Origin: Gemmatimonadota bacterium
GTDB taxonomy: Bacteria > Latescibacterota > UBA2968 > UBA8231
Direction of reading: 5' to 3'
DNA length: 58,155 bases
NCBI GenBank assembly: GCA_018673255.1
Contig: JABHDC010000121.1
Coordinates: forward strand, 1 to 58,155
The position numbers and the translations under genes are program-made. This document shows, in pieces, positions 1-58,155 of this stretch (positions within the stretch are counted from its first letter, which is position 1; each line of letters opens with the position of its first letter). The notes under the pieces are model-generated. The model searched no databases. It worked only from the letters and a program-made list of their open reading frames with translations, and was not told the DNA's origin.

Positions 1-215
1 ACGTGGTCTGAATGACCGTGGGTGTAGATGAGTCGTGTCGGCTCACGGCCCTGTCGACGCAGGAAGGCCGCCATCGCCTCACCATCCGCCCGGTCGCCGC
101 CACCGTCGATGGCGACGGCACCCTCATCACCGAGCACGATCGCACACAGACCCTCTGCCCAGTCGTGGTGATAGGCGAAGACCCCGTCGGCGACCTCTTC
201 GAATGGATCAGACAC
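1..215 (-). CDS. Metallo-beta-lactamase-fold hydrolase, N-terminal part (cut by left edge)
   Basis: Reading leftward from a GTG at 213-215 gives about 71 residues beginning SDPFEEVADGVFAYHH and reaching THGHSDH at the window edge. The latter is the HxHxDH metal-binding motif of the metallo-beta-lactamase superfamily. The stretch before it (AIVLGDEGAVAIDGG) matches the strand-turn order expected ahead of that motif. The frame is open upstream of the GTG to the end of the HDOD gene, so a CTG start overlapping the HDOD stop is possible, but GTG is likelier. It is the last visible gene of the minus-strand signalling operon. The substrate cannot be inferred from the N-terminus; glyoxalase II-like, lactonase-like and RNase Z-like members all share this motif. 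Residues beyond the first zinc motif are outside the window. Confidence 0.72.
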   Translation of the reverse strand, partial: MSDPFEEVADGVFAYHHDWAEGLCAIVLGDEGAVAIDGGGDRADGEAMAAFLRRQGREPTRLIYTHGHSDH

Positions 216-241
216 GTGAGATTCGCAACGCGCTTCGAGCT

Positions 242-1651
242 TCAGTTGCTCGTGCAGCGTTCGGCGATATCCATGATCTCTTCCACGGTCTCGCCTTCCA
301 GGCTCTGCCGCAACTCGACGATGCGCTCCTGGTTCAGTCCCAGCACGCGCAGCACATTGCTGTCGTAGAGACCACTCTCGCCAGCAGCATATCCCAGGCC
401 CAGATCCTTGCACAGATTGTCGGCCACGTGCACCAGCGCCATGAGGCCATCCGGTACCGTACCCGGATCGTGATGACCACCGACGCACTTCACCAGCGTC
501 TCCGCCATCCGGCCCCGCATCAGCAGCAACTGCCCCAGTTGCTCGTGATTGACCAGATCGCCGAGTTGCTCTTCGGCATCGTGGAACTGCAGATCGGACG
601 CACTCGACATGCTCGCGAGTCGTTCGAAGTGTTCCCAGAAGAAGAAGCCGAGGATGAGTTTGCCAATGTCGTGCAGGAGTGCCGCCACCCAGTAGTGCTG
701 GGCCACATCAACTTCTTCATCGTCCACATCGACCATCTTTGCCTGATACAACTTGTCGGCAATGTGGGCCGTACCGACCGAGTGGATCCAGAAACGACGC
801 AGATCGAAACCACTCTCCTCCGGCTTGATGAGGCTATTGATGAGTTTGATCTGCAAGGCGACGCTGGCCAGCTTGCGTCGGCCGAGGCGGACGATGGCGT
901 CATGAAGGGACCACTCCCCCTTCTGGCCGGCCCCGGCGAAAGCCGGGGTGTTCACCACCTGCAGTAATTTGTGCACAGTCGCCGGATCGGAGCGCAGCAC
1001 TTCTTCCAGCTCCTCCGGCGAAGAGTCTGGATCGGCGACAACCTCCATGATCCGCATGACCACTTCGGGCAACGTGGGCAGCGTGTGCAGATGTCGCAGT
1101 CGTTTCTCGACACGTTGCTGCAGAATGCGGAAGGAGACGTGTTGGGCACGATCGAAGAGGGCGCCGATGCCCTGTTCGTGGAAAACCGGATCGATCTGTG
1201 TTCGCATTACAGCGCCCCCGTGCTCGGGGATCTCGTCGATGTCGATGACGGTCACCGAACCACCGACCTCACCGGCCAGTGAACACGCCTCTTCGTAGAG
1301 TCGGTTGGGAACCAACAAGAACAGGGGCAATCGGCCCCCGTCAGTGAGTCGGCTGACGGCCGCGGCCGGTAGTTCCGTGACACCCAGAACGAAGACATGC
1401 ACCACCGCCTGGCCCCGTTCAGCCAGGAGACTGGCCGCCTCCATGGGCGAACGTGCCAGCATCGTGTTGAAGCCGTAGACGTAGTTGAGAATCAGGCCGA
1501 GTTGTTTGACCAGGTCTGGACGGACGCCGGCCTGTTCCACGATCAGACCGAATTCCTCGTCGGCGTCCGGCGCAGTGTTGTGCGTGCTCAAGAGACTATT
1601 CCACAGGGCAGACAGGGGATGGGCGCCCAGGGAGGGGCACCGGACTCCCAA
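242..1651 (-). CDS. HDOD-domain signalling protein
   Basis: 469 codons from a TTG. Residues about 185-385 form an HDOD domain: it opens with LPTLPEVVMRIMEVVADP, continues with the SDPATVHKLLQVVN helix, and carries an HD pair (H327-D328 in LLHDIGKLILG). HDOD proteins are regulatory relatives of HD phosphohydrolases. Residues about 30-150 alternate helices and hydrophobic strands (VVHVFVLG, LPLFLLVPN, SVTVIDIDE) and could be a degenerate receiver-like module, but no phosphorylatable Asp set is clear. There is no ATG in the first 60 codons and no good ribosome site before the TTG. The frame stays open upstream to the TGA that ends the adenylate cyclase, through a PSHG-repeat linker, so the start is uncertain and a cyclase-HDOD readthrough or split fusion is possible. 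The HDOD assignment is firm; the output is unknown. Confidence 0.85.
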   Translation of the reverse strand: MGVRCPSLGAHPLSALWNSLLSTHNTAPDADEEFGLIVEQAGVRPDLVKQLGLILNYVYGFNTMLARSPMEAASLLAERGQAVVHVFVLGVTELPAAAVSRLTDGGRLPLFLLVPNRLYEEACSLAGEVGGSVTVIDIDEIPEHGGAVMRTQIDPVFHEQGIGALFDRAQHVSFRILQQRVEKRLRHLHTLPTLPEVVMRIMEVVADPDSSPEELEEVLRSDPATVHKLLQVVNTPAFAGAGQKGEWSLHDAIVRLGRRKLASVALQIKLINSLIKPEESGFDLRRFWIHSVGTAHIADKLYQAKMVDVDDEEVDVAQHYWVAALLHDIGKLILGFFFWEHFERLASMSSASDLQFHDAEEQLGDLVNHEQLGQLLLMRGRMAETLVKCVGGHHDPGTVPDGLMALVHVADNLCKDLGLGYAAGESGLYDSNVLRVLGLNQERIVELRQSLEGETVEEIMDIAERCTSN

Positions 1652-1687
1652 GATACAAAGGGGTCCGTTGTCGCGCCCGGCCGTACC

Positions 1688-1735
1688 GTGACTTGGGCCG
1701 TGACTTGGGCCGTGACTTGGGCCGTGACTTGGGTC
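1688..1735. repeat. Four tandem copies of a 12-bp unit
   Basis: GTGACTTGGGCC is repeated head to tail at 1688, 1700, 1712 and 1724; the last copy has one change. On the minus strand each unit encodes Pro-Ser-His-Gly in the frame shared by the cyclase and HDOD genes, so changes in copy number would preserve that frame. Confidence 0.9.
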
Positions 1736-1753
1736 TGGACTCTGGTCTGGGCC

Positions 1754-3544
1754 TCAAGCCTTGGTCTCCAACTCGGCCACACGCAGGGCCTCAGAGATCC
1801 CCTTGAAGTTCATCACCTCGATCCCTTTCACCGGCACCGAGTCGCCCAACTGCGCCAACAGTGATTCGGGCAGCAAGATCTGTCCGGGTTTTGCCACCTG
1901 CATGAGCCGGGCACCCAGATTCACCGTCGCCCCGATGGCAGTATAGTCCATGCGGTCACTGGCACCCATGTTTCCCAACGTGGCGGGGCCATAGTTGATG
2001 CCGACGCCGATGTGGAGGGGCACCGGGTCGTGCGTGTGCTCCTCATCGATGCGCTGCATGATGTGCAGCGCGCAGGCCACCGCGTGATCGAGGGCCTCGG
2101 CGCCGGTGAACAATGCCATCATCTCATCGCCCACAAACTTATCCACCGAGCCTTCGTGCTGCGGCACGATCTCTGCCTGGAAACCGAGATACCGATTCAG
2201 CATGCTGATCACTTCTTCCGGCTCGCGCTTTTCCGAGTATGCCGTGAAACCGCGGATATCCGTGAACAGCACCGCCAGCTGATGACGGGATCCACCCAGA
2301 TCGGCTTCTTCACCGGCTGACGACTGAATCATCTCCCGCGTATAGGAACCGACATACTTCATCAGTTGCAGACGCTCACGCAGATTGATGATCATGTCGT
2401 TGAAGCTCACCATCAACGCCGCGATCTCATCGTGTGTTGTCGGTGTCAGCTGCACCTGGAGATCACCGTCCTTGACCTGATCCATGCCCGCCACCAGGTG
2501 CTGCAGGGGTTGCGTCAGGCGTCGACCCAGGACCTGCGCCAGCAACAGCGTCACCAGCAGAGACACCCCGGCTGTGAGAAAAATGTTGCCGCGGATGGCG
2601 TCGAGAATCGCCAGCTCTCGCGACTTGACCGCCGTCGCCAGCAAGTAGGCCGGTTCGCCGATACCGAGGGGACTCAGGAAGGCAAAGACCTCTTCGTCGA
2701 CATACAGCCCCTCGAAGACGTCACTCGTTGCCAGCTTCGTGATGACGTCATCCACCTCATACATCGCCGATTCCTGAAACTTCAGGACATCTGTCATATG
2801 AAGATCTTCGACGGTGGTCGCCACCAATTCGTTGCCCACCTTCAGGGTGATATCGATGTCGCTGTTCCCCTTCAGTGCCACCGCCTGACGTTTATCGAAT
2901 CGCAGGCCCAGCGTCAGCGTGCCGATGATGGTGTCGTCATTCGTCCAGATCGAGACCGTCGCCACCTGGTATAGTCCACTCGGCAGGTGCCACAGCTCCG
3001 GCCATTGCGCCTGTGCTGGATCCAGATCGTCCCGGGCAGAATTCGGACTCGCCTGTCCTGAACCCAGCCGTGCCTGGGGCAGGGCCCGGATCACGCTGGG
3101 GCGCTGTTCCAGGAGCAAGGCATCCAGAGACATGTTCTGAGGTGCGTCGTAAGCCTCGGTCAGATCGGCCAGCACCTGGCCCTCGGCATCGGTGACGATG
3201 AACAGATCCACCGGCGCCAGGCGAGCCAGGTCGGAGACGATGTAGCGCACGGACGCGGCAACTTCAGCCCGATTCGATTCGGAGACCTGTGTTGTGCTGG
3301 CCAACGAGACATTGGCCTTGAAGGCAGGATTCTCTCCGATCAGACCCGCCAGGTTCAGCAGATTCTCATAACGCAGTCCCTGTTCGCGCTGGAAGGTCTG
3401 CTGCGTCTGCAGGAAATCGTGCTGCACCTTCTTCAGAATCGCGCCACTCAGCGAATTGGTCACCATGCTCAGAACACCGGCCAGAATCGCAGCGGTAAAG
3501 CCGGCGAGCAGAACGAAGAGTTTTTGACGGATAGAAAACTGCAT
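1754..3544 (-). CDS. Membrane-bound class III adenylate cyclase with HAMP domain
   Basis: 596 residues. A transmembrane helix (about 11-29) is followed by a large extracytoplasmic sensor region (about 30-318). Next come a second helix (about 320-340), a HAMP domain (341-393, starting RRLTQPLQHLVAGMDQVKDG) and a class III cyclase catalytic domain (422-595). Metal-binding aspartates are D429 (FTDIRGF) and D473 (VGDEMMALF). K469 and D533 occupy the adenine-specifying positions, and N542 and R546 are the transition-state pair, so ATP rather than GTP is expected. The ATG at 3544 begins MQFSIRQKLF and lies 10 bp after the stop of the cupredoxin gene; a longer upstream reading would overlap that gene and is unlikely. 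The C-terminus ends normally for a cyclase, but the frame continues open past the TGA into the HDOD gene. It probably converts a periplasmic signal, perhaps one involving the cupredoxin, into cAMP. Confidence 0.93.
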   Translation of the reverse strand: MQFSIRQKLFVLLAGFTAAILAGVLSMVTNSLSGAILKKVQHDFLQTQQTFQREQGLRYENLLNLAGLIGENPAFKANVSLASTTQVSESNRAEVAASVRYIVSDLARLAPVDLFIVTDAEGQVLADLTEAYDAPQNMSLDALLLEQRPSVIRALPQARLGSGQASPNSARDDLDPAQAQWPELWHLPSGLYQVATVSIWTNDDTIIGTLTLGLRFDKRQAVALKGNSDIDITLKVGNELVATTVEDLHMTDVLKFQESAMYEVDDVITKLATSDVFEGLYVDEEVFAFLSPLGIGEPAYLLATAVKSRELAILDAIRGNIFLTAGVSLLVTLLLAQVLGRRLTQPLQHLVAGMDQVKDGDLQVQLTPTTHDEIAALMVSFNDMIINLRERLQLMKYVGSYTREMIQSSAGEEADLGGSRHQLAVLFTDIRGFTAYSEKREPEEVISMLNRYLGFQAEIVPQHEGSVDKFVGDEMMALFTGAEALDHAVACALHIMQRIDEEHTHDPVPLHIGVGINYGPATLGNMGASDRMDYTAIGATVNLGARLMQVAKPGQILLPESLLAQLGDSVPVKGIEVMNFKGISEALRVAELETKA

Positions 3545-3554
3545 GGGCTCCCCG

Positions 3555-4274
3555 CTAGCGGGTGAAGTCAATCTGCAGGACGACCGGTGTTCCATCCTCG
3601 ACCCGGATCTGGCGTTCGGCCGCTTCGTGTCGGGGATGGAAGAAGCGCAGCACGTAGTCACCCGTCGGCAGATCCTGAAGCAGGAAGTACCCAGTAGAGT
3701 CCGGCTGCGTGTAGTACGGTGTGTCGAGGACGAGGACGGTCGCATTCATCTGCGGATGGATATCGCAGAAGACACTGACCCGCCCCGGTTCGGGAAACAG
3801 CTGACCCACTTCTTCCCCCGCCGGTCGACGCCCCACATCGAATTTCTGCGCCGGGGACAGGCTGAAGACATTGTGGTAGAAGGGGTCCTGATTGACGAAG
3901 AGCACGCGGCTGCCCACCGGAATCGGCAGGACGCGTGGCTGAAACTGCGCGTCCTGTTGTTCCATGCGGGGTGGTTTGGACAGAGGTGATACGCTGGGCA
4001 CAAAGGAGAGCGGATGGGCACTGATGACGACGTCACCGAATCGTGACCGTTTCTTGCCTGTCGAGTCGGCCGTCGTTGAATCCACCCGTGTCGTGTTACG
4101 ACTGCGGTAGGCGGCACCGCGCAGCGATCGCCGCGATGGACGGGGTGCCGGCAGATCGATGGCACCGGCAATCTGCCCCGCCGCCACCGGATCCGGGCTC
4201 GGATCGGCAACGCACATCAGGAGCAGCAATGGCAGGGACGGCCACAACATGGCGCGTCGACTTCGTCGTGGCAT
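3555..4274 (-). CDS. Exported cupredoxin with C-terminal transthyretin-like domain
   Basis: 239 residues. The N-terminus is a signal peptide (basic PRRSRR, then LWPSLPLLLLMCVADP). Residues about 112-185 are a plastocyanin/azurin-type fold with the complete type 1 copper ligand set: H134 (FYHNVFS), C170, H173 and M176 (FCDIHPQM). Residues about 190-239 (GYFLLQDLPTGDYVLRFFHP) look like a carboxypeptidase-regulatory or transthyretin-like beta domain. I chose the ATG at 4274 because it sits directly before the signal peptide; a longer reading to 4364 adds only non-signal sequence. A possible lipobox around C21 is not canonical because the preceding residue is Met. It is the first gene of the operon, 10 bp ahead of the cyclase. 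A copper-binding electron carrier or redox sensor is likely; pairing with the cyclase is an inference from position. Confidence 0.85.
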   Translation of the reverse strand: MPRRSRRAMLWPSLPLLLLMCVADPSPDPVAAGQIAGAIDLPAPRPSRRSLRGAAYRSRNTTRVDSTTADSTGKKRSRFGDVVISAHPLSFVPSVSPLSKPPRMEQQDAQFQPRVLPIPVGSRVLFVNQDPFYHNVFSLSPAQKFDVGRRPAGEEVGQLFPEPGRVSVFCDIHPQMNATVLVLDTPYYTQPDSTGYFLLQDLPTGDYVLRFFHPRHEAAERQIRVEDGTPVVLQIDFTR

Positions 4275-4688
4275 CTGATATCCGCAGGTGATAGGTACGG
4301 TGGCAGAAATACTCACCCCTGTCGGGAGAAGGTAGGCGACGGATCGGTCCCAGGCAGCACGCACGCTGGCAGCGCTGGAGCGTCTCGCCTAATTGGATGA
4401 GGCCGGAGACAAGAGGGATACGAAAGACGGCGATCGAAGCCGTCATTTTTGCCCTCGTCACTGAAGCAGCGCGCGATCTGGGACAGACGCCTCCGGCATT
4501 AGGCGTCTTGGTCACCTCAGGCTTCGGGTTGTATGTTCACCAGGAGCGTGGCGGGGACTTCCGCCAGCCAGTACCCTGCTGGGGACACTGGAGAGCGGCG
4601 CTCTGACACGCTCCTGAACTTGCGCGCCCAAGGTAGGTCGTCTGCCATCTGGCGCCAGTCGACTTGATTTCACGTCCGGTACCCTTCG
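4275..4688. other. Divergent intergenic region, no convincing gene
   Basis: 414 bp between the minus-strand cupredoxin operon and the plus-strand acyltransferase. Short frames occur, including one of 69 codons at 4397-4606, but none has a ribosome site or recognisable protein. It contains a terminator-like hairpin at 4426-4450 and presumably the promoters of both flanking units. I could not identify clear -35/-10 pairs. Confidence 0.6.
4426..4450 (+). terminator. Orphan terminator-like hairpin
   Basis: GACGGC (4426-4431) pairs with GCCGTC (4439-4444) around a 7-nt loop and is followed by A and TTTTT (4446-4450). No gene lies upstream on this strand within the window, so it may be an attenuator in the leader of the acyltransferase gene or the end of a small transcript. 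Confidence 0.45.
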
Positions 4689-6617
4689 ATGCCACCCGAT
4701 TTACAGGCCGCCCTGGCCGAAGTTCACGAACGTCTCGACGAGATCTACGTCCGTTACGACGAAGCCGCCGGAGAGTTGTTGCGGGTCGCCCTGCTCGACG
4801 GGCACTTCGCCGGTGAGGCGAAGGAGCGGATCCAGTGGCCCGCCTACATCGATGGCAAAGTCGATCTGGATGGACTGCATCATCGGCAGTGGCTGATCCG
4901 CTCCATCTACGATGGCATCCCGCCCCGTCGTGAACAACGGCTGGCCGATGCGCACGAACGGTACACCCGCCTCGAACCGGCCTATCACGCGGCCAATCTC
5001 GCCTTCATCGAACTGCGGCGGCAATTCGTCGAGGCCGATCGTGGCGACGAGAGCGAATTCGGACAGCTCTATCACGCCGTCTATCTCGATGCCCTGGCTC
5101 GACCGAATCCGGTTCCCCTCGATGAGGGAGAGTCGGCGTTGGTCGAATTCAGGGTCGCGCGCGAGCCCCTGGCCCATGCTGCGGCCGTGGCCGGCAAGAT
5201 CAGCGCCGCCCCCGCCGAAGATGACCCGCGCTGGAATGATCTGTACCGACTGGAGGAATTCGGTGAGGCGAGCCTACGGGCCCATTTGCGGCGCATCGCT
5301 GAACAGGTGGTCGATTTCCTCGCCGTGGGCGAGCACCTGGCCATCCGCTACAACTGCTTCAGCAACTTTATCTGGTTTGGCATCAGCGTCTGGAAAGTCG
5401 TAACCGATGTGGAGTTGCTCGCCGACATGTTGCAAGGCCAGGTCAAGGAACGCTGGCGCGGTAAGCTGGTCGACTACGTGCGCCTGCTGCAGGGCATGTT
5501 GCTCAAATTCCTTGAAGCCCACCTGGAGGATCCGGCCCAGATCCGCCCTCGCGACTACTGGTATGGGCAGCAGTACAGTTACCTGACACGGGACATGATC
5601 GATCTGACGCGAGAGCTGGTGAAGGGCGCCGCACGCCTGCAGCGTCGTAGCAAACTCGATCTCCCCGAACCGCAACTGCCCCCCCTGCTCGGCGGCCAGG
5701 CTTCAGGTCGATTCGTCGACTACCCGCACGTGGGGCCGCGAGGCGAACACGGCAAGTGGTCGGGCAAATGGAAGCTGATGCAGTGGGTGGGATTGTTCCG
5801 CCAGCGAGCACAGCACACGCTCAAGCTCAAACAATCCAGTCTTTCCGAAGCCGAGCGCCTGCAGTCAGCATGGGATTCAGCCTCCGACTGGGGCCGTCGA
5901 ACACTGGACCTGTTTGGTGTGGATCTGCAGATCACGATCGATCCGCGCTTCGCCGAGATGGCCCGGCGTCTCGACCTGGCCAGTGGGGGCCGACGCGTCG
6001 TCTTCTTCCCGACGCACCAGTCACTGCTCGATCATCCCGTCATGTACTCGACCCTCTCATCGCCCCAGATGATCGAAGCCATGGGTTGGGATGGGCCTCA
6101 ACCCTGCAGCATGCTGGCCCGGGCCGGCCTCACGGCGCCAACGGATATCAAGATCGCCGGACGCACGATCAGCCTCATCGGCGTCGACGCCAGGACGGCC
6201 GATCGCCTTCTGGAGGAGATCGACGGATATGTGATTCTGGATCGTTCCGATGATTCAGCAGCACCCACGGCGCGTTTTGCCAAGGTCCTGCAGGAGCGGC
6301 CCGGTGTCGTCTATGGCGCCGGCACGACCTCGGCCTTCGACCTGCAGGTACTGCCCATGCAGCATGCCCTGTTCGCCTATCTGCCGGCCGACATCGTGTT
6401 GATCCCCATGGCCATGCGCGGGATTCATCAACTCTGGCCGAAGTGTCCGGCGGGCAATACGAACATCCGACCCGGGACGGTGGAAGTCGTCATCTCGCCA
6501 CCGATTCCCGGTGAGACGACGCTACTACCTCGCAAGCGCGCCCTGCGCACGCAGTTGGAACCGGCCACGCTGTTCCAGGCGATCCACATCGCCGAATTGC
6601 TCAACCCGGGAGCCTAG
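4689..6617 (+). CDS. PlsC-like lysophospholipid acyltransferase-family protein
   Basis: 642 residues. The C-terminal third carries acyltransferase signatures: FFPTHQSLLDHPVMYST (about 438-454) contains the HX4D catalytic motif, VVYGAGTTSAFD lies downstream, and GTVEVVISPPIP near the end matches the strand typical of PlsC enzymes. The N-terminal 400 residues are long, helical and charged, and I do not recognise them. Together they are much longer than plain PlsC (about 250 residues) and closer in size to multi-domain PlsB-like or lysophospholipid acyltransferases. No clear signal peptide or multi-pass membrane region is visible, only short hydrophobic stretches (FIWFGISVWKVV). The start ATG has a weak upstream purine stretch. 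Its stop overlaps the stop of the converging minus-strand gene by three bases (CTAG). The acyl acceptor is unknown. Confidence 0.75.
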   Translation: MPPDLQAALAEVHERLDEIYVRYDEAAGELLRVALLDGHFAGEAKERIQWPAYIDGKVDLDGLHHRQWLIRSIYDGIPPRREQRLADAHERYTRLEPAYHAANLAFIELRRQFVEADRGDESEFGQLYHAVYLDALARPNPVPLDEGESALVEFRVAREPLAHAAAVAGKISAAPAEDDPRWNDLYRLEEFGEASLRAHLRRIAEQVVDFLAVGEHLAIRYNCFSNFIWFGISVWKVVTDVELLADMLQGQVKERWRGKLVDYVRLLQGMLLKFLEAHLEDPAQIRPRDYWYGQQYSYLTRDMIDLTRELVKGAARLQRRSKLDLPEPQLPPLLGGQASGRFVDYPHVGPRGEHGKWSGKWKLMQWVGLFRQRAQHTLKLKQSSLSEAERLQSAWDSASDWGRRTLDLFGVDLQITIDPRFAEMARRLDLASGGRRVVFFPTHQSLLDHPVMYSTLSSPQMIEAMGWDGPQPCSMLARAGLTAPTDIKIAGRTISLIGVDARTADRLLEEIDGYVILDRSDDSAAPTARFAKVLQERPGVVYGAGTTSAFDLQVLPMQHALFAYLPADIVLIPMAMRGIHQLWPKCPAGNTNIRPGTVEVVISPPIPGETTLLPRKRALRTQLEPATLFQAIHIAELLNPGA

Positions 6618-7684
6618 GCAACCGAGACCGAGGCCATCAGCGCCTCTTCATCAACACCGAATCCTACCGCTGCGTGTGGCTCCACGATCCCGGCTCCCCA
6701 TCGCGCGCCACCGACCCAATCCATCCAGGGCCGTCCACTCTCTGCCAGTGGTTTCGGGTCGACCGTTTGCAGCGCCGGCAACGACCACGCTTCCGAACCA
6801 CGGTGTGGACAGACCCGCACGTCGTGGCCCTTGGCAAGGCGGTAGATCTCCAGCAGTTGGGTCAGCCCGCCGCACCAGCAGACATCAGGCTGGTAGATGT
6901 GATGGGCGCCGCGCGCCATCAACTCACCGAATCCCCGGGCCGTGAATTCGTGCTCCCCACCGGCGATCGGTATCGGTGAGGCGGCTGCCAGACGGGCATA
7001 CCCATCCAGGTCGTCGGCCGGCAGCGGTTCTTCGAGCCAGCCCATATTGTAGTCGACCAGACGCTGACACAGCCGGATCACGGCGGCTACATCCTTCCAC
7101 TGCATCCCCACATCCGTCATGAGTTCGACCTCGTCACCAACCAAGGCACGCGCCTGCGCCACCAGACCGACGATTTGGTCTGCGTCCTGCGATGGATGCA
7201 GCTGTCCCAGTCCACCGATCTTCACCGACCTGTACCCCTCGGTGAGGGCGGCCTCTATCTGGGTCAGCCAGCGTGTGGGATGCGCGTCCTTGGAGATGGT
7301 CCGGTACAGAGGCAGGTGTTCACGCGGCGCTTCACCGAGCAGGGCCGCCACCGAACAGCCTTGGGCCTTGGCCCGCAGATCCCATAGCGCCAGATCCACG
7401 GCCGAGATCGCCATGATCGGCAGTCCCTTGCGGCCGAAGGGCAACGTCGCCGCATACATCTGTTCCCACAGATCCTCGATGGGCTCGGCGGGCGCACCAA
7501 TCATGACCCGACGCAGAACGGTGTCGATCACATGCAGGCCCGCCTCGCCGCCACCGCCCATGCCATAGCCCACCAGACCGGTGTCCGTCTCCAGTCGAAC
7601 GCAGATCTGCCCCATCCAGCCACGCCAGTCTGCAGGTGTGCGCGCCGCGTCCGGCATGAAGCCGGTCATGCTGGCAATCTTCAT
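6614..7684 (-). CDS. Enolase-superfamily sugar-acid dehydratase, L-rhamnonate dehydratase-like
   Basis: 356 residues with the mandelate racemase/muconate lactonizing enzyme fold: an N-terminal capping domain (about 1-125) and a TIM barrel. Metal-ligand positions are visible as LMTDVGMQW (Asp), WLEEPL (Glu) and GGEHEFT (Glu). The barrel continues YQPDVCWCGGLTQLLEI, and a catalytic His lies in VCPHRGSEAW. The GEHEFT...QPDVxWCGG...PHxGS pattern is that of rhamnonate dehydratases, which dehydrate L-rhamnonate to 2-keto-3-deoxy-L-rhamnonate. Two ATGs lie at 7693 and 7684; GAAGGG directly abuts the first but is ideally spaced from the second, so I chose 7684. Its stop overlaps that of the converging acyltransferase. 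Close relatives may use other acid sugars, so the substrate is tentative. Confidence 0.88.
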   Translation of the reverse strand: MKIASMTGFMPDAARTPADWRGWMGQICVRLETDTGLVGYGMGGGGEAGLHVIDTVLRRVMIGAPAEPIEDLWEQMYAATLPFGRKGLPIMAISAVDLALWDLRAKAQGCSVAALLGEAPREHLPLYRTISKDAHPTRWLTQIEAALTEGYRSVKIGGLGQLHPSQDADQIVGLVAQARALVGDEVELMTDVGMQWKDVAAVIRLCQRLVDYNMGWLEEPLPADDLDGYARLAAASPIPIAGGEHEFTARGFGELMARGAHHIYQPDVCWCGGLTQLLEIYRLAKGHDVRVCPHRGSEAWSLPALQTVDPKPLAESGRPWMDWVGGARWGAGIVEPHAAVGFGVDEEALMASVSVA

Positions 7685-7716
7685 TGAGTGCATCCCTTCG
7701 TGGACCTGTCCAAACG

Positions 7717-7745
7717 TTGACCGGGCGAAATCAGACCTCTACCGT
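7717..7745 (+). promoter_or_regulatory. Weak sigma-70-like promoter candidate
   Basis: TTGACC (7717-7722), a 17-bp spacer and TACCGT (7740-7745) lie 30 bp before the small membrane protein start. The -10 box is poor. Confidence 0.3.
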
Positions 7746-7774
7746 GTGCGGTTCGCAAAGGAGCGCAATCCATC

Positions 7775-8119
7775 GTGATTCGACTTGTCCCTACCATCCT
7801 CAGTGCCCTGCTGCTGGCCGCCCACTTTCTACGTGAGGGCCACACCGCGCTGGTCGTGCTGTGTCTGCTGTTACCTCTGCTGCTGGTTCCCGGGCACCGA
7901 ACCCTCGTGCGTCTGCTCCAGGCAACCTTCGTACTGGGTAGCGTGGAGTGGCTGCGCACCCTCGCTCAGATGGTGCAGCTTCGATGGGCGACGGACGAGC
8001 CCTGGATCCGCCTCAGTCTCATTCTGGGCGCTGTGGTCGCATTCACCCTTCTCACCGCCTGGTGGTTGCAGCGCTGGCCTCTGCGCGATGGGACGGCCAG
8101 CGATTCACAGGACGCCTAG
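7775..8119 (+). CDS. Small integral membrane protein, unknown function
   Basis: 114 residues from a GTG preceded by AAAGGAG with about 10 bp spacing, which supports this start. Three to four hydrophobic helices are visible: LVPTILSALLLAAHFL, TALVVLCLLLPLLLV, a weaker LLQATFVLGSVEWL, and LSLILGAVVAFTLLTAWW. The C-terminus is short and polar. No family motif is recognisable. It lies between a minus-strand enolase-family gene and a converging BNR-repeat gene, so it appears to be a single-gene unit. An inner-membrane location is inferred from hydrophobicity alone. Confidence 0.7.
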   Translation: MIRLVPTILSALLLAAHFLREGHTALVVLCLLLPLLLVPGHRTLVRLLQATFVLGSVEWLRTLAQMVQLRWATDEPWIRLSLILGAVVAFTLLTAWWLQRWPLRDGTASDSQDA

Positions 8120-8133
8120 GAGGCGACCGGGTT

Positions 8134-9393
8134 TCAGAGCCGACCCAGCCAGACCTCGGTCTTCAGCGTGTCTTCGTAGTCGGTCGCATCCATCCATCCT
8201 GCATTCAGCCCATGGGTATAGGTATACCAGTGGCCCTCGGCACAGGAGTGTTCCGGGTCTTGCCAGTTCCAGAATTCGATGGATGGCAGCCAGCGCGCAT
8301 GGGCCGGATCGTCCGGGGTCAGTTGCCGGTGCGACTGGATACGGCCATCCGGCTCGAAGGCAAAATGATGCAGCTCATTGGCCGGGTGATACCATCCCTG
8401 CCCGGCGCCCTGGGCGGCCGTGCTGATCAGCAGGTGCACACGACCTGAGGCATCGCGCGAGGTCGCCGTCGAACGGCCCTCGACGAAGTTCAAGTCCGGA
8501 CACGCCGCATCCAGATCGGTACGCTGCCAGCCGGCTTCGGTGCGGTGCAGCATGACACCGAAGGGTGCCTCTGCCATGGCACAGAACAACCACGGCTGAT
8601 CATCGGCATCCACCACGTGTGTGCCGATCCGGATCGACGCTTCCTCATCCTCGAGACAACTGACGATGGGGCGTGCATTCTGGATCGTCACCGGCAGTTC
8701 GCAGGACTCGCCTTCGCTGGTCCAGTGATCGCCATCATCGTCGCTACGCAGATGGGCGGCCAGCTTCGTCTTGCCCTGTTTGGCGCTGCCTGTCACGGCA
8801 TAGTGAAATTGCAGGGTCACGTGCAGAGCGCCCGTGGGTCCCACCGACAGGGAGTGCATGAAGTGGCTGTAGCCGGGTACCGGACACTTGGCCAGCACGA
8901 CAGGCACGGACCAGGAACCACCGGCCGGCTTGCGCACATACTCCAGCTGCCACGTCTCACCCTCACCCCGGTAACTGACGCGGTAGACGAGATGGAACAT
9001 GCCCTGTCGGTCCAACACCACGGCGGGGTAGCTGGCACTGGGACCCACCGCCTCCGGGGCACTCCATGCGGCCGGGTCGGCCGGATCATCTGACCAGCGA
9101 TGCAGGAAGGCGCCGTGGTGGGCACCCATAAAGGCGTGCACCCGGCCATCGGGCGCACGCAGCATCGACAGTCCACAGTGGTTGTCGATCCCCTCGCCGA
9201 GCGTCATGGCCTTCTGCAATTGTCCACTGATTGCATCGCACACGCCCAGTTGGATCCGCGTCGGCCCGTCCTGAGTGGACGGTGCTTCCAGCCAACTGAC
9301 CAGCAGGCCCTGCTCGTGCCTGAGGATCTTGTTGCTGAAGTTGTACGCCGTGGCGCGATCCGAACCGTGCGCAGATAACCTTGTGTCCTCCAT
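8134..9393 (-). CDS. BNR/sialidase-like propeller protein
   Basis: 419 residues with repeating blade-like segments in which Asp and Gly turns are followed by tryptophan or aromatic strands: RTEAGWQRTDLD, SDDDGDHWTSEGE, RWSDDPADPAAWS, LDRQGMFHLVYRV and RDASGRVHLLIS. This fits the BNR or neuraminidase-like beta-propeller group. No signal peptide is present with the ATG at 9393, which follows GAAGGG at good spacing. A longer reading to 9504 would run into pckA and lacks a ribosome site. The gap to the upstream pckA stop is 11 bp, so the two are probably co-transcribed. The full active-site arginine triad of sialidases is not evident, so I do not call it a sialidase; it may bind or process a glycan. 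Confidence 0.72.
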   Translation of the reverse strand: MEDTRLSAHGSDRATAYNFSNKILRHEQGLLVSWLEAPSTQDGPTRIQLGVCDAISGQLQKAMTLGEGIDNHCGLSMLRAPDGRVHAFMGAHHGAFLHRWSDDPADPAAWSAPEAVGPSASYPAVVLDRQGMFHLVYRVSYRGEGETWQLEYVRKPAGGSWSVPVVLAKCPVPGYSHFMHSLSVGPTGALHVTLQFHYAVTGSAKQGKTKLAAHLRSDDDGDHWTSEGESCELPVTIQNARPIVSCLEDEEASIRIGTHVVDADDQPWLFCAMAEAPFGVMLHRTEAGWQRTDLDAACPDLNFVEGRSTATSRDASGRVHLLISTAAQGAGQGWYHPANELHHFAFEPDGRIQSHRQLTPDDPAHARWLPSIEFWNWQDPEHSCAEGHWYTYTHGLNAGWMDATDYEDTLKTEVWLGRL

Positions 9394-9404
9394 GCGCCCG
9401 CCCT

Positions 9405-10952
9405 TCAACTCACGTACCGGGCGTAGTTCTCTTCGAACAGCCCCTTCAGTTTCTGCGCCGCTGCCCGGTAGGCTTGTTTGTCGTCCCACGTACTCTCCGG
9501 CCACAGCACATTGCTCGGCACGTCGCCGGCCGCCGTCACCACTTCGAAGCCGAAGATCGGATCGGTTCGCGTCGGCGCCTCATCGAGTGCGCCCTGGTGG
9601 ATGGCATTGATGATCGACCGGGTGAAATTCAACTTCATCCGCGAGCCGGTGCCGTAGGCGCCGCCAGACCAGCCCGTGTTCACGAGCCACACATTCGAAC
9701 CATGCTCCTTGAGCTTGGCCGCCAGCAGTTGGGCATACTTCTTCGGGTGCCACACCAGGAATGGACCACCGAAGCAGGGCGAGAAGGTCGCTTCCGGCTC
9801 GGTGACGCCCACCTCCGTCCCGGCGACCTTGGCCGTGTAGCCACTGATGAAGTGATACATCGCCTCTTCCGGAGTCAGCTTCGCCACCGGCGGCAACACG
9901 CCGAAGGCATCACATGTGAGAAAGATGACATCCGACGGGTGGTCACCGACACAAGGCACCTTCGCATTGCTCACATTCTCGATCGGATAAGCGCCGCGGG
10001 TGTTCTCGGTGATGGAATCGTCCGTGAAGTCGACGCCGTGGGTCTGCTCGTCATAGATGACATTTTCCAGCACCGCGCCATATCGAAGGGCATCGAAGAT
10101 CTCTGGCTCCGTGTCGTGTGACAGGAAGATCGCCTTGGCGTAGCAGCCACCTTCGATGTTGTAGATCCCGGTGTCGGACCAGCAATGCTCGTCATCCCCG
10201 ATCAGCAGCCGGCGCGGATCCGCCGACAGGGTCGTCTTCCCCGTCCCGGACAGGCCAAACAGCACGGATGTGCGGCCCGTATCGCGATCCGCCGTGGCCG
10301 AGCAGTGCATGGACAGGATACCCGCTTTCGGCGCCGCCCAGTTCATGTAGGTGAAGACGCCCTTCTTCATCTCTCCGGCATATTCGGTGCCGAGGATAAC
10401 GATCTCCTTGGCCTCCAGACTCAGGTCGACACTCGTCTTCGACGTCATCCCTGTCGTGTGCAGATTCGCCGGGAATTGGCCTGCATTGAAGATCACCAGA
10501 TCCGGTTCGCCGAAATCTTCCAGTTCCTCGGGTGTGGGCCGGATCAGCATCGTGTACATAAACAGTGCGTGATAGGGTCGGGCGCACACGACACGGACCT
10601 TCACCCGCGTCGCAGGATCCCAGCCGGCGAAAGCATCGACGCAGTAGAGGCGTGATCGCGTATTGAGGAAGTCGATGCCGCGCTCGCGGTTGATGAGGAA
10701 GGTGTCCTGCGTGATGGGCATGTTGATCTTCCCCCACCAGACGTCATCCTGACACTCGAGGTCCTGTACGACCCGTTTGTCGAGGGGCGATCGCCCGGTC
10801 TTCTCGCCGGAATAGGCAATCAGGGCACCGGATTCGGCGATGACGGATCGTGCATCCGCCCGAATCGAGTCGGCATAGAGCCGAGCCACCGGCGGATTGC
10901 GATCGACGTCTTCGACGCTGATGCCGTAGGGCGAGAGATCAACGCTGGGCAC
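9405..10952 (-). CDS. pckA: ATP-dependent phosphoenolpyruvate carboxykinase
   Basis: 515 residues, within the usual 510-540. It converts oxaloacetate plus ATP to phosphoenolpyruvate, CO2 and ADP, the entry step of gluconeogenesis. Diagnostic motifs are RSPLDK (54-59), the kinase-1a P-loop GLSGTGKTT (233-241), the metal-binding GDDEHCWSD (252-260), and IYNIEGGCYAK just after. The GTG at 10952 is preceded by GGAG at 9 bp, which supports this start. A BNR-repeat gene follows 11 bp downstream on the same strand. Expression of a gluconeogenic enzyme here is consistent with growth on acids such as those made by the nearby sugar-acid dehydratases, but that link is an inference. Confidence 0.97.
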   Translation of the reverse strand: MPSVDLSPYGISVEDVDRNPPVARLYADSIRADARSVIAESGALIAYSGEKTGRSPLDKRVVQDLECQDDVWWGKINMPITQDTFLINRERGIDFLNTRSRLYCVDAFAGWDPATRVKVRVVCARPYHALFMYTMLIRPTPEELEDFGEPDLVIFNAGQFPANLHTTGMTSKTSVDLSLEAKEIVILGTEYAGEMKKGVFTYMNWAAPKAGILSMHCSATADRDTGRTSVLFGLSGTGKTTLSADPRRLLIGDDEHCWSDTGIYNIEGGCYAKAIFLSHDTEPEIFDALRYGAVLENVIYDEQTHGVDFTDDSITENTRGAYPIENVSNAKVPCVGDHPSDVIFLTCDAFGVLPPVAKLTPEEAMYHFISGYTAKVAGTEVGVTEPEATFSPCFGGPFLVWHPKKYAQLLAAKLKEHGSNVWLVNTGWSGGAYGTGSRMKLNFTRSIINAIHQGALDEAPTRTDPIFGFEVVTAAGDVPSNVLWPESTWDDKQAYRAAAQKLKGLFEENYARYVS

Positions 10953-11112
10953 GTAGGGAAACTCCAGGCAAAGAGGGGTCTTGGGATCAGATCAGCCTCG
11001 AAATATGCTGCTCAGACCCGGCTGTGGCGAACGAGTGCCCCCGAAGGACCCTCCCGGCTGGCATCTCATGTGTCTTGTCATGTGTCGTACTCATGTGTCC
11101 TGGGTCACGGAC

Positions 11113-11140
11113 TTGCCCGGCCCACTACAGTGAGTATAGT
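11113..11140 (+). promoter_or_regulatory. Sigma-70-like promoter candidate
   Basis: TTGCCC (11113-11118), a 16-bp spacer and TATAGT (11135-11140) lie 51 bp before the start of the unknown 507-residue protein. Confidence 0.42.
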
Positions 11141-11191
11141 TGGCAGTACCGGTTCGCTATTCCCCAGCCCTCTCTCCGGGAAGCAGCCCCA

Positions 11192-12715
11192 ATGACAACC
11201 GGGTCCTCCACCGGTGCCCCCCTCGACGAAGGCCTGCGCCAGCAGTTGTGGGGCCGTGTCGAGCAACGCCTGTCGCAGGGCGAGACCCTGGCGACCCAGG
11301 GACGCCTGCTGCATGCCCTCAAAGACGCCTATCTCACCGTCATCGGGGTTTCCGCTTCCGGTGGTGCCCGGGAGGATCTCAACCTCATGGTGCGCACCGT
11401 CTGCCAGGCGCAGCCGGAGCGATATCTGGCCCGTGGCGTTCAGAATGCGGTGGAACGGGCCTTCGTCAGCGGCGTCCGGCGCCTGCAGTGGCAACGCCTG
11501 ACCGTCAAACGTCACGGATTTGCCGCCGTGGACGGATTCCTGCGCCGCCGGCGGATCCAGAGCTTCCTCGCCGACATCCGCCTCGATCCGGCCCTCATCG
11601 ATATTGGTGCCTGCGTGCGCCGGGGGGAGTCTGCCCTGACCGACCCATCGCGGCCGACTGCTGCACAGGCGTCCGCAGCCCCTGCGGCCGACGCGATTGA
11701 GGTGGATGCGGAAGTCCAGACGGCCATCGACGCCGGCTGGGTGACGACGGAGGAAGTGCAGCAGCGTCTGCAGCAGGCCCAGACCGAGGCTGTGCAGTTA
11801 TTGGATTCGATGCGGCTGATCGGTCGTCCCTACGATCAGTTGCTGAAACATCTGGTCCGGCATCGCGGCCATGTTCTGGGGGATGGAGATGACGACCGCA
11901 CACCCCTGTTGGCTGGTTTCACCGAAAAGCTGGTCCTGCTGGATCAGGCGGTTGCCGCCATCGAGGGCAAGGATGCTGAACTCCGGTTGCTCACACTACG
12001 GCTGCCGCCCTACGACGATCTCGGTGAGCTCCCCACCGATGCCAACGCCATCAGTGTGGAGGAATCCTTCGTCGATGCCCTGCGCGGCCCCGCCTCCGAA
12101 CTGGCCACGCGTGAGGCAGAAGGCCGTGAACTGGCCCTGCTCCTTGCCGCATTGCTGAGTGCCTCGCCGCTGCGTCTGAAGATCCGCCTGCTCATGGCCA
12201 ATCGACAACTCGACGAAGCCACCTCGGAGGTCGAAAGCTGCTACGCCCGTGACGCCACCCCCGACACGGCACGCCAGCTTGCCCAGGCATTGGTGGGACG
12301 CCGATTGGAGCAACTCAGGCTCAACGCCTCGCTGGAGGAGCGCTCCGCCCTGCACAAGCGTGCCGAAGGCCTGGTGATGAGTGTGGAGCAACGCTGGTTG
12401 GCGACACGTCCGGACGCGGCTGAAGATGGCCAGAATGCCGCCGATCCCGAGGCCGACCCGGCAGCCGAGGAGGCCGTCGACGACCTCTCTGACTACGAAA
12501 AGCGAAATGGCTCCCTGTTTACGACGGTCAATATCCGGGTGGGTATGCGACGCTCGCAGGTGGCCAGCGCCGTCATACCCGATCCGGATCAGCAGGGCCG
12601 CATGGTGATGGCAGAACGCGACCCGGAAAGCGGCCGCCTCGTGCCGCAGATGGCCCGCAATCGCCGCCGTTTCGTCGAACAACAGCCAGATGGGACTTGG
12701 CAGACCCTGACCTGA
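11192..12715 (+). CDS. Uncharacterised cytoplasmic protein
   Basis: 507 residues; I do not recognise the family. It is largely helical and rich in Ala, Leu, Arg and Glu, with no signal peptide or membrane helix. A basic segment (FLRRRRIQSFLADIRL) lies at about 117-133. An acidic, probably disordered stretch lies at about 412-435 (AEDGQNAADPEADPAAEEAVDD). A distinct C-terminal module (LFTTVNIRVGMRRSQVASAV) follows and ends in a basic RRRF region. I chose the ATG at 11192, since the upstream extension to 11024 reads through the likely promoter. Codon use matches neighbouring genes. It stands alone between divergent pckA and convergent msrAB. A short CTGAC direct repeat overlaps its stop codon. 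Confidence 0.7.
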   Translation: MTTGSSTGAPLDEGLRQQLWGRVEQRLSQGETLATQGRLLHALKDAYLTVIGVSASGGAREDLNLMVRTVCQAQPERYLARGVQNAVERAFVSGVRRLQWQRLTVKRHGFAAVDGFLRRRRIQSFLADIRLDPALIDIGACVRRGESALTDPSRPTAAQASAAPAADAIEVDAEVQTAIDAGWVTTEEVQQRLQQAQTEAVQLLDSMRLIGRPYDQLLKHLVRHRGHVLGDGDDDRTPLLAGFTEKLVLLDQAVAAIEGKDAELRLLTLRLPPYDDLGELPTDANAISVEESFVDALRGPASELATREAEGRELALLLAALLSASPLRLKIRLLMANRQLDEATSEVESCYARDATPDTARQLAQALVGRRLEQLRLNASLEERSALHKRAEGLVMSVEQRWLATRPDAAEDGQNAADPEADPAAEEAVDDLSDYEKRNGSLFTTVNIRVGMRRSQVASAVIPDPDQQGRMVMAERDPESGRLVPQMARNRRRFVEQQPDGTWQTLT

Positions 12716-12811
12716 CCTGACCTACGTGGAAATCTGCGCGCGCCTCGTAGATGCCCACCTGTCCTCGTCCAGGGATTGACGCATTCGGTCCTGGTCGGGT
12801 GATCGATCGCC

Positions 12812-13924
12812 TCAGTCCTTCAGCAGAGACAACCAGTCAGCATACCCCAGTGTCTGCATCTGCTCCTTGGGCACGAAGCGCAGCGAGGCGGAGTTCATGC
12901 AGTAGCGCAGGCCCGTGGGCTGAGGTCCATCACTGAAGACGTGCCCCAGGTGTGAGTCGGCCAGCTTGCTGCGAATCTCCGTACGTGGCACACCGATCTT
13001 GTGGTCCACGTCCTGCTGCAGGGCACTCTCCACCACAGGCCGGGTGAAACTGGGCCAGCCGGTACCGGACTTGAATTTGTCGGTCGAGGCGAACAGGGGC
13101 TCGCCCGAAACCACATCGACGTAGAGACCGGCCCCCTTGTGATCCCAGTAGGTGTTTGCATAGGGCCGTTCGGTCCCATCGTGCTGGGTCACCTGATACT
13201 GCAGTTCACCCAGATGCTGGCGCAGCGCCACATCCGGTGGTTTGACGAAACCCATCGTCGCTGGCAGATCCACTCCATCCCAGGTGCCCTCGAGAAAGCC
13301 GGTGCGCCCCGATCCACGCCGGTAGGCGTAGTAGTGGGTCGGATTGGTCTTGTAGTAGTCCTGGTGGGTATCCTCGGCATCGTAGAATGGAGTGGCATCG
13401 CGAATCTCAGTGACGATCTCCGCACCGAAGATGCCCAGGTCGATCAACTGCTGGCGAGAGGCGGCAGCCACCTGTCGTTCGTGTTCATCAGCCACAAAGA
13501 TGGCCGTGCGATACTGTGTGCCGCGATCCGCAAACTGGCCCCCGTCATCGGTGGGATCCATGCTCTTCCAGGCAACACGCAGCAATTGGTGGTAGCCGAT
13601 AATGGCTGGATCGTAGGTGATCTTCACCGCTTCCACGTGACTCGTTCGTCCGGAGGAGACCTGTTTGTAGGTCGGATCGACTTCGGTGCCGCCCGTGTAC
13701 CCGGAGACGACCGAGATCACACCGTCGAGCTTCTCGAAGGGGGGCTCCATGCACCAGAAACAGCCGCCGGCGACGATGGCCGTTGCCGCATTCTCCAGGT
13801 TCGGCGGCGGCGCGGTGCTTGCAGACGGCTCTGCCGTGTCCGCAGGGCCGGAGCAGGCCATCACGAGGGCAGCCAGCACCAGGCTGCCCTTCGCGTGCGC
13901 GTTGTGCCAGCGGGATGTCTCCAT
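12812..13924 (-). CDS. msrAB: Bifunctional peptide methionine sulfoxide reductase MsrAB, lipoprotein
   Basis: 370 residues repairing both S- and R-methionine sulfoxide. The signal peptide ends in a lipobox (LVMAC, C24), so the enzyme is predicted to be lipid-anchored outside the cytoplasm. The MsrA domain (about 46-205) has the catalytic GGCFWC with C55. The MsrB domain (about 225-362) has [20 protein letters not shown] and the catalytic [11 protein letters not shown] with C342. The CxxC zinc pairs of many MsrB proteins are absent ([12 protein letters not shown] appears at the first site), as in the zinc-free PilB-type MsrB. The ATG at 13924 follows GGAGAG at good spacing. A promoter candidate lies at 13980-14007. 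A role in protecting envelope proteins from oxidants is expected. Confidence 0.95.
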
Positions 13925-13979
13925 GTCAACTCTCTCCAGGGGCCTCGGCGATGGTGGATGTACTAGCGGTGACTGTGTG

Positions 13980-14007
13980 ATCTTACGCCCAGGACGCCGC
14001 ATGACAA
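13980..14007 (-). promoter_or_regulatory. Sigma-70-like promoter for msrAB
   Basis: On the minus strand TTGTCA (14007-14002), a 16-bp spacer and TAAGAT (13985-13980) lie about 55 bp before the msrAB start. Confidence 0.5.
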
Positions 14008-14157
14008 GACCCAGTTCTCGCTCTGAGCCAATGTTTACGCAATTGTTAGGGCCTTGTTACACTTTTGGGCTGACACCGGCAGTACGTCGGTCCTGGTGGC
14101 ATATCTGCCACAATCGGGAATATTGGGATCTTGGACGTTCATTCAGGGGAGGTTGGT

Positions 14158-15360
14158 ATGGGCAAGCGCATGGCTGACGAGTTGGCGCCACAGGGCGGGC
14201 GCATCAATGCTGAGGTGCCCGTGGATCGCTCGTCGGAGGAATCGCTACCCGGACAGAAACGCTGGTCCCAGTCGCTCCACCACGTGCCCCAACAACCTCA
14301 GGAACTGAGTCCTCAGTTCCCCCTCATCGCACAACGCTTCGAAGCCTGGTGGGCGCACGATTGTCTCGACCGGCCCATCCTGATCGGCTCTGCCGACACA
14401 CGTCCCGACCGACCGATCACCCGACGCCTGGAATTGCTCGCCTCACCGGAAGAATGGCTCGCCGCGAAGGTGGCCGACATGCAGCAACTACAACGGGTCG
14501 GCGAAGCCCTGCCCAATGTCCGCGTCGACTTCGGCCCCGTCCTGCTCGGATCTCTGGTCGGTGGCGAACGGGAAGTGGGCGCCAATACGAGTTGGACCCA
14601 TGCCTTCATCGACGAGGATTGGTCGAATGCCCCGGACTGGTCGATCGCCGACGACAACGAAGACTGGCAACGTCTGCTCGAGTTGCTGGAACTGACTGCC
14701 CGCGATGCGGCGGGTCGATACTTCGTCTGCATGCCGGACCTGGGCGGCTGTGCGGATACGCTACTGAATCTGCGGGGCTCCGAGAATCTGTGCCTCGACA
14801 CCGTGACCAATCCCACCGCCATCGAACGGGCCCTGGATGGACTCTATCCCACCTGGCACCGCGCCTTCACCGCGCTGTATGACAGTGTCCTGCCCTCCGG
14901 GGCCGGGTTGATCCACTGGCTGCAGCTATGGTCCGACAAGCCCTACGTGGTCCCTGCCTGCGACTTCAATGCCCTGGTGGGCCCGGCGCAATTCGACTCG
15001 CTCTTCCTCCCCGACATCGCCCGGCAGACCGATGCCGTCCCCCGCTCGATCTTCCATCTGGATGGACCCGATGCGGCACGCCACATCGATGCGCTGCTGA
15101 GCATCGACTCGCTGGATGCCGTGCAGTTTACACCGGGTGCAGGCACCCCGTCGACGCTGCCATGGATCGACATGTTCCAGCGCATTCAGGCCAGCGGCCG
15201 TTCCGTCCTGATCATGGTTCACGATCTGACGGAGATCCCCGACCTGCTGGAGCAGTTGCGTCCAGAAGGCCTGGCCCTCTTCATCGATGCCAGTCCCTCA
15301 CCGCAGGAACTGGATGCCGCCATGGCAAGCGTCGAGGCCCACGCGACCCCGTCGCCGTAG
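14158..15360 (+). CDS. Uroporphyrinogen decarboxylase (URO-D)-like protein
   Basis: 400 residues. The ATG at 14158 has an excellent ribosome site, GGGGAGG, 5 bp upstream; an upstream in-frame ATG at 14131 has none. The pattern resembles distant URO-D superfamily members found in Poribacteria, Planctomycetes and relatives, which often act as corrinoid methyltransferases or are uncharacterised. A conserved N-terminal region reads FEAWWAHDCLDRPILIGSA. LLGSLVGGE and VRVDFGPVLL lie in the middle. A TIM-barrel-like C-terminus contains DAVQFTPGAGTPS, SVLIMVHDLTE and LALFIDASPS. The short Arg/Asp active-site signature of genuine HemE is not seen, so haem synthesis is not implied. No signal peptide. 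The next gene follows after 94 bp on the same strand. Confidence 0.6.
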   Translation: MGKRMADELAPQGGRINAEVPVDRSSEESLPGQKRWSQSLHHVPQQPQELSPQFPLIAQRFEAWWAHDCLDRPILIGSADTRPDRPITRRLELLASPEEWLAAKVADMQQLQRVGEALPNVRVDFGPVLLGSLVGGEREVGANTSWTHAFIDEDWSNAPDWSIADDNEDWQRLLELLELTARDAAGRYFVCMPDLGGCADTLLNLRGSENLCLDTVTNPTAIERALDGLYPTWHRAFTALYDSVLPSGAGLIHWLQLWSDKPYVVPACDFNALVGPAQFDSLFLPDIARQTDAVPRSIFHLDGPDAARHIDALLSIDSLDAVQFTPGAGTPSTLPWIDMFQRIQASGRSVLIMVHDLTEIPDLLEQLRPEGLALFIDASPSPQELDAAMASVEAHATPSP

Positions 15361-15454
15361 GACCGGCGCTGCCCATCCGGATGCAACGGTCATTGCGGTG
15401 GGACGCCGAGTCCGGGTACGTACCCCCGACGGGTGACCCGATGGAGGAACAGCC

Positions 15455-16156
15455 ATGACGACACTGGCCTGGCGACACGATCCAGGAATCTGGCGCGATA
15501 CAAGCAAGGACTTGCAGGCCGCTCTGATCCGTCACGATCAGGATCTGCCCGCCCTCGATCGCGACGACGACGAACGAGAGCGCATGGCTGCAGGCCTCGT
15601 CTCCTACATCCGTGCCAAGGGCACGACCAACCACCAGCCATTCCAGAAGAGCTACGGCGAGGCGCTTGTGCGCCACTGCCCGGACCTGCACGATACCTTC
15701 CACCGCATCATCGTGGATCAGTGGAAACACCAGGGCAAGATCGGCCACTACGAACTGTATGCTGGCCTCGTCATGGGCGATCAGGACCCAGAGATCCTCG
15801 CCCCCACACTCATTGAGATCCATGGTCTACTGCAGACCTGGGACAACGAAGGCTGGTGCCCGTGGACACCGGCCCTGTGGATGCGAATCCTCTGGCTCGG
15901 CCGCGACCAACTCGACTCAGCCGAGACCCTCACCCAGCAACTGCAATACATCGAGGCCCATCTGAACGACAAGGCCCGGTTCCAGGATCGCGAGCCCTTC
16001 TGCCTCATGCACGCCATCGGCCTGATCGATCACCCCATCGCCATCTCCCTGCGCGACCGGTTCACCGAAGCTCTCATGACACGCCAGGAAGCGGATGGCA
16101 GCTGGGGTGACTTCAGCTACATCACCCACACCCTGATCAAACACTGGGCGTTGTAA
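15455..16156 (+). CDS. Uncharacterised protein with alpha/alpha-toroid-like repeats
   Basis: 233 residues, start supported by GGAGGA 6-7 bp upstream. I do not recognise a named family. The C-terminal segment MTRQEADGSWGDFSYITHT resembles the repeat turn of prenyltransferase or squalene-cyclase alpha/alpha barrels (Q.xDGSWG), and other segments (TWDNEGWCPWTPALWMRILWL) share the aromatic, helical style. Only one good repeat is visible, so the fold is a suggestion. There is no signal peptide or membrane helix. It follows the URO-D-like gene closely, and the 94-bp gap holds an imperfect hairpin (15364-15408) and a 12-bp palindrome (15414-15425). Confidence 0.62.
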   Translation: MTTLAWRHDPGIWRDTSKDLQAALIRHDQDLPALDRDDDERERMAAGLVSYIRAKGTTNHQPFQKSYGEALVRHCPDLHDTFHRIIVDQWKHQGKIGHYELYAGLVMGDQDPEILAPTLIEIHGLLQTWDNEGWCPWTPALWMRILWLGRDQLDSAETLTQQLQYIEAHLNDKARFQDREPFCLMHAIGLIDHPIAISLRDRFTEALMTRQEADGSWGDFSYITHTLIKHWAL

Positions 16157-16523
16157 CCAGGAGCTTGAGCTCAGGCGCGGCAGCGTGCATGAGTGGGTGC
16201 AATGCAGGTCCCCTCGTATGCCACTCACCCTGATCCCGGTCAGATGGGGGACGCTCCGCCAGCCCAGCATGTGCGGGGCAGGTTGCCCTGCGTTCTCTGG
16301 CTGCCACCGGAAGGCGCCTGCACGAAGGGCAGGTCAGTCGAGAGTCGGGCCCGAAGGGCGCACGCCAGGACGGCGTGCGCTGATCACCGCCGCAGGATGC
16401 GGCGTTGATCAGCCTCGAGACAGACCGTCGCCCGCAGTGCCAGCGCCTGGAGGTGGCAGCCAGAGAGCGCTTGCACGGATGTCCACTCTGCCCGCACTTT
16501 GTGGCAACCAAGGAGCGATTCCC
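16157..16523 (+). other. Highly structured intergenic leader, candidate structured RNA
   Basis: 367 bp with no supported gene. From 16271 to 16497 the sequence nests inverted repeats. GTGCGGGGCAG (16271-16281) faces CTGCCCGCAC (16488-16497). A 19-bp stem pairs 16290-16308 with 16452-16470, with one G-U pair and no mismatch. GGCGC/GCGCC and GCAC/GTGC form an inner stem (16313-16323 with 16437-16447). Two adjacent apical hairpins follow: 16358-16366 with 16372-16380 (9 bp, loop AGGAC) and 16380-16393 with 16399-16412 (13 of 14 pairs, loop AGGAT). The element ends about 27 nt before the PIG-L start. The orientation is assumed from that gene. It could be a cis-regulatory RNA, a free small RNA or a DNA palindrome element. 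I found no match to RNase P, tmRNA, 6S or SRP RNA core motifs. Confidence 0.45.
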
Positions 16524-17222
16524 ATGTCTGACACCCCCTGCATTGTTGCCGTCGGCGCCCACGCCGCCGACATGGAATTCACCGCCGGCGCCACCTTGCT
16601 CAAACACGTGCGCGCCGGCTGGCAGGCACACATCATCAATCTGACCCTCGGTGAGAAGGGCGCTTCGACCCAGAGTGTGGAAGAGTATTCAGCGCAGAAG
16701 AAGGCCGAAGCCGATGCCTGCGCCCAGATCCTGGGCGCCACCCAGCACTACCTGCCATACAAGGATGGCGAGGTCGACAACACCGACGACGTAGCCCACC
16801 AGATCGCGATCCTGTTCCGGCAGCTACAACCGCAGGTCATCATCACCCACTGGCATGGCTCCATCCACCTGGATCACACCCACTGTTATCATCTGACGCG
16901 GCGCGCCCACTTCATGGCTGCCATCAAGCACTTCGAAGTCGATGGCCTGCCCCGCATGCCGGCGTGCCGTCTCTACTACGCCGACAACTGGGAGGACCCC
17001 GAAGGATTCGAGCCGTATGTCTACGTCGACATCTCCGATGTCTTCGATGACTATGAGCGTGCCTTCAAGTCTTTCGCCATCGGGCGCGGCGAAGGTGGCT
17101 ACCCCTACTGGGATTGGTATCAGGCACGCACGCGCATTCACGGCATTGCGCAGCGCGTGCGGCACGCCCAGGCCTTCGCCATCGACGATTTCGGTAAGAA
17201 TGTGAGCAAGGAACTGCTGTAG
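16524..17222 (+). CDS. PIG-L/LmbE-family protein with altered active site
   Basis: 232 residues. The ATG at 16524 follows AAGGAG at 9 bp; the frame is open far upstream but only this start has a ribosome site. The fold signature is clear: AVGAHAADMEFTAGA at the N-terminus (normally AHPDDxE), then VIITHWHGSIHLDHTHCYHL (the HxDH zinc region). Family members are zinc-dependent N-deacetylases of glucosamine-type substrates such as MshB and BshB. Here H13, D16 and a His of the HLDH motif, the expected zinc ligands, are kept, but the general-base Asp at position 15 is Ala. So either this subfamily uses another base, or it binds without deacetylating. No export signal. It is flanked by structured non-coding sequence on both sides. 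Confidence 0.82.
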   Translation: MSDTPCIVAVGAHAADMEFTAGATLLKHVRAGWQAHIINLTLGEKGASTQSVEEYSAQKKAEADACAQILGATQHYLPYKDGEVDNTDDVAHQIAILFRQLQPQVIITHWHGSIHLDHTHCYHLTRRAHFMAAIKHFEVDGLPRMPACRLYYADNWEDPEGFEPYVYVDISDVFDDYERAFKSFAIGRGEGGYPYWDWYQARTRIHGIAQRVRHAQAFAIDDFGKNVSKELL

Positions 17223-17249
17223 AGGGCGTCGCCTGACAGATTTGCGGTT

Positions 17250-17303
17250 GGCCTCCAGGGGAAGCCACTCCGACTTGGCCAGGAGACTCAGTCCCTGGCG
17301 GCC
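17250..17303 (+). other. Hairpin after the PIG-L gene
   Basis: GGCCTCCAGGG (17250-17260) pairs with CCCTGGCGGCC (17293-17303), 10 of 11 positions, just after the PIG-L stop at 17222. No T-run follows, so a terminator role is unsure. Confidence 0.35.
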
Positions 17304-17392
17304 TGACCCTGTACTCCACCACGGCGGATGCCGCCGCACCCCGTTTCGACAACCCGATCACATCTGTTGCAGCCGGTCTGGGTCAGATCAGC

Positions 17393-20300
17393 TTAGAACA
17401 GACTCATCTGCGAAGCGCGATCACGTTGCGGCAATTCGACCGTGCGACGTTGTACCAGCTCACCTGGGATGTCCATCAGAAACAGTGACGGCGACGGCAG
17501 GGTTGTCTTGCCATACAGCTGGCGGCGACGGGCAAAGGTGAGAATCAGTCGCCGTTGTGCCCGCGTCATGCCCACGTAGAGCAGACGCCGTTCTTCTTCG
17601 ACATCACCCGGTTCGTCCGGAGCCAGCTGCAGTGGCATCAGGCCCTGCTCGAGACCACACAGGAAGACGACGGGAAACTCGAGACCCTTGGCGGCGTGCA
17701 TCGTCATCACCGTGACCGCCTCGCCATCCTTGCGCTGACCCGCCGCGCGTTCCACGTCCGCTTCGCTGCCCAGCATCACGCCATCCAGCAACTGTTGCAT
17801 CGAGGCGAAGCCCTGGGCGGCCTGAATGAGACGATCGAAGGCCGGCGTCGTCTCCACGCCCAGATCCTGTTGCCAGGTGCGCAGCACCAGTGCCGGCGCG
17901 TCATCTTGGCTTCGGCGTCCGTAGCCTTCTGCCGCGCGACGCATGGCCTCGACCTGAGCCGCGGCCTTGGTCGGCAATTCAGCGATCGCCCGATCCATCA
18001 CCTGCGTCGATACAAGCCCTCTGGCCAACTCGGCCATGGCCGCCTTGCCCGGATGGAAGGGACTGGCGCCACGCAGCGCCTCCAGTAGACGCAGGGGACG
18101 AGTGGGTTCCATCGCATAGCGGAAGAAGGCCAGTGCTTCCCGAGCACCCCGTTCCTCCAGGAAACTGGTGTGTCCCAGCAGTCGATAGGGGAGTCCCTGC
18201 GTCAGCAGGCAGGTCTCGAGTTCGTCGGCCTGAGCGCCGGTCCGCACGAGGATGGCCATGTCACCAAAAGAGAATTCTCCCGCTTCGGGACCGGTCGGCG
18301 TGTTGTCGAGCAGATCGATCCCACCAACCAGATCGCCGATTCGCTGCACGACAGCAATCCCTTCAGCGGTTTCGGAGGGCGTGTCGATGAGTTCGATCGC
18401 CGCCCGTCCCGCCGGCAATGGCGAGAGGGGGCCCTTGCCAAGCAACTCCGTGGCAGCACGGGCGATGCCCGTTGTGGAGCGATAATTGGTGTCCAGCGAG
18501 ACATCGACGGCAGCGGGGAAGTCCGCTCGCAATCGGTGGAAGAAGCCCGGATCAGCGCCACGGAAACCGTAGATCGCCTGATCCGGATCACCGATGACAA
18601 ACAGGCCCGCACCGTCGCCGGCCAGGGCCCGCACGAGTCGGTACTGCACCGCATTCACATCCTGGAATTCATCCACCAGCAACCAGCGGCAACGCGCACG
18701 CTGTGCGGCAACTGTCGTATCCCCACGCAACCGATCGGCCCATCGCAGCAGCAGGTCGTCGAAGTCGCAGGCACCCCAGGCGATCAACCGTTCTTCATAG
18801 CCGCCATAAATGGCGGCCAGCTCTTCATCCGGTGGCAGATCACCAGCGCGGATGCCGGCCGCTTTCCAGCGACTGATCTGCTCCTGCACGGATCGCGCCT
18901 GTCCCTCGCGGCCACCGCCGGCCTCGGCGATGACATCGCTGATCAGACCACGCGCCTCCAGTGAATCCAGCAACAGGGGTGCTGCATCCTCACCATCCAG
19001 CTCGCGCAGCGCATCCACAGCGATCTGATGGAAGGTGCCGACGCGCATGCGTTCAGCCGCTTCACCCAGCAGGGGTCGCAGACGCTGACGCATCTGGGTC
19101 GCCGCCCGTCGTGTGAACGTCACAGCCGTGATCGATTCCGGGTCCACATCACATCGCTCCACGAGCCAGGCGATGCGACGCGTCAATGTGCGGGTCTTCC
19201 CCGAGCCGGGTCCGGCAGAGACGATGACCGGGCCGCATTTGGCGGTGACCGCTTCCAGCTGGCTGGCATCCAGCTCGGCCAGTGGATCGGCGGCATCGAC
19301 ATCGGCCAGCACTGTATCGGCCGCCTCAAGTAGACCCTGACGCTGGGGCTCACGATGAGCGTGGCCCGCCAACTCCGTCAGCGTCAGTGCATCAGCCAGA
19401 TCCTCGTCCTTCAGAGCTTCGTCCTGCAGAGCACCCGTGTCATCAAGCGCTGCTTCATCAGTTGCAGCACTCGGAATTGCCGCATCCTGAGACGCAGCGT
19501 CCGATGACTCTTCATTCTGAGCCTGGATATTCTGGGTTGCGTCAGGCGTGTCACCAGATGACAGCGCCGCAGCCGACAGGTCCTCTGAGGTGTCAGCCGG
19601 TGAAACTGCCTTGGCTGCCTTATTCTTCGCGGGCTTGGGCACCTCAACAGGTGGCGGCATGTCGAACAAGGGCGGGGGCATCTCGAACAGGCGGCCCTGG
19701 CCTTCGAGTCGTTCGCGCTCGCCGTCACCGAACAACTCAATCACACCGTATTCACCATCGTGGCCCGGGTCGATGTGCACTTCGCCCGTACGCATGCGAC
19801 GCACCCCTTCGGCGACCAGCGACTGACCCGCCTCTTCGATTCGGGCCACATCGACCTGCCGCAGGATGTCGAACTCGCTGCCCAGTTGCGACAGCAGATC
19901 CATGTAGATCGCCTGCACTTTCTTCGACTTGGCTCCCACGCCCACCGCAGCGGCGATCACCTCTTCCAGTGGAATCAGATAGTCGAAGGGCCTGGAACGA
20001 GCAGCCGCCGCTTCTTCGGACCGGTCCGCCAGTTGTTCGACCCGGTGCAGGACACCCACCGTCAGCTGCTTGCCACATGCCGGACACATGCCGTCGGCGG
20101 CCAGGGTCTGGCGTGGCTCCCAGCTGATGCCACACTTGCGATGGCCGTCGAAGTGGTATTTCCCCTCTTCGGGATAGAATTCGATTGTGCCGGTGAATCG
20201 ATCTCGATCGTTCTCCTGCAGGGCTTCGTAGATGCCACGGTAACTCAGATCCGTGTCGTAGCAGGTCGCTTCCCGACCCAGCTTCGAAGCCGAGTGGGCA

Positions 20301-21007
20301 TCAGAATTCGAGATGATGGCATAACGATCCAGCGCCGACAGCTTGCAGTTCATCAGCGGATCCGATGAAAGACCCGTCTCTATGGCGAAGATGTGGGGCA
20401 ATAGATCGTCGTAGCAGGCTTCCAGACTGTCGAAGCCCGAACTGGCACCCAGGACCGCAAAGTGCGGCGTCCAGATGTGGGCGGGGACGAACAGCACATC
20501 CTCGCTGGCTTCCAGACAGATTTCCAGTAGATCGCGGCTGTCGAGTCCAAGAATCGGACGGCCGTCGGAGGCCAGGTTGCCGACCGCACCCAGACGCGCA
20601 TTCAGGCGATCGACGGCGTCGAAGTCGGGCAGGCAGACGACGTGGTGCACCTTCCGCGTGCGATCGCGCTTCTTGTAGATCGTGCTGATCTCGACGGTGA
20701 GCATGAATCGCACATCCCGTCGGCACGAAGCCGGGATCTCAGGCTCGACCTCTGCCCGCGGCGCCTCGCGTAACTGATACAGGCCCTGCTCGGCTGGTTC
20801 GAGCGTGTCCTTGAGTTCCTGCAACCATACGGGATGGGTCACGTCTCCCGTGCCCACAACGGTGAGTCCCTTCAGATTCGCCCATTGATACAGGGCCTGG
20901 GGATTCAAGTCACGGCTGGTAGCGCGAGAAAAGCGCGAATGTAGATGGATATCGGCAACAAACCGCACAGGCGGGCCTCGTCGTGGGCGACCCACACTAC
21001 CGGACAC
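17393..21007 (-). CDS. Endonuclease Q-like PHP nuclease fused to UvrD-family helicase
   Basis: 1,204 residues from a GTG; other in-frame GTGs follow within 15 codons, so the exact start is open. Residues about 14-430 match the PHP-type EndoQ family (TIGR00375-like). Metal-site motifs are ADIHLHSRFS (D19, H21, H23), VGTGD (D55), E106, H121-H122, PAHIWTPHF (H177, H182) and SNSDAH (D236, H238), with a zinc-knuckle-like cysteine set (C292, C308, C311). Characterised EndoQ enzymes nick DNA 5' of deaminated bases and abasic sites. Residues 440-570 are a Pro, Ala and acidic linker. Residues about 575-1185 are a superfamily 1 UvrD/PcrA helicase: Walker A SAGPGSGKT (597-605), FTRRAA, VGTFH, Walker B LLVDEFQD (D789, E790), IGDPDQAIYGFRGA, TNYRST, TMHAAKGLEF and YVGMTRA. 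The last five residues, QMSLF, fit a sliding-clamp-binding motif. The likely role is replication-linked repair of deaminated DNA. Confidence 0.9.
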   Translation of the reverse strand: MSGSVGRPRRGPPVRFVADIHLHSRFSRATSRDLNPQALYQWANLKGLTVVGTGDVTHPVWLQELKDTLEPAEQGLYQLREAPRAEVEPEIPASCRRDVRFMLTVEISTIYKKRDRTRKVHHVVCLPDFDAVDRLNARLGAVGNLASDGRPILGLDSRDLLEICLEASEDVLFVPAHIWTPHFAVLGASSGFDSLEACYDDLLPHIFAIETGLSSDPLMNCKLSALDRYAIISNSDAHSASKLGREATCYDTDLSYRGIYEALQENDRDRFTGTIEFYPEEGKYHFDGHRKCGISWEPRQTLAADGMCPACGKQLTVGVLHRVEQLADRSEEAAAARSRPFDYLIPLEEVIAAAVGVGAKSKKVQAIYMDLLSQLGSEFDILRQVDVARIEEAGQSLVAEGVRRMRTGEVHIDPGHDGEYGVIELFGDGERERLEGQGRLFEMPPPLFDMPPPVEVPKPAKNKAAKAVSPADTSEDLSAAALSSGDTPDATQNIQAQNEESSDAASQDAAIPSAATDEAALDDTGALQDEALKDEDLADALTLTELAGHAHREPQRQGLLEAADTVLADVDAADPLAELDASQLEAVTAKCGPVIVSAGPGSGKTRTLTRRIAWLVERCDVDPESITAVTFTRRAATQMRQRLRPLLGEAAERMRVGTFHQIAVDALRELDGEDAAPLLLDSLEARGLISDVIAEAGGGREGQARSVQEQISRWKAAGIRAGDLPPDEELAAIYGGYEERLIAWGACDFDDLLLRWADRLRGDTTVAAQRARCRWLLVDEFQDVNAVQYRLVRALAGDGAGLFVIGDPDQAIYGFRGADPGFFHRLRADFPAAVDVSLDTNYRSTTGIARAATELLGKGPLSPLPAGRAAIELIDTPSETAEGIAVVQRIGDLVGGIDLLDNTPTGPEAGEFSFGDMAILVRTGAQADELETCLLTQGLPYRLLGHTSFLEERGAREALAFFRYAMEPTRPLRLLEALRGASPFHPGKAAMAELARGLVSTQVMDRAIAELPTKAAAQVEAMRRAAEGYGRRSQDDAPALVLRTWQQDLGVETTPAFDRLIQAAQGFASMQQLLDGVMLGSEADVERAAGQRKDGEAVTVMTMHAAKGLEFPVVFLCGLEQGLMPLQLAPDEPGDVEEERRLLYVGMTRAQRRLILTFARRRQLYGKTTLPSPSLFLMDIPGELVQRRTVELPQRDRASQMSLF

Positions 21008-21124
21008 GGGTAGTCGGGACGCTCGTTGGCGAACACGGGGAGGACCGGACCGCTGTGTGCGGTACGCGGCGGGGAATCAGCAACCCAGGGGGGATTGGAG
21101 TGGGGTGGTCGCTGATCAGTACCA

Positions 21125-21152
21125 GTCTTACGGCTGACTACAGTGTTACCAA
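21125..21152 (-). promoter_or_regulatory. Promoter candidate for the EndoQ-helicase gene
   Basis: On the minus strand TTGGTA (21152-21147), a 16-bp spacer and TAAGAC (21130-21125) lie about 120 bp before the GTG. The layout resembles the msrAB promoter candidate; the match is modest. Confidence 0.3.
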
Positions 21153-21267
21153 TATAGGGGTTGGCCCCTGCCTGGCCACGCTGTGTTTCGTCCACTGGAG
21201 GTGAAATTCTGATCGGGCCCCCACGACCTGCCCGGATACGCCGCCTGTCGACGGTCTGTCGGGGGTA

Positions 21268-23397
21268 CTAACCTGTCCCGTCGACGGTCAGTTGCCCTGC
21301 CGCCAGCGACCGAGCCCCAATGGCGCGGATCTCTTCCACCGTGGTCTGCCCGTCACCATACAATTCGGTCACGTAATCGACTTCGAAGACCGTGCCGGCC
21401 GGCACGGGGTTGTTCTCGGGGTGGAAGTTCACATGCACGTCGATGTAGTTGCCGCAGACCGAGAAGTGGAAGGGGATCCGGGGGTGCTGTGGGTTATTCA
21501 TGAAGGCGAGCACATTGCCTCGATCGCTGGCAAAGAGCCCATAGAACAGATGGGGCCCCACGTCGCCTTCACCGACACTGCTGGCACTGGTATCGGGGCG
21601 CAATGTATAGACCATCGACGACGCATTGTGTTGCATGAACAGTACCGCATCGTGGTACCAGGTCTCCACCAGACGAGACGGATAGGGGAAGATGTCGGAA
21701 AACTCCACATTGATCCCGTCCCACGATTGCAGGATCTCCATGCGCATACGCACTTCCAGGCGTGGACGCGGATGATCGGTGGGCACGCGCAGCCAGGTCT
21801 CTGATTGGGCGCGCCCATTCGGATTCAGCGTGCGCCAGTAGAGTTCGACCTGCTCCGGTCCCGGATCCAGCACCTGGAAGTCCTGGATCAGGTTGCAGTA
21901 GTGCAGGCGGGAGATGCCGCAGGACAGGAACCACGCCATCGGCATTTCCCAGACCACGGGATCCACCTGATCAAAAGCGGTCAGCCGATGCACGGCACCG
22001 GAGAACAGGTCCACTTCCAGCAGAGGCCGGCGTGAGTTGCGGCTTGTCCAGATGGCCAGGTCCCGATGGTTGCCGGCGCGTCGCTGCAGATCGACGCCAG
22101 TCGTCTCGCTCTGGTAGGTCGCTTGTACGCCGGCGACCCGCTCGATCTGAATCGTCGTGGGACCCTTGGCACTGAGTCGATGGCTCACCAGCACATCATC
22201 GACCGAGTCATTGCGATGGCTCATGTCCATGGGCACGCAGATGTCGTCGGTGAGTTCACCTTCCGACATGAGTTGGGGCCGCAGGCGCTCACCATTGGCC
22301 TGCGCCAGCACACCCCCCCGATGCCGCATCTGCGTCTTGCGCCGGAAGTGCCGGATGCGAACGACCCGCTCCAGGGCATCTTTCGGAAACTGGACCGTCA
22401 CCGATCCGGGATCTGCCTGACCCACTTCGTAGGTGCCATCCTCTTCGGTATAACAACGGAAGGTGCCACCCAGGATCTCAGGCGTCAGGGGCCGTTGCAC
22501 GGCCGCCATGCGCCGGGCCAGATCCGCCTCGTCGGCAGCGACGGAGATGACAAGCGTGGCGGCGTGGACGATCTCCCCCTCGTCGTCGGCGCCTTCACGC
22601 CACACCCACCGTGCTGTCGGTCCTGTGTCGTTCTGCGCCACGGTGATGTGCGCCGTGTCGTGACGAGCCCAGCCCATGTTGCCGCGACACCACTGCTGCA
22701 TCCCTGAGGGCCAGCGGGAGGCGTAGAAGGGTGGTGTGATGCCGTGATCGGAGGCCATGGGCCAGACGTCGCCTGCGTCACGGACCCAATAGAGTCCCAT
22801 CGGCTTGTGCCCCTGAGCACCGGTGAAGACGACGGACTTCGCCGGCAATCCATCGCCGAAGGCACGGCGCACGGATTCGCCCGCAGGCACCGCATCATCA
22901 CCGACCCAGACCTGCTCGTAGGCACCATCCCCCGTTGCTTCGACCCAGCAATCCTGCACCGCACCGTGACCGTGCGTGTCGACGATGTGCACAGACCACG
23001 TGACGTGCACGTCCCCTTCGGCGTAGAGCCAGACGTCCTGACGCCCGTCTCCGTGGTAGTGTCCTTCGGCATCGAGCAGGTCAAAGGCGACGCGCATCCC
23101 CACGCGCACCGGTCCCTCTTCCAGGAAGCTGCACTTGGGCGCCAGATCAGCCTCCTGCCGCAACTCCACCAGCTGGCCGTGATCAGCCGATCCGGGTGTG
23201 TGGCGGCAGATGAGCCGGACCCGCAGCGCCAGTCGCGCCAGATGTGGCAGGTCTGCACCCGGTGCTGGCATGACGGGCACGTTGCCGTCGCCGCCTACGG
23301 TGAGCACACCCCCGGCGTGGCGGGCGATGCCGACACCGGCATCGCCGATGTGGCCGTACCAGTGGGTGCGAAGATCGGTGAAGGTACCATCAGACAT
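21268..23397 (-). CDS. Large uncharacterised beta-rich protein
   Basis: 709 residues; I do not recognise a named family. The ATG at 23397 follows AGGAG at 11 bp. Composition and spacing suggest beta-sandwich domains: many short strands with Trp, His and Asp (DGRQDVWLYAEGDVHVTWSVHIV, split by turns). A middle part has FYASRWPSGMQQWCRGNMGW. A C-terminal part (HLFYGLFASDRGNVLAFMNN, then FSVCGNYIDVHVNFHPENNP) resembles carbohydrate-active or lyase-like sandwiches. No signal peptide is visible. It is divergent from the Asp-box propeller gene across 155 bp, which may share a promoter region. A role in polysaccharide handling is only a guess from the neighbours. Confidence 0.65.
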   Translation of the reverse strand: MSDGTFTDLRTHWYGHIGDAGVGIARHAGGVLTVGGDGNVPVMPAPGADLPHLARLALRVRLICRHTPGSADHGQLVELRQEADLAPKCSFLEEGPVRVGMRVAFDLLDAEGHYHGDGRQDVWLYAEGDVHVTWSVHIVDTHGHGAVQDCWVEATGDGAYEQVWVGDDAVPAGESVRRAFGDGLPAKSVVFTGAQGHKPMGLYWVRDAGDVWPMASDHGITPPFYASRWPSGMQQWCRGNMGWARHDTAHITVAQNDTGPTARWVWREGADDEGEIVHAATLVISVAADEADLARRMAAVQRPLTPEILGGTFRCYTEEDGTYEVGQADPGSVTVQFPKDALERVVRIRHFRRKTQMRHRGGVLAQANGERLRPQLMSEGELTDDICVPMDMSHRNDSVDDVLVSHRLSAKGPTTIQIERVAGVQATYQSETTGVDLQRRAGNHRDLAIWTSRNSRRPLLEVDLFSGAVHRLTAFDQVDPVVWEMPMAWFLSCGISRLHYCNLIQDFQVLDPGPEQVELYWRTLNPNGRAQSETWLRVPTDHPRPRLEVRMRMEILQSWDGINVEFSDIFPYPSRLVETWYHDAVLFMQHNASSMVYTLRPDTSASSVGEGDVGPHLFYGLFASDRGNVLAFMNNPQHPRIPFHFSVCGNYIDVHVNFHPENNPVPAGTVFEVDYVTELYGDGQTTVEEIRAIGARSLAAGQLTVDGTG

Positions 23398-23552
23398 GGG
23401 CGTTCATACTCCTGTTGTGTGTCGATTGAGTGGCAACATAGGTCGCCTGAGAGCCATTCGACAGTGGCGTGGTAACCGGCAACGTTCATTATCTTCATCT
23501 ACCAAGCGGCTCTGGCGTTCGACCTGTGACCACCGAAGGACATGACCCCTCT

Positions 23553-24482
23553 ATGCTCATCGCCACCGACCAGCAAGTTCTTCTGCACAGCACCAAGGAC
23601 ATTGATGTCGTGCCGGCGCCGCTCCTATCGACGGACGCGGCAGCCATCATCGACATGACACCGGCACTGGCTGCCGCATGGGTTGGCGGCGGCGATGTCG
23701 TGCTGGGCCGAGGCGGCGAACTGGGTCGGTTGAATACGGGACTGGAGGAGAAGGTGACCAGTCTCCATATCCTGTGTGAGGAGCCCCTCGTGCTGCTGGC
23801 CGGGACCGAACCGGCGCGTCTGTTTCGGATCACCGGCGACGGTCTGGTGGAACCACTGGAGGGATTCGATCGCGTCGAGGGGCGTGACAGCTGGGACACC
23901 CCCTGGGGTGGGCCGGCCGCAGTGCGTTCCATCGCCAGCCACGGCAAGTGGCTCTATGTGGATATCCACGTGGGTGGCATCGTGCGCTCTGGTGACAATG
24001 GCGAAACCTGGTCACCCGTGCAGGATGCGATTCACCGTGACGTGCATCAGGTTCTCACCCATTCCGGCAGACCCGAGCGCATCTACGCCAACACCGCCCA
24101 AGGCCCCTACATGTCGGAGGATCGTGGCGACAGTTGGAGCCACGCTGTGGTCGGCCTGGCAACACGATATGGTCGCGCCATCGCCGTGGACTCGGAGGAT
24201 CCTGACCTGATGCTGGCCAGCGTCAGCCTCGGTTCGCACCAGGGTGAGGGACGCCTGTATCGATCGACGGACGCCGGGACCTCCTGGCGGCATGTGAGTC
24301 GTGGGTTCCCGCCCTTCGTCGAGGGCAACATCGACACCTTCTGCCTCGCCTTTGGCGGGGTCGACCGAGCCTGGGCTGCCGTGGATCGCACGCTGTATCG
24401 CAGCGATGATCTGGGCGAGAGCTGGACCGAAGCCTGGGAGGCTGAGGTGCCGATCCGCGCCCTGGCAGCGCCCCGCAGTTGA
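23553..24482 (+). CDS. Asp-box beta-propeller (sialidase/sortilin-like) protein
   Basis: 309 residues from the ATG at 23553; a GTG at 23526 is a possible alternative start. Four Asp boxes (S-x-D-x-G-x-S/T-W) are plain: SGDNGETWSPV, SEDRGDSWSHA, STDAGTSWRHV and SDDLGESWTEA, spaced about 45-60 residues apart. These are the structural turns of sialidase, sortilin and photosynthesis-system-II stability-factor propellers. No export signal is seen, and the catalytic arginines and Asp/Glu/Tyr of true sialidases are not evident, so a binding or scaffold role is as likely as hydrolysis. It is divergent from the large beta-rich protein, which may be functionally linked. Confidence 0.78.
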   Translation: MLIATDQQVLLHSTKDIDVVPAPLLSTDAAAIIDMTPALAAAWVGGGDVVLGRGGELGRLNTGLEEKVTSLHILCEEPLVLLAGTEPARLFRITGDGLVEPLEGFDRVEGRDSWDTPWGGPAAVRSIASHGKWLYVDIHVGGIVRSGDNGETWSPVQDAIHRDVHQVLTHSGRPERIYANTAQGPYMSEDRGDSWSHAVVGLATRYGRAIAVDSEDPDLMLASVSLGSHQGEGRLYRSTDAGTSWRHVSRGFPPFVEGNIDTFCLAFGGVDRAWAAVDRTLYRSDDLGESWTEAWEAEVPIRALAAPRS

Positions 24483-24579
24483 GGGCAGGTAGCTAGGGGC
24501 CGATCAGACCCGGTGGCTGGATCTCGCAAGGAGGTCTCCCACCGGCGCCTCATCACCGACTGACCCGACGGGGTGGCCG

Positions 24580-24593
24580 GTGATGAATATCAC
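24580..24593. promoter_or_regulatory. Palindromic operator candidate
   Basis: GTGAT-GAAT-ATCAC is a perfect 5-4-5 inverted repeat, of the half-site style bound by CRP/FNR-type regulators. It lies about 130 bp before the giant secreted protein gene. Confidence 0.4.
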
Positions 24594-24627
24594 TGTTTAC
24601 AAGCTAGACATTCACTATCATCGATCT

Positions 24628-24651
24628 CCTTCGGAATCGTCTTGCCGAAGG
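24628..24651 (+). other. Leader hairpin before the giant gene
   Basis: CCTTCGG (24628-24634) and CCGAAGG (24645-24651) form a perfect 7-bp stem with a 10-nt loop. No T-run follows. It may be a protein-binding site or leader structure. Confidence 0.3.
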
Positions 24652-24721
24652 ACTGTGTTCATCAGAATCCTGGTTCATTCCTACTTCACAACAATTCTTG
24701 CATCAAATCATGAGGCTGAAA

Positions 24722-27700
24722 ATGATGGATGGTATCAAGCGAACTTCGCACCTGACGGTGTGGTTCGGGACCCTCCTCCTGCTGCTGTCACTGAGCATAG
24801 AGGCTGGTGCCCAGGATCCGCCGCCGGCAGATGGGAACCCACCACCGACCGATGGCAGCCAGCCGCCACCTCCGGGTGACGGTGAGCCCAAGCCACCCGG
24901 CGATGGTACCCAGCAGCCACCCCCGGGTGATGGTGAACCCAAGCCTCCTGGCGATGGTACCCAGCCTCCTCCACCCGGTGATGGCAGCCAGCCACCGCTT
25001 CCAGGCGACGGTGAGCCCAAGCCGCCCGGTGATGGAACCCAGCCGCCACTTCCAGGTGATGGAACCCAACCACCACTTCCGGGTGATGGCAGCCAGCCGC
25101 CGCTCCCAGGTGACGGTGAGCCCAAGCCTCCTGGCGATGGCACTGAGCCTCCTCCTCCAGGTGATGGTACGCAGCCACCGCTTCCAGGCGACGGTGAGCC
25201 CAAGCCGCCCGGTGATGGAACCCAGCCGCCACTTCCAGGTGATGGAACCCAACCACCACTTCCGGGTGATGGTGAACCCAAGCCTCCTGGCGATGGCACT
25301 GAGCCCCCTCCGGGTGATGGTAGCGTCGGCGGTGGGCCGATTCGCACGCAATGTGACGATGACGGCTCCAATTGTCGCGCAGTCGTCGATCTCTGCGACG
25401 AGGCGGGCAACTGCAAAGAGATCGCCGTAGAGGAATGCCGCGAGGACGAGAAGTGTCGTGAACTGCTCGCAGGACCCGGCGCTGGTGGTCCAGGTGAGCC
25501 CGGTGACGGTGGTTTCGAGCCGCCACCCGGTACGGGAGAACCCGGAGATGGTGGTAACAATCCGCCACCGGGTGGTCCCAGTGACGGAGGATTCGAACCG
25601 CCTATTCGTACGGTCTGCGACGATGACGGCGCCAATTGCCGCGCAGTCGTCGATCTCTGTGACGAGGCAGGCAACTGCAAAGAAATCGCGGTAGAAGAGT
25701 GCCGCGAAGACGAGAAGTGTCGTGAGCTGCTCGCAGGACCCGGCGCTGGTGGTCCAGGTGAGCCCGGTGACGGTGGTTTCGAACCGCCACCCGGTACGGG
25801 AGAGCCCGGAGATGGTGGTGGCTTCGAGCCGCCCATCCGTACGGTCTGCGACGATGACGGCACCAATTGCCGCGCAGTCGTCGATCTCTGCGACGAGGCG
25901 GGTGAGTGCAAAGAGATCGCTGTAGAGGAATGCCGCGAAGACGAAAAGTGTCGTGAATTGCTCGCAGGACCCGGCGCTGGTGGTCCAGGTGAGCCCGGTG
26001 ACGGTGGTTTTGAGCCGCCTCCCGGTGGGCCTGATGGTGGGGGCTTCGAACCGCCCATTCGCGAGGTCTGCGACGATGACGGCGCCAATTGCCGTGAGGT
26101 CGTCGATCTCTGCGACGAAGCGGGTGAGTGCAAGGAGATCGCGCTAGAGGAATGCCGCGAGGATGAGAAATGTCGTGAGCTGCTCGCGGGTCCTGGACCC
26201 GGTGGTCCAGGTGAGCCGGGCGACGGTGGTTTCACACCACCCGGGGGACCTGACGGCGGCTTCGAGCCACCCATTCGCGAGGTCTGCGACGATGATGGTG
26301 AAAACTGCCGCGAGATCGTCGATTTCTGTGATGAGGCAGGCGAGTGCAAGGAGATCGCGGTAGAGGAGTGCCGCGAGGACGAGACGTGTCGTGAGCTGCT
26401 CGCGGGTCCTGGGCCTGGTGGCCCGGGTGGTCCCGGTGATGGTGGTTTTGAGCCTCCAATCCGCGAGGTCTGCGATGATGACGGCGCCAACTGCCGCGAG
26501 ATCGTCGATCTCTGTGATGAAGCAGGAGAGTGCAAGGAGATCGCGGTAGAGGAGTGCCGCGAGGATGAGACGTGTCGTGAGCTGCTCGCAGGTCCTGGCG
26601 CTGGTGGTCCAGGTGAGCCGGGCGATGGTGGCTTCACACCACCCGGTGGACCTGACGGCGGTTTCGAGCCACCCATTCGTGAGGTCTGCGATGAAGATGG
26701 TGCCAACTGCCGCGAGATCGTCGATTTCTGTGATGAAGCAGGTGAGTGCAAGGAGATCGCGCTAGAGGAATGCCGCGAGGACGAGAAGTGTCACGACTTG
26801 TTGGCCGGTCCTGGACCTGGCGGTCCGGGTGGGCCGGGAGAGCCCGGCGACGGTGGCCCGGGTGGTCCTGGTGATGGTGGTTTTGAGCCACCCATTCGTG
26901 AGGTCTGCGACGATGATGGTGCCAACTGCCGCGAAATCGTCGATTTCTGTGACGAGGCAGGCGAGTGCAAGGAGATCGCGGTAGAAGAATGCCGCGAGGA
27001 CGAGAAATGTCGCGACCTGTTGGCCGGTCCTGGACCTGGCGGTCCGGGTGAGCCGGGCGACCACAGTCCTGATGGTCCCGGTGATGGTGGTTTTGAGCCG
27101 CCCATCCGTGAGATCTGTGATGAAGACGGCGCCAATTGCCGCGAGATCGTCGATTTCTGTGATGAAGCAGGAGAGTGCAAGGAGATCGCGCTAGAGGAAT
27201 GCCGCGAGGACGAGAAGTGTCGCGACCTGTTGGCCGGTCCCGGACCTGGCGGTCCGGGTGGGCCGGGAGAGCCCGGCGACGGTGGCCCGGGTGGTCCCGG
27301 TGGTGGTGGTTTTGAGCCGCCCATTCGCGAGGTCTGCGATGACGACGGCGCCAATTGTCACGAGGTCGTCGATTTCTGCGACGAAGCGGGTGAGTGCAAG
27401 GAGATCGCGCTAGAAGAATGCCGCGAGGATGAGACATGTCGCGACCTGTTGGCTGGTCCTGGACCTGGCGGTCCGGGTGGACCCGGCGACGGTGGATTTG
27501 AGCCGCCGCAGGAAGGTTCGCTCGGCCATATCATCGACGAGTTGCGCAAGCGCTTCGACGACGATGAACGAGCACGGGTCAGGGTGAAGGATCTCGTCGA
27601 CGAACTGGACAGACCTGAGGATCGTGAGTTCCTCGGACGCCTCGCGGGTCTTGATGGCCAGTTGACCCTCGACGAGTTCGAACAGGCCTTCGGTTCTGGA

Positions 27701-30700
27701 CCGCTGGATCCGCTGACCGATCCGCCAAAATTGGCCTTCTTCGAGGGGCAACTCGACGGGATCGATCTGGGCGAGGGGCTGCTCATCATCAGTCAGGATG
27801 AGTATGAAGTCGCCGAAGATGTTCGCATCGAGCGAATAGATGGAAAGTCGCTCGATGTGGCGGCACTGCTCGATCTGGTCGGCAATCGACCCAAGGTCGC
27901 TGTCGAGTTGAATCCGGATGACGAGGTTCAGCTCCTCATTGTTCTCAGTCGCGTGGATGCCATCGGCAACCAGGACCCGGGGCCTGCGTCGCAGGATTTC
28001 TTCGGACCCGTCGGATTGATCGACGCGGGCAAGATTGTGCTCAGTGGCCCCCGATTCGCGGCCACGGATCGCACGCGGTTTGTCGACGTAGACAATCAGG
28101 CGATCGATCCTGCCTCTCTGGCAGCAGGCACCCTGGTCAGTGTCACGCCGGGTGCGCCTGATGTGGCATCAGGTTCCTTCGATCCGATCGCGATCCGTGT
28201 GCAGGTCGTGGATCCGCGTAAGCCACCACCGGCCCGAGCCGACATCATTACGGGCCACCTGATCAATACCGATCCGGTCGAGCTGGATGGACCGCGGGCG
28301 CAACTCACGGCCCAGACCGGATTCATTGGTGAAGATGGCGGTGCGCTGACGGCCGCCGACATCGCGCGGGGCACCTTTGTCCGCGTCACCACCCGAGCCC
28401 CCGGCTTCGGTGAAGATGCACCGGTTGCCGTCGAGATCGTCGTCCTGGAGGGCGACTTTGCCGACAATCTTCCGGTGCCGCCAGAGGATGACGAAGACAG
28501 TGCACCGAGGGAAGAGATCCGCGTTGAGGGTTTCGTGCAAGCCACCGGCAGCGACTACATCGTGCTGCAGGGCGAGCGTCTGAATCTCGACGCGCGTGTA
28601 TTGGTCTCGGATCTGGGCGGCAGCCGGACCGAGTTGAGCGGTCTGCTGCAGGGCGACCTGCTGGAGCTCGATACCCGGCCCGGTGGTCGTTTCGGCTTTG
28701 TCGTGACCCGTATTCAGGTGATCGACCCATCCGTGCAGACCCTGACGCGGCCTGGTGTGATCGTCGGTGCCTTCGACGGCATCGATGGTGACCAGCTCGT
28801 ACTGGCCGGCCCGTTCTTCCAGGTGCCCTCCGATGCGGAGGTGAAATTGAAAGGCGGCTCAGAGGGTGGCCTGGCTGCACTGGCAAGCGGGGACTATGTC
28901 CGGTTGTCTGCCAGCCCCCCGCGCTTCGATCGGGGCGAAACATTGCCCGTCGCTTTCAAGATCCGTATCGCCACACCACCGAAGGGTGAGCCCGGTCAGG
29001 GTGAACCAGGTGAGCCGGTGGAGCCAGCACCCACGGGTAGCGGGCGACGCGTCGTGGGCTCCTTCCCGGAGGATGGTGATGTGTCGATCCCGACACAGAC
29101 CGCCGTGCAGGTGCAGTTCAATGGCGACGTCAATGGTTTGCTCTTCGAGCCTGACTTCCAGTTTACCCTGTTCCCCGATCCGGTCAGCCTTGGGAGTCTG
29201 CAGATCGGCGCAGATGGTCGCACGATTTCGGCTGAGGTCGAACTGGAGGATGGCGTCGGATACCAATTGGTGGTGTTGAGCCAGAAGACCGGCTTGTTCA
29301 CCGTCCGTTTCACGACGGGCGCGCAGATCGCCACGGCCTCGATCCACGGCGAGATTGCACTGCCACCGGAGCTGCCGAAGCAGGCGCGCTTCGTACCGGG
29401 TGAGTCCTTTGCCGTCCTGCTGGATGAAGCACCAACGGGCGAACTGGACATGCGCAACTTCGACGGCCACGTCATCGCCGGTGTCCCGCTTCAAGGTCCC
29501 AATCTGGTCTTTGAGAGCCTTGAAGCTGGCGACTACTACCTCGTCCTGTTCGTGAACTTTGATCTCGGCCGAGGTGAGTTGGTACAGATCCGTGCCGCGT
29601 ATGATGCCGACGACGACGGGTTGGCAGATGCGATTGCAGTGGGCAGCGGCGAGGAAGTTGAGATCGACCTGGCCCTTGCACTGCCCGCGCCACTGCAGAT
29701 CGTCGCCCTCACACCTGGTGAAGGTGAGACGGGCGTGGGTGTGGCGTCAGAGCTGACCGTCGAATTCAACAAGGCGGCCGAGTTAAGCGTGGAAGACATC
29801 CGTTTCTTCCCGCCCGCAGTTGAGCTCGGTGAACTGAGCCGATCAGCAGATGGCACCGTGTTCCGGTTGCCGTTGACTCTGGCCGACGACACGATCTATC
29901 GCGTCGTCGTTGAGGGTGCCATGGACGAAGAGGGCGGTGCTCTCGGTGGCGCCTCTTCGACAGTCTTCACCACAGCCGCTGACTTCGTTGCCAGTCGGTC
30001 GATCAGTGGTCGTCTCGTCCTGCCGGCGTTGCCTTCGGCTCGCGTCTTTGCCGGTCCGGTCCTGATCGGGGCCCTGCCGGCAGATCGCGTCGATCCGGAT
30101 CGTTTCGGTATCGGCAGCTTTGACGAGTCGGACATCGTCGCTTCTACCGTTGCCACAACAGCGGATTTCCAGATCGACAATGTGCCGGAGGGGGACGTCG
30201 TCATCGCCGCCTTCGTCCGCGTCGAAGTTCCTCGTGGGTACCGCCCGCCGGATCCTCGGCAGCGGACTGAAGGGGACTTCGATCTGGAGGGCAAGCGCTT
30301 CAACGACCAGGTGCTTGAGGTCTTTGATACGCTGGAGTTGTTCGGCTTCTCCGAGACCGATGAGGGCGGGATGCAGATTCTGTCCGCCGGGACCGGAGAG
30401 GCCACGGTCTTTCTGCGCGGCAGCGCTCGCACACGCGAGCAGATCCTGCCGGTTTCGGGTGTAGAGTTTCTGCCCGGAACCGACGCCGTACTGAGCCTGA
30501 CACCGATCGCTGATCCCAGCGGACAGATTGCGGCCATGCGGGTCGAATTGGCGGAGGATGTTCAGGTCGACGACGACATCGTCGCCGATTTGATCGTGCG
30601 CTTCGGCAAAGTGTTGCGCGTCGAGCGCGGCATTGCCGCCATCCAGGCCGCCATCGACGGCCGGCCACTGACTGACTTCACGATTGAGGATGACGGTCAC

Positions 30701-33166
30701 ACGATCATCTTCCCCGTCGTGTTGGAAGCAGGGCACTTCCAGCGGTTCTCCGTGTTCAAGGCAGAGTCCATCGATGGAGGCCGCCTCGAACACCCGATCG
30801 AGTTGGGTCTGAATCTGCTGCTCGGTGATGGTGAAGCACCAAACTTCGCCACCATCGGCGGCACACTCACGTTGCTGACCCTTGATGAAGAGGGACAGGA
30901 ACTGACCGGCGATGCAGCCGACCTCATCGACGAGGCAGCAGCCATTCTGTTCACACAGGATTCCGGTGAGTTGGCGCGAGTGGGTGCAGCCCAGGTCAGC
31001 GCCGATGGCACATTCGAGTTCAGTGATGTGTTACCGGGTGCCTATCAGGTGTTCGCCGAGATCACCACGGCCAGCGGTCAGAAGCTGCGTGTCCTGTACG
31101 ATGGCGACGAGGATGGCCAACCTGATCTGATCGTCCTCGGCGATGCGGGCGGTGAAGTCACAGGGATCGATCTGACCGCCAGCGTCACTGTCTCAACCGA
31201 AGAGGATACCAGTTCGGGCACGACGGTGAAAACGACGCCGCCAGGTGGCAATGCGGATGCTGTGGTCAGTCTTGTATTCGCCTGCGACGACGGACCGGAT
31301 TGCTCGACGATCCAGTCTGATGTGGCCGTCGGCGATGAGGTCGATCTCGATCTGTATGTCACCGGCGCCGCCGATCTGGACGGCTTCAGTGCGAAGTTGC
31401 GCTACGATGCCGACATCCTGGAGTTCGTGTCGGCAAGCGATGCACCTTCGGATCGCACGAACATGCTGCGACGCGATGGGGGTCTGGCTCTGTATCTGCC
31501 GCCACTGCTGCGCGAGCCCGAACTGGAGTATGGTGGTGCAATTCTCAGTGCCACCGAACTCACGGGACCGGATGGGGATGGATTCCTCGGACGATTCCGA
31601 TTCCGCGTCACGGATGAGTTCGAAGGCGCGCAGGTCTTTCTTGAATCAGCGGTCCTGACTTCGGTCACCGGTCGTGACGAACTGACACCAGCCCAGTCGG
31701 CGAAGTTCGCACCCCAGGTCTTCGAAGAGCAGACGAAGGGTGCGATCTCCTTCGACTTCAACAGCGCCAGTGAGGATCAGGAAGAATTCCACCAGGGCTT
31801 CATCACGCCTGGGGATCTGGTCGAAGTCGATCTGTATCTGAATTTCGACAAGATCGGCGAGGATTTCATCGACCTGGCGAACTACTCCGTCACCCTCGAG
31901 TTCGACGATGAGCAGTTGAGCTTCGTCAGCTTTGCGCCGGAGACGGCCGGTGAGACCAACGTATTGTTGGCCGGTGGTGGCCTTGTGCCTCCCTTCCCGG
32001 CGATCGTTGGCAGCAGTTCACTTACCGTCGGTGCGGCCATCCTCGGTGCGACCGAGGCGGTCTCACCGGATTCGAGCGGCCTGATCGGTCGGTTGACGCT
32101 GGCCACAACGGATGCGTTCACTGAGACGGATCTGATGATCACGGGGTACGACGTCAAGTCACTCAATGCCGATCAGCTCAGCGTGTCGACGATCATCATC
32201 GCGCGCATGAGCACGGATGAGATCACCCGGGTTGCTGCCGGCGCCGGAGATGTCGTCGGTGGGGGTGTGATCGGTGACGCCGCCGGATCAGATCTGGATG
32301 GTAGCGGTCTGGTGGACTTCTCCGACTTCTTCCTCTTTGCCGACGCCTTTGGCAAGCAGGCGACCGGGTCCTTCGCGGCCGCCGATCTGGATGGCAGCGG
32401 TCTGGTCGACTTCTCCGACTTCTTCCTCTTCGCCGACAGCTTTGGCAAGTCGGTGGGACGCGTCGCACCGACGCAGCCACTGGCGGCCACCATGGCGCCA
32501 TTGACACTGCAATCGGCCTCGACGGCGGACCATCTGGTGATCAGTCTGCATAGCGACCAGTTGAGGGTGCGCGGTTATGCGGCGCAACTGAGTTACGATC
32601 CGTCCCGCTTTGAATTGCTCGAGGTGTCCGACGAGGGCACCGACCTGCAGGCTCAGGGACGTGAGTCGCTGCTCTGGTCGCAGTCGGAACCAGGGCAGAT
32701 CCTGTGGGCCGGTCATGGAACCGGTGATGCGGGATCGGTGGACGGTGTGCTGGCTGAGTTGCACTTCAGCCCGCTGGACCAGCAAGCCGAGTCACTGTTC
32801 CGTCTGGATGGCGCCATCGTGCGCTCGACAGATGGTGCGATTGTGCAGGTCGAGAATCTCGGAGAGATCAGCAGTCGATGGGTTCCACAGGTCTTCGCAC
32901 TCTCGCCCAACTACCCGAACCCCTTCAACCCGTCTACGACGATCTCGTATCAGTTGCCGGTGGGCAGCAAGATCCGGCTGGAGATCTATGACGTGCTCGG
33001 ACAGAAGGTGCGCACCCTGGTCCAGGGACAGCAGGTCGCCGGCGTGCACCGGGTCGTGTGGGACTCTCGCAACGATCACGGGCAGGCCGTCGGAGCAGGT
33101 GTCTATTTCACCCGCTTCCAGGCCGGTCATTTCCAGCAGGTGAACAAGCTGCTGCTACTGAAGTAG
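24722..33166 (+). CDS. Giant secreted multidomain protein with six-cysteine repeats and type IX-like tail
   Basis: 2,814 residues. I chose the ATG at 24722, since GAGG lies 6 bp upstream; TTG and ATG codons further up lack a site. Order: signal peptide (about 1-31, ending SIEAGAQ); Pro/Gly-rich GDGxxPP head (32-205); ten near-identical repeats (211-906), each with cysteines spaced C-x6-C-x6-C-x5-C-x7-C-x5-C and acidic loops such as CDDDGANC, joined by GPGGPG linkers; an EF-hand-like GLDGQLTLDEFEQAF (near 977); several DUF5666-like beta units (about 1020-1418); two Ig-like SbsA/Big_5-type domains (near 1440-1535 and 1660-1755); two cohesin-like domains (about 2170-2500); a dockerin-like pair of DLDGSGLVDFSDFFLFAD loops (2521-2576); a third cohesin-like stretch; and a C-terminal SPNYPNPFNPST domain ending NKLLLLK. 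That tail is typical of type IX-secreted or FlgD-Ig-like proteins. Likely cell-surface adhesion or matrix. Confidence 0.9.
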   Translation: MMDGIKRTSHLTVWFGTLLLLLSLSIEAGAQDPPPADGNPPPTDGSQPPPPGDGEPKPPGDGTQQPPPGDGEPKPPGDGTQPPPPGDGSQPPLPGDGEPKPPGDGTQPPLPGDGTQPPLPGDGSQPPLPGDGEPKPPGDGTEPPPPGDGTQPPLPGDGEPKPPGDGTQPPLPGDGTQPPLPGDGEPKPPGDGTEPPPGDGSVGGGPIRTQCDDDGSNCRAVVDLCDEAGNCKEIAVEECREDEKCRELLAGPGAGGPGEPGDGGFEPPPGTGEPGDGGNNPPPGGPSDGGFEPPIRTVCDDDGANCRAVVDLCDEAGNCKEIAVEECREDEKCRELLAGPGAGGPGEPGDGGFEPPPGTGEPGDGGGFEPPIRTVCDDDGTNCRAVVDLCDEAGECKEIAVEECREDEKCRELLAGPGAGGPGEPGDGGFEPPPGGPDGGGFEPPIREVCDDDGANCREVVDLCDEAGECKEIALEECREDEKCRELLAGPGPGGPGEPGDGGFTPPGGPDGGFEPPIREVCDDDGENCREIVDFCDEAGECKEIAVEECREDETCRELLAGPGPGGPGGPGDGGFEPPIREVCDDDGANCREIVDLCDEAGECKEIAVEECREDETCRELLAGPGAGGPGEPGDGGFTPPGGPDGGFEPPIREVCDEDGANCREIVDFCDEAGECKEIALEECREDEKCHDLLAGPGPGGPGGPGEPGDGGPGGPGDGGFEPPIREVCDDDGANCREIVDFCDEAGECKEIAVEECREDEKCRDLLAGPGPGGPGEPGDHSPDGPGDGGFEPPIREICDEDGANCREIVDFCDEAGECKEIALEECREDEKCRDLLAGPGPGGPGGPGEPGDGGPGGPGGGGFEPPIREVCDDDGANCHEVVDFCDEAGECKEIALEECREDETCRDLLAGPGPGGPGGPGDGGFEPPQEGSLGHIIDELRKRFDDDERARVRVKDLVDELDRPEDREFLGRLAGLDGQLTLDEFEQAFGSGPLDPLTDPPKLAFFEGQLDGIDLGEGLLIISQDEYEVAEDVRIERIDGKSLDVAALLDLVGNRPKVAVELNPDDEVQLLIVLSRVDAIGNQDPGPASQDFFGPVGLIDAGKIVLSGPRFAATDRTRFVDVDNQAIDPASLAAGTLVSVTPGAPDVASGSFDPIAIRVQVVDPRKPPPARADIITGHLINTDPVELDGPRAQLTAQTGFIGEDGGALTAADIARGTFVRVTTRAPGFGEDAPVAVEIVVLEGDFADNLPVPPEDDEDSAPREEIRVEGFVQATGSDYIVLQGERLNLDARVLVSDLGGSRTELSGLLQGDLLELDTRPGGRFGFVVTRIQVIDPSVQTLTRPGVIVGAFDGIDGDQLVLAGPFFQVPSDAEVKLKGGSEGGLAALASGDYVRLSASPPRFDRGETLPVAFKIRIATPPKGEPGQGEPGEPVEPAPTGSGRRVVGSFPEDGDVSIPTQTAVQVQFNGDVNGLLFEPDFQFTLFPDPVSLGSLQIGADGRTISAEVELEDGVGYQLVVLSQKTGLFTVRFTTGAQIATASIHGEIALPPELPKQARFVPGESFAVLLDEAPTGELDMRNFDGHVIAGVPLQGPNLVFESLEAGDYYLVLFVNFDLGRGELVQIRAAYDADDDGLADAIAVGSGEEVEIDLALALPAPLQIVALTPGEGETGVGVASELTVEFNKAAELSVEDIRFFPPAVELGELSRSADGTVFRLPLTLADDTIYRVVVEGAMDEEGGALGGASSTVFTTAADFVASRSISGRLVLPALPSARVFAGPVLIGALPADRVDPDRFGIGSFDESDIVASTVATTADFQIDNVPEGDVVIAAFVRVEVPRGYRPPDPRQRTEGDFDLEGKRFNDQVLEVFDTLELFGFSETDEGGMQILSAGTGEATVFLRGSARTREQILPVSGVEFLPGTDAVLSLTPIADPSGQIAAMRVELAEDVQVDDDIVADLIVRFGKVLRVERGIAAIQAAIDGRPLTDFTIEDDGHTIIFPVVLEAGHFQRFSVFKAESIDGGRLEHPIELGLNLLLGDGEAPNFATIGGTLTLLTLDEEGQELTGDAADLIDEAAAILFTQDSGELARVGAAQVSADGTFEFSDVLPGAYQVFAEITTASGQKLRVLYDGDEDGQPDLIVLGDAGGEVTGIDLTASVTVSTEEDTSSGTTVKTTPPGGNADAVVSLVFACDDGPDCSTIQSDVAVGDEVDLDLYVTGAADLDGFSAKLRYDADILEFVSASDAPSDRTNMLRRDGGLALYLPPLLREPELEYGGAILSATELTGPDGDGFLGRFRFRVTDEFEGAQVFLESAVLTSVTGRDELTPAQSAKFAPQVFEEQTKGAISFDFNSASEDQEEFHQGFITPGDLVEVDLYLNFDKIGEDFIDLANYSVTLEFDDEQLSFVSFAPETAGETNVLLAGGGLVPPFPAIVGSSSLTVGAAILGATEAVSPDSSGLIGRLTLATTDAFTETDLMITGYDVKSLNADQLSVSTIIIARMSTDEITRVAAGAGDVVGGGVIGDAAGSDLDGSGLVDFSDFFLFADAFGKQATGSFAAADLDGSGLVDFSDFFLFADSFGKSVGRVAPTQPLAATMAPLTLQSASTADHLVISLHSDQLRVRGYAAQLSYDPSRFELLEVSDEGTDLQAQGRESLLWSQSEPGQILWAGHGTGDAGSVDGVLAELHFSPLDQQAESLFRLDGAIVRSTDGAIVQVENLGEISSRWVPQVFALSPNYPNPFNPSTTISYQLPVGSKIRLEIYDVLGQKVRTLVQGQQVAGVHRVVWDSRNDHGQAVGAGVYFTRFQAGHFQQVNKLLLLK
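24815..25330 (+). repeat. Proline-rich coding tandem repeats
   Basis: Imperfect short units encoding GDGTQPPLPGDGEPKPP and variants repeat about 15 times within the giant gene. Whole blocks recur nearly identically (for example 24994-25060 and 25181-25245), which suggests recent duplication. Confidence 0.85.
25336..27510 (+). repeat. Ten tandem copies of a 150-240 bp coding repeat (six-cysteine module)
   Basis: Each copy runs from about PPIRxVCDDDG to LLAGPGxGGPG. The ten copies differ mainly at a few positions (VDL or VDF, IAV or IAL, EKC or ETC) and in linker length. DNA conservation is high, consistent with recent tandem expansion and unequal exchange. Confidence 0.92.
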
Positions 33167-33211
33167 AAACGCGCGCTCGACCAGATCGTCGGGCTCGGCG
33201 TACAACACAAA

Positions 33212-33245
33212 GGCCCCCACCGGTCATGCCGGTGGGGGCCTTTTC
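33212..33245. terminator. Strong intrinsic terminator between convergent genes
   Basis: GGCCCCCACCGG (33212-33223) pairs perfectly with CCGGTGGGGGCC (33229-33240), followed by TTTTC; AAA precedes it, so it could stop transcription from both sides. It ends the giant gene and may also serve the converging fliM operon. Confidence 0.9.
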
Positions 33246-33286
33246 TATTTGGTGCAGATCGCCGACGTCTCAGCTCCGGGAAGTAT

Positions 33287-34630
33287 TCAATCCTGGGCGT
33301 CGGCTCGCACCACGTTGCCGGAGGCACGCTGTGCCTCGTCCACCGTGCCGTAGCGACCGGCAAATTGTGGCGGCACTCGACCCGCGATCTGTAACGCCGC
33401 CGTATCCGCCTGCCCGACGCATGGGTAACCGAGAAACTTCGGTTGCCCCCCGACGAAGACCGGCGCGGGGTCATTCACGTGGGCGTCGAGACGGATCACA
33501 TCTCCCACACCGAGGCTCTGTGCGTCGGTGACCGGAATCTGCGTGCGGCCTAGTTCGGCGACAGCCGGCAACGACATGCCCCCCAGTCGGAGGCGATTCT
33601 CATCACGTGCCTGTTGTGTGCTGATGCCCGGATGCCGCGGCGCCGCCTGCATGCCGAGGCGTGGCAACGTCGACTGCAGGGTGAAGTACGGGTAGCAGAG
33701 ACTGATCAGGCCCGTGAGACCGGGAGCATTCACCTCGAAGGCCAGGAGGATGACAATCTCGGGCGCTGCCGTGATCTGTAGGAATTCGGGATTCGTCTCC
33801 AGCTCGATCGAGTGAATCTGATTGCCGGGCAGGATCGGTTCCCACGTGCTCTCCAGGTCGTTTACCGTGCGTTTCACCACGCGCGCCATGATTCCCATCT
33901 CAATCTGCGTCATCTGTCGGTGCTCGACGCCCTTGGAGAACCCGTGGCCACCGTGAATCCGGTCCACGAGCCCGAAGACGACGGGCATGGCGATATCCAG
34001 GATGATCCAGCCCTGCATCGGATCCATCTGGAACTGATACGAACAGGCCGGGTTCGACAGGGACATGATGTATTCGCGATACGTCGTCTGATCCACGAAG
34101 GCCGTATCGACATCGACGATCTTCCGCATCGCCCCCGACAGGGTCGAACTGAGAAGTCGCGCAAAGTGATCGTGGAGATTCTCAATCGTGCGCAGCTGGT
34201 CTCGATTCACACGGGCCGGGTGTTTGAAGTCGTAGGTACTGATCGCCGACTGCTGCCGGCGGGCCTGGTCCTGGGCCTGCTCGCGTCGGCGTTGCTCGCG
34301 CCACGTCTGAATTCGCTCGATGATCTCCTGCTGTTGCTCCGTCGTGCAGGTCTCCTGCAATCGTTGGGCGATGTCGATGTCCCGCATGTCCTTCGACTCG
34401 AGGCGATCCAGTTCCTGATCGGAGAGCACATGTCGCGCCTCACGCAGTTGCGCGTTGCGGCTCTTGTGACGACGCCACAGCGCCTCCGGGAAATCGCGCC
34501 CGAAGGCCTCCTTCAACTGCTCGAGCAACTGCCCCGGTGGTGTCTGTTTCTCGCCACCGAGTTGTTCCCATTCCGCCGGCGTCAGACTGGGCGTGATACG
34601 GACAATCTCTTCGAAGGGGATTTCACTCAT
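33287..34630 (-). CDS. fliM: Flagellar motor switch protein FliM with long N-terminal extension
   Basis: 447 residues against the usual 320-350. Residues about 131-350 are the FliM core: STYDFKHPARVNRDQLRTIE, the GGxG motif region FGLVDRIHGGHG, and TQIEMGIMARVV. The C-terminal SpoA domain is at about 355-425 (LPAVAELGRTQIPVTDAQSLGVGDVIRLD). A motif similar to the CheY-binding LSQxEIDALL appears as LSDQELDRL at 69-77, preceded by 68 extra residues and followed by a charged Gln/Arg-rich helix (95-128). The ATG at 34630 has AGGA at 8 bp, so the extension appears genuine. FliM sits in the C-ring, binds phospho-CheY and FliG, and sets rotation direction. It is the last gene of the sigma/anti-sigma/C-ring operon, 23 bp after fliG. 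Confidence 0.95.
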   Translation of the reverse strand: MSEIPFEEIVRITPSLTPAEWEQLGGEKQTPPGQLLEQLKEAFGRDFPEALWRRHKSRNAQLREARHVLSDQELDRLESKDMRDIDIAQRLQETCTTEQQQEIIERIQTWREQRRREQAQDQARRQQSAISTYDFKHPARVNRDQLRTIENLHDHFARLLSSTLSGAMRKIVDVDTAFVDQTTYREYIMSLSNPACSYQFQMDPMQGWIILDIAMPVVFGLVDRIHGGHGFSKGVEHRQMTQIEMGIMARVVKRTVNDLESTWEPILPGNQIHSIELETNPEFLQITAAPEIVILLAFEVNAPGLTGLISLCYPYFTLQSTLPRLGMQAAPRHPGISTQQARDENRLRLGGMSLPAVAELGRTQIPVTDAQSLGVGDVIRLDAHVNDPAPVFVGGQPKFLGYPCVGQADTAALQIAGRVPPQFAGRYGTVDEAQRASGNVVRADAQD

Positions 34631-34653
34631 CGTTGTTTCCTGTCCGTCGTCGT

Positions 34654-35955
34654 TTATACGTAGGGGTCCGGCATGCCGCGCACGATCGTCAACTCACCTG
34701 CCGTCTCCAGTTCGCGTACTCGGTGCACCATCCGGATCTGCAGGGCTTCCACATCACGCAGACGCATGGGGCCAAGGAATTCCATCCGCTCCCGCAACTC
34801 GTCCCAGCGTTCCTCTCCCATCACACCTCTTACGCGCTCCTTGAGCGGTTCCTCGGCGGCCTTCAGCGCCATCGCCCACTCGTCCTGGGGGAAGGCTTCT
34901 ACGAGGACCGCCAGATCCTTCCCCGCAAGATTGCCGATGTCTTCGAAGGTGAACATGACATTGCGCACACGCTCGCCGAGGGTCGCATCCCCCGCATCGA
35001 GAGCGTCGAGGACGACCTGCTCGGTGGTGGATCGGGTCAGATTCAGCATGTCAGCCAGCACCTTCGGGCCACCCACATCCTGCTCGCCACCCAGGATGTC
35101 TCGTAGCATGGCTTCGACACCTTCTTCCATACTTTTGAGTACGGCGGGCGTCACATTCTCGAGGGTCGCGATACGGTAGGCGACATCCTTCTGCAGATCT
35201 TCCGCCAACTGGTCGAGGGTCGCTGCCGCCTGCGTCGGATCAAGCTGGGAAAGGATCAGGGCGACGGTCTGTGGATGCTCGTGCGTGATGAAGGGGGCCA
35301 CATCACGCGGCGGCAACTGACGCAGCAAGTGGAAGCGAGGTTCCTCCTCGACGGACGCCTCCAGAATCGAGGTGGCCTTGCTGCGGCCCACGGCGCGCTC
35401 CAGCAGACGCCGGGCGTACTCGCGTCCGCCGTGCCGCACCCACTGTCGGGCCTGCAGATGTTCGTCGAAGGCGGCCAGGACACGCTGTTCGTCTTCGGCG
35501 TCGACCTCCCTGATACTGGCCACAGCCGTCGTCGCCTCGACGACGGCCCAGTAATTCAGCTTCTTCATCACCTCGCTGGCCACGTCTTCACCCAGACTCA
35601 CCAGAAGTGTGCCGGCGTCTACCTTCACCGACGGGTCACATACGCTCAGCACCATGTCTTGCAGGATTCGCCCTGCGTCCTCAGCCTGGGCCCAGACTCG
35701 ACCTCGTAGTGAGTCAGATGGGACATGGCTGGGCCGCGGCGACGACACGGTCGGTGATGAAGCACCGCCTGCGGCCGATGCAGAGCCCGCACGCCGGGGA
35801 CTGGCCAGCAGCGGACGGGGTGGGGGCGGTGGCAGTGGAACCGGGTCCAGCGCCTGTGGCAATGGCGGCGACCAGTCTGCGACCACAACGTCGGTGGCAG
35901 GCAAACCAGATGTATTGCCCAGGATCCGTGGTTGATCGTTGACGTTGGCGCTCAT
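34654..35955 (-). CDS. fliG: Flagellar motor switch protein FliG with proline-rich N-terminal extension
   Basis: 433 residues against the usual 330-340. Residues 1-95 are a Pro/Ser/Ala-rich, probably disordered extension (LPPPPPRPLLASPRR). Then FliG-N (about 110-205, TLLVSLGEDVASEVMKKL), which binds FliF; FliG-M with the EHPQTVALILS motif (226-236), which binds FliM; and FliG-C with MFTFEDIGNL (334-343) and the charged helix KDLAVLVEAFPQDEWAMAL that faces the stator. All three domains look intact, so torque generation should be possible. The start ATG overlaps the stop of the upstream fliN-type gene (ATGA), a sign of translational coupling. The extension is unusual and unexplained. Confidence 0.95.
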   Translation of the reverse strand: MSANVNDQPRILGNTSGLPATDVVVADWSPPLPQALDPVPLPPPPPRPLLASPRRAGSASAAGGASSPTVSSPRPSHVPSDSLRGRVWAQAEDAGRILQDMVLSVCDPSVKVDAGTLLVSLGEDVASEVMKKLNYWAVVEATTAVASIREVDAEDEQRVLAAFDEHLQARQWVRHGGREYARRLLERAVGRSKATSILEASVEEEPRFHLLRQLPPRDVAPFITHEHPQTVALILSQLDPTQAAATLDQLAEDLQKDVAYRIATLENVTPAVLKSMEEGVEAMLRDILGGEQDVGGPKVLADMLNLTRSTTEQVVLDALDAGDATLGERVRNVMFTFEDIGNLAGKDLAVLVEAFPQDEWAMALKAAEEPLKERVRGVMGEERWDELRERMEFLGPMRLRDVEALQIRMVHRVRELETAGELTIVRGMPDPYV

Positions 35956-36275
35956 GCCTCCTCCTCGCGTGTCGCCGGGCTCGTCTCGACGACCTGTGTG
36001 GCGCGACGATCCGCCTCGATGATCGGCTCCAGTCGAGTCAATCGGAGACAGATGCGGTCAGCAACAACGACGGCTTCCCCTTCACCGAAGGGATGATTGT
36101 TGATCGTCACCTCGTAGGGTTCGCCGGCCAGTCGGGTCAGAGTGATGGTGTCTCCAGCCGACAGCTGCGCAGCCTCACGCAGACTCAGACGTGTCTGGCC
36201 CAACTCGACGACAGCAGCCACCATGAGGTCGGCCAGATCATAGATCGTGGACTTGCCGGCCAGCGCGGTATGCAC
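35952..36275 (-). CDS. fliN: FliN-type (SpoA) motor switch protein, copy 2
   Basis: 107 residues from a GTG at 36275. This start is chosen because AAGGAGG lies 7 bp upstream; two in-frame ATGs at 36305 and 36302 overlap the preceding gene and lack a site. A single SpoA domain covers about 14-85: LMVAAVVELGQTRLSLREAAQLSAGDTITL, with the ADLMVAAVVELG strand and the hydrophobic VADRICLRLTRL end. FliN tetramers form the base of the C-ring and contact the export ATPase regulator FliH. It overlaps fliG by 4 bp (ATGA). The C-terminal tail is short and acidic (TREEEA). It is the second of two FliN-like genes in this operon, perhaps a FliN/FliY division of labour. Confidence 0.88.
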   Translation of the reverse strand: MHTALAGKSTIYDLADLMVAAVVELGQTRLSLREAAQLSAGDTITLTRLAGEPYEVTINNHPFGEGEAVVVADRICLRLTRLEPIIEADRRATQVVETSPATREEEA

Positions 36276-36294
36276 GATGCGTCCTCCTTCGTCC

Positions 36295-36576
36295 CTACGC
36301 ATCATGGATGTCGTCAGTCAGGATCTCGGTGATCCGAACGCCGAAATTCTCACCCACAGTGACCACCTCGCCCCGCGCGAAGAGACGCCCGTTCAGACGG
36401 ATGTCCACTGGATCTCCCACATTCCGATTCAGTTCCATCATGGACTGTTCCGACAGATCCAGGGCACTGTCGAGACTCATCATACTGCGGCCCAATTCAA
36501 CGGATACAGTCATGTCGACATCGTCCACCAGTGCGGCAGTGTCCGGGGTCGTGTTCTGTGTTGCCTTGCTTGCCAT
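36295..36576 (-). CDS. fliN: FliN-type (SpoA) motor switch protein, copy 1
   Basis: 93 residues from the ATG at 36576, preceded by AGGGAGA at about 8 bp. The single SpoA domain (about 18-90) has the typical order: DMTVSVELGRSMMSLDSALDL, the VGDPVDIRLNGRLFARGEVV core, and GENFGVRITEIL. This copy is closer to canonical FliN (the ELGR, LNG and ARGEVV positions match) than copy 2. The short N-terminus (ASKATQNTTPDTAALVDDV) is polar. It follows the anti-sigma gene by 37 bp and precedes copy 2 by 19 bp. Confidence 0.92.
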   Translation of the reverse strand: MASKATQNTTPDTAALVDDVDMTVSVELGRSMMSLDSALDLSEQSMMELNRNVGDPVDIRLNGRLFARGEVVTVGENFGVRITEILTDDIHDA

Positions 36577-36613
36577 GGAGGGATCTCCCTGGGGATGTGC
36601 CATTCGTATGGTT

Positions 36614-37087
36614 TCAGGAACCACTTCGCAGTTGATCGATACTGGCCTCGCGCGGAACACCCGGGCGAAAGGGGTTGTCACGTACACGGATGCTGTCGGC
36701 TGAGTCGCGACCGTATGCCTCAATCGTGGCATCGACTGGTGCCCCCATCTGTGGGTCACGGTGCAGGTCACGCCGCAGCCCATCCACCGTCCGGCGCAGA
36801 TCCTGCACTTCGGCAGCCAGGCCTTTCAGCAACAGCGTCAGATCCTGCAACCCGTCGCCGGTGCGCACCTCGTCCTGCAATTGCGATTCAATGCCGGACC
36901 ACAGCCCATCCGGCGCGGCGTCGGCCGTCGCCTCGTGCGCCGTCTCCCACGCCGCTTGATGACTCTCGAACTCGCCGCGACACGTCTCACAGCCATCCAG
37001 ATGGCTTTCCAGTTCGATGCGTTCGTCCATCGGCAACTCATCATCGAGATAGGCCGACAGATTCCGTTCGCAGGTAAAGCAGTTCAT
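36614..37087 (-). CDS. Zinc-finger (ZAS) anti-sigma factor, soluble
   Basis: 157 residues. The N-terminal anti-sigma zinc domain is clear: C3 and C6 in MNCFTCERNL, then H29, C33 and C36 in SHLDGCETC, giving the HxxxCxxC motif of ZAS-domain anti-sigma factors that bind ECF sigma factors. The C-terminal part has a helical, probably coiled-coil segment (TLLLKGLAAEVQDLRRTVDGL) and no membrane helix, so it is predicted to be cytoplasmic, as in redox-sensing RsrA/ChrR types rather than RseA types. It lies 27 bp after the sigma gene and directly before the C-ring genes. Confidence 0.88.
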   Translation of the reverse strand: MNCFTCERNLSAYLDDELPMDERIELESHLDGCETCRGEFESHQAAWETAHEATADAAPDGLWSGIESQLQDEVRTGDGLQDLTLLLKGLAAEVQDLRRTVDGLRRDLHRDPQMGAPVDATIEAYGRDSADSIRVRDNPFRPGVPREASIDQLRSGS

Positions 37088-37114
37088 CGTGTCACTTTCA
37101 TCAGTCCTGGGGTT

Positions 37115-37774
37115 TCATGAGTCCAGATACTTCTTGAGCATATCACGCACTCGCTTGCGGGCCCGATGGACGCGAACCTTCACCGCATCCTCTGAGCAAT
37201 CGACGATCTGCCCGATGTCTCGGTACTTCATGCCCACCTGGGTGGCCAACACGAAGAGCAGTCGTTGACCCTCCGGCAGACTGGCGATCGCCGCCTCGAC
37301 GCGCTGAACCAGTTCCTTGTGCACCAGCTCCTGTTCAGGGTTCTGGCCGCCACTCAGGGGCACGACATTCTCAATCTCTGTCACGTCGCCGAATACCGGT
37401 CGCCGTTTGCGCGTCTCGGCCATGCAGCGATTGGCAGCAATTCGATACAGCCACGTGCCAAAACTCGATTCGGCCCGGAAGCTGCCCACGTGGCGGAAGG
37501 CCTGGATGAAGACCTCCTGCGTCAGGTCCTCAGCGTCGTCACGATTGCCGGCCATGTGACGGCACAGAGCGAAGACCCGATCCCGATAGATCTCGTATAT
37601 ATGCCGGAAGGCCCGTGCATCGCCCTGCTGACAGGCAGCGATCAGGCCAATATCCGCTTGTTGTTCCAAAAGCTTTGCTTTCTGGTTCGGCAACGCTCGG
37701 TGGGACTTGTGTGTCTGGCTCACACGATGCCTGAGCACGATGACCTGAGCACCATGACAGGCTACCCGACTCAC
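37115..37774 (-). CDS. ECF-family RNA polymerase sigma factor
   Basis: 219 residues from a GTG with AGGA 10 bp upstream; later GTGs (codons 13 and 18) are possible starts. Region 2 (about 50-125) contains FRHIYEIYRDRVFALCRHM, the DAEDLTQEVFIQAF core-binding helix and SFGTWLYRIAANRCMAETRKRR for -10 recognition. Region 4 (about 155-212) contains ALLPEGQR-like SLPEGQRLLFVLATQ and the helix-turn-helix MKYRDIGQIVDCSEDAVKVRVHRARKR. It heads an operon with its zinc anti-sigma factor and the flagellar C-ring genes. The simplest model is that it controls this operon or other flagellar genes, which is unusual because such genes are normally driven by sigma-54 or FliA. Confidence 0.93.
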   Translation of the reverse strand: MSRVACHGAQVIVLRHRVSQTHKSHRALPNQKAKLLEQQADIGLIAACQQGDARAFRHIYEIYRDRVFALCRHMAGNRDDAEDLTQEVFIQAFRHVGSFRAESSFGTWLYRIAANRCMAETRKRRPVFGDVTEIENVVPLSGGQNPEQELVHKELVQRVEAAIASLPEGQRLLFVLATQVGMKYRDIGQIVDCSEDAVKVRVHRARKRVRDMLKKYLDS

Positions 37775-38101
37775 TACTTTGGAGTCCTGTCGAGGTGGAA
37801 GGTTACATGGTGATGGAAGAAAAGTGAATTCTTATCGATTCCGGGTCACTCTGCCGCTCCGGCGCCGCCAACGAGACCGGCGTGACATGACCGCCCCGCC
37901 CTATGGCCCTAAGTGAGACGAGCGTGGCCCGATGGTGACGTGAGTGACTCACTCGAACCGTGCGTGTACGATCTGTCGTGTTGTGCCCGATGGCCTTTCT
38001 CAGAGAAGACCTCAGGTGGCACCCCTGTTGCATTACGCAACGCGTTTGGGATCCCCTGTCGAATGTCGACGGATTCCTACTGAATCTTGGAGGTGGAGAA
38101 G
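37775..38101. other. Divergent intergenic region between sigma-factor operon and fadL-like gene
   Basis: 327 bp without a gene. The right part contains a canonical sigma-54 promoter for the FadL-type gene (38017-38032). The left part should hold the ECF operon promoter, but I could not pick a confident -35/-10 pair. Confidence 0.6.
38017..38032 (+). promoter_or_regulatory. Sigma-54 promoter of the FadL-type porin gene
   Basis: TGGCAC-CCCTG-TTGCA fits the sigma-54 consensus exactly: GG at 38018-38019, ten bases, then GC at 38030-38031. Transcription would start near 38043, leaving about a 60-nt leader before the ATG at 38102. The -12 region also forms a short GTTGC/GCAAC inverted repeat. Confidence 0.78.
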
Positions 38102-39592
38102 ATGAGACGTTTGCACCGCTCGGTGAGGACACTATCGCTGTTGGCCCTGATTGGCATCGCGCCCGTCTGGGCAACCAATGGCATGAACATGGAAGGTTAC
38201 GGTCCGATCGCTTCGGGCATGGGGGGTGCGTCGCTGGCCTATGAGAATGGCACAGCGGCTCTGATGAACAACCCCGCAACCCTGGCATTGATCGCTCCCG
38301 GCCAGCGCCGTCTCGATCTGGCCTTCGGTCGGCTCGGTCCCGAGGTTTTTGCCAATGTCAGCACCCCCTTGGGTGTACTCAAAGCAAAATCGCACGGCGA
38401 CTCCTATGTCATGCCGGCCATCGGTTTCATCACCAAAGGCGAACGAATCACCTACGGTGCGGGTATCTTTGCGCAAGGCGGCATGGGCACCGAGTTCAGC
38501 CGCACGTCGTGGTTGTCTGACCCGAGCCAGGGTGCCAACACGGCCCTCGCTCAAGGGTTGCACAATCGATCCGAAGTGAGTGTGGGGCGGTTCCTGGTAC
38601 CCGTCGCCTACGACGTGAATGAGAACCTGCGGATCGGCGTCACGGGCGATCTGGTCTGGGCCGGTCTGGATCTGCAATTGGCCATGTCCCAGGCACAGTT
38701 CGTCGACCTGGCCACGACGCAGAACGGTGGGTCGGTCGGCGGTTCGCTGGCGCAGGTCTTTGGTGCGTTGTACGAACCCTTCGGCGGCACGGGCATCCGG
38801 CAACTCCATCATGCCTACTTCGATTTCTCCGACGACAGTTCCATGACCGGTGAGGCCAAGGGCACAGGCTTCGGCGCCAAGATCGGCGCCGTCTATTCCA
38901 TCACGCCGGAACTACAGGTGGGCGCCACCTATCATACCAAGACCGCAATCAGCGATCTGGAATCCGACGACGCGACCATGGAGATCGCGGTCAATGTCGA
39001 CACGGGACTGCTGCAGACTGGGGTGCCCAGTGGCCAGTATGCGGATCTGGCGATCCCCGTGTCCGGCAAGATCACGATCGTCGACTTCCAGTGGCCGGCC
39101 ACGATGGGGATTGGCCTGGCCTACCAGGCGACACCCCGGCTGTTTGTGGCCGCCGATGTTCGGCAGATCCAGTGGTCGGGCGTCATGGAGGATTTCTCCA
39201 TGGTCTTCGACGCGGCCGGATCAGCTGAGAATGGCGGTTTCGCCTCGCAGTCGTTGGAGGCCACCCTCTTCCAGCATTGGGATGACCAGAATGTCATTTC
39301 CCTGGGTGCTGCCTTCGAGGCCACTCAGGACCTGATCGTGCGGGCCGGGATCAACCAAGCCAGCAATCCAGTTCCTGATACGTATCTGAATGCCCTGTTC
39401 CCTGCCATCGTCGAGAGCCACGTCTCTCTGGGCGCCACCTACGGCGTGGGCAATGGCAACAGCATCAACCTGTCCCTCGTACGTGGACTCGAGGGTAAGG
39501 GCACCAATCCAGGGAATGGTCTCACGGTCCCGGCGGTGACCTCCACCCATGCACAGTGGAATCTGCAGGTGATGTACTCGCACTGGCTCTGA
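38102..39592 (+). CDS. FadL/TodX-family outer membrane transport protein
   Basis: 496 residues. The ATG at 38102 follows GGAGGTGGAGAAG. The signal peptide (RRLHRSVRTLSLLALIGIAPVWA) is followed directly by NGMNMEGYGPIASGMGGAS and the ENGTAALMNNPATLA stretch, the FadL-family N-terminal hatch with the NPA motif. The rest alternates amphipathic strands expected of a 14-strand barrel (GITYHTKTAISDLESDDA-like turns), ending in an aromatic-containing final strand (WNLQVMYSHWL). FadL proteins pass long-chain fatty acids or other hydrophobic molecules across the outer membrane, so the organism should be diderm. It sits alone behind a sigma-54 promoter and ahead of a strong terminator. Confidence 0.92.
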   Translation: MRRLHRSVRTLSLLALIGIAPVWATNGMNMEGYGPIASGMGGASLAYENGTAALMNNPATLALIAPGQRRLDLAFGRLGPEVFANVSTPLGVLKAKSHGDSYVMPAIGFITKGERITYGAGIFAQGGMGTEFSRTSWLSDPSQGANTALAQGLHNRSEVSVGRFLVPVAYDVNENLRIGVTGDLVWAGLDLQLAMSQAQFVDLATTQNGGSVGGSLAQVFGALYEPFGGTGIRQLHHAYFDFSDDSSMTGEAKGTGFGAKIGAVYSITPELQVGATYHTKTAISDLESDDATMEIAVNVDTGLLQTGVPSGQYADLAIPVSGKITIVDFQWPATMGIGLAYQATPRLFVAADVRQIQWSGVMEDFSMVFDAAGSAENGGFASQSLEATLFQHWDDQNVISLGAAFEATQDLIVRAGINQASNPVPDTYLNALFPAIVESHVSLGATYGVGNGNSINLSLVRGLEGKGTNPGNGLTVPAVTSTHAQWNLQVMYSHWL

Positions 39593-39619
39593 AGAGTCAC
39601 ACCAGCAGGACTCGTTATC

Positions 39620-39653
39620 GGGGCTCACGGCACCATGCCGTGGGCCCCCTTTT
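39620..39653 (+). terminator. Intrinsic terminator of the FadL-type gene
   Basis: GGGGCTCACGGCA (39620-39632) pairs with TGCCGTGGGCCCC (39636-39648) with one G-U, loop CCA, followed by CTTTTC. Confidence 0.85.
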
Positions 39654-39713
39654 CTATTCAGGCTGTTACTCCAAGCATGCATCGGCTACCCGCGTGATCG
39701 CGGTGATTCTCCA

Positions 39714-39755
39714 GTGTTGCACCGCCGTGTTGCATTGTTGCGTTGCATGCAACAC
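39714..39755. promoter_or_regulatory. GTGTTGCA repeat cluster, possible enhancer-binding site
   Basis: GTGTTGCA occurs at 39714-39721 and 39727-39734, and its complement TGCAACAC at 39748-39755. The cluster is about 110-150 bp upstream of the sigma-54 -24 box, the normal distance for an activator of sigma-54 promoters. Confidence 0.45.
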
Positions 39756-39841
39756 TTGCTGATCGAAATCCCCGTCCCGCAGGTCCAGATGAACATCCCA
39801 TAACTAACATATACACAGCGTGTTACCGGTCACATCTCGAT

Positions 39842-39858
39842 TGTTGAAGAAGTCAACA
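39842..39858. promoter_or_regulatory. Perfect inverted repeat next to the sigma-54 promoter
   Basis: TGTTGA-AGAAG-TCAACA ends 5 bp before the -24 box. Its position suggests a repressor or architectural-protein site. Confidence 0.4.
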
Positions 39859-39863
39859 TTTTG

Positions 39864-39879
39864 TGGTACGGCTCTTGCG
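39864..39879 (+). promoter_or_regulatory. Sigma-54 promoter of the reductase operon
   Basis: TGGTACG-GCTC-TTGCG: GG at 39865-39866, ten bases, GC at 39877-39878. Transcription would start near 39890, about 78 nt before the ATG. Confidence 0.75.
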
Positions 39880-39967
39880 TAGGAAAAGACGTGGCGATGC
39901 AGACATCGCTGATAGGCCGGCGCGGGCCGGCTATCGTTGTCGAGCTTGATGCAGGAGGGGTGATATC

Positions 39968-42274
39968 ATGGCGGTGACGCGGAGAGAGTTTATCCGCATT
40001 GGGGCAGTGGGCGCCGGGGCCGTAGGCCTGGGTTCAGGACTAACGAGCCGCTTCTGGGGCATGGATCCCCACACGACGCACGATCCGAACACCGACGGCG
40101 ATCGGATCGTGCCCACCTTCTGCGAATTGTGCTTCTGGAAGTGCGGCGTCCTGGCCCACGTGAAGGACGGTCAGGTCACCAAGCTCGAAGGCAATCCCGA
40201 CCATCCCCTCTCCAAAGGTCGCTTGTGCCCACGCGGCACCGGCGGAACCGGCCTGCTCTACGATCCAGATCGCCTCAAGAAACCGCTGGTGCGCGTCAAC
40301 AAGCGCGGCGAGCAGATCTTCGAGGAAGTGACCTGGGATGTTGCCCTCGATGAGATCTCCGAAAAACTGCTGCGTGTACGCGAGACCTACGGACCCGAAG
40401 CACTGGCCCTCTTCTCCCATGGCTTTGGCGGCTCCTGGTTCAAGCATCTGGTCAAGGCCTACGGCAGCCCGAACATCGCCGCCCCATCCTACGCCCAGTG
40501 CCGCGGGCCTCGCGAAGTCGGCTACTGGCTCACCTACGGCCAGGGCCTGGGCTCACCCGAGTCCATCGACATTGAGAACACCCGCTGCCTGACGCTGATC
40601 GGTTCGCACCTAGGCGAGAACATGCACAATACACAGGTGCAGGAATTCGCCGAGGCCCTGGATCGCGGCGCTGAACTGGTCGTCGTGGACCCGCGTTTCT
40701 CCACCGCCGCCGGCAAGGCCCGCTACTGGCTGCCCATCAAACCGGGCACCGATATCGCCCTGCTGCTGGCGTGGATGCACGTCATCATCAACGAGAATCG
40801 CTTCGATCAGGACTACATCTCTCAGCACGCCACCGGTTTTGACGAACTGAAGGCCCACGTCGCCGACAAGACGCCGGAATGGGCCTACACGCACACGGGC
40901 ATCAAGGCCGAAACGATCCGCGAGTCGGCACGTTTCATCGCCGCCCATCGACCGGCCTCTCTCATCCATCCCGGGCGCCACACAACCTGGTATGGTGATG
41001 ACACGCAGCGGGCGCGGGCCATGGCGATCCTGGCCGCATTGTTGGGATCCTGGGGCCGTCGTGGGGGCTACATCCTGCCGTCGAAGATGAGTCTGCCCTC
41101 CTTCCCGTATACGAAGTACGCCTACGAGCCGAAGACGAAGAACGACCGGCCACCCAGCCTGTATCCATTGGCCGATGAGACGCTGGCCTCGGGACTGTGT
41201 GATGCAACAATCCCGGGCAAGACCCCCGATCAACTGCATGCCTGGCTCGTCTACGGCACCAATCTGCTGCAGGCACTGCCGAATCCTGAACAGACCAAAG
41301 AAGCGATCAAGGCCCTCGACTTCATCGTCTCTGTCGATGTGCTACCCGCTGAGATCTGTGGTTGGAGTGATGTCGTGCTGCCAGAGGCAACCTATCTGGA
41401 ACGTTGCGACGATGTCTTCGCCCCCTATTACAAGGAACCCTTCGTCGCCATCCGTCAGAAGGTGGTCGAGCCGATGTATGACTCGAAGCCAGGCTGGTGG
41501 ATCGCGCGTGAACTGGGCCATCGCATGGGCCTGGAAGACTACTTCCCGTGGGCCGATTCCGAGGAATACACCCGCCAGCGCGTCAAGGCGGCCGGCTACG
41601 ACTGCGACACGTTGATGCGAACAGGGGTCGTCAAAGGCGATCGCGTACCGGTATCGGAAGAAGAAGGCATGCGACTGGCCTTCGACACCCCGACAGGCAA
41701 GATCGAGTTGTATTCGAAGACCCTGGCTTCGGCCGGCTTCCATCCACTGCCACAATACGAGGCACCGGAAGAGCCGCCCGACGGCATGTTCCGGTTGCTC
41801 ATGGGTCGCGCGCCGATGCACACCTTCGGTCGCACGACGAACAACCGCTTTCTGTCACGCGTGTACGACGAGAACGAAGTGTGGGTGAATGCCGACGTCA
41901 TCGCCTCTATGCCCGAGTTCGCTGCGACGCCGCCGGTAGATGGCGAGAGGGTACGCCTCATCAACCAGGATGGTGTGCGTTCCGACCCGATCCGGCTCAA
42001 GGCCACCCAGCGCATCCGTGGCGACTGTGTCTACATGGTCCACGGCTACGGGCACAAGGCCAAGGGTCTGAAGTTTGCCAAGAATCGTGGCGCCTCCGAC
42101 TCCGATCTGGTCACCCGCTACAAGACCGACCCCATCATGGGTGGCACGGGCATGAATGTGAATTTCGTCCGGATCGAACGCCTGGTCTCTGGTGAAGAAG
42201 AACAGGCCCCTGGCGAGGAGCAACCGGCCCCTGGTGAACTCGGAGCTGAGCAAGCAACGGGGAGGGCGGCCTGA
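39968..42274 (+). CDS. Molybdopterin oxidoreductase, polysulfide/thiosulfate reductase-like catalytic subunit
   Basis: 768 residues; ATG preceded by AGGAGGGG. A twin-arginine signal (TRREFIRIGAVGAGAVGLG) predicts Tat export. A [4Fe-4S] site is formed by C52, C55, C59 and C87 (FCELCFWKCG then RLCPRG). The molybdenum ligand is most likely C178 in PSYAQCRGPREVG, the Cys-type position of PsrA/PhsA and formate dehydrogenase-like DMSO-reductase enzymes. Further cofactor motifs are DPRFSTAAGKARYWLPIKPGTD, LIHPGRHTTWYGDD and MGRAPMHTFGRTTNN. With the adjoining Fe-S and NrfD subunits it forms a PsrABC/PhsABC-type complex on the periplasmic face. Direction (reduction of polysulfide or thiosulfate, or sulfur oxidation) and exact substrate cannot be settled from sequence. 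A short EEEQAPGEEQPAPGE tail is unusual. Confidence 0.92.
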   Translation: MAVTRREFIRIGAVGAGAVGLGSGLTSRFWGMDPHTTHDPNTDGDRIVPTFCELCFWKCGVLAHVKDGQVTKLEGNPDHPLSKGRLCPRGTGGTGLLYDPDRLKKPLVRVNKRGEQIFEEVTWDVALDEISEKLLRVRETYGPEALALFSHGFGGSWFKHLVKAYGSPNIAAPSYAQCRGPREVGYWLTYGQGLGSPESIDIENTRCLTLIGSHLGENMHNTQVQEFAEALDRGAELVVVDPRFSTAAGKARYWLPIKPGTDIALLLAWMHVIINENRFDQDYISQHATGFDELKAHVADKTPEWAYTHTGIKAETIRESARFIAAHRPASLIHPGRHTTWYGDDTQRARAMAILAALLGSWGRRGGYILPSKMSLPSFPYTKYAYEPKTKNDRPPSLYPLADETLASGLCDATIPGKTPDQLHAWLVYGTNLLQALPNPEQTKEAIKALDFIVSVDVLPAEICGWSDVVLPEATYLERCDDVFAPYYKEPFVAIRQKVVEPMYDSKPGWWIARELGHRMGLEDYFPWADSEEYTRQRVKAAGYDCDTLMRTGVVKGDRVPVSEEEGMRLAFDTPTGKIELYSKTLASAGFHPLPQYEAPEEPPDGMFRLLMGRAPMHTFGRTTNNRFLSRVYDENEVWVNADVIASMPEFAATPPVDGERVRLINQDGVRSDPIRLKATQRIRGDCVYMVHGYGHKAKGLKFAKNRGASDSDLVTRYKTDPIMGGTGMNVNFVRIERLVSGEEEQAPGEEQPAPGELGAEQATGRAA

Positions 42275-42831
42275 TGGCGACGGCAAAGAAACAAGGCGTC
42301 CGTTGGGGCATGGTCGTGGATACGCGGCGCTGCGTGGGCTGCAATGCCTGCGTGTTGGGCTGCATGGCCGAAAACAAATTGCCGGAGAACAGTTTCCGCG
42401 ACTGGATCGTCACCGAGACGACGGGCATCTTCCCGCACCTTCAGCAGGAAATTCGCTCCGAGCGCTGCAACCACTGTGACAACCCACCCTGCGTCGATTG
42501 CTGCCCGACCGGCGCCAGTCACGTTGTAGATGGTGGCATCGTCCTCGTCGACGACAGCATGTGCACCGGCTGCAAGGCCTGCGTCGCATCCTGCCCATAC
42601 GACGCCCGCTACATCCACCCCGACGGCTACGCCGACAAGTGCACCTTCTGCATCCATAAGGTACAGAAGGGACAACTGCCGGCCTGTGTCAGCATCTGTC
42701 CGACGACGGCACTGGTCTTCGGCGATCTGAATGACCCCCACAGCGAGGCCTCGCAATTGTTGGCTTCGCGTTCCCACAAGAGTCTCAAGCCCGAACTGGG
42801 CCTGGGCCCCAACGTCTTCTTCCTGAGCTGA
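42274..42831 (+). CDS. Four-cluster [4Fe-4S] ferredoxin subunit (PsrB/DmsB-like)
   Basis: 185 residues. Start ATG shares one base with the upstream stop (TGATG), so translation is coupled. Sixteen cysteines in four clusters are visible: CVGCNACVLGC, CNHCDNPPCVDCC, CTGCKACVASC, and CTFCIHKV followed by CVSICPTTAL. This is the standard electron-transfer subunit that links the molybdenum subunit to an NrfD-type membrane subunit. There is no signal peptide; it is expected to be carried out with the Tat-exported catalytic subunit. It is directly followed by the first YeeE/YedE half-transporter, with no spacing. Confidence 0.95.
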   Translation: MATAKKQGVRWGMVVDTRRCVGCNACVLGCMAENKLPENSFRDWIVTETTGIFPHLQQEIRSERCNHCDNPPCVDCCPTGASHVVDGGIVLVDDSMCTGCKACVASCPYDARYIHPDGYADKCTFCIHKVQKGQLPACVSICPTTALVFGDLNDPHSEASQLLASRSHKSLKPELGLGPNVFFLS

Positions 42832-43350
42832 ATGATCATGAAGGACACCACATTCTGGAATCCCTATGTCGCCGGCGTCGCACTCGGCCTGGTGTTGCTG
42901 AGTTCCTTTCTCGTCATGGGTAAGGGACTGGGCGCCTCCGGTGGAGTCAATCGCGTGGCGATTGCCGCCGTCGATGTCGTGGCCACCGAGCACGTGAACG
43001 ACAATGCCTATCTGGCCCGCGTCAAAGCCGATGGCCAGAACCCTCTGGACAGCTACTTCGTCTTTGAGGTCCTCGGCGTCCTGCTCGGTGGTGCGGTCTC
43101 CGCTTATGCTGCTGGTCGTCAGCGCGCCTGTGTCGTGCGCGGACCTCGGGCGACGATTCCCCGACGTTTGCTTTTCGCCCTCTCCGGCGGCGTCATCATG
43201 GGGATCGCCGCACGCTTGGCCCGCGGTTGCACATCCGGTCAAGCACTGACCGGAGGCGCGCTGATGTCATCCGGTAGCTGGATCTTCATGCTGGCTGTAT
43301 TCGCCGGCGGATATGGGTTGGCGTGGTTCGTCAGGAGGCAGTGGACATGA
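42832..43350 (+). CDS. YeeE/YedE-family sulfur transporter, first half (PmpA-like)
   Basis: 172 residues with four to five membrane helices. The signature ARGCTSGQALTGGALMSSGSW (C133) is the conserved cysteine loop of the YeeE/YedE family, whose studied member TsuA carries thiosulfate by passing it along cysteines. The full family protein has two such halves; here each half is a separate gene, as in PmpA/PmpB-type pairs. It starts at the base after the psrB-like stop (a second ATG is 6 bp further) and overlaps the next gene by 4 bp (ATGA). A loop of about 45 residues (VATEHVNDNAYLARVKADGQ) separates the first two helices. Confidence 0.88.
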   Translation: MIMKDTTFWNPYVAGVALGLVLLSSFLVMGKGLGASGGVNRVAIAAVDVVATEHVNDNAYLARVKADGQNPLDSYFVFEVLGVLLGGAVSAYAAGRQRACVVRGPRATIPRRLLFALSGGVIMGIAARLARGCTSGQALTGGALMSSGSWIFMLAVFAGGYGLAWFVRRQWT

Positions 43351-44543
43351 TCTTTCCCTTCGACTCTCTCTTCGGCGCGAATCGAGAATTCGGACTCGTG
43401 GGTGCCGTCATTCTCGGCTTCTTCTTTGGCTTCGTCCTGGAACGGGCCGGCTTTGGGCGCGCCACGAAACTGGCAGCCCAGTTCTACGGCAATGACATGA
43501 CCGTCTTCAAGGTCATGTTCGGTGCCATCGTCACCGCCATGCTGGGCCTGGTCGTGGCCGACGGTCTCGGCCTGGCTGAATTCCGCGGCATCGCCGAGTC
43601 GGGCGCCTCCACGACGTATCTGTGGCCCATGCTCGTGGGTGGACTGCTATTGGGTGTCGGTTTCATCGTTTCCGGATATTGCCCGGGCACGTCACTGGTT
43701 GCAGCCGCTTCCGGACACCTGGACGGCATGGTGACGATCGTCGGTGTCGCCATCGGCTCGGTGCTGTTCGGCGAGGCGTATCCCTGGCTGCAGGACTTCT
43801 ACCTGTCCGGTGATATCGGTCACCAATTCCTCTTTGACCTGGTCGGTCTGCCACCGGCGCTACTGGCCCTGGCCGTGGCCGGCATGGCCGTCGCTTGTTT
43901 CATCGGCGCAGAGGTATTGGAACGGATCTACACGCGGCGACGCTTCGGTGATGAGCCGGTCGTGGCCCGTGAGCCGCGCCGTGTCGTCTTCACGACCTTC
44001 GGCCTGGCCGCCCTCACCGGCGCTGCCTTGCTGCTGGCCCCGGCCGGCGCACCGCCCCTGGAGGCCTCGATCGCCCCATCCACGATCGATGCGAGTCGCC
44101 TGGCGCAGCGTCTGCTGGACGAACCATGGAAAGTGTGGGTCCTGGATGTCCGGGAGCGCTCAGCCTTTGAGGCCGAGCGAATCCCCGGTTCCCAGCATCG
44201 TGCGCTGTCCGAGTTGGACGATTTCGGTCTCGCCTACAGCCCCGGCGTGAAGGACCTGATCCTCATCAGCAGTGAAATGATCACACGCCTGCCGGATGCG
44301 GCCGCCGCGTATCCGGGTCGTGTTCTGGTCCTGGATGGTGGATTCGACGCATGGCAGGGATTCGCTCTGGAGAGACCGCCAGCCCTGACGGCGACAGACT
44401 CGCCGGCTCGTTGTCGGGTGGTGCAGTTCCAGGCCGCCGTGCATCGCAAGATCACCGGATCTGAAGCACCGCCGCCCCCGCCCCCGGCGGCAGCCAGCTT
44501 TACACCACCACCAAAGAAGAAGGGCGGCGGCTGCGACGGCTGA
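43347..44543 (+). CDS. YeeE/YedE-family sulfur transporter, second half, fused to a degenerate rhodanese domain
   Basis: 398 residues; the ATG at 43347 follows AGGAGG at 8 bp. Residues 1-195 have about five helices and the second cysteine loop VSGYCPGTSLVAAASGHLDG (C112). One more helix (about 213-232) precedes a rhodanese-like domain (248-345: VWVLDVRERSAFEAERIPGS ... VLVLDGGFDAWQ). The rhodanese active-site loop, normally with a catalytic Cys, reads LILISSEMITRLPDA and has no cysteine, so sulfurtransferase activity is not expected there. The tail is PPPPPPAAASFTPPPKKKGGGCDG-like (shown in part), leaving C396 three residues from the end. A sulfur-binding or delivery role for the tail cysteine is a guess. 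Confidence 0.88.
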   Translation: MIFPFDSLFGANREFGLVGAVILGFFFGFVLERAGFGRATKLAAQFYGNDMTVFKVMFGAIVTAMLGLVVADGLGLAEFRGIAESGASTTYLWPMLVGGLLLGVGFIVSGYCPGTSLVAAASGHLDGMVTIVGVAIGSVLFGEAYPWLQDFYLSGDIGHQFLFDLVGLPPALLALAVAGMAVACFIGAEVLERIYTRRRFGDEPVVAREPRRVVFTTFGLAALTGAALLLAPAGAPPLEASIAPSTIDASRLAQRLLDEPWKVWVLDVRERSAFEAERIPGSQHRALSELDDFGLAYSPGVKDLILISSEMITRLPDAAAAYPGRVLVLDGGFDAWQGFALERPPALTATDSPARCRVVQFQAAVHRKITGSEAPPPPPPAAASFTPPPKKKGGGCDG

Positions 44544-44591
44544 GCAGCCACGAACACCCTGATAAACTGAATCAATCGAGAGCAGGACCTG

Positions 44592-45533
44592 ATGGAAGTC
44601 GAACTGACCCGTTATTCTCATCTCGTCGATCCACAACTCCACGTCTGGGGTTGGGAGATCCCCGTCTACCTGTTCCTCGGCGGTGTCGCCGCTGGCATGA
44701 TGATCGTCGCCGGCGCCCTGGCGCGTCGCGGGGACGATGGGTCGGCACCCACAGCGGTGCAGTTTGCGCTGATGGTGCCCGTACTGCTCTCCATCGGCAT
44801 GCTGGCCTTGTTCTTCGACCTGGAGTACAAAGCCCACGTCTACCGATTCTACCTGGCCTTCATGCCCACCTCCCCCATGTCCTGGGGTTCGTGGATTCTT
44901 CTTGCTGTGTATCCCGCCAGCGCCCTGCTGGGGTTGGCAGGCGCTGCGCCACATTCAGTACAGCGGTGGGCTCGCTGGCCATTGTCAGGTGGAGAAGATG
45001 GCTGGCTCTGCCGTCTGCATACATGGGGCATGGCTCATCTGCCCCTGATGGGAAACCTCAACATCGCACTGGGTGTCAGCCTGGGGATCTACACCGGCGT
45101 GTTACTGGGCACACTTGGCGCGGCACGTCCCATGTGGAATTCGGCGCTGCTGGGTCCGCTCTTCCTGCTCTCGGGTGCATCTACGGGAATGGCGGCGATG
45201 ATGCTGGCACCGATCGGTGCCGACATACACCACAAGCTGCGCCGCTGGGACCTGGGTGCCATCGGCGCCGAATTGATCCTGCTTGGCCTCTTCCTCATCG
45301 GCCTGCTGGTCGGGGGTGGCACCGACGGTCGTGCGTCAGCTCAACTGCTGCTTGGGGGTGCCTACACTGCCCCCTTCTTCGCCATCGTTGTTGTTGCCGG
45401 TCTGCTCGTCCCCTTCTGTATGGCATGGGTCGAAGGTGCCCGTCAGCTGGCACCGACACGCGTCGCGCCGCTGCTGGTATTGGCCGGCGGTCTGGGGCTG
45501 CGCTGGATTCTGGTCATGGCGGGCCAGGCCTGA
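44592..45533 (+). CDS. NrfD/PsrC-family membrane subunit
   Basis: 313 residues with eight or nine membrane helices, including IPVYLFLGGVAAGMMIVAGAL near the N-terminus, the typical NrfD start (W.W.IP.YlFlGG.aaG). Acidic and polar residues lie inside helices (FFDLEYKAHVYRFYLAF). It anchors the reductase and exchanges electrons with the quinone pool. The start follows GCAGGA at about 5 bp. The gene lies 48 bp after the YeeE/rhodanese gene rather than next to the Fe-S subunit, so the transporter halves are inserted within the reductase operon. Confidence 0.9.
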   Translation: MEVELTRYSHLVDPQLHVWGWEIPVYLFLGGVAAGMMIVAGALARRGDDGSAPTAVQFALMVPVLLSIGMLALFFDLEYKAHVYRFYLAFMPTSPMSWGSWILLAVYPASALLGLAGAAPHSVQRWARWPLSGGEDGWLCRLHTWGMAHLPLMGNLNIALGVSLGIYTGVLLGTLGAARPMWNSALLGPLFLLSGASTGMAAMMLAPIGADIHHKLRRWDLGAIGAELILLGLFLIGLLVGGGTDGRASAQLLLGGAYTAPFFAIVVVAGLLVPFCMAWVEGARQLAPTRVAPLLVLAGGLGLRWILVMAGQA

Positions 45534-45705
45534 ACCCAGCTCGTGGATGGCAGTATCTCCGGGGGGGCATGGGTCGATGATGTGACCTCATCCGTCCACC
45601 CGTTGTTGTGCACAGGCGCTGGACACTGTGCCATGGTTCCGTGATCCTATAGAGCCTGATCCATCCACATGATGATCCACACGCACTGACTCCAGGAATC
45701 ACCCC

Positions 45706-47505
45706 ATGACGAGTGCCCTGCCCACCTGGGACCTGACTGATCTCTACGCCGGCGTCGATGATGTACAGATCGATGCCGACATCCATGCAGTGACCGAACG
45801 GGCCGCGGCCTTTGCCCTCGACTATCGAGGCTCCATCGCCACCACCGACCTGACGGCCGCTCATCTGTTGGCCGCCCTGACGGCCTACGAGGACCTGCTC
45901 GGCGCCGAATACCGCCCCCAGGCATATGCCTCTCTGATCTATTCCACCGACACGGGGGATGCCGCTCGGGGGGCGCTGTTGCAGAAGACCCGCGAATTTG
46001 GCAGCGCCGTGTCGACGCACCTGGTGTTCTTTGATCTCGAGATTGGCCAGATTCCCGACGATACCTGGCGCTTGATCTCCACGGACCCTGTCCTGGCGCC
46101 CTACCGGCACTACCTGGATCACGAGCGACGGATGGCCATCCACAATCTCTCGGAGGCCGAAGAGAAGATTCTCGTCGAGACGGCCAACGCCCGCGGCCGC
46201 GCCTTCGCCCGTCTGTCGACGGAGGTCAACTCCCGCACGAAGTTCCGCATTGAAGTCGATGGAGAGATCATCGAGAAGACGCAGTCGGAGATTCTCGTTC
46301 TGCTATACGATCACGATCGGGACGTGCGGCGGGATGCGGCTGCAGCCGTCAGCGAGGGGCTGGAGGGCAATGCGCACACGTGCACCTTCATCTACAACAC
46401 GCTATTGCACGAGAAAGACGTACTGGATCGACTCCGCAAATACGAGACCCCCGAAGCCTCTCGTCATCTGGCCAATGAACTGGACGGCGCCGTCGTCGAC
46501 ACGGTCTCCGATGTCTGTGCCGCCAACTTCGACACCGTCTCCCGTTACTATCGGTTGAAGGGGAAGATTCTCGGCCTCGACGACCTGGCGCACTACGATC
46601 GTTATGCGCCGCTCCTGGGACAGGAATCCGAGATTGAGTTCGATGCGGCGCGCCAGATGGTACTGGGGGCCTTCGCCGACTTCACACCGAAATTACGGGA
46701 CCTGGCCAGCCGATTTTTTGATGAAAGTTGGATCGACGCAGCCCTGGCCGACGGCAAGCGGGGTGGGGCCTACTGTGCCGCCGTCACCCCCGACCTTCAC
46801 CCGTATGTCTTCATGAATTACACAGGCAAGCCGCGCGACGTGATGACCCTGGCCCACGAGCTGGGCCATGGCGTGCATGATCTGCTGGCGGCCGAGAACA
46901 ACCACCTCCTGGACTATCACCCGGTGCTGCCCATGGCAGAGACAGCCTCGACCTTTGCCGAGGCCCTCGTCTTCGATCGCCTGCTGTCGGAACTGACCTC
47001 ACCAGCAGAGAAGATGGCCCTCGTGTGCAGCAAGGTGGAGGACACCTTCGCCACCGTCTTCCGACAGATCGCCATGTATCGCTTCGAGCAGGCCGCACAC
47101 CGGGCCCGCCGATCCGAGGGTGAACTGCCGACGTCCCGTCTCAACGAATTGTGGCAGGAGAATCAGCAGGCCATGTTCGGTGATGCCCTCACCCTGGGTG
47201 AGGAACACGCCAAGTGGTGGCTCTACATACCCCACATTATCGATGTGCCATTCTATGTCTATGCCTATGCCTTCGGGGAGTTGCTGGTGCTGGCCCTCTA
47301 TGCCCAATACCAGCAGGAGGGCGCACCCTTCATCGAGCGGTACTTCAACCTGCTGGCATCCGGCGGCTCCGCATCACCTGGTGAGTTAGTGCAGCGTCTG
47401 GGTTTCGACATTGCCGATCGAGCCTTCTGGCAGGGCGGTTGTGATCTGATCACCCAGCGTGTCGCCCAGGCCGAGGAACTGGCGCGCGAAGCCGGGGCGA
47501 TCTAA
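45706..47505 (+). CDS. pepF: Oligoendopeptidase F (M3 family zinc peptidase)
   Basis: 599 residues, a normal length. The zinc site is LAHELGHGVHD (H384-E385-L-G-H388), with the downstream glutamate in PMAETASTFAEAL. The N-terminal half is the helical PepF region (LTDLYAGVDD start, then LEIGQIPDDTW). The substrate-binding C-terminal motif is YIPHIIDVPFYVYAYAFGELLVLALY. It degrades short peptides in the cytoplasm; no signal peptide is present. The ATG at 45706 has only a weak AGGA upstream. It follows the reductase operon by 172 bp without an evident terminator. Confidence 0.96.
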   Translation: MTSALPTWDLTDLYAGVDDVQIDADIHAVTERAAAFALDYRGSIATTDLTAAHLLAALTAYEDLLGAEYRPQAYASLIYSTDTGDAARGALLQKTREFGSAVSTHLVFFDLEIGQIPDDTWRLISTDPVLAPYRHYLDHERRMAIHNLSEAEEKILVETANARGRAFARLSTEVNSRTKFRIEVDGEIIEKTQSEILVLLYDHDRDVRRDAAAAVSEGLEGNAHTCTFIYNTLLHEKDVLDRLRKYETPEASRHLANELDGAVVDTVSDVCAANFDTVSRYYRLKGKILGLDDLAHYDRYAPLLGQESEIEFDAARQMVLGAFADFTPKLRDLASRFFDESWIDAALADGKRGGAYCAAVTPDLHPYVFMNYTGKPRDVMTLAHELGHGVHDLLAAENNHLLDYHPVLPMAETASTFAEALVFDRLLSELTSPAEKMALVCSKVEDTFATVFRQIAMYRFEQAAHRARRSEGELPTSRLNELWQENQQAMFGDALTLGEEHAKWWLYIPHIIDVPFYVYAYAFGELLVLALYAQYQQEGAPFIERYFNLLASGGSASPGELVQRLGFDIADRAFWQGGCDLITQRVAQAEELAREAGAI

Positions 47506-47529
47506 CCGGAGAGTGTTGGACATTCACCC

Positions 47530-47970
47530 ATGAAGACACGCGATCGTGGCATGCGGCGAATCCTCATGCCCGGCATACATCTGTTCGATGGCTACTTGGG
47601 TCGTCGGGAAGTTGAGGCGATCCAGGGGGAGATCGAGCAGTTGGGTGGGCTGGTGAAGCAGTTCATCGACTGCACCGTGCGCGAACAGGCACCCCGTCTG
47701 CGGATCATCCGTGGGCGAGGACTGTGGAACGTTGAGCGGGCACAGGCCATTGAGGAACAGGCGCAACGTGCACAGGCCGTACTGTGGCGCTTGCGAAGGG
47801 TCCGACATCACGAGGAGCATCTGCGGCAGTTACAGGCACAATTGCCGTCCAGACAGGGCCTGAGCCGGCTGCGCTACGCCAATCCCTGGCTCGTGCACGG
47901 GACCCTGGTCGGCCTCATCTTCACCTTCAGCCTCGCCCACGGGTTGAGGGCTTTTCTGGCACCAGGCTGA
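47530..47970 (+). CDS. Small coiled-coil membrane protein, unknown function
   Basis: 146 residues; I do not recognise it. The first 110 residues are charged and helical, with a coiled-coil-like stretch (ERAQAIEEQAQRAQAVLWRL). One membrane helix near the C-terminus (LVHGTLVGLIFTFSLAHGL) follows a Trp/Arg border, predicting a tail-anchored protein with a cytoplasmic N-terminus. It starts 24 bp after pepF, but no good ribosome site is seen, so the start is uncertain. A perfect 7-bp hairpin (47973-47990) follows the stop. Confidence 0.5.
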   Translation: MKTRDRGMRRILMPGIHLFDGYLGRREVEAIQGEIEQLGGLVKQFIDCTVREQAPRLRIIRGRGLWNVERAQAIEEQAQRAQAVLWRLRRVRHHEEHLRQLQAQLPSRQGLSRLRYANPWLVHGTLVGLIFTFSLAHGLRAFLAPG

Positions 47971-47972
47971 GG

Positions 47973-47990
47973 ACCTTCCTCTCGGAAGGT
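47973..47990 (+). terminator. Hairpin after the small membrane protein gene
   Basis: ACCTTCC, loop TCTC, GGAAGGT, starting 3 bp after the stop; only TTGG follows, so termination is uncertain. A 15-bp imperfect direct repeat (GACCxCTCACTCC) lies just after it. Confidence 0.35.
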
Positions 47991-48049
47991 TGGCGACCAC
48001 TCACTCCTCAGGCCGGGGGCCGGTGACCGCTCACTCCCCGGACAGGCTC

Positions 48050-48898
48050 CTAGAGCGTCGTTGGTTGCCTGGGTTCATGTGCCACCATCTTGGGCGCGCC
48101 GCCAGCGCCGAGCATCGTTCCTGCCGCCACCAGAATCATACTGGCCAGCACGATCGGTGACAGCGATTCGTCCATCACCCAACCGGCCAGCAGCACACCG
48201 ACCACGGGTGTGAGGAAGCCGAAGACCCCCAGACGGCTGGCAGGGTGTTTCGACAACAGAAACACAAGGATGATGAAGCAGGCCCCGGCCACAACCAAGC
48301 CCTGGTAGAGTACGCCGAGAATCGCTCGACGCGTCCACAGAATCTCTCCAGGCGATTCGAAGATCAGACTCACAATGATGAACAGGGGAATCCCCAGGGC
48401 TGCCTGCCAGAAGAGCACCTGGTAGGGATGCAGGCCATGGACGAGCCGCTTGAGCACCACCTGTCGCAGACCCAGCAGGACGGCACTGCCGAGCACGAGG
48501 GCGTCACCCAACAACCACGTCGTGTCAGTGATCGACAGGGAGCCGGCGAAGAGCAGGACGATACCGGAGAAAGCCAGCAGCATGCCCAATACCTGGCGCA
48601 GGCCGAGCCGGTCGCCGGGAATCAGCAGGTGGGCGGAGAGCGCTGTGAAAAAGGGATAGGCCGAAATCAGGACGATGGAGCGACTCGACGACGTGTAGTG
48701 CGTGCCAATGTTGAGCAGCAGGATCTGCGTCGTAAACAACAGCGACAGTTCGATCAGGCCACGCCACTGACCGCCGACATCGGTGACGCGCGTGCGTGTG
48801 AGACGGGCTGCCAGCGCGACGACAGCCAGACCGAGGGCGAAGCGAACAGCCGCCATGGCCACAGGCGGCATGCCCTCCAGGCCTGCCTTGATGGCCAC
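48050..48898 (-). CDS. EamA-family (drug/metabolite transporter) permease
   Basis: 282 residues from a GTG, nine or more membrane helices in two EamA repeats. The first helix pair contains VAIKAGLEGMPPVAMAAVRFALG. The second repeat starts near LLGDALVLGSAVLLGLRQV and ends TPVVGVLLAGWVMDESLSPIVLASMILVAAGTML. The expected first helix (SLATLTAVLWGGNQVAIKAG) is encoded in the same frame upstream to about 48967, yet no ATG, GTG or TTG exists there. The GTG start would thus remove most of helix 1; a CTG at 48965-48967 is a possible true start. A run of seven Gs lies nearby. The substrate is unknown. Confidence 0.85.
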   Translation of the reverse strand: MAIKAGLEGMPPVAMAAVRFALGLAVVALAARLTRTRVTDVGGQWRGLIELSLLFTTQILLLNIGTHYTSSSRSIVLISAYPFFTALSAHLLIPGDRLGLRQVLGMLLAFSGIVLLFAGSLSITDTTWLLGDALVLGSAVLLGLRQVVLKRLVHGLHPYQVLFWQAALGIPLFIIVSLIFESPGEILWTRRAILGVLYQGLVVAGACFIILVFLLSKHPASRLGVFGFLTPVVGVLLAGWVMDESLSPIVLASMILVAAGTMLGAGGAPKMVAHEPRQPTTL

Positions 48899-49028
48899 CT
48901 GGTTGCCCCCCCACAGGACAGCAGTGAGGGTAGCCAGAGAGGCCGCACCGGGGCCGATGCGATCCAGTCGATAGGATGCATTCGACCCCGGGCCGGTTCT
49001 CAGGATGTCACGACCGGATGATGACAGA

Positions 49029-49688
49029 CTAGTCGATCGTGGCGGTCTTGATGTAGTCGAGATTCGGGAACTGACTGATCAAATACTCGTTGCCCTTTTC
49101 GCCGATCTTCTGCTGGTTCGGCTGTTCGCCGTATTCCGGGTTGATCGCATCCATCACATCCATGCCTTCGACAATGCGCCCGAAAGGCGCAAAGCCCATG
49201 CCGTCGAGGCGGGCATTGTCGACGAGATTGAGGAACATCTGCGTCGTGCGGGAATTCGGCGAGCCGGTCTTGGCGAAGGTGATGGTACCGCGATCATTGG
49301 AGATCATGACCGGATCATCGACGATGGTCGCGCCGTGCCACATCTTGCTCACTTCCGGATCTGGACTCATCCCGAACTGAACGATGAAGTTCGGAACGAC
49401 GCGGAAGAATCTGCAGTCGTTGTAGTAACCATTGTGGACCAGATTGTAAAAGCGATCGGCACCGTTCGGCGACAACTTGCGCTCCACCTCGATGAGAATC
49501 GTCCCGCCACTGGTCTCGAAGCGGGCCCGATAGGTGTCCGGTGCCTGCGCCATCATTTCTTCACTCGTCGGATCCATCAATCCTGCCTTGTTGTTGACTG
49601 GCGCTTCGCCGTCACCGTCCGGGCCACCGCCGCAGCTGGCCGACAGCAGCAACAAGCACCCCATCACAGTTCCACGCACTCGATTCAC
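49029..49688 (-). CDS. Lipoprotein peptidyl-prolyl cis-trans isomerase (cyclophilin type)
   Basis: 219 residues from a GTG preceded by AGGAG at 9 bp. The signal peptide ends in LLSASC, a lipobox, so it is predicted to be lipid-anchored in the envelope. The cyclophilin domain (about 52-205) shows FYNLVHNGYYNDCRFFRVVPNFIVQFG (split here for length), then GTITFAKTGSPNSRTTQMFLNL and GFAPFGRIVEGMDVMDAI, covering the catalytic Arg, the Gln/Phe/Met set and the FGRVVEGMDVV-type end. It speeds proline isomerisation in folding exported proteins. A polar stretch after the lipidated Cys (GGGPDGDGEAPVNN) acts as a tether. Confidence 0.95.
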   Translation of the reverse strand: MNRVRGTVMGCLLLLSASCGGGPDGDGEAPVNNKAGLMDPTSEEMMAQAPDTYRARFETSGGTILIEVERKLSPNGADRFYNLVHNGYYNDCRFFRVVPNFIVQFGMSPDPEVSKMWHGATIVDDPVMISNDRGTITFAKTGSPNSRTTQMFLNLVDNARLDGMGFAPFGRIVEGMDVMDAINPEYGEQPNQQKIGEKGNEYLISQFPNLDYIKTATID

Positions 49689-49774
49689 AGCCTCAGCTCC
49701 TGATTCATTGTCTCAAGAAAGTCATCCCGCGCCTTGGCGCGGGTTACGATTCAGCCCAAATGATCAACCCGTGA

Positions 49775-52036
49775 TCAACTCAGATCCTGCACGGCCTTGC
49801 TCAGGGCCGCCGCCGTCATGCCAAAGTGAGCCCACGTTTGCATATGACCATCCGATGGTGCCACGCGCGGATCGGTGATCCCCACATGCGCCGTCGGCAG
49901 ACCGGCATCGGCTGCCTTGGATGCCACCAGGCCGGCGAAGCCCCGGACACCGGTTTCCGGGGTGCCAATGAAACCGTCTTCCACACTCACCACGCCATCG
50001 GGGTAGGGCGCCAGTACCGCCTCCAGTTCCTTGTCGGTCATGGGTAGACCATTGACGATGTGCACGTCCGTCGGCACGCCCTTCTTCAGAAGCGATGCAG
50101 CGGCGTTGCCGGCGACAAAGGCCGGTGCACCCATTGCCAGGATCGCCCGACGCGCGCCCTCGTGAACCCGATAGGGTGTGACCGCCTGCCAGGTGTCGGT
50201 CGCCTCCCACAGAGGACCGGAACCGTCCTGCTTGGCCAGCACCGGCAGATTGTCGCGCGGAATGCCGATGACGTGACCCCCGTAGTGCGCCGCAAGATCG
50301 GCGACGGCCAGGAAGGCGGCGCGCGCATCGGCCGGGGCATAGAAGCGGTGCAGATACGGCAGATAGGTGAGGGCCACATTGATCCAGTCCAGACCCCAGC
50401 CCGAGAAGTGATCACGGCCGGTGCAGGCACCCACATGCGACAGATGGAAGGCGACATTGAGCCCTTCGTTAACCCCTGTCAGATTCCGCTGGTAACGCCA
50501 CAGGTCGAAGCCCTCGCGCGCGATGCCCTCGAAGAAGGCGGCGAAGGTCGACACCACATTGAGTTGCGGACGATCGCTGCTCATGGCCAGGCCATCGGCA
50601 ATCAGTGTCGCTGCCTGCTCTTCGATCGACACCTCAAAGCGGTGATCTGCTGCAACCAGGTCTCGGGCCTTGCTCAACTTGGTGGATACATCCAGATCGC
50701 AACTGACGATGAAGACGTCATCTGCGTGCGCTGCGGCCACAGCCGCATACCCGGCTTCGGAACCGGCGCGGGGACTGGCCTGATCTCCGGCGGCCGGCAA
50801 CTTGGCCGCCTGACGCTGCGCGGCACTCAAGATCAGGTTGGGTGATCCCGGCGCCGGGCGCGCCGTCGTGGTCACACTCTTCTTGCTCTTGCGCAAGGCA
50901 CTCAGCGCTGCCTTCTGCTCAGCTGTCACCTTGAACATCGGGCCGGCGAGTACGGCTTTCTCATCGCGCCCCTTCATGTGACCATCGTGGTGCCCCTCAC
51001 CGCCCGGCAATTCGTTGACGAGGAAGAGACACTCCAACATCGGTCCCACGTCCCGATAGCTCATCAGCGAGCCGGGTACCCAGACGGGCCGACCCATCGA
51101 CACGCCATGGTCCGCGGCCATCTTCTCGGTTTCGGCCAGAATCCCATACTTCTCACCAAACCACTGCAGGTCGATGACCTGACCCTCCACCGACCGGTAG
51201 CCGGTGGGGTAGATGAGGTTGGGTGTGCCCTCACGGGCCAGTCGGGCACCCTCACGATAGGCGTCCCAGAGGCTGGCCGTGTCGTGGAGGGAAGGAATCT
51301 CGAGAACGCGCACACCCAGCGATTCGGCCACCGGCCGCGGATCACGGTCCAGGACAGATCGCGTCGTCCCCGACAACTGAATGCCATTGCGGTGCATGAC
51401 GAAGGTGACCGGCGCTCCCAGGGCGCTGGCTGCATTGAAGCCATTGAGGGCCTGACCTGATATCCAGCCGGCATCACCGGTGTGGGTGACGACCCAGGCG
51501 GCATCTCCCTTGCGGGCCCGACGGCCCAGGGCCTGGCCCACGGCGACGGGCACCATGACGCCAAGCCGGCCGCCATTCAACTGCGTACCACCTGGCAGCC
51601 AGGAGACGTGGCCGGGTACATCCAGTCCACGACGGAATCCCTCCACCACGTCGGCCGGCTTCAGGTAGCCGAAAGCGGCCAGTGCCGCAAAATACCCCAC
51701 ACTCGTGTGGGCGTGCTCGATGGTGTAGTCGACGCTGTCTGAGTCAGCAGCGGCCAGGCTCAGCAGGAGTGGGCCGGCCAGTTCGAGGCCACCACCGAGG
51801 TGGTCGAGTTCACCGATCTTCGCCAGTGACGCCAGCGAGGAAATCGCCGTGGCTGCGGCCTCGACGCCCAGTGCCTCGAGCGCGCCCAGTTGCTCAGGCG
51901 TCAGCGCCGGACCGCCAACATCCAGTCGCAGGGGAATCACCCGCGAAGTGACCCGATCACCGAGATACTGCGCCTCGGTCAGCAGCTTGCGATTGCGGCG
52001 CGCCTGGGCGGAAGCGGCACTGTGAAGGCTGTTCAT
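49775..52036 (-). CDS. Transketolase-like thiamine diphosphate enzyme
   Basis: 753 residues; the ATG at 52036 follows GAGGA at about 10 bp. An N-terminal ThDP-binding half has TNGGR-type SWLPGGTQLNGGRLGVMVPVA and the motif HTGDAGWISGQALNGFNAAS ... VMHRNG, the GDG...N type magnesium/diphosphate site. The central pyrimidine-binding part has FEVSIEEQAATLIADGLA with the catalytic Glu, followed by STFAAFFEG and a C-terminal domain with VHIVNGLPMTDKELEAVLAPYP. Overall it fits the transketolase/DXP-synthase group but departs from both, and 750 residues is longer than typical (620-670). A sugar-phosphate ketol transfer is likely; substrates are unknown. It is divergent from the second enolase-family gene. 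Confidence 0.82.
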   Translation of the reverse strand: MNSLHSAASAQARRNRKLLTEAQYLGDRVTSRVIPLRLDVGGPALTPEQLGALEALGVEAAATAISSLASLAKIGELDHLGGGLELAGPLLLSLAAADSDSVDYTIEHAHTSVGYFAALAAFGYLKPADVVEGFRRGLDVPGHVSWLPGGTQLNGGRLGVMVPVAVGQALGRRARKGDAAWVVTHTGDAGWISGQALNGFNAASALGAPVTFVMHRNGIQLSGTTRSVLDRDPRPVAESLGVRVLEIPSLHDTASLWDAYREGARLAREGTPNLIYPTGYRSVEGQVIDLQWFGEKYGILAETEKMAADHGVSMGRPVWVPGSLMSYRDVGPMLECLFLVNELPGGEGHHDGHMKGRDEKAVLAGPMFKVTAEQKAALSALRKSKKSVTTTARPAPGSPNLILSAAQRQAAKLPAAGDQASPRAGSEAGYAAVAAAHADDVFIVSCDLDVSTKLSKARDLVAADHRFEVSIEEQAATLIADGLAMSSDRPQLNVVSTFAAFFEGIAREGFDLWRYQRNLTGVNEGLNVAFHLSHVGACTGRDHFSGWGLDWINVALTYLPYLHRFYAPADARAAFLAVADLAAHYGGHVIGIPRDNLPVLAKQDGSGPLWEATDTWQAVTPYRVHEGARRAILAMGAPAFVAGNAAASLLKKGVPTDVHIVNGLPMTDKELEAVLAPYPDGVVSVEDGFIGTPETGVRGFAGLVASKAADAGLPTAHVGITDPRVAPSDGHMQTWAHFGMTAAALSKAVQDLS

Positions 52037-52237
52037 GTTGGACTCGTCCTCGGGGTGGTTTTTTCCAGCTGGCCAGCGTCCGCAGGACACCGGTGACTTT
52101 ACGTCGGCAACCGTGTTCAAAATGGACTGGTTATGGTACCCATGCCACAGAGTGGCTGCAAGCCGGATGTGTCGCATTGAGTCGACGCGAGATCGCAGTT
52201 ATCTTCGCGCCCGCAGCTGCACCGAGAGGAGCCTCGT

Positions 52238-53458
52238 GTGAAAATCACCGCCGTGCGTACCCTGAGTCTGTCCCGGAAACACGAACCTGAGCGGCAGTGG
52301 TCGACGGCGACAGTCCTCGTGCCCAAGGCCGATGCGGCGATCATCATCATCGAGACCGACGAAGGTGTCCTCGGCATCGGCGAGGCCAGTGCGTATGGCA
52401 CGCCCCCCCGTATTGCCGAGCGCGTCCAGGAGCTGAGCGGGTTGCTTATCGGGCAGGACCCGCACCACGTCGACATCCCACTGCCAGATCCTCAGACGCG
52501 GGCTGACGCCATCCCCCTGGCGGGCCTCGACTGTGCTCTGTGGGATCTTTCCGGCAAACTTCAAGGCAAATCCGTCGCCCGCCTGCTGGCCGGTGACGAA
52601 GTGGAGCTGCCTGATCGCATCCGCCTGTATGCCTCGGCCGGTGTCTCCTACGATTGGGATCAGCGGCCCGAACAGGTCGTGGACGAGGCGGTGCAATGGG
52701 CGCAGGAGGGCTTTACGGCATTCAAGATGCGACTGGGCACACATTGGGACTGGTCCGGTGTCACCGTCGACCGCTTCATCGACCTGGCCCGTCAGGTGCA
52801 CGCGGCAGCCGGTGCCCAAATGGACCTGATGCTGGATGGCAATTGCCGCCTGTCCGAAGAGCAGGCGCTGAAAATCGGCCAGGCCCTGGATGAGATGGAC
52901 TGGTACTGGTTTGAGGAACCGATCCCCGGCGCCGATCGCCAGGGCTACGCCAGACTCAATGAGGCACTGAACATTCCGGTCACCGGCGGCGAATCGCTCT
53001 GTGATTGGTCACAGATCCAGCCCTATGTGGCCGATGGCGCCTATGCCATCGTGCAGGTGGATGCCGGTGTGGCGGGCCTCACTGCTTGCCGTCAGATCGC
53101 CACGCAAGCCTGGCAGGAATACGGGGTGCCCCACTGTCCCCACAACTGGCACAATGGTCTGATGACGTGGGCCCATGCGCACCTGGTTGCGGCCCATCCC
53201 TCGGCGCACGTACGGGGCGAACGGGATCTGCGCTTGCAGGCATCCGGCCGTGCTCCGTCGGGCTCATGGCATGGTATGCTGGAGCTGAATCGCCGCCAGG
53301 GGCCCCTGCAATGGGAGATCCTCGCCCAGGCAGGCCGCATCGAAGAAGGCCACCTGCTACTACCCGACGCACCCGGACTCGGGTGTACACTGGCAGAAGA
53401 TCTCGAGACACGCTTTCCTTACATCGACTGCCCCTGGGGTATCACCCAGGAACGCTGA
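52238..53458 (+). CDS. Enolase-superfamily (mandelate racemase-like) enzyme
   Basis: 406 residues. The GTG at 52238 follows AGAGGAG at 6 bp, a strong start. The capping domain (1-125) is followed by a barrel with FKMRLG (KxR catalytic Lys), MLDGNCRL (Asp), WFEEPIP (Glu), GGESL (Glu) and PHNWHNGLM (His), so all three metal ligands and both acid/base groups of the mandelate racemase subgroup are present. It probably dehydrates or epimerises an acid sugar. It is not closely similar to the rhamnonate-dehydratase-like protein at 6614-7684. It heads a plus-strand cluster with two tandem paralogues of unknown family (gap 21 bp), which may act on its product. Confidence 0.88.
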   Translation: MKITAVRTLSLSRKHEPERQWSTATVLVPKADAAIIIIETDEGVLGIGEASAYGTPPRIAERVQELSGLLIGQDPHHVDIPLPDPQTRADAIPLAGLDCALWDLSGKLQGKSVARLLAGDEVELPDRIRLYASAGVSYDWDQRPEQVVDEAVQWAQEGFTAFKMRLGTHWDWSGVTVDRFIDLARQVHAAAGAQMDLMLDGNCRLSEEQALKIGQALDEMDWYWFEEPIPGADRQGYARLNEALNIPVTGGESLCDWSQIQPYVADGAYAIVQVDAGVAGLTACRQIATQAWQEYGVPHCPHNWHNGLMTWAHAHLVAAHPSAHVRGERDLRLQASGRAPSGSWHGMLELNRRQGPLQWEILAQAGRIEEGHLLLPDAPGLGCTLAEDLETRFPYIDCPWGITQER

Positions 53459-53479
53459 CACCGAACCCGGCAAGGAACC

Positions 53480-54679
53480 ATGAGCTCACCACGCAGACTT
53501 CGAATCGCTGCCATCCTCACCGAATACCGCAAGCATTCGCACGGGCAGCATATCGTCGACCGGTTCCTGGAGGGCTACGGGTGGAATGGCCGCCATCACC
53601 GTCCCCCCATGGATATCGTCTCCCTCTATGTCGATCAACAACCCGAAGGAGACCTCACCCCCGACCGCGTGGCCCGGTTTCCGCAGATGCAACTCATGCC
53701 CAGCGTGGCCGACGCCCTGACCCTCGGTGGCAGTGACCTGGCCGTCGACGGTGTGCTGCTGGTCGGTGAGCACGGCAAGTATCATCGCAACGAAAAGGGG
53801 CAGCACCAGTATCCACGCTACGAGTTATTCCGGCAGATCACCTCCGTCTACCGCACGACGGGGAAGACGGCGCCAATCTTCAATGACAAGCACCTGTCCT
53901 GGAATTGGTATTGGGCCCGGGAGATGTACGACACCTCCGTCGAGCTGGGCTTTCCCTTCATGGCCGGGTCCTCCTTGCCCGTCACCTGGCGCACACCATC
54001 CATCGAGATGCCCACCGGGTCGCAGATCGAGGAGGCCATGTGCGTCTGTTATGGCGGCGTCGACTCCTACGACTTCCATGGCCTGGAAACGGCGCAATGC
54101 ATGGTTGAGCGGCGTGCCGGTGGTGAGGCGGGGGTGCGCTGGGTCGAGACCTACAAGGGCGACCGTTTCTGGCAGGCCCACCACGAGCGGCTCTGGTCGC
54201 GGGAGTTGTTCGATGCCTGTCTATGCCGCTCTCATACCCTGACGCAGGCGCGACCCGGCTTCAACGATCGTTTCCCGACCATCGATGATCTCAAGAAAAT
54301 CGTCGAAGCACCGATCGCCTATCACTACGAACATTGCGACGGCCTGCGCACGACGATGATCATGATGAATGGTCTGCTGCAGGACTTCAACTTCTCCGCC
54401 CAACTTCCGGACGACGAGGTGTTGTCGACGCAGATGTATCTGCCCATGCCCCCGGCCCGTACGAGCCTGGCGAACTTCTTCAGCCCCCAGGTGGCCAACG
54501 TGGAAGAGATGTTCCTCACGGGAGCGACCACCTACCCCATCGAACGGACGTTGATGACCACCGGGCTGACGGCTGCCGCCGTGGACTCTCTCTTCGAGGA
54601 TGAGAAGCGAATCGACACGCCGCACCTGGAAGAAGTCACCTACGCTGCCCCCACCCAATCCACCTATTGGCGCACGTGA
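53480..54679 (+). CDS. Uncharacterised protein, tandem paralogue 1
   Basis: 399 residues; AAGGA lies close before the ATG. I do not recognise a named family. Conserved blocks shared with the next gene are DIVSLYVDQQPEGD, VDGVLLVGEHGKY, YPRYELF, NDKHLSWNWYWA, AGSSLPVTWR and an IEEA region. The order (Rossmann-like N-terminal half, then VDGVLLVGEHG, then NDKHLS) recalls Gfo/Idh/MocA oxidoreductases, with NDKHLS at the place of their EKP motif, but no GxGxxG dinucleotide loop is seen. No export signal. It follows the enolase-family gene by 21 bp, probably one operon. Confidence 0.75.
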   Translation: MSSPRRLRIAAILTEYRKHSHGQHIVDRFLEGYGWNGRHHRPPMDIVSLYVDQQPEGDLTPDRVARFPQMQLMPSVADALTLGGSDLAVDGVLLVGEHGKYHRNEKGQHQYPRYELFRQITSVYRTTGKTAPIFNDKHLSWNWYWAREMYDTSVELGFPFMAGSSLPVTWRTPSIEMPTGSQIEEAMCVCYGGVDSYDFHGLETAQCMVERRAGGEAGVRWVETYKGDRFWQAHHERLWSRELFDACLCRSHTLTQARPGFNDRFPTIDDLKKIVEAPIAYHYEHCDGLRTTMIMMNGLLQDFNFSAQLPDDEVLSTQMYLPMPPARTSLANFFSPQVANVEEMFLTGATTYPIERTLMTTGLTAAAVDSLFEDEKRIDTPHLEEVTYAAPTQSTYWRT

Positions 54680-54745
54680 GGCAAGGCGCAACACAGCGCG
54701 CCCCGTCACCGCCCTTTCACCGACTCACCGGAGATTAGAAGACAC

Positions 54746-55960
54746 GTGCCGCACACATCCGCAGACTCAACGCAACAGTCCGCCCCAAAACGTCTGGCCG
54801 TCGTGGCCACCGTCTATCGTTATCTGTCGCACGCCCAGCACTTCTGCGATCGCTTCATCGTCGGCTACCCTTATGAGGGACGCTGGAACATGCCCAACAC
54901 CCAGATCGTGTCGATGTATGTCGACCAGCGACCGGAGGGCGACCAGAGTGAAGACCGCGCCCGTGAGTTTGGCTTCGAGGTCTATCCCACCGTCGCCGAG
55001 ACCCTGCGTTGTGGCGGTGACCAGATTGCCGTTGATGGCATTCTCCTGGTCGGCGAGCATGGCGATTATCCGAAGAACGAGTTGGGCCAGATTCTCTATC
55101 CTCGTTACGACCTGTTCAAGGAGTGCGTGGAGGTCTTCGAGGCCGACGGCCGTGCCGTTCCCGTCTACAACGACAAGCATCTCTCCTACAGTTTCGCCAA
55201 GGCGCAGGAGATGGTCGCCGACAGCCAACGACTGGGCTTTCCCCTGTTGGCCGGCTCGTCTCTCCCTGTCACCTGGCGACTGCCGGATGTCGAACTGCCC
55301 TATGGCTGCCAGATCGAGGAAGCACTGATGGTCGGTGTGGGCGGCTCCGATGCGATGGACTACCACGCCCTGGAGGCGATGCAGTGCATGATCGAGCGCC
55401 GCGCCGGCTCAGAGACCGGTGTGGTCGCCGTGCAGATGCTGGAGGGGGATGATGTCTGGCGCGCCGCCGACGAAGGCCGTTGGTCTTCACAGCTGCTGGA
55501 GGCGGCCCTGTCACGCTCAGACTCGCCCCAGGGACTGACGCTGGAAGATGGCCGCACACAGGATCTGCTGGGGTCAGGTGAATTGCGCCGCCTCGTCGAG
55601 AAGCCGGCGGCCTATCTCATCGAATTCAAAGACGGTCTGCAGGCGACCCTGTTGATGATCAATGGCGCCATCGCCGACTACAACTTCGCCTGCCGGTTAC
55701 AGGGCCAGCAGGATCCTGTGTCCTGCCAGTTCTTCCTGACACCGACACCGAATGTCACCTACTCTGCCTGCTTTGCGGCCAAGATCGATGAGATGTTCCA
55801 GACCGGTGTCGCCCCCTTTCCGGCCCAGCGCACGATGATCGTCAACGGAATCCTGGAGAGCTGCCTGCAGTCACGCCACGACGGCTCAAAGAGACTGGAG
55901 ACACCGCATCTGGAAGTGAGCTACACGGCGCCGGAGGAATCACACCACGGGCGGGCCTGA
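54746..55960 (+). CDS. Uncharacterised protein, tandem paralogue 2
   Basis: 404 residues from a GTG (GGAG 12 bp upstream). It is collinear with the preceding protein across its whole length: QIVSMYVDQRPEGD, VDGILLVGEHGDY, YPRYDLF, NDKHLSYSFAKA, AGSSLPVTWRLP, CQIEEALM, then a matching second half (AAYLIEFKDGLQATLLMING) and RLETPHLEVSYTAPE at the end. The pair arose by an old tandem duplication, since similarity is clear in motifs but moderate elsewhere. Different specificities or a heteromer are possible. The gap to the first copy is 66 bp. Confidence 0.75.
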   Translation: MPHTSADSTQQSAPKRLAVVATVYRYLSHAQHFCDRFIVGYPYEGRWNMPNTQIVSMYVDQRPEGDQSEDRAREFGFEVYPTVAETLRCGGDQIAVDGILLVGEHGDYPKNELGQILYPRYDLFKECVEVFEADGRAVPVYNDKHLSYSFAKAQEMVADSQRLGFPLLAGSSLPVTWRLPDVELPYGCQIEEALMVGVGGSDAMDYHALEAMQCMIERRAGSETGVVAVQMLEGDDVWRAADEGRWSSQLLEAALSRSDSPQGLTLEDGRTQDLLGSGELRRLVEKPAAYLIEFKDGLQATLLMINGAIADYNFACRLQGQQDPVSCQFFLTPTPNVTYSACFAAKIDEMFQTGVAPFPAQRTMIVNGILESCLQSRHDGSKRLETPHLEVSYTAPEESHHGRA

Positions 55961-55965
55961 GCGGG

Positions 55966-56232
55966 TCAGCCGCCGAGCAGGCCCTGCTGCTGCATCCAGC
56001 GTTCGACCTCGTCTCCGCCGACATCGGCCAGCATGTGTCCATTCACCTCGACACATGGTGAGCTGTACTGGCCCGACTTCTTCACCATCTCTTCATGCTG
56101 AGCCGGATCCCGGGCAATGTCGCGGTACTCGAAGGCCAGTTCTTGGGCTTTGAGAAAAGCCACCACACCGTACGTCCAGGGGCACATCGGATTGAGGTAG
56201 GCGATGATCTTCGGGGTCACTTCTGCGGTCAT
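55966..56232 (-). CDS. Glutaredoxin-like thiol protein
   Basis: 88 residues from the ATG at 56232; a longer reading to 56343 has no thioredoxin-fold sequence in its extra part, but the ribosome site before 56232 is weak. The glutaredoxin fold is seen as IIAYLNPMCPWTYGVVAFLKAQELAFEYRDIARD, interrupted here only for description: active site CPWT (C16 region), then QYSSPCVEVNGHMLADVGGDEVERWM at the cis-Pro and GG positions. A second cysteine follows the cis-Pro, which is unusual. It probably reduces disulfides or mixed thiols in the cytoplasm. It converges with the paralogue gene, 5 bp apart. Confidence 0.8.
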   Translation of the reverse strand: MTAEVTPKIIAYLNPMCPWTYGVVAFLKAQELAFEYRDIARDPAQHEEMVKKSGQYSSPCVEVNGHMLADVGGDEVERWMQQQGLLGG

Positions 56233-56371
56233 GGTACTCGTCTGCGACAGGGGGTAGTGGACGGTTGTCCGGCATGTTCCATCGGGTGAGAAATTCACCC
56301 CTTGGGCGACCTCCGACAACCCCCTTGAAGCAGCCATTGACACTCCGGCTTGAGGTCAGGCGTCGCAGACG

Positions 56372-57094
56372 TTATGTGTGGGGGTGAATGCGGACGGTGT
56401 TGCGCAGAGCGTAAGCTCCAGTTGCAATCATCAGTACGACGATCGCGGCTTCGCCACCGAAGGGTATCGATACGGGCCGGCCGCCGGACATGGCGACATC
56501 TCCGATAACAACATGGTTGGCGTCATCGGCCAGGATTTGTCCACCAACGCCACCATCGACACCGGGCGGAAAGAGATTGGTCTCGTCGATCCCAATGTGG
56601 TTCGCCGCGGCCCCCAAACGAAAGGCCGCGCCCAGGCGGGCGGTAGAGGATATGTTGGCCAGGATGACGAAGAACGGAAAGGGACCCGCATCGGGTATCG
56701 TGCGGACAGCGCCTGCGCCGGTCGCGTCGAACTGGACGAGACCGCCAATCGTGACAGGCTGTGTGTCGATGAACGTATCACCGGCATCATAGACCGCATC
56801 GGCACTATAGTACAGGTTGAGAGAGACGATGTCGGAAGACTGGAGGCTTGTCGGCGTGCTCAGATCACTCACCGTGACCTGTATGCCAGTATTGCCCGCG
56901 TATCCCAGTTCGCAGACCGTATTGGCGTTGTTCCCATCTTCGAGTTGCGCCGCGTAGATCTGCACAAACCTGCCACGCTCGACTTGATTCACCCCGACGA
57001 TACCTTGCAGACTGAGGACATTTGTCTGTTGGGCCTCAGCGCCCTGCGGCATCAGAGCGAGGAGCAGCAATACGGTCAGGCATAGATTGCGCAT
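56372..57094 (-). CDS. Exported protein with C-terminal membrane anchor
   Basis: 240 residues from the ATG at 57094, which starts directly at the signal peptide MRNLCLTVLLLLALMPQGAEA. The mature part is beta-rich and polar, with turns such as YYSADAVYDAGDTFIDTQ and DDANHVVIGDVA. It ends in IPFGGEAAIVVLMIATGAYALRNTVRIHPHT, interrupted for length: a short motif, one hydrophobic helix and a basic tail. That three-part ending resembles IPTL/VPTL-CTERM or PEP-CTERM sorting signals, but the motif itself is not a standard one. I do not recognise the main domain. Confidence 0.68.
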   Translation of the reverse strand: MRNLCLTVLLLLALMPQGAEAQQTNVLSLQGIVGVNQVERGRFVQIYAAQLEDGNNANTVCELGYAGNTGIQVTVSDLSTPTSLQSSDIVSLNLYYSADAVYDAGDTFIDTQPVTIGGLVQFDATGAGAVRTIPDAGPFPFFVILANISSTARLGAAFRLGAAANHIGIDETNLFPPGVDGGVGGQILADDANHVVIGDVAMSGGRPVSIPFGGEAAIVVLMIATGAYALRNTVRIHPHT

Positions 57095-57221
57095 AGAGAT
57101 AGCGAATTGGCCGAATGTCAAGAGGCGATACACATGGGTCGCATGATCTTCTGGCTGAAGCAGAGCCTTCCTCTTCTACGTATCGGCGAGTGGGCCTATT
57201 CCTTTAAGTCGATGTGGCCGT

Positions 57222-58155
57222 TCAGGGAACCGGCGACCAGCTCGGGTTCCAGTCTACACCGGCACTGAGCGACAGATTGACTGGTTCGCTCGATGCGTCC
57301 ACCGGTAGCGCGAAGATTTCCTCTTCGCTGGTCCGCGTCGTCTCGAAGACGATCCAGACACCGTCAGGCGACCAGGATGGCGATCGATCCGCGGCGGCGT
57401 GTGTCGTGTGTCGTATCAGGCCCGTTCCATCAGAGTTCATCGAGTAGATATCGAAACTCCCCGCCCGATCCGAGCTGAAGGCGAGACGCGTACCATCCCG
57501 TGACCAGGATGGCGAACGATCATTCGACAGGTCATCCGTCAAGTTCGTGACATCACTCCCGTCGGCCGCCATCGTCCAGATCTCGAAATCACCATTGCGG
57601 TTCGACTCAAAGGCAAGCCGTGAACCGTCTGGAGACCAGTGCGGGAACCGGTCATTGGCGCCATCGTTTGTCAGTGCCACAGGGTCCCCACCGGTGACAG
57701 CAACGAGGTAGATGTCGTTACCGCCGCCTCGATCGGCGACGAAAGCCAGTTGCTCACCATCGGGGGACCAACTGATGCCGAAGACGCCATCATCGCCAGT
57801 CGTGGTCGTGAGTTGGCGCAGGTCGGTTCCATCCGCCGCCATCAGGTAAATCTCGAAGTCACCGGATCGATCCGAAGCAAAGGCGATCTGCAGGCCATCG
57901 GGAGACCACGCTGGTGTCCAGTCGAAACCCGGGTCGGATGTCAGGTTGATCTGTCCACTGCCATCGGCAGCCATCCTGTAGATTTCGCCATTCCCATCCC
58001 GGTTGGCAACAAAGGCAATCTGGCCGAGATCCGGGCGGACAGGTTCAGGCTCGGGTTCAGGCTCGGGTTCAGGCTCGGGTTCGGGCTCGGGTTCAGGCTC
58101 GGGTTCAGGCTCGGGTTCAGGCTCGGGTTCAGGCTCGGGTTCAGGCTCGGGTTCG
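57222..58155 (-). CDS. TolB/PD40-type beta-propeller protein, C-terminal part (5' end beyond right edge)
   Basis: The reading frame enters from the right edge and ends at TGA 57222-57224. It encodes a Glu-Pro repeat tract followed by six or seven PD40 blades of the TolB type, each with a (D/N)G...I...S.P.WSPDG..I.F.S.R.G..(D/E)IY.M pattern, for example TPAWSPDGLQIAFASDRSGD and PSWSRDGTRLAFSSDRAGS. Such propellers occur in TolB and in exported surface proteins of this kind of organism. The N-terminal part, including any signal peptide or other domain, is outside the window. The EP linker suggests a spacer from an envelope or wall anchor. Confidence 0.88.
   Translation of the reverse strand, partial: EPEPEPEPEPEPEPEPEPEPEPEPEPEPEPEPEPEPEPVRPDLGQIAFVANRDGNGEIYRMAADGSGQINLTSDPGFDWTPAWSPDGLQIAFASDRSGDFEIYLMAADGTDLRQLTTTTGDDGVFGISWSPDGEQLAFVADRGGGNDIYLVAVTGGDPVALTNDGANDRFPHWSPDGSRLAFESNRNGDFEIWTMAADGSDVTNLTDDLSNDRSPSWSRDGTRLAFSSDRAGSFDIYSMNSDGTGLIRHTTHAAADRSPSWSPDGVWIVFETTRTSEEEIFALPVDASSEPVNLSLSAGVDWNPSWSPVP
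58042..58155. repeat. 12-bp tandem repeat encoding (Glu-Pro)n
   Basis: About nine and a half copies of GGTTCAGGCTCG run to the window end; on the minus strand they encode alternating Glu and Pro in the propeller gene. The full copy number is not visible. Confidence 0.9.

Follow-up and report, generated by a model that had tools for sequence, protein, structure and literature searches.

Small folding repeats are already known from several bacteria, and the locus described here has to be compared with them as well as with a class of regulatory RNAs. The MITE-like ERIC (IRU/RU-1) and YPAL (RU-2) repeats are dispersed intergenic sequences of 100-200 bp that form a long hairpin in the transcript; ERIC is reported to make upstream transcripts less stable, depending on its orientation, and there is no experimental demonstration of a mover (PMC2229807). 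The REP, GTAG and CGTC repeats are described as occurring in inverted pairs with complementary stem variants, some of them within longer palindromes, with landing inside palindromes being described for some REPs and G-T pairs being taken to signal RNA (PMC3733652). Among the Csr/Rsm RNAs, of which RsmZ (PMC4005645) and RsmW (RF02809) are examples, stems carry loops of the form A(N)GGAX closed by C-G, and such a loop with its C-G closing pair is described as the binding site of RsmE (PMC4005645).

The element considered here occupies positions 16271-16497 of the plus strand of the window, i.e. the entire 58,155-nt stretch of contig JABHDC010000121.1 that was analysed. RNAfold and the relatives recovered with covariance models define it as a set of outer helices, a 19-bp arm, an inner rod and three hairpins. 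A previous reading based on the sequence letters alone (the sequence-only reading) had described a 19-bp stem with one G-U, an outer stem, an inner stem and twin hairpins with the loops AGGAC (16367-16371) and AGGAT (16394-16398). The stem scan and RNAfold recover the 19-bp stem, formed by 16290-16308 and 16452-16470, exactly as it had been drawn, and the remaining parts are reproduced by RNAfold. The outer helix pairs 16271-16282 with 16487-16497, and the arm encloses a conserved core with a capping junction (16309-16451). Hairpins H1 (16360-16378) and H2 (16379-16413), which bear the AGGAC and AGGAT loops respectively, are seen both in RNAfold and in the family copies; in the RNAfold drawing the H2 loop takes the form of a GGA triloop with an A-U closing pair. 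A third short hairpin with a GAA loop, H0 (16349-16359), which the previous reading had missed, is seen with RNAfold and RNAalifold and sits at the same junction.

The 227-nt element has an MFE of -152.1 kcal/mol (z -9.11), with none of 200 shuffles reaching so low a value, and its reverse strand folds with an MFE of -146.1 (z -8.61). The longer segment 16157-16530 gives a z-score of -6.88, with none of 100 shuffles as low; its fold also displays a separate hairpin at 16193-16228, downstream of the preceding ORF and ahead of the element. When the 58 kb were folded in 60-nt steps, the most stable 240-nt plus-strand segment was that starting at 16261, by a margin of about 31 kcal/mol. A scan of the window for stems of at least 15 bp (8-base exact seed, arm starts less than 250 nt apart) found three, of 19, 16 and 15 bp, the longest being the arm of the element; among 300 dinucleotide shuffles of the element the longest stem had 15 bp, versus 19 in the element itself. 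Elsewhere in the window, at 33209-33243, a hairpin of 16 bp and a loop of 3 nt lies between convergent ORFs, with runs of A and T flanking its base; its shape is that of a common bidirectional terminator and differs from that of the element. The claim that the fold belongs to no known class is borne out by Rfam, which across the whole window returned no match above the curated cut-off; two weak matches fall below it, Bacillaceae-1 (RF01690) on the minus strand, which reaches 24.7 of the required 35 bits, and RsmW (RF02809) on the plus strand, which reaches 20.9 of 52.

Changes between copies of the element have been compensated in its helices, as would be expected of the structured element that the sequence-only reading had proposed. 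In an alignment of eight copies (A5), whose rows were delimited with the coordinates of the model and then aligned on their sequence, 95.0% of the cells are paired, a few structure pairs having been adjusted before this count, and 61 cells show double changes as against 17.3 in shuffles; sliding one strand by 1-3 columns lowers the pairing to 31-42%. RNAalifold, using its own structure prediction on A5, agrees with 59 pairs, 32 of which have at least one double change. The structure-fitted alignment A3, whose 14 rows include the self-match and partial rows, is 93.8% paired, with 195 double changes versus 58.6, its helices 1 and 2 having 87.5% and 77.4% of their cells paired. Pairing in these counts is favoured by the copies having been found with a model that carries the structure of the window copy; all seven non-window copies of A5 are also retrieved at E <= 1.1e-8 by a plain DNA search with a 74-nt core, the consensus of which was composed from those same seven copies. 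The z-scores and the covariation together rule out a chance fold. Protein coding on the opposite strand was likewise rejected: ORFs do run across the element, yet when one of them served as a protein query none of the 23 candidates had E <= 1, and single-base indels separate the copies.

On the plus strand of A5 there are 25 G-U cells to 5 A-C cells, or 19:5 without one column (6 G-U cells) that RNAalifold pairs differently, and on A3 minus the self-match the ratio is 48:20; as the copies are related, these cells are not independent events. Of 13 copies, nine also have a plus strand that is more stable than the minus strand by over 0.3 kcal/mol; in three the two strands are within 0.3 of each other, and in one the plus strand folds worse. 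Because of the excess of G-U over A-C and the better folding of this strand, the comparison points to the plus strand being the one read as RNA, within the limits set by related copies. These two strand preferences, taken with the covariation and the invariant letters of loops and stems, are also what speaks for a stand-alone small-RNA gene family, occasionally duplicated to new places, the fold of which would act in trans. We regard this alternative as rather unlikely, given that the non-orthologous copies have no common upstream sequence able to hold a promoter, that no sigma-70 promoter or terminator pattern is seen around the window copy (16050-16600), and that the arms are not copied along with the core.

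The family was delineated with two covariance models. The first (R1), built from the window copy alone, was run over 64 genomes from the phylum to which a named Latescibacterota MAG (G001, L001) belongs and found matches in five of them, namely G060 (6 places, including the best match, E 1.6e-27), G059 (3) and G064, G056 and G061 (1 each). The second (R2), built from eight copies and run on 35 of the 64, recovered the same five carriers and G063; its 15 rows, one of which is the opposite-strand reading of another, correspond to 14 places, with 6 in G060, 4 in G059 and 1 each in G056, G061, G063 and G064. All copy counts are lower bounds, only part of the candidates in each genome having been scored. 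The DNA search with the 74-nt core matched 8 of the 64 genomes, i.e. the six carriers plus G032 and G050, whose matches of 26 and 37 bases, respectively, were not counted as copies. By blast, identity to the typed consensus is 76-94% for the seven best copies from other genomes, while the window copy itself, compared in the same way with six relatives, yields short pieces only (best E 0.0145). A search of 11 genomes with a 148-nt consensus also detected 3'-half fragments in G061, G064 and G059; consensus matches with E of 0.0026-0.05 were not counted, and neither were the 3'-half fragments of G064 and G059, which were left out of the loop scoring. In G064 a second 3' half follows the full copy in tandem (C555:5440-5498; L129:5440-5498). 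Several copies have decayed, with the hairpins lost in some. The window holds no second copy apart from the minus strand of the element and matches of E 0.12 or worse. Beyond the phylum R2 found nothing in 46 genomes sampled via loci from other groups (46 of the 76 loci L005-L080), under strict filters and with no positive control. An origin from phages or plasmids was rejected as well: neither the window copy nor the consensus had a match there, and viral contigs contained no exact match to the paired-loop pattern and no PIG-L relative.

The sequence-only reading had regarded the element as a possible cis-regulatory RNA of the PIG-L deacetylase gene downstream. This gene (16524-17222, plus strand; Pfam PF02585, E 4.7e-26) lies outside the element and starts 26 nt downstream of its end, the element being in the sense orientation, which is the arrangement that favours a cis-regulatory leader; on the other side of the element, an ORF matched by neither Pfam nor NCBIfam has its stop 114 nt before the element begins. 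The nearest PIG-L genes among named genomes are from Candidatus Latescibacterota and Handelsmanbacteria MAGs (four loci, 64-70% identical). Neither R1 nor R2 finds the element in the genomes of these four closest comparable relatives, and neither of the two window ORFs that precede PIG-L is found around PIG-L in any of the four loci; the three with a resolved upstream gene (all but L004) have an ORF of 644-710 aa ending 12, 13 and 80 nt before PIG-L. Closer PIG-L proteins, 73-90% identical (P0001-P0010), are present in the protein collection, the comparison of the element itself resting on the four relatives of 64-70% identity. None of the six carriers has a PIG-L of the window type at E <= 1e-80, and other copies lie at or past stop codons and in the opposite orientation. 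Since the genomes of these relatives have no match to the element and their loci lack the two upstream ORFs of the window, no tie between the element and PIG-L is apparent within this comparison; copies elsewhere adjoin unrelated genes in both orientations. The proposed cis-regulation of PIG-L is thus not supported, and a leader function is extremely unlikely. Farther downstream, the window encodes a 2822-aa ORF (24698-33166) with weak matches to FlgD_ig, Big_5 and cohesin domains, which is perhaps a large surface protein.

The gene neighborhoods of the copies are instead those of a dispersed sequence, with copies at unrelated gene borders in both orientations and at most 6 R2 places per genome. 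In G060 one copy is upstream of a gene that resembles DNA polymerase IV weakly and below the cut-off; another, in reverse, overlaps the end of a gene of the DNA polymerase III alpha type, which shows the Pfam DNA polymerase III alpha domains and which we take to be dnaE2-like; and others lie just before a radical SAM gene of the PA0069 family, before tex, and across the end of DegT. Outside G060, copies are situated after a cytochrome-type gene (G059), by an isochorismatase gene (G064) and just after a sugar-transferase gene (G061). At three such places relatives differ by insertion polymorphism. The border between the dnaE2-like and radical SAM genes is occupied by an inverted pair of copies in G060 (L125:16981-17596) and G059 (L127:9379-9882), and in G061, G063 and G064 the two genes stand 5-6 nt apart without copies. 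The border between the DegT and isomerase-like genes has a copy in G060 but none in G059, where the two proteins are 83% and 85% identical, respectively. A copy after the cytochrome-type gene of G059 has no counterpart in the G060 or G064 locus, the identity of the downstream neighbor not being established at this place. Gain and loss are not told apart by these comparisons, and absence in a relative could be a loss. Flanking sequence is shared by 2 of the 91 pairs among 14 copies, both of them orthologous (G064/G063 and G060c/G059b), the next best pair having a z of 3.8. Empty sites are seen, but the flanks are too diverged to fix the ends of the element. Presence and absence between relatives, unrelated flanks and decayed copies thus together amount to the behavior of a dispersed repeat.

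The oddest feature of the family is that the arms are unrelated between most copies and yet complementary within each. Across the 28 pairs formed by eight copies the identity of the arms is 0.39-0.63, as against shuffled means of 0.41-0.53, whereas over the same pairs the core is 65-88% identical in global alignments. By eye, the arms of each copy are complementary to one another over about 14-20 bp. The arm sequence of the window is not common to the non-orthologous copies, and terminal inverted repeats common to the copies were not found in these 28 pairs, while the positions nearest to the core keep some letters. Established arms can be passed on by descent, as the orthologous copies of G063 and G064 have 5' flanks that hardly differ as far as the arm. 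In the DegT copy of G060 the two arms match along some 43 nt, a stretch that includes the final codons and the stop of DegT, and none of 2000 shuffles did as well. A comparison of this copy with the empty site of G059 gave a weak resemblance, both for the near arm (p 0.03) and for the reversed far arm (p 0.02).

Three origins of the arms remain, namely landing in palindromes, inverted copying of the target, and fast compensatory evolution under selection for the rod. Either of the first two would be at work in a mobile RNA-structured element whose arms are made anew at each landing, by inverted target copying or by landing inside palindromes, such that the rod is rebuilt round a constant, readable cap; as a specific proposal we hold this to be improbable. 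A further possibility suggested by the dispersed hairpins and inverted pairs is a repeat of the REP/RAYT or IS200/IS605 type, propagated as a single-strand hairpin, complementary stem variants and insertion into palindromes being described for REPs (PMC3733652). However, the element measures about 225 nt as opposed to a unit of 20-40 bp, and Y1_Tnp, the sole transposase family searched for, is present in 4 of the 13 genomes searched and in none of the six carriers. A RAYT/IS200 mover is therefore without support, and we consider a REP-type origin very unlikely.

The two GGA-containing loops had been read as the mark of CsrA/RsmA proteins, and they do fit the rule of an A(N)GGAX loop on a stem for CsrA/RsmE (PMC4005645). 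The loops themselves are real, and a protein or RNA reader is predicted for them. Loops were scored in 16 copies, comprising the window copy, the fragment of G061 and all 14 places found by R2. Of these, 13 carry GGA in the loop of H1 and 10 in that of H2; 9 have it in both. The variants observed are AGGAC, AGGAT, AGGGAA and AGGGAT, closed by C-G, together with TGGA instead of AGGA in H1 of two copies (G060f and G056) and AAGAT in H2 of one. CsrA (PF02599) is encoded by 22 of the 64 genomes of the phylum and was detected in one of the six carriers, G060; as the genomes may be incomplete, the absence of CsrA or of a transposase from any one of them may be a gap. Both loops are kept in 5 of 6 copies of G060; in the other five carriers, where no CsrA was detected, 3 of 9 copies keep both, a hint, too small to weigh, that loop retention tracks CsrA.

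These observations bear on the suggestion that the element might be a candidate Csr/Rsm-type RNA titrating CsrA through its two GGA loops. The fit of the C-G-closed loop variants to the rule, the greater retention of both loops in the CsrA-bearing genome, small as the numbers are, and the sub-threshold RsmW match are all in keeping with it. Against it stand the presence of CsrA in a single carrier, the restriction to only two GGA hairpins with no enrichment of GGA in the element (5 occurrences versus 4.2-5.0 expected), and the aberrant letters of H1 in two copies and of H2 in one. Furthermore, the csrA gene of G060 adjoins fliW and a gene with a flagellin domain (L108:1426-3141), and in gene arrangements of this sort CsrA is usually held by FliW. 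Thus, of the proposed titration the shape of the loops stands, and the part assigned to CsrA is weakened by intact loops where CsrA was not detected; we deem a function of this kind quite improbable. The interpretation offered by the sequence-only reading is, as a whole, partly supported.

Thus, in conclusion, the element is probably a low-copy, dispersed and non-autonomous repeat of gene borders, which would be moved in trans, fold as RNA and ride on the mRNAs of its neighbors. In such a scheme some machinery acting in trans would move the element, and a transcript, in the window one of the plus strand, would fold into a long rod capped by a three-hairpin junction with two AGGAY loops. Carried on flanking mRNAs, this fold may alter their stability or translation somewhat in the manner of ERIC, and a protein or an RNA may read the two loops. 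Several points weigh against this dispersed-repeat interpretation: no mover was found, Y1_Tnp being absent from all the carriers; the ends are not common to non-orthologous copies, unlike those of a usual MITE; the copy number is low, even if the counts are minimal; no target-site duplication was fixed, and absences in relatives might reflect loss; and the want of a sigma-70 promoter or terminator pattern around the window copy counts here too. The family adds a covariation-supported structure without an Rfam match from a mostly uncultured lineage. The puzzle of its arms could, once explained, reveal either a new mode of DNA insertion or unusually fast compensatory evolution, and, as CsrA-like loops are kept in some genomes without a detected CsrA, one may ask which other molecule recognises them.

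Of the systems introduced above, the ERIC/YPAL-type repeats resemble the element in size range, intergenic position, dispersal and the long hairpin of the transcript (PMC2229807), and differ from it in that the element has a conserved middle and non-conserved ends, a three-hairpin cap and few copies, with shared terminal repeats or target duplication not being established. With the REP, GTAG and CGTC repeats it has in common the inverted pairs, the complementary stem variants and the G-U signature of RNA (PMC3733652), but it is much longer, and no Y1 transposase was found in its carriers. The Csr/Rsm RNAs share the C-G-closed A(N)GGAX loops on stems (PMC4005645; RF02809), whereas the element has only two such hairpins, set on a long rod, occupies no fixed locus, and occurs in five of six carriers without detected CsrA. 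The likeness to Bacillaceae-1 RNA (RF01690) consists of two UCCUG-loop hairpins on the minus strand of the element, at a score well short of the cut-off, and the Rfam consensus of that RNA has no long rod. What counts as new, its absence from print being weakly tested, is the combination of a constant cap with copy-specific complementary arms.
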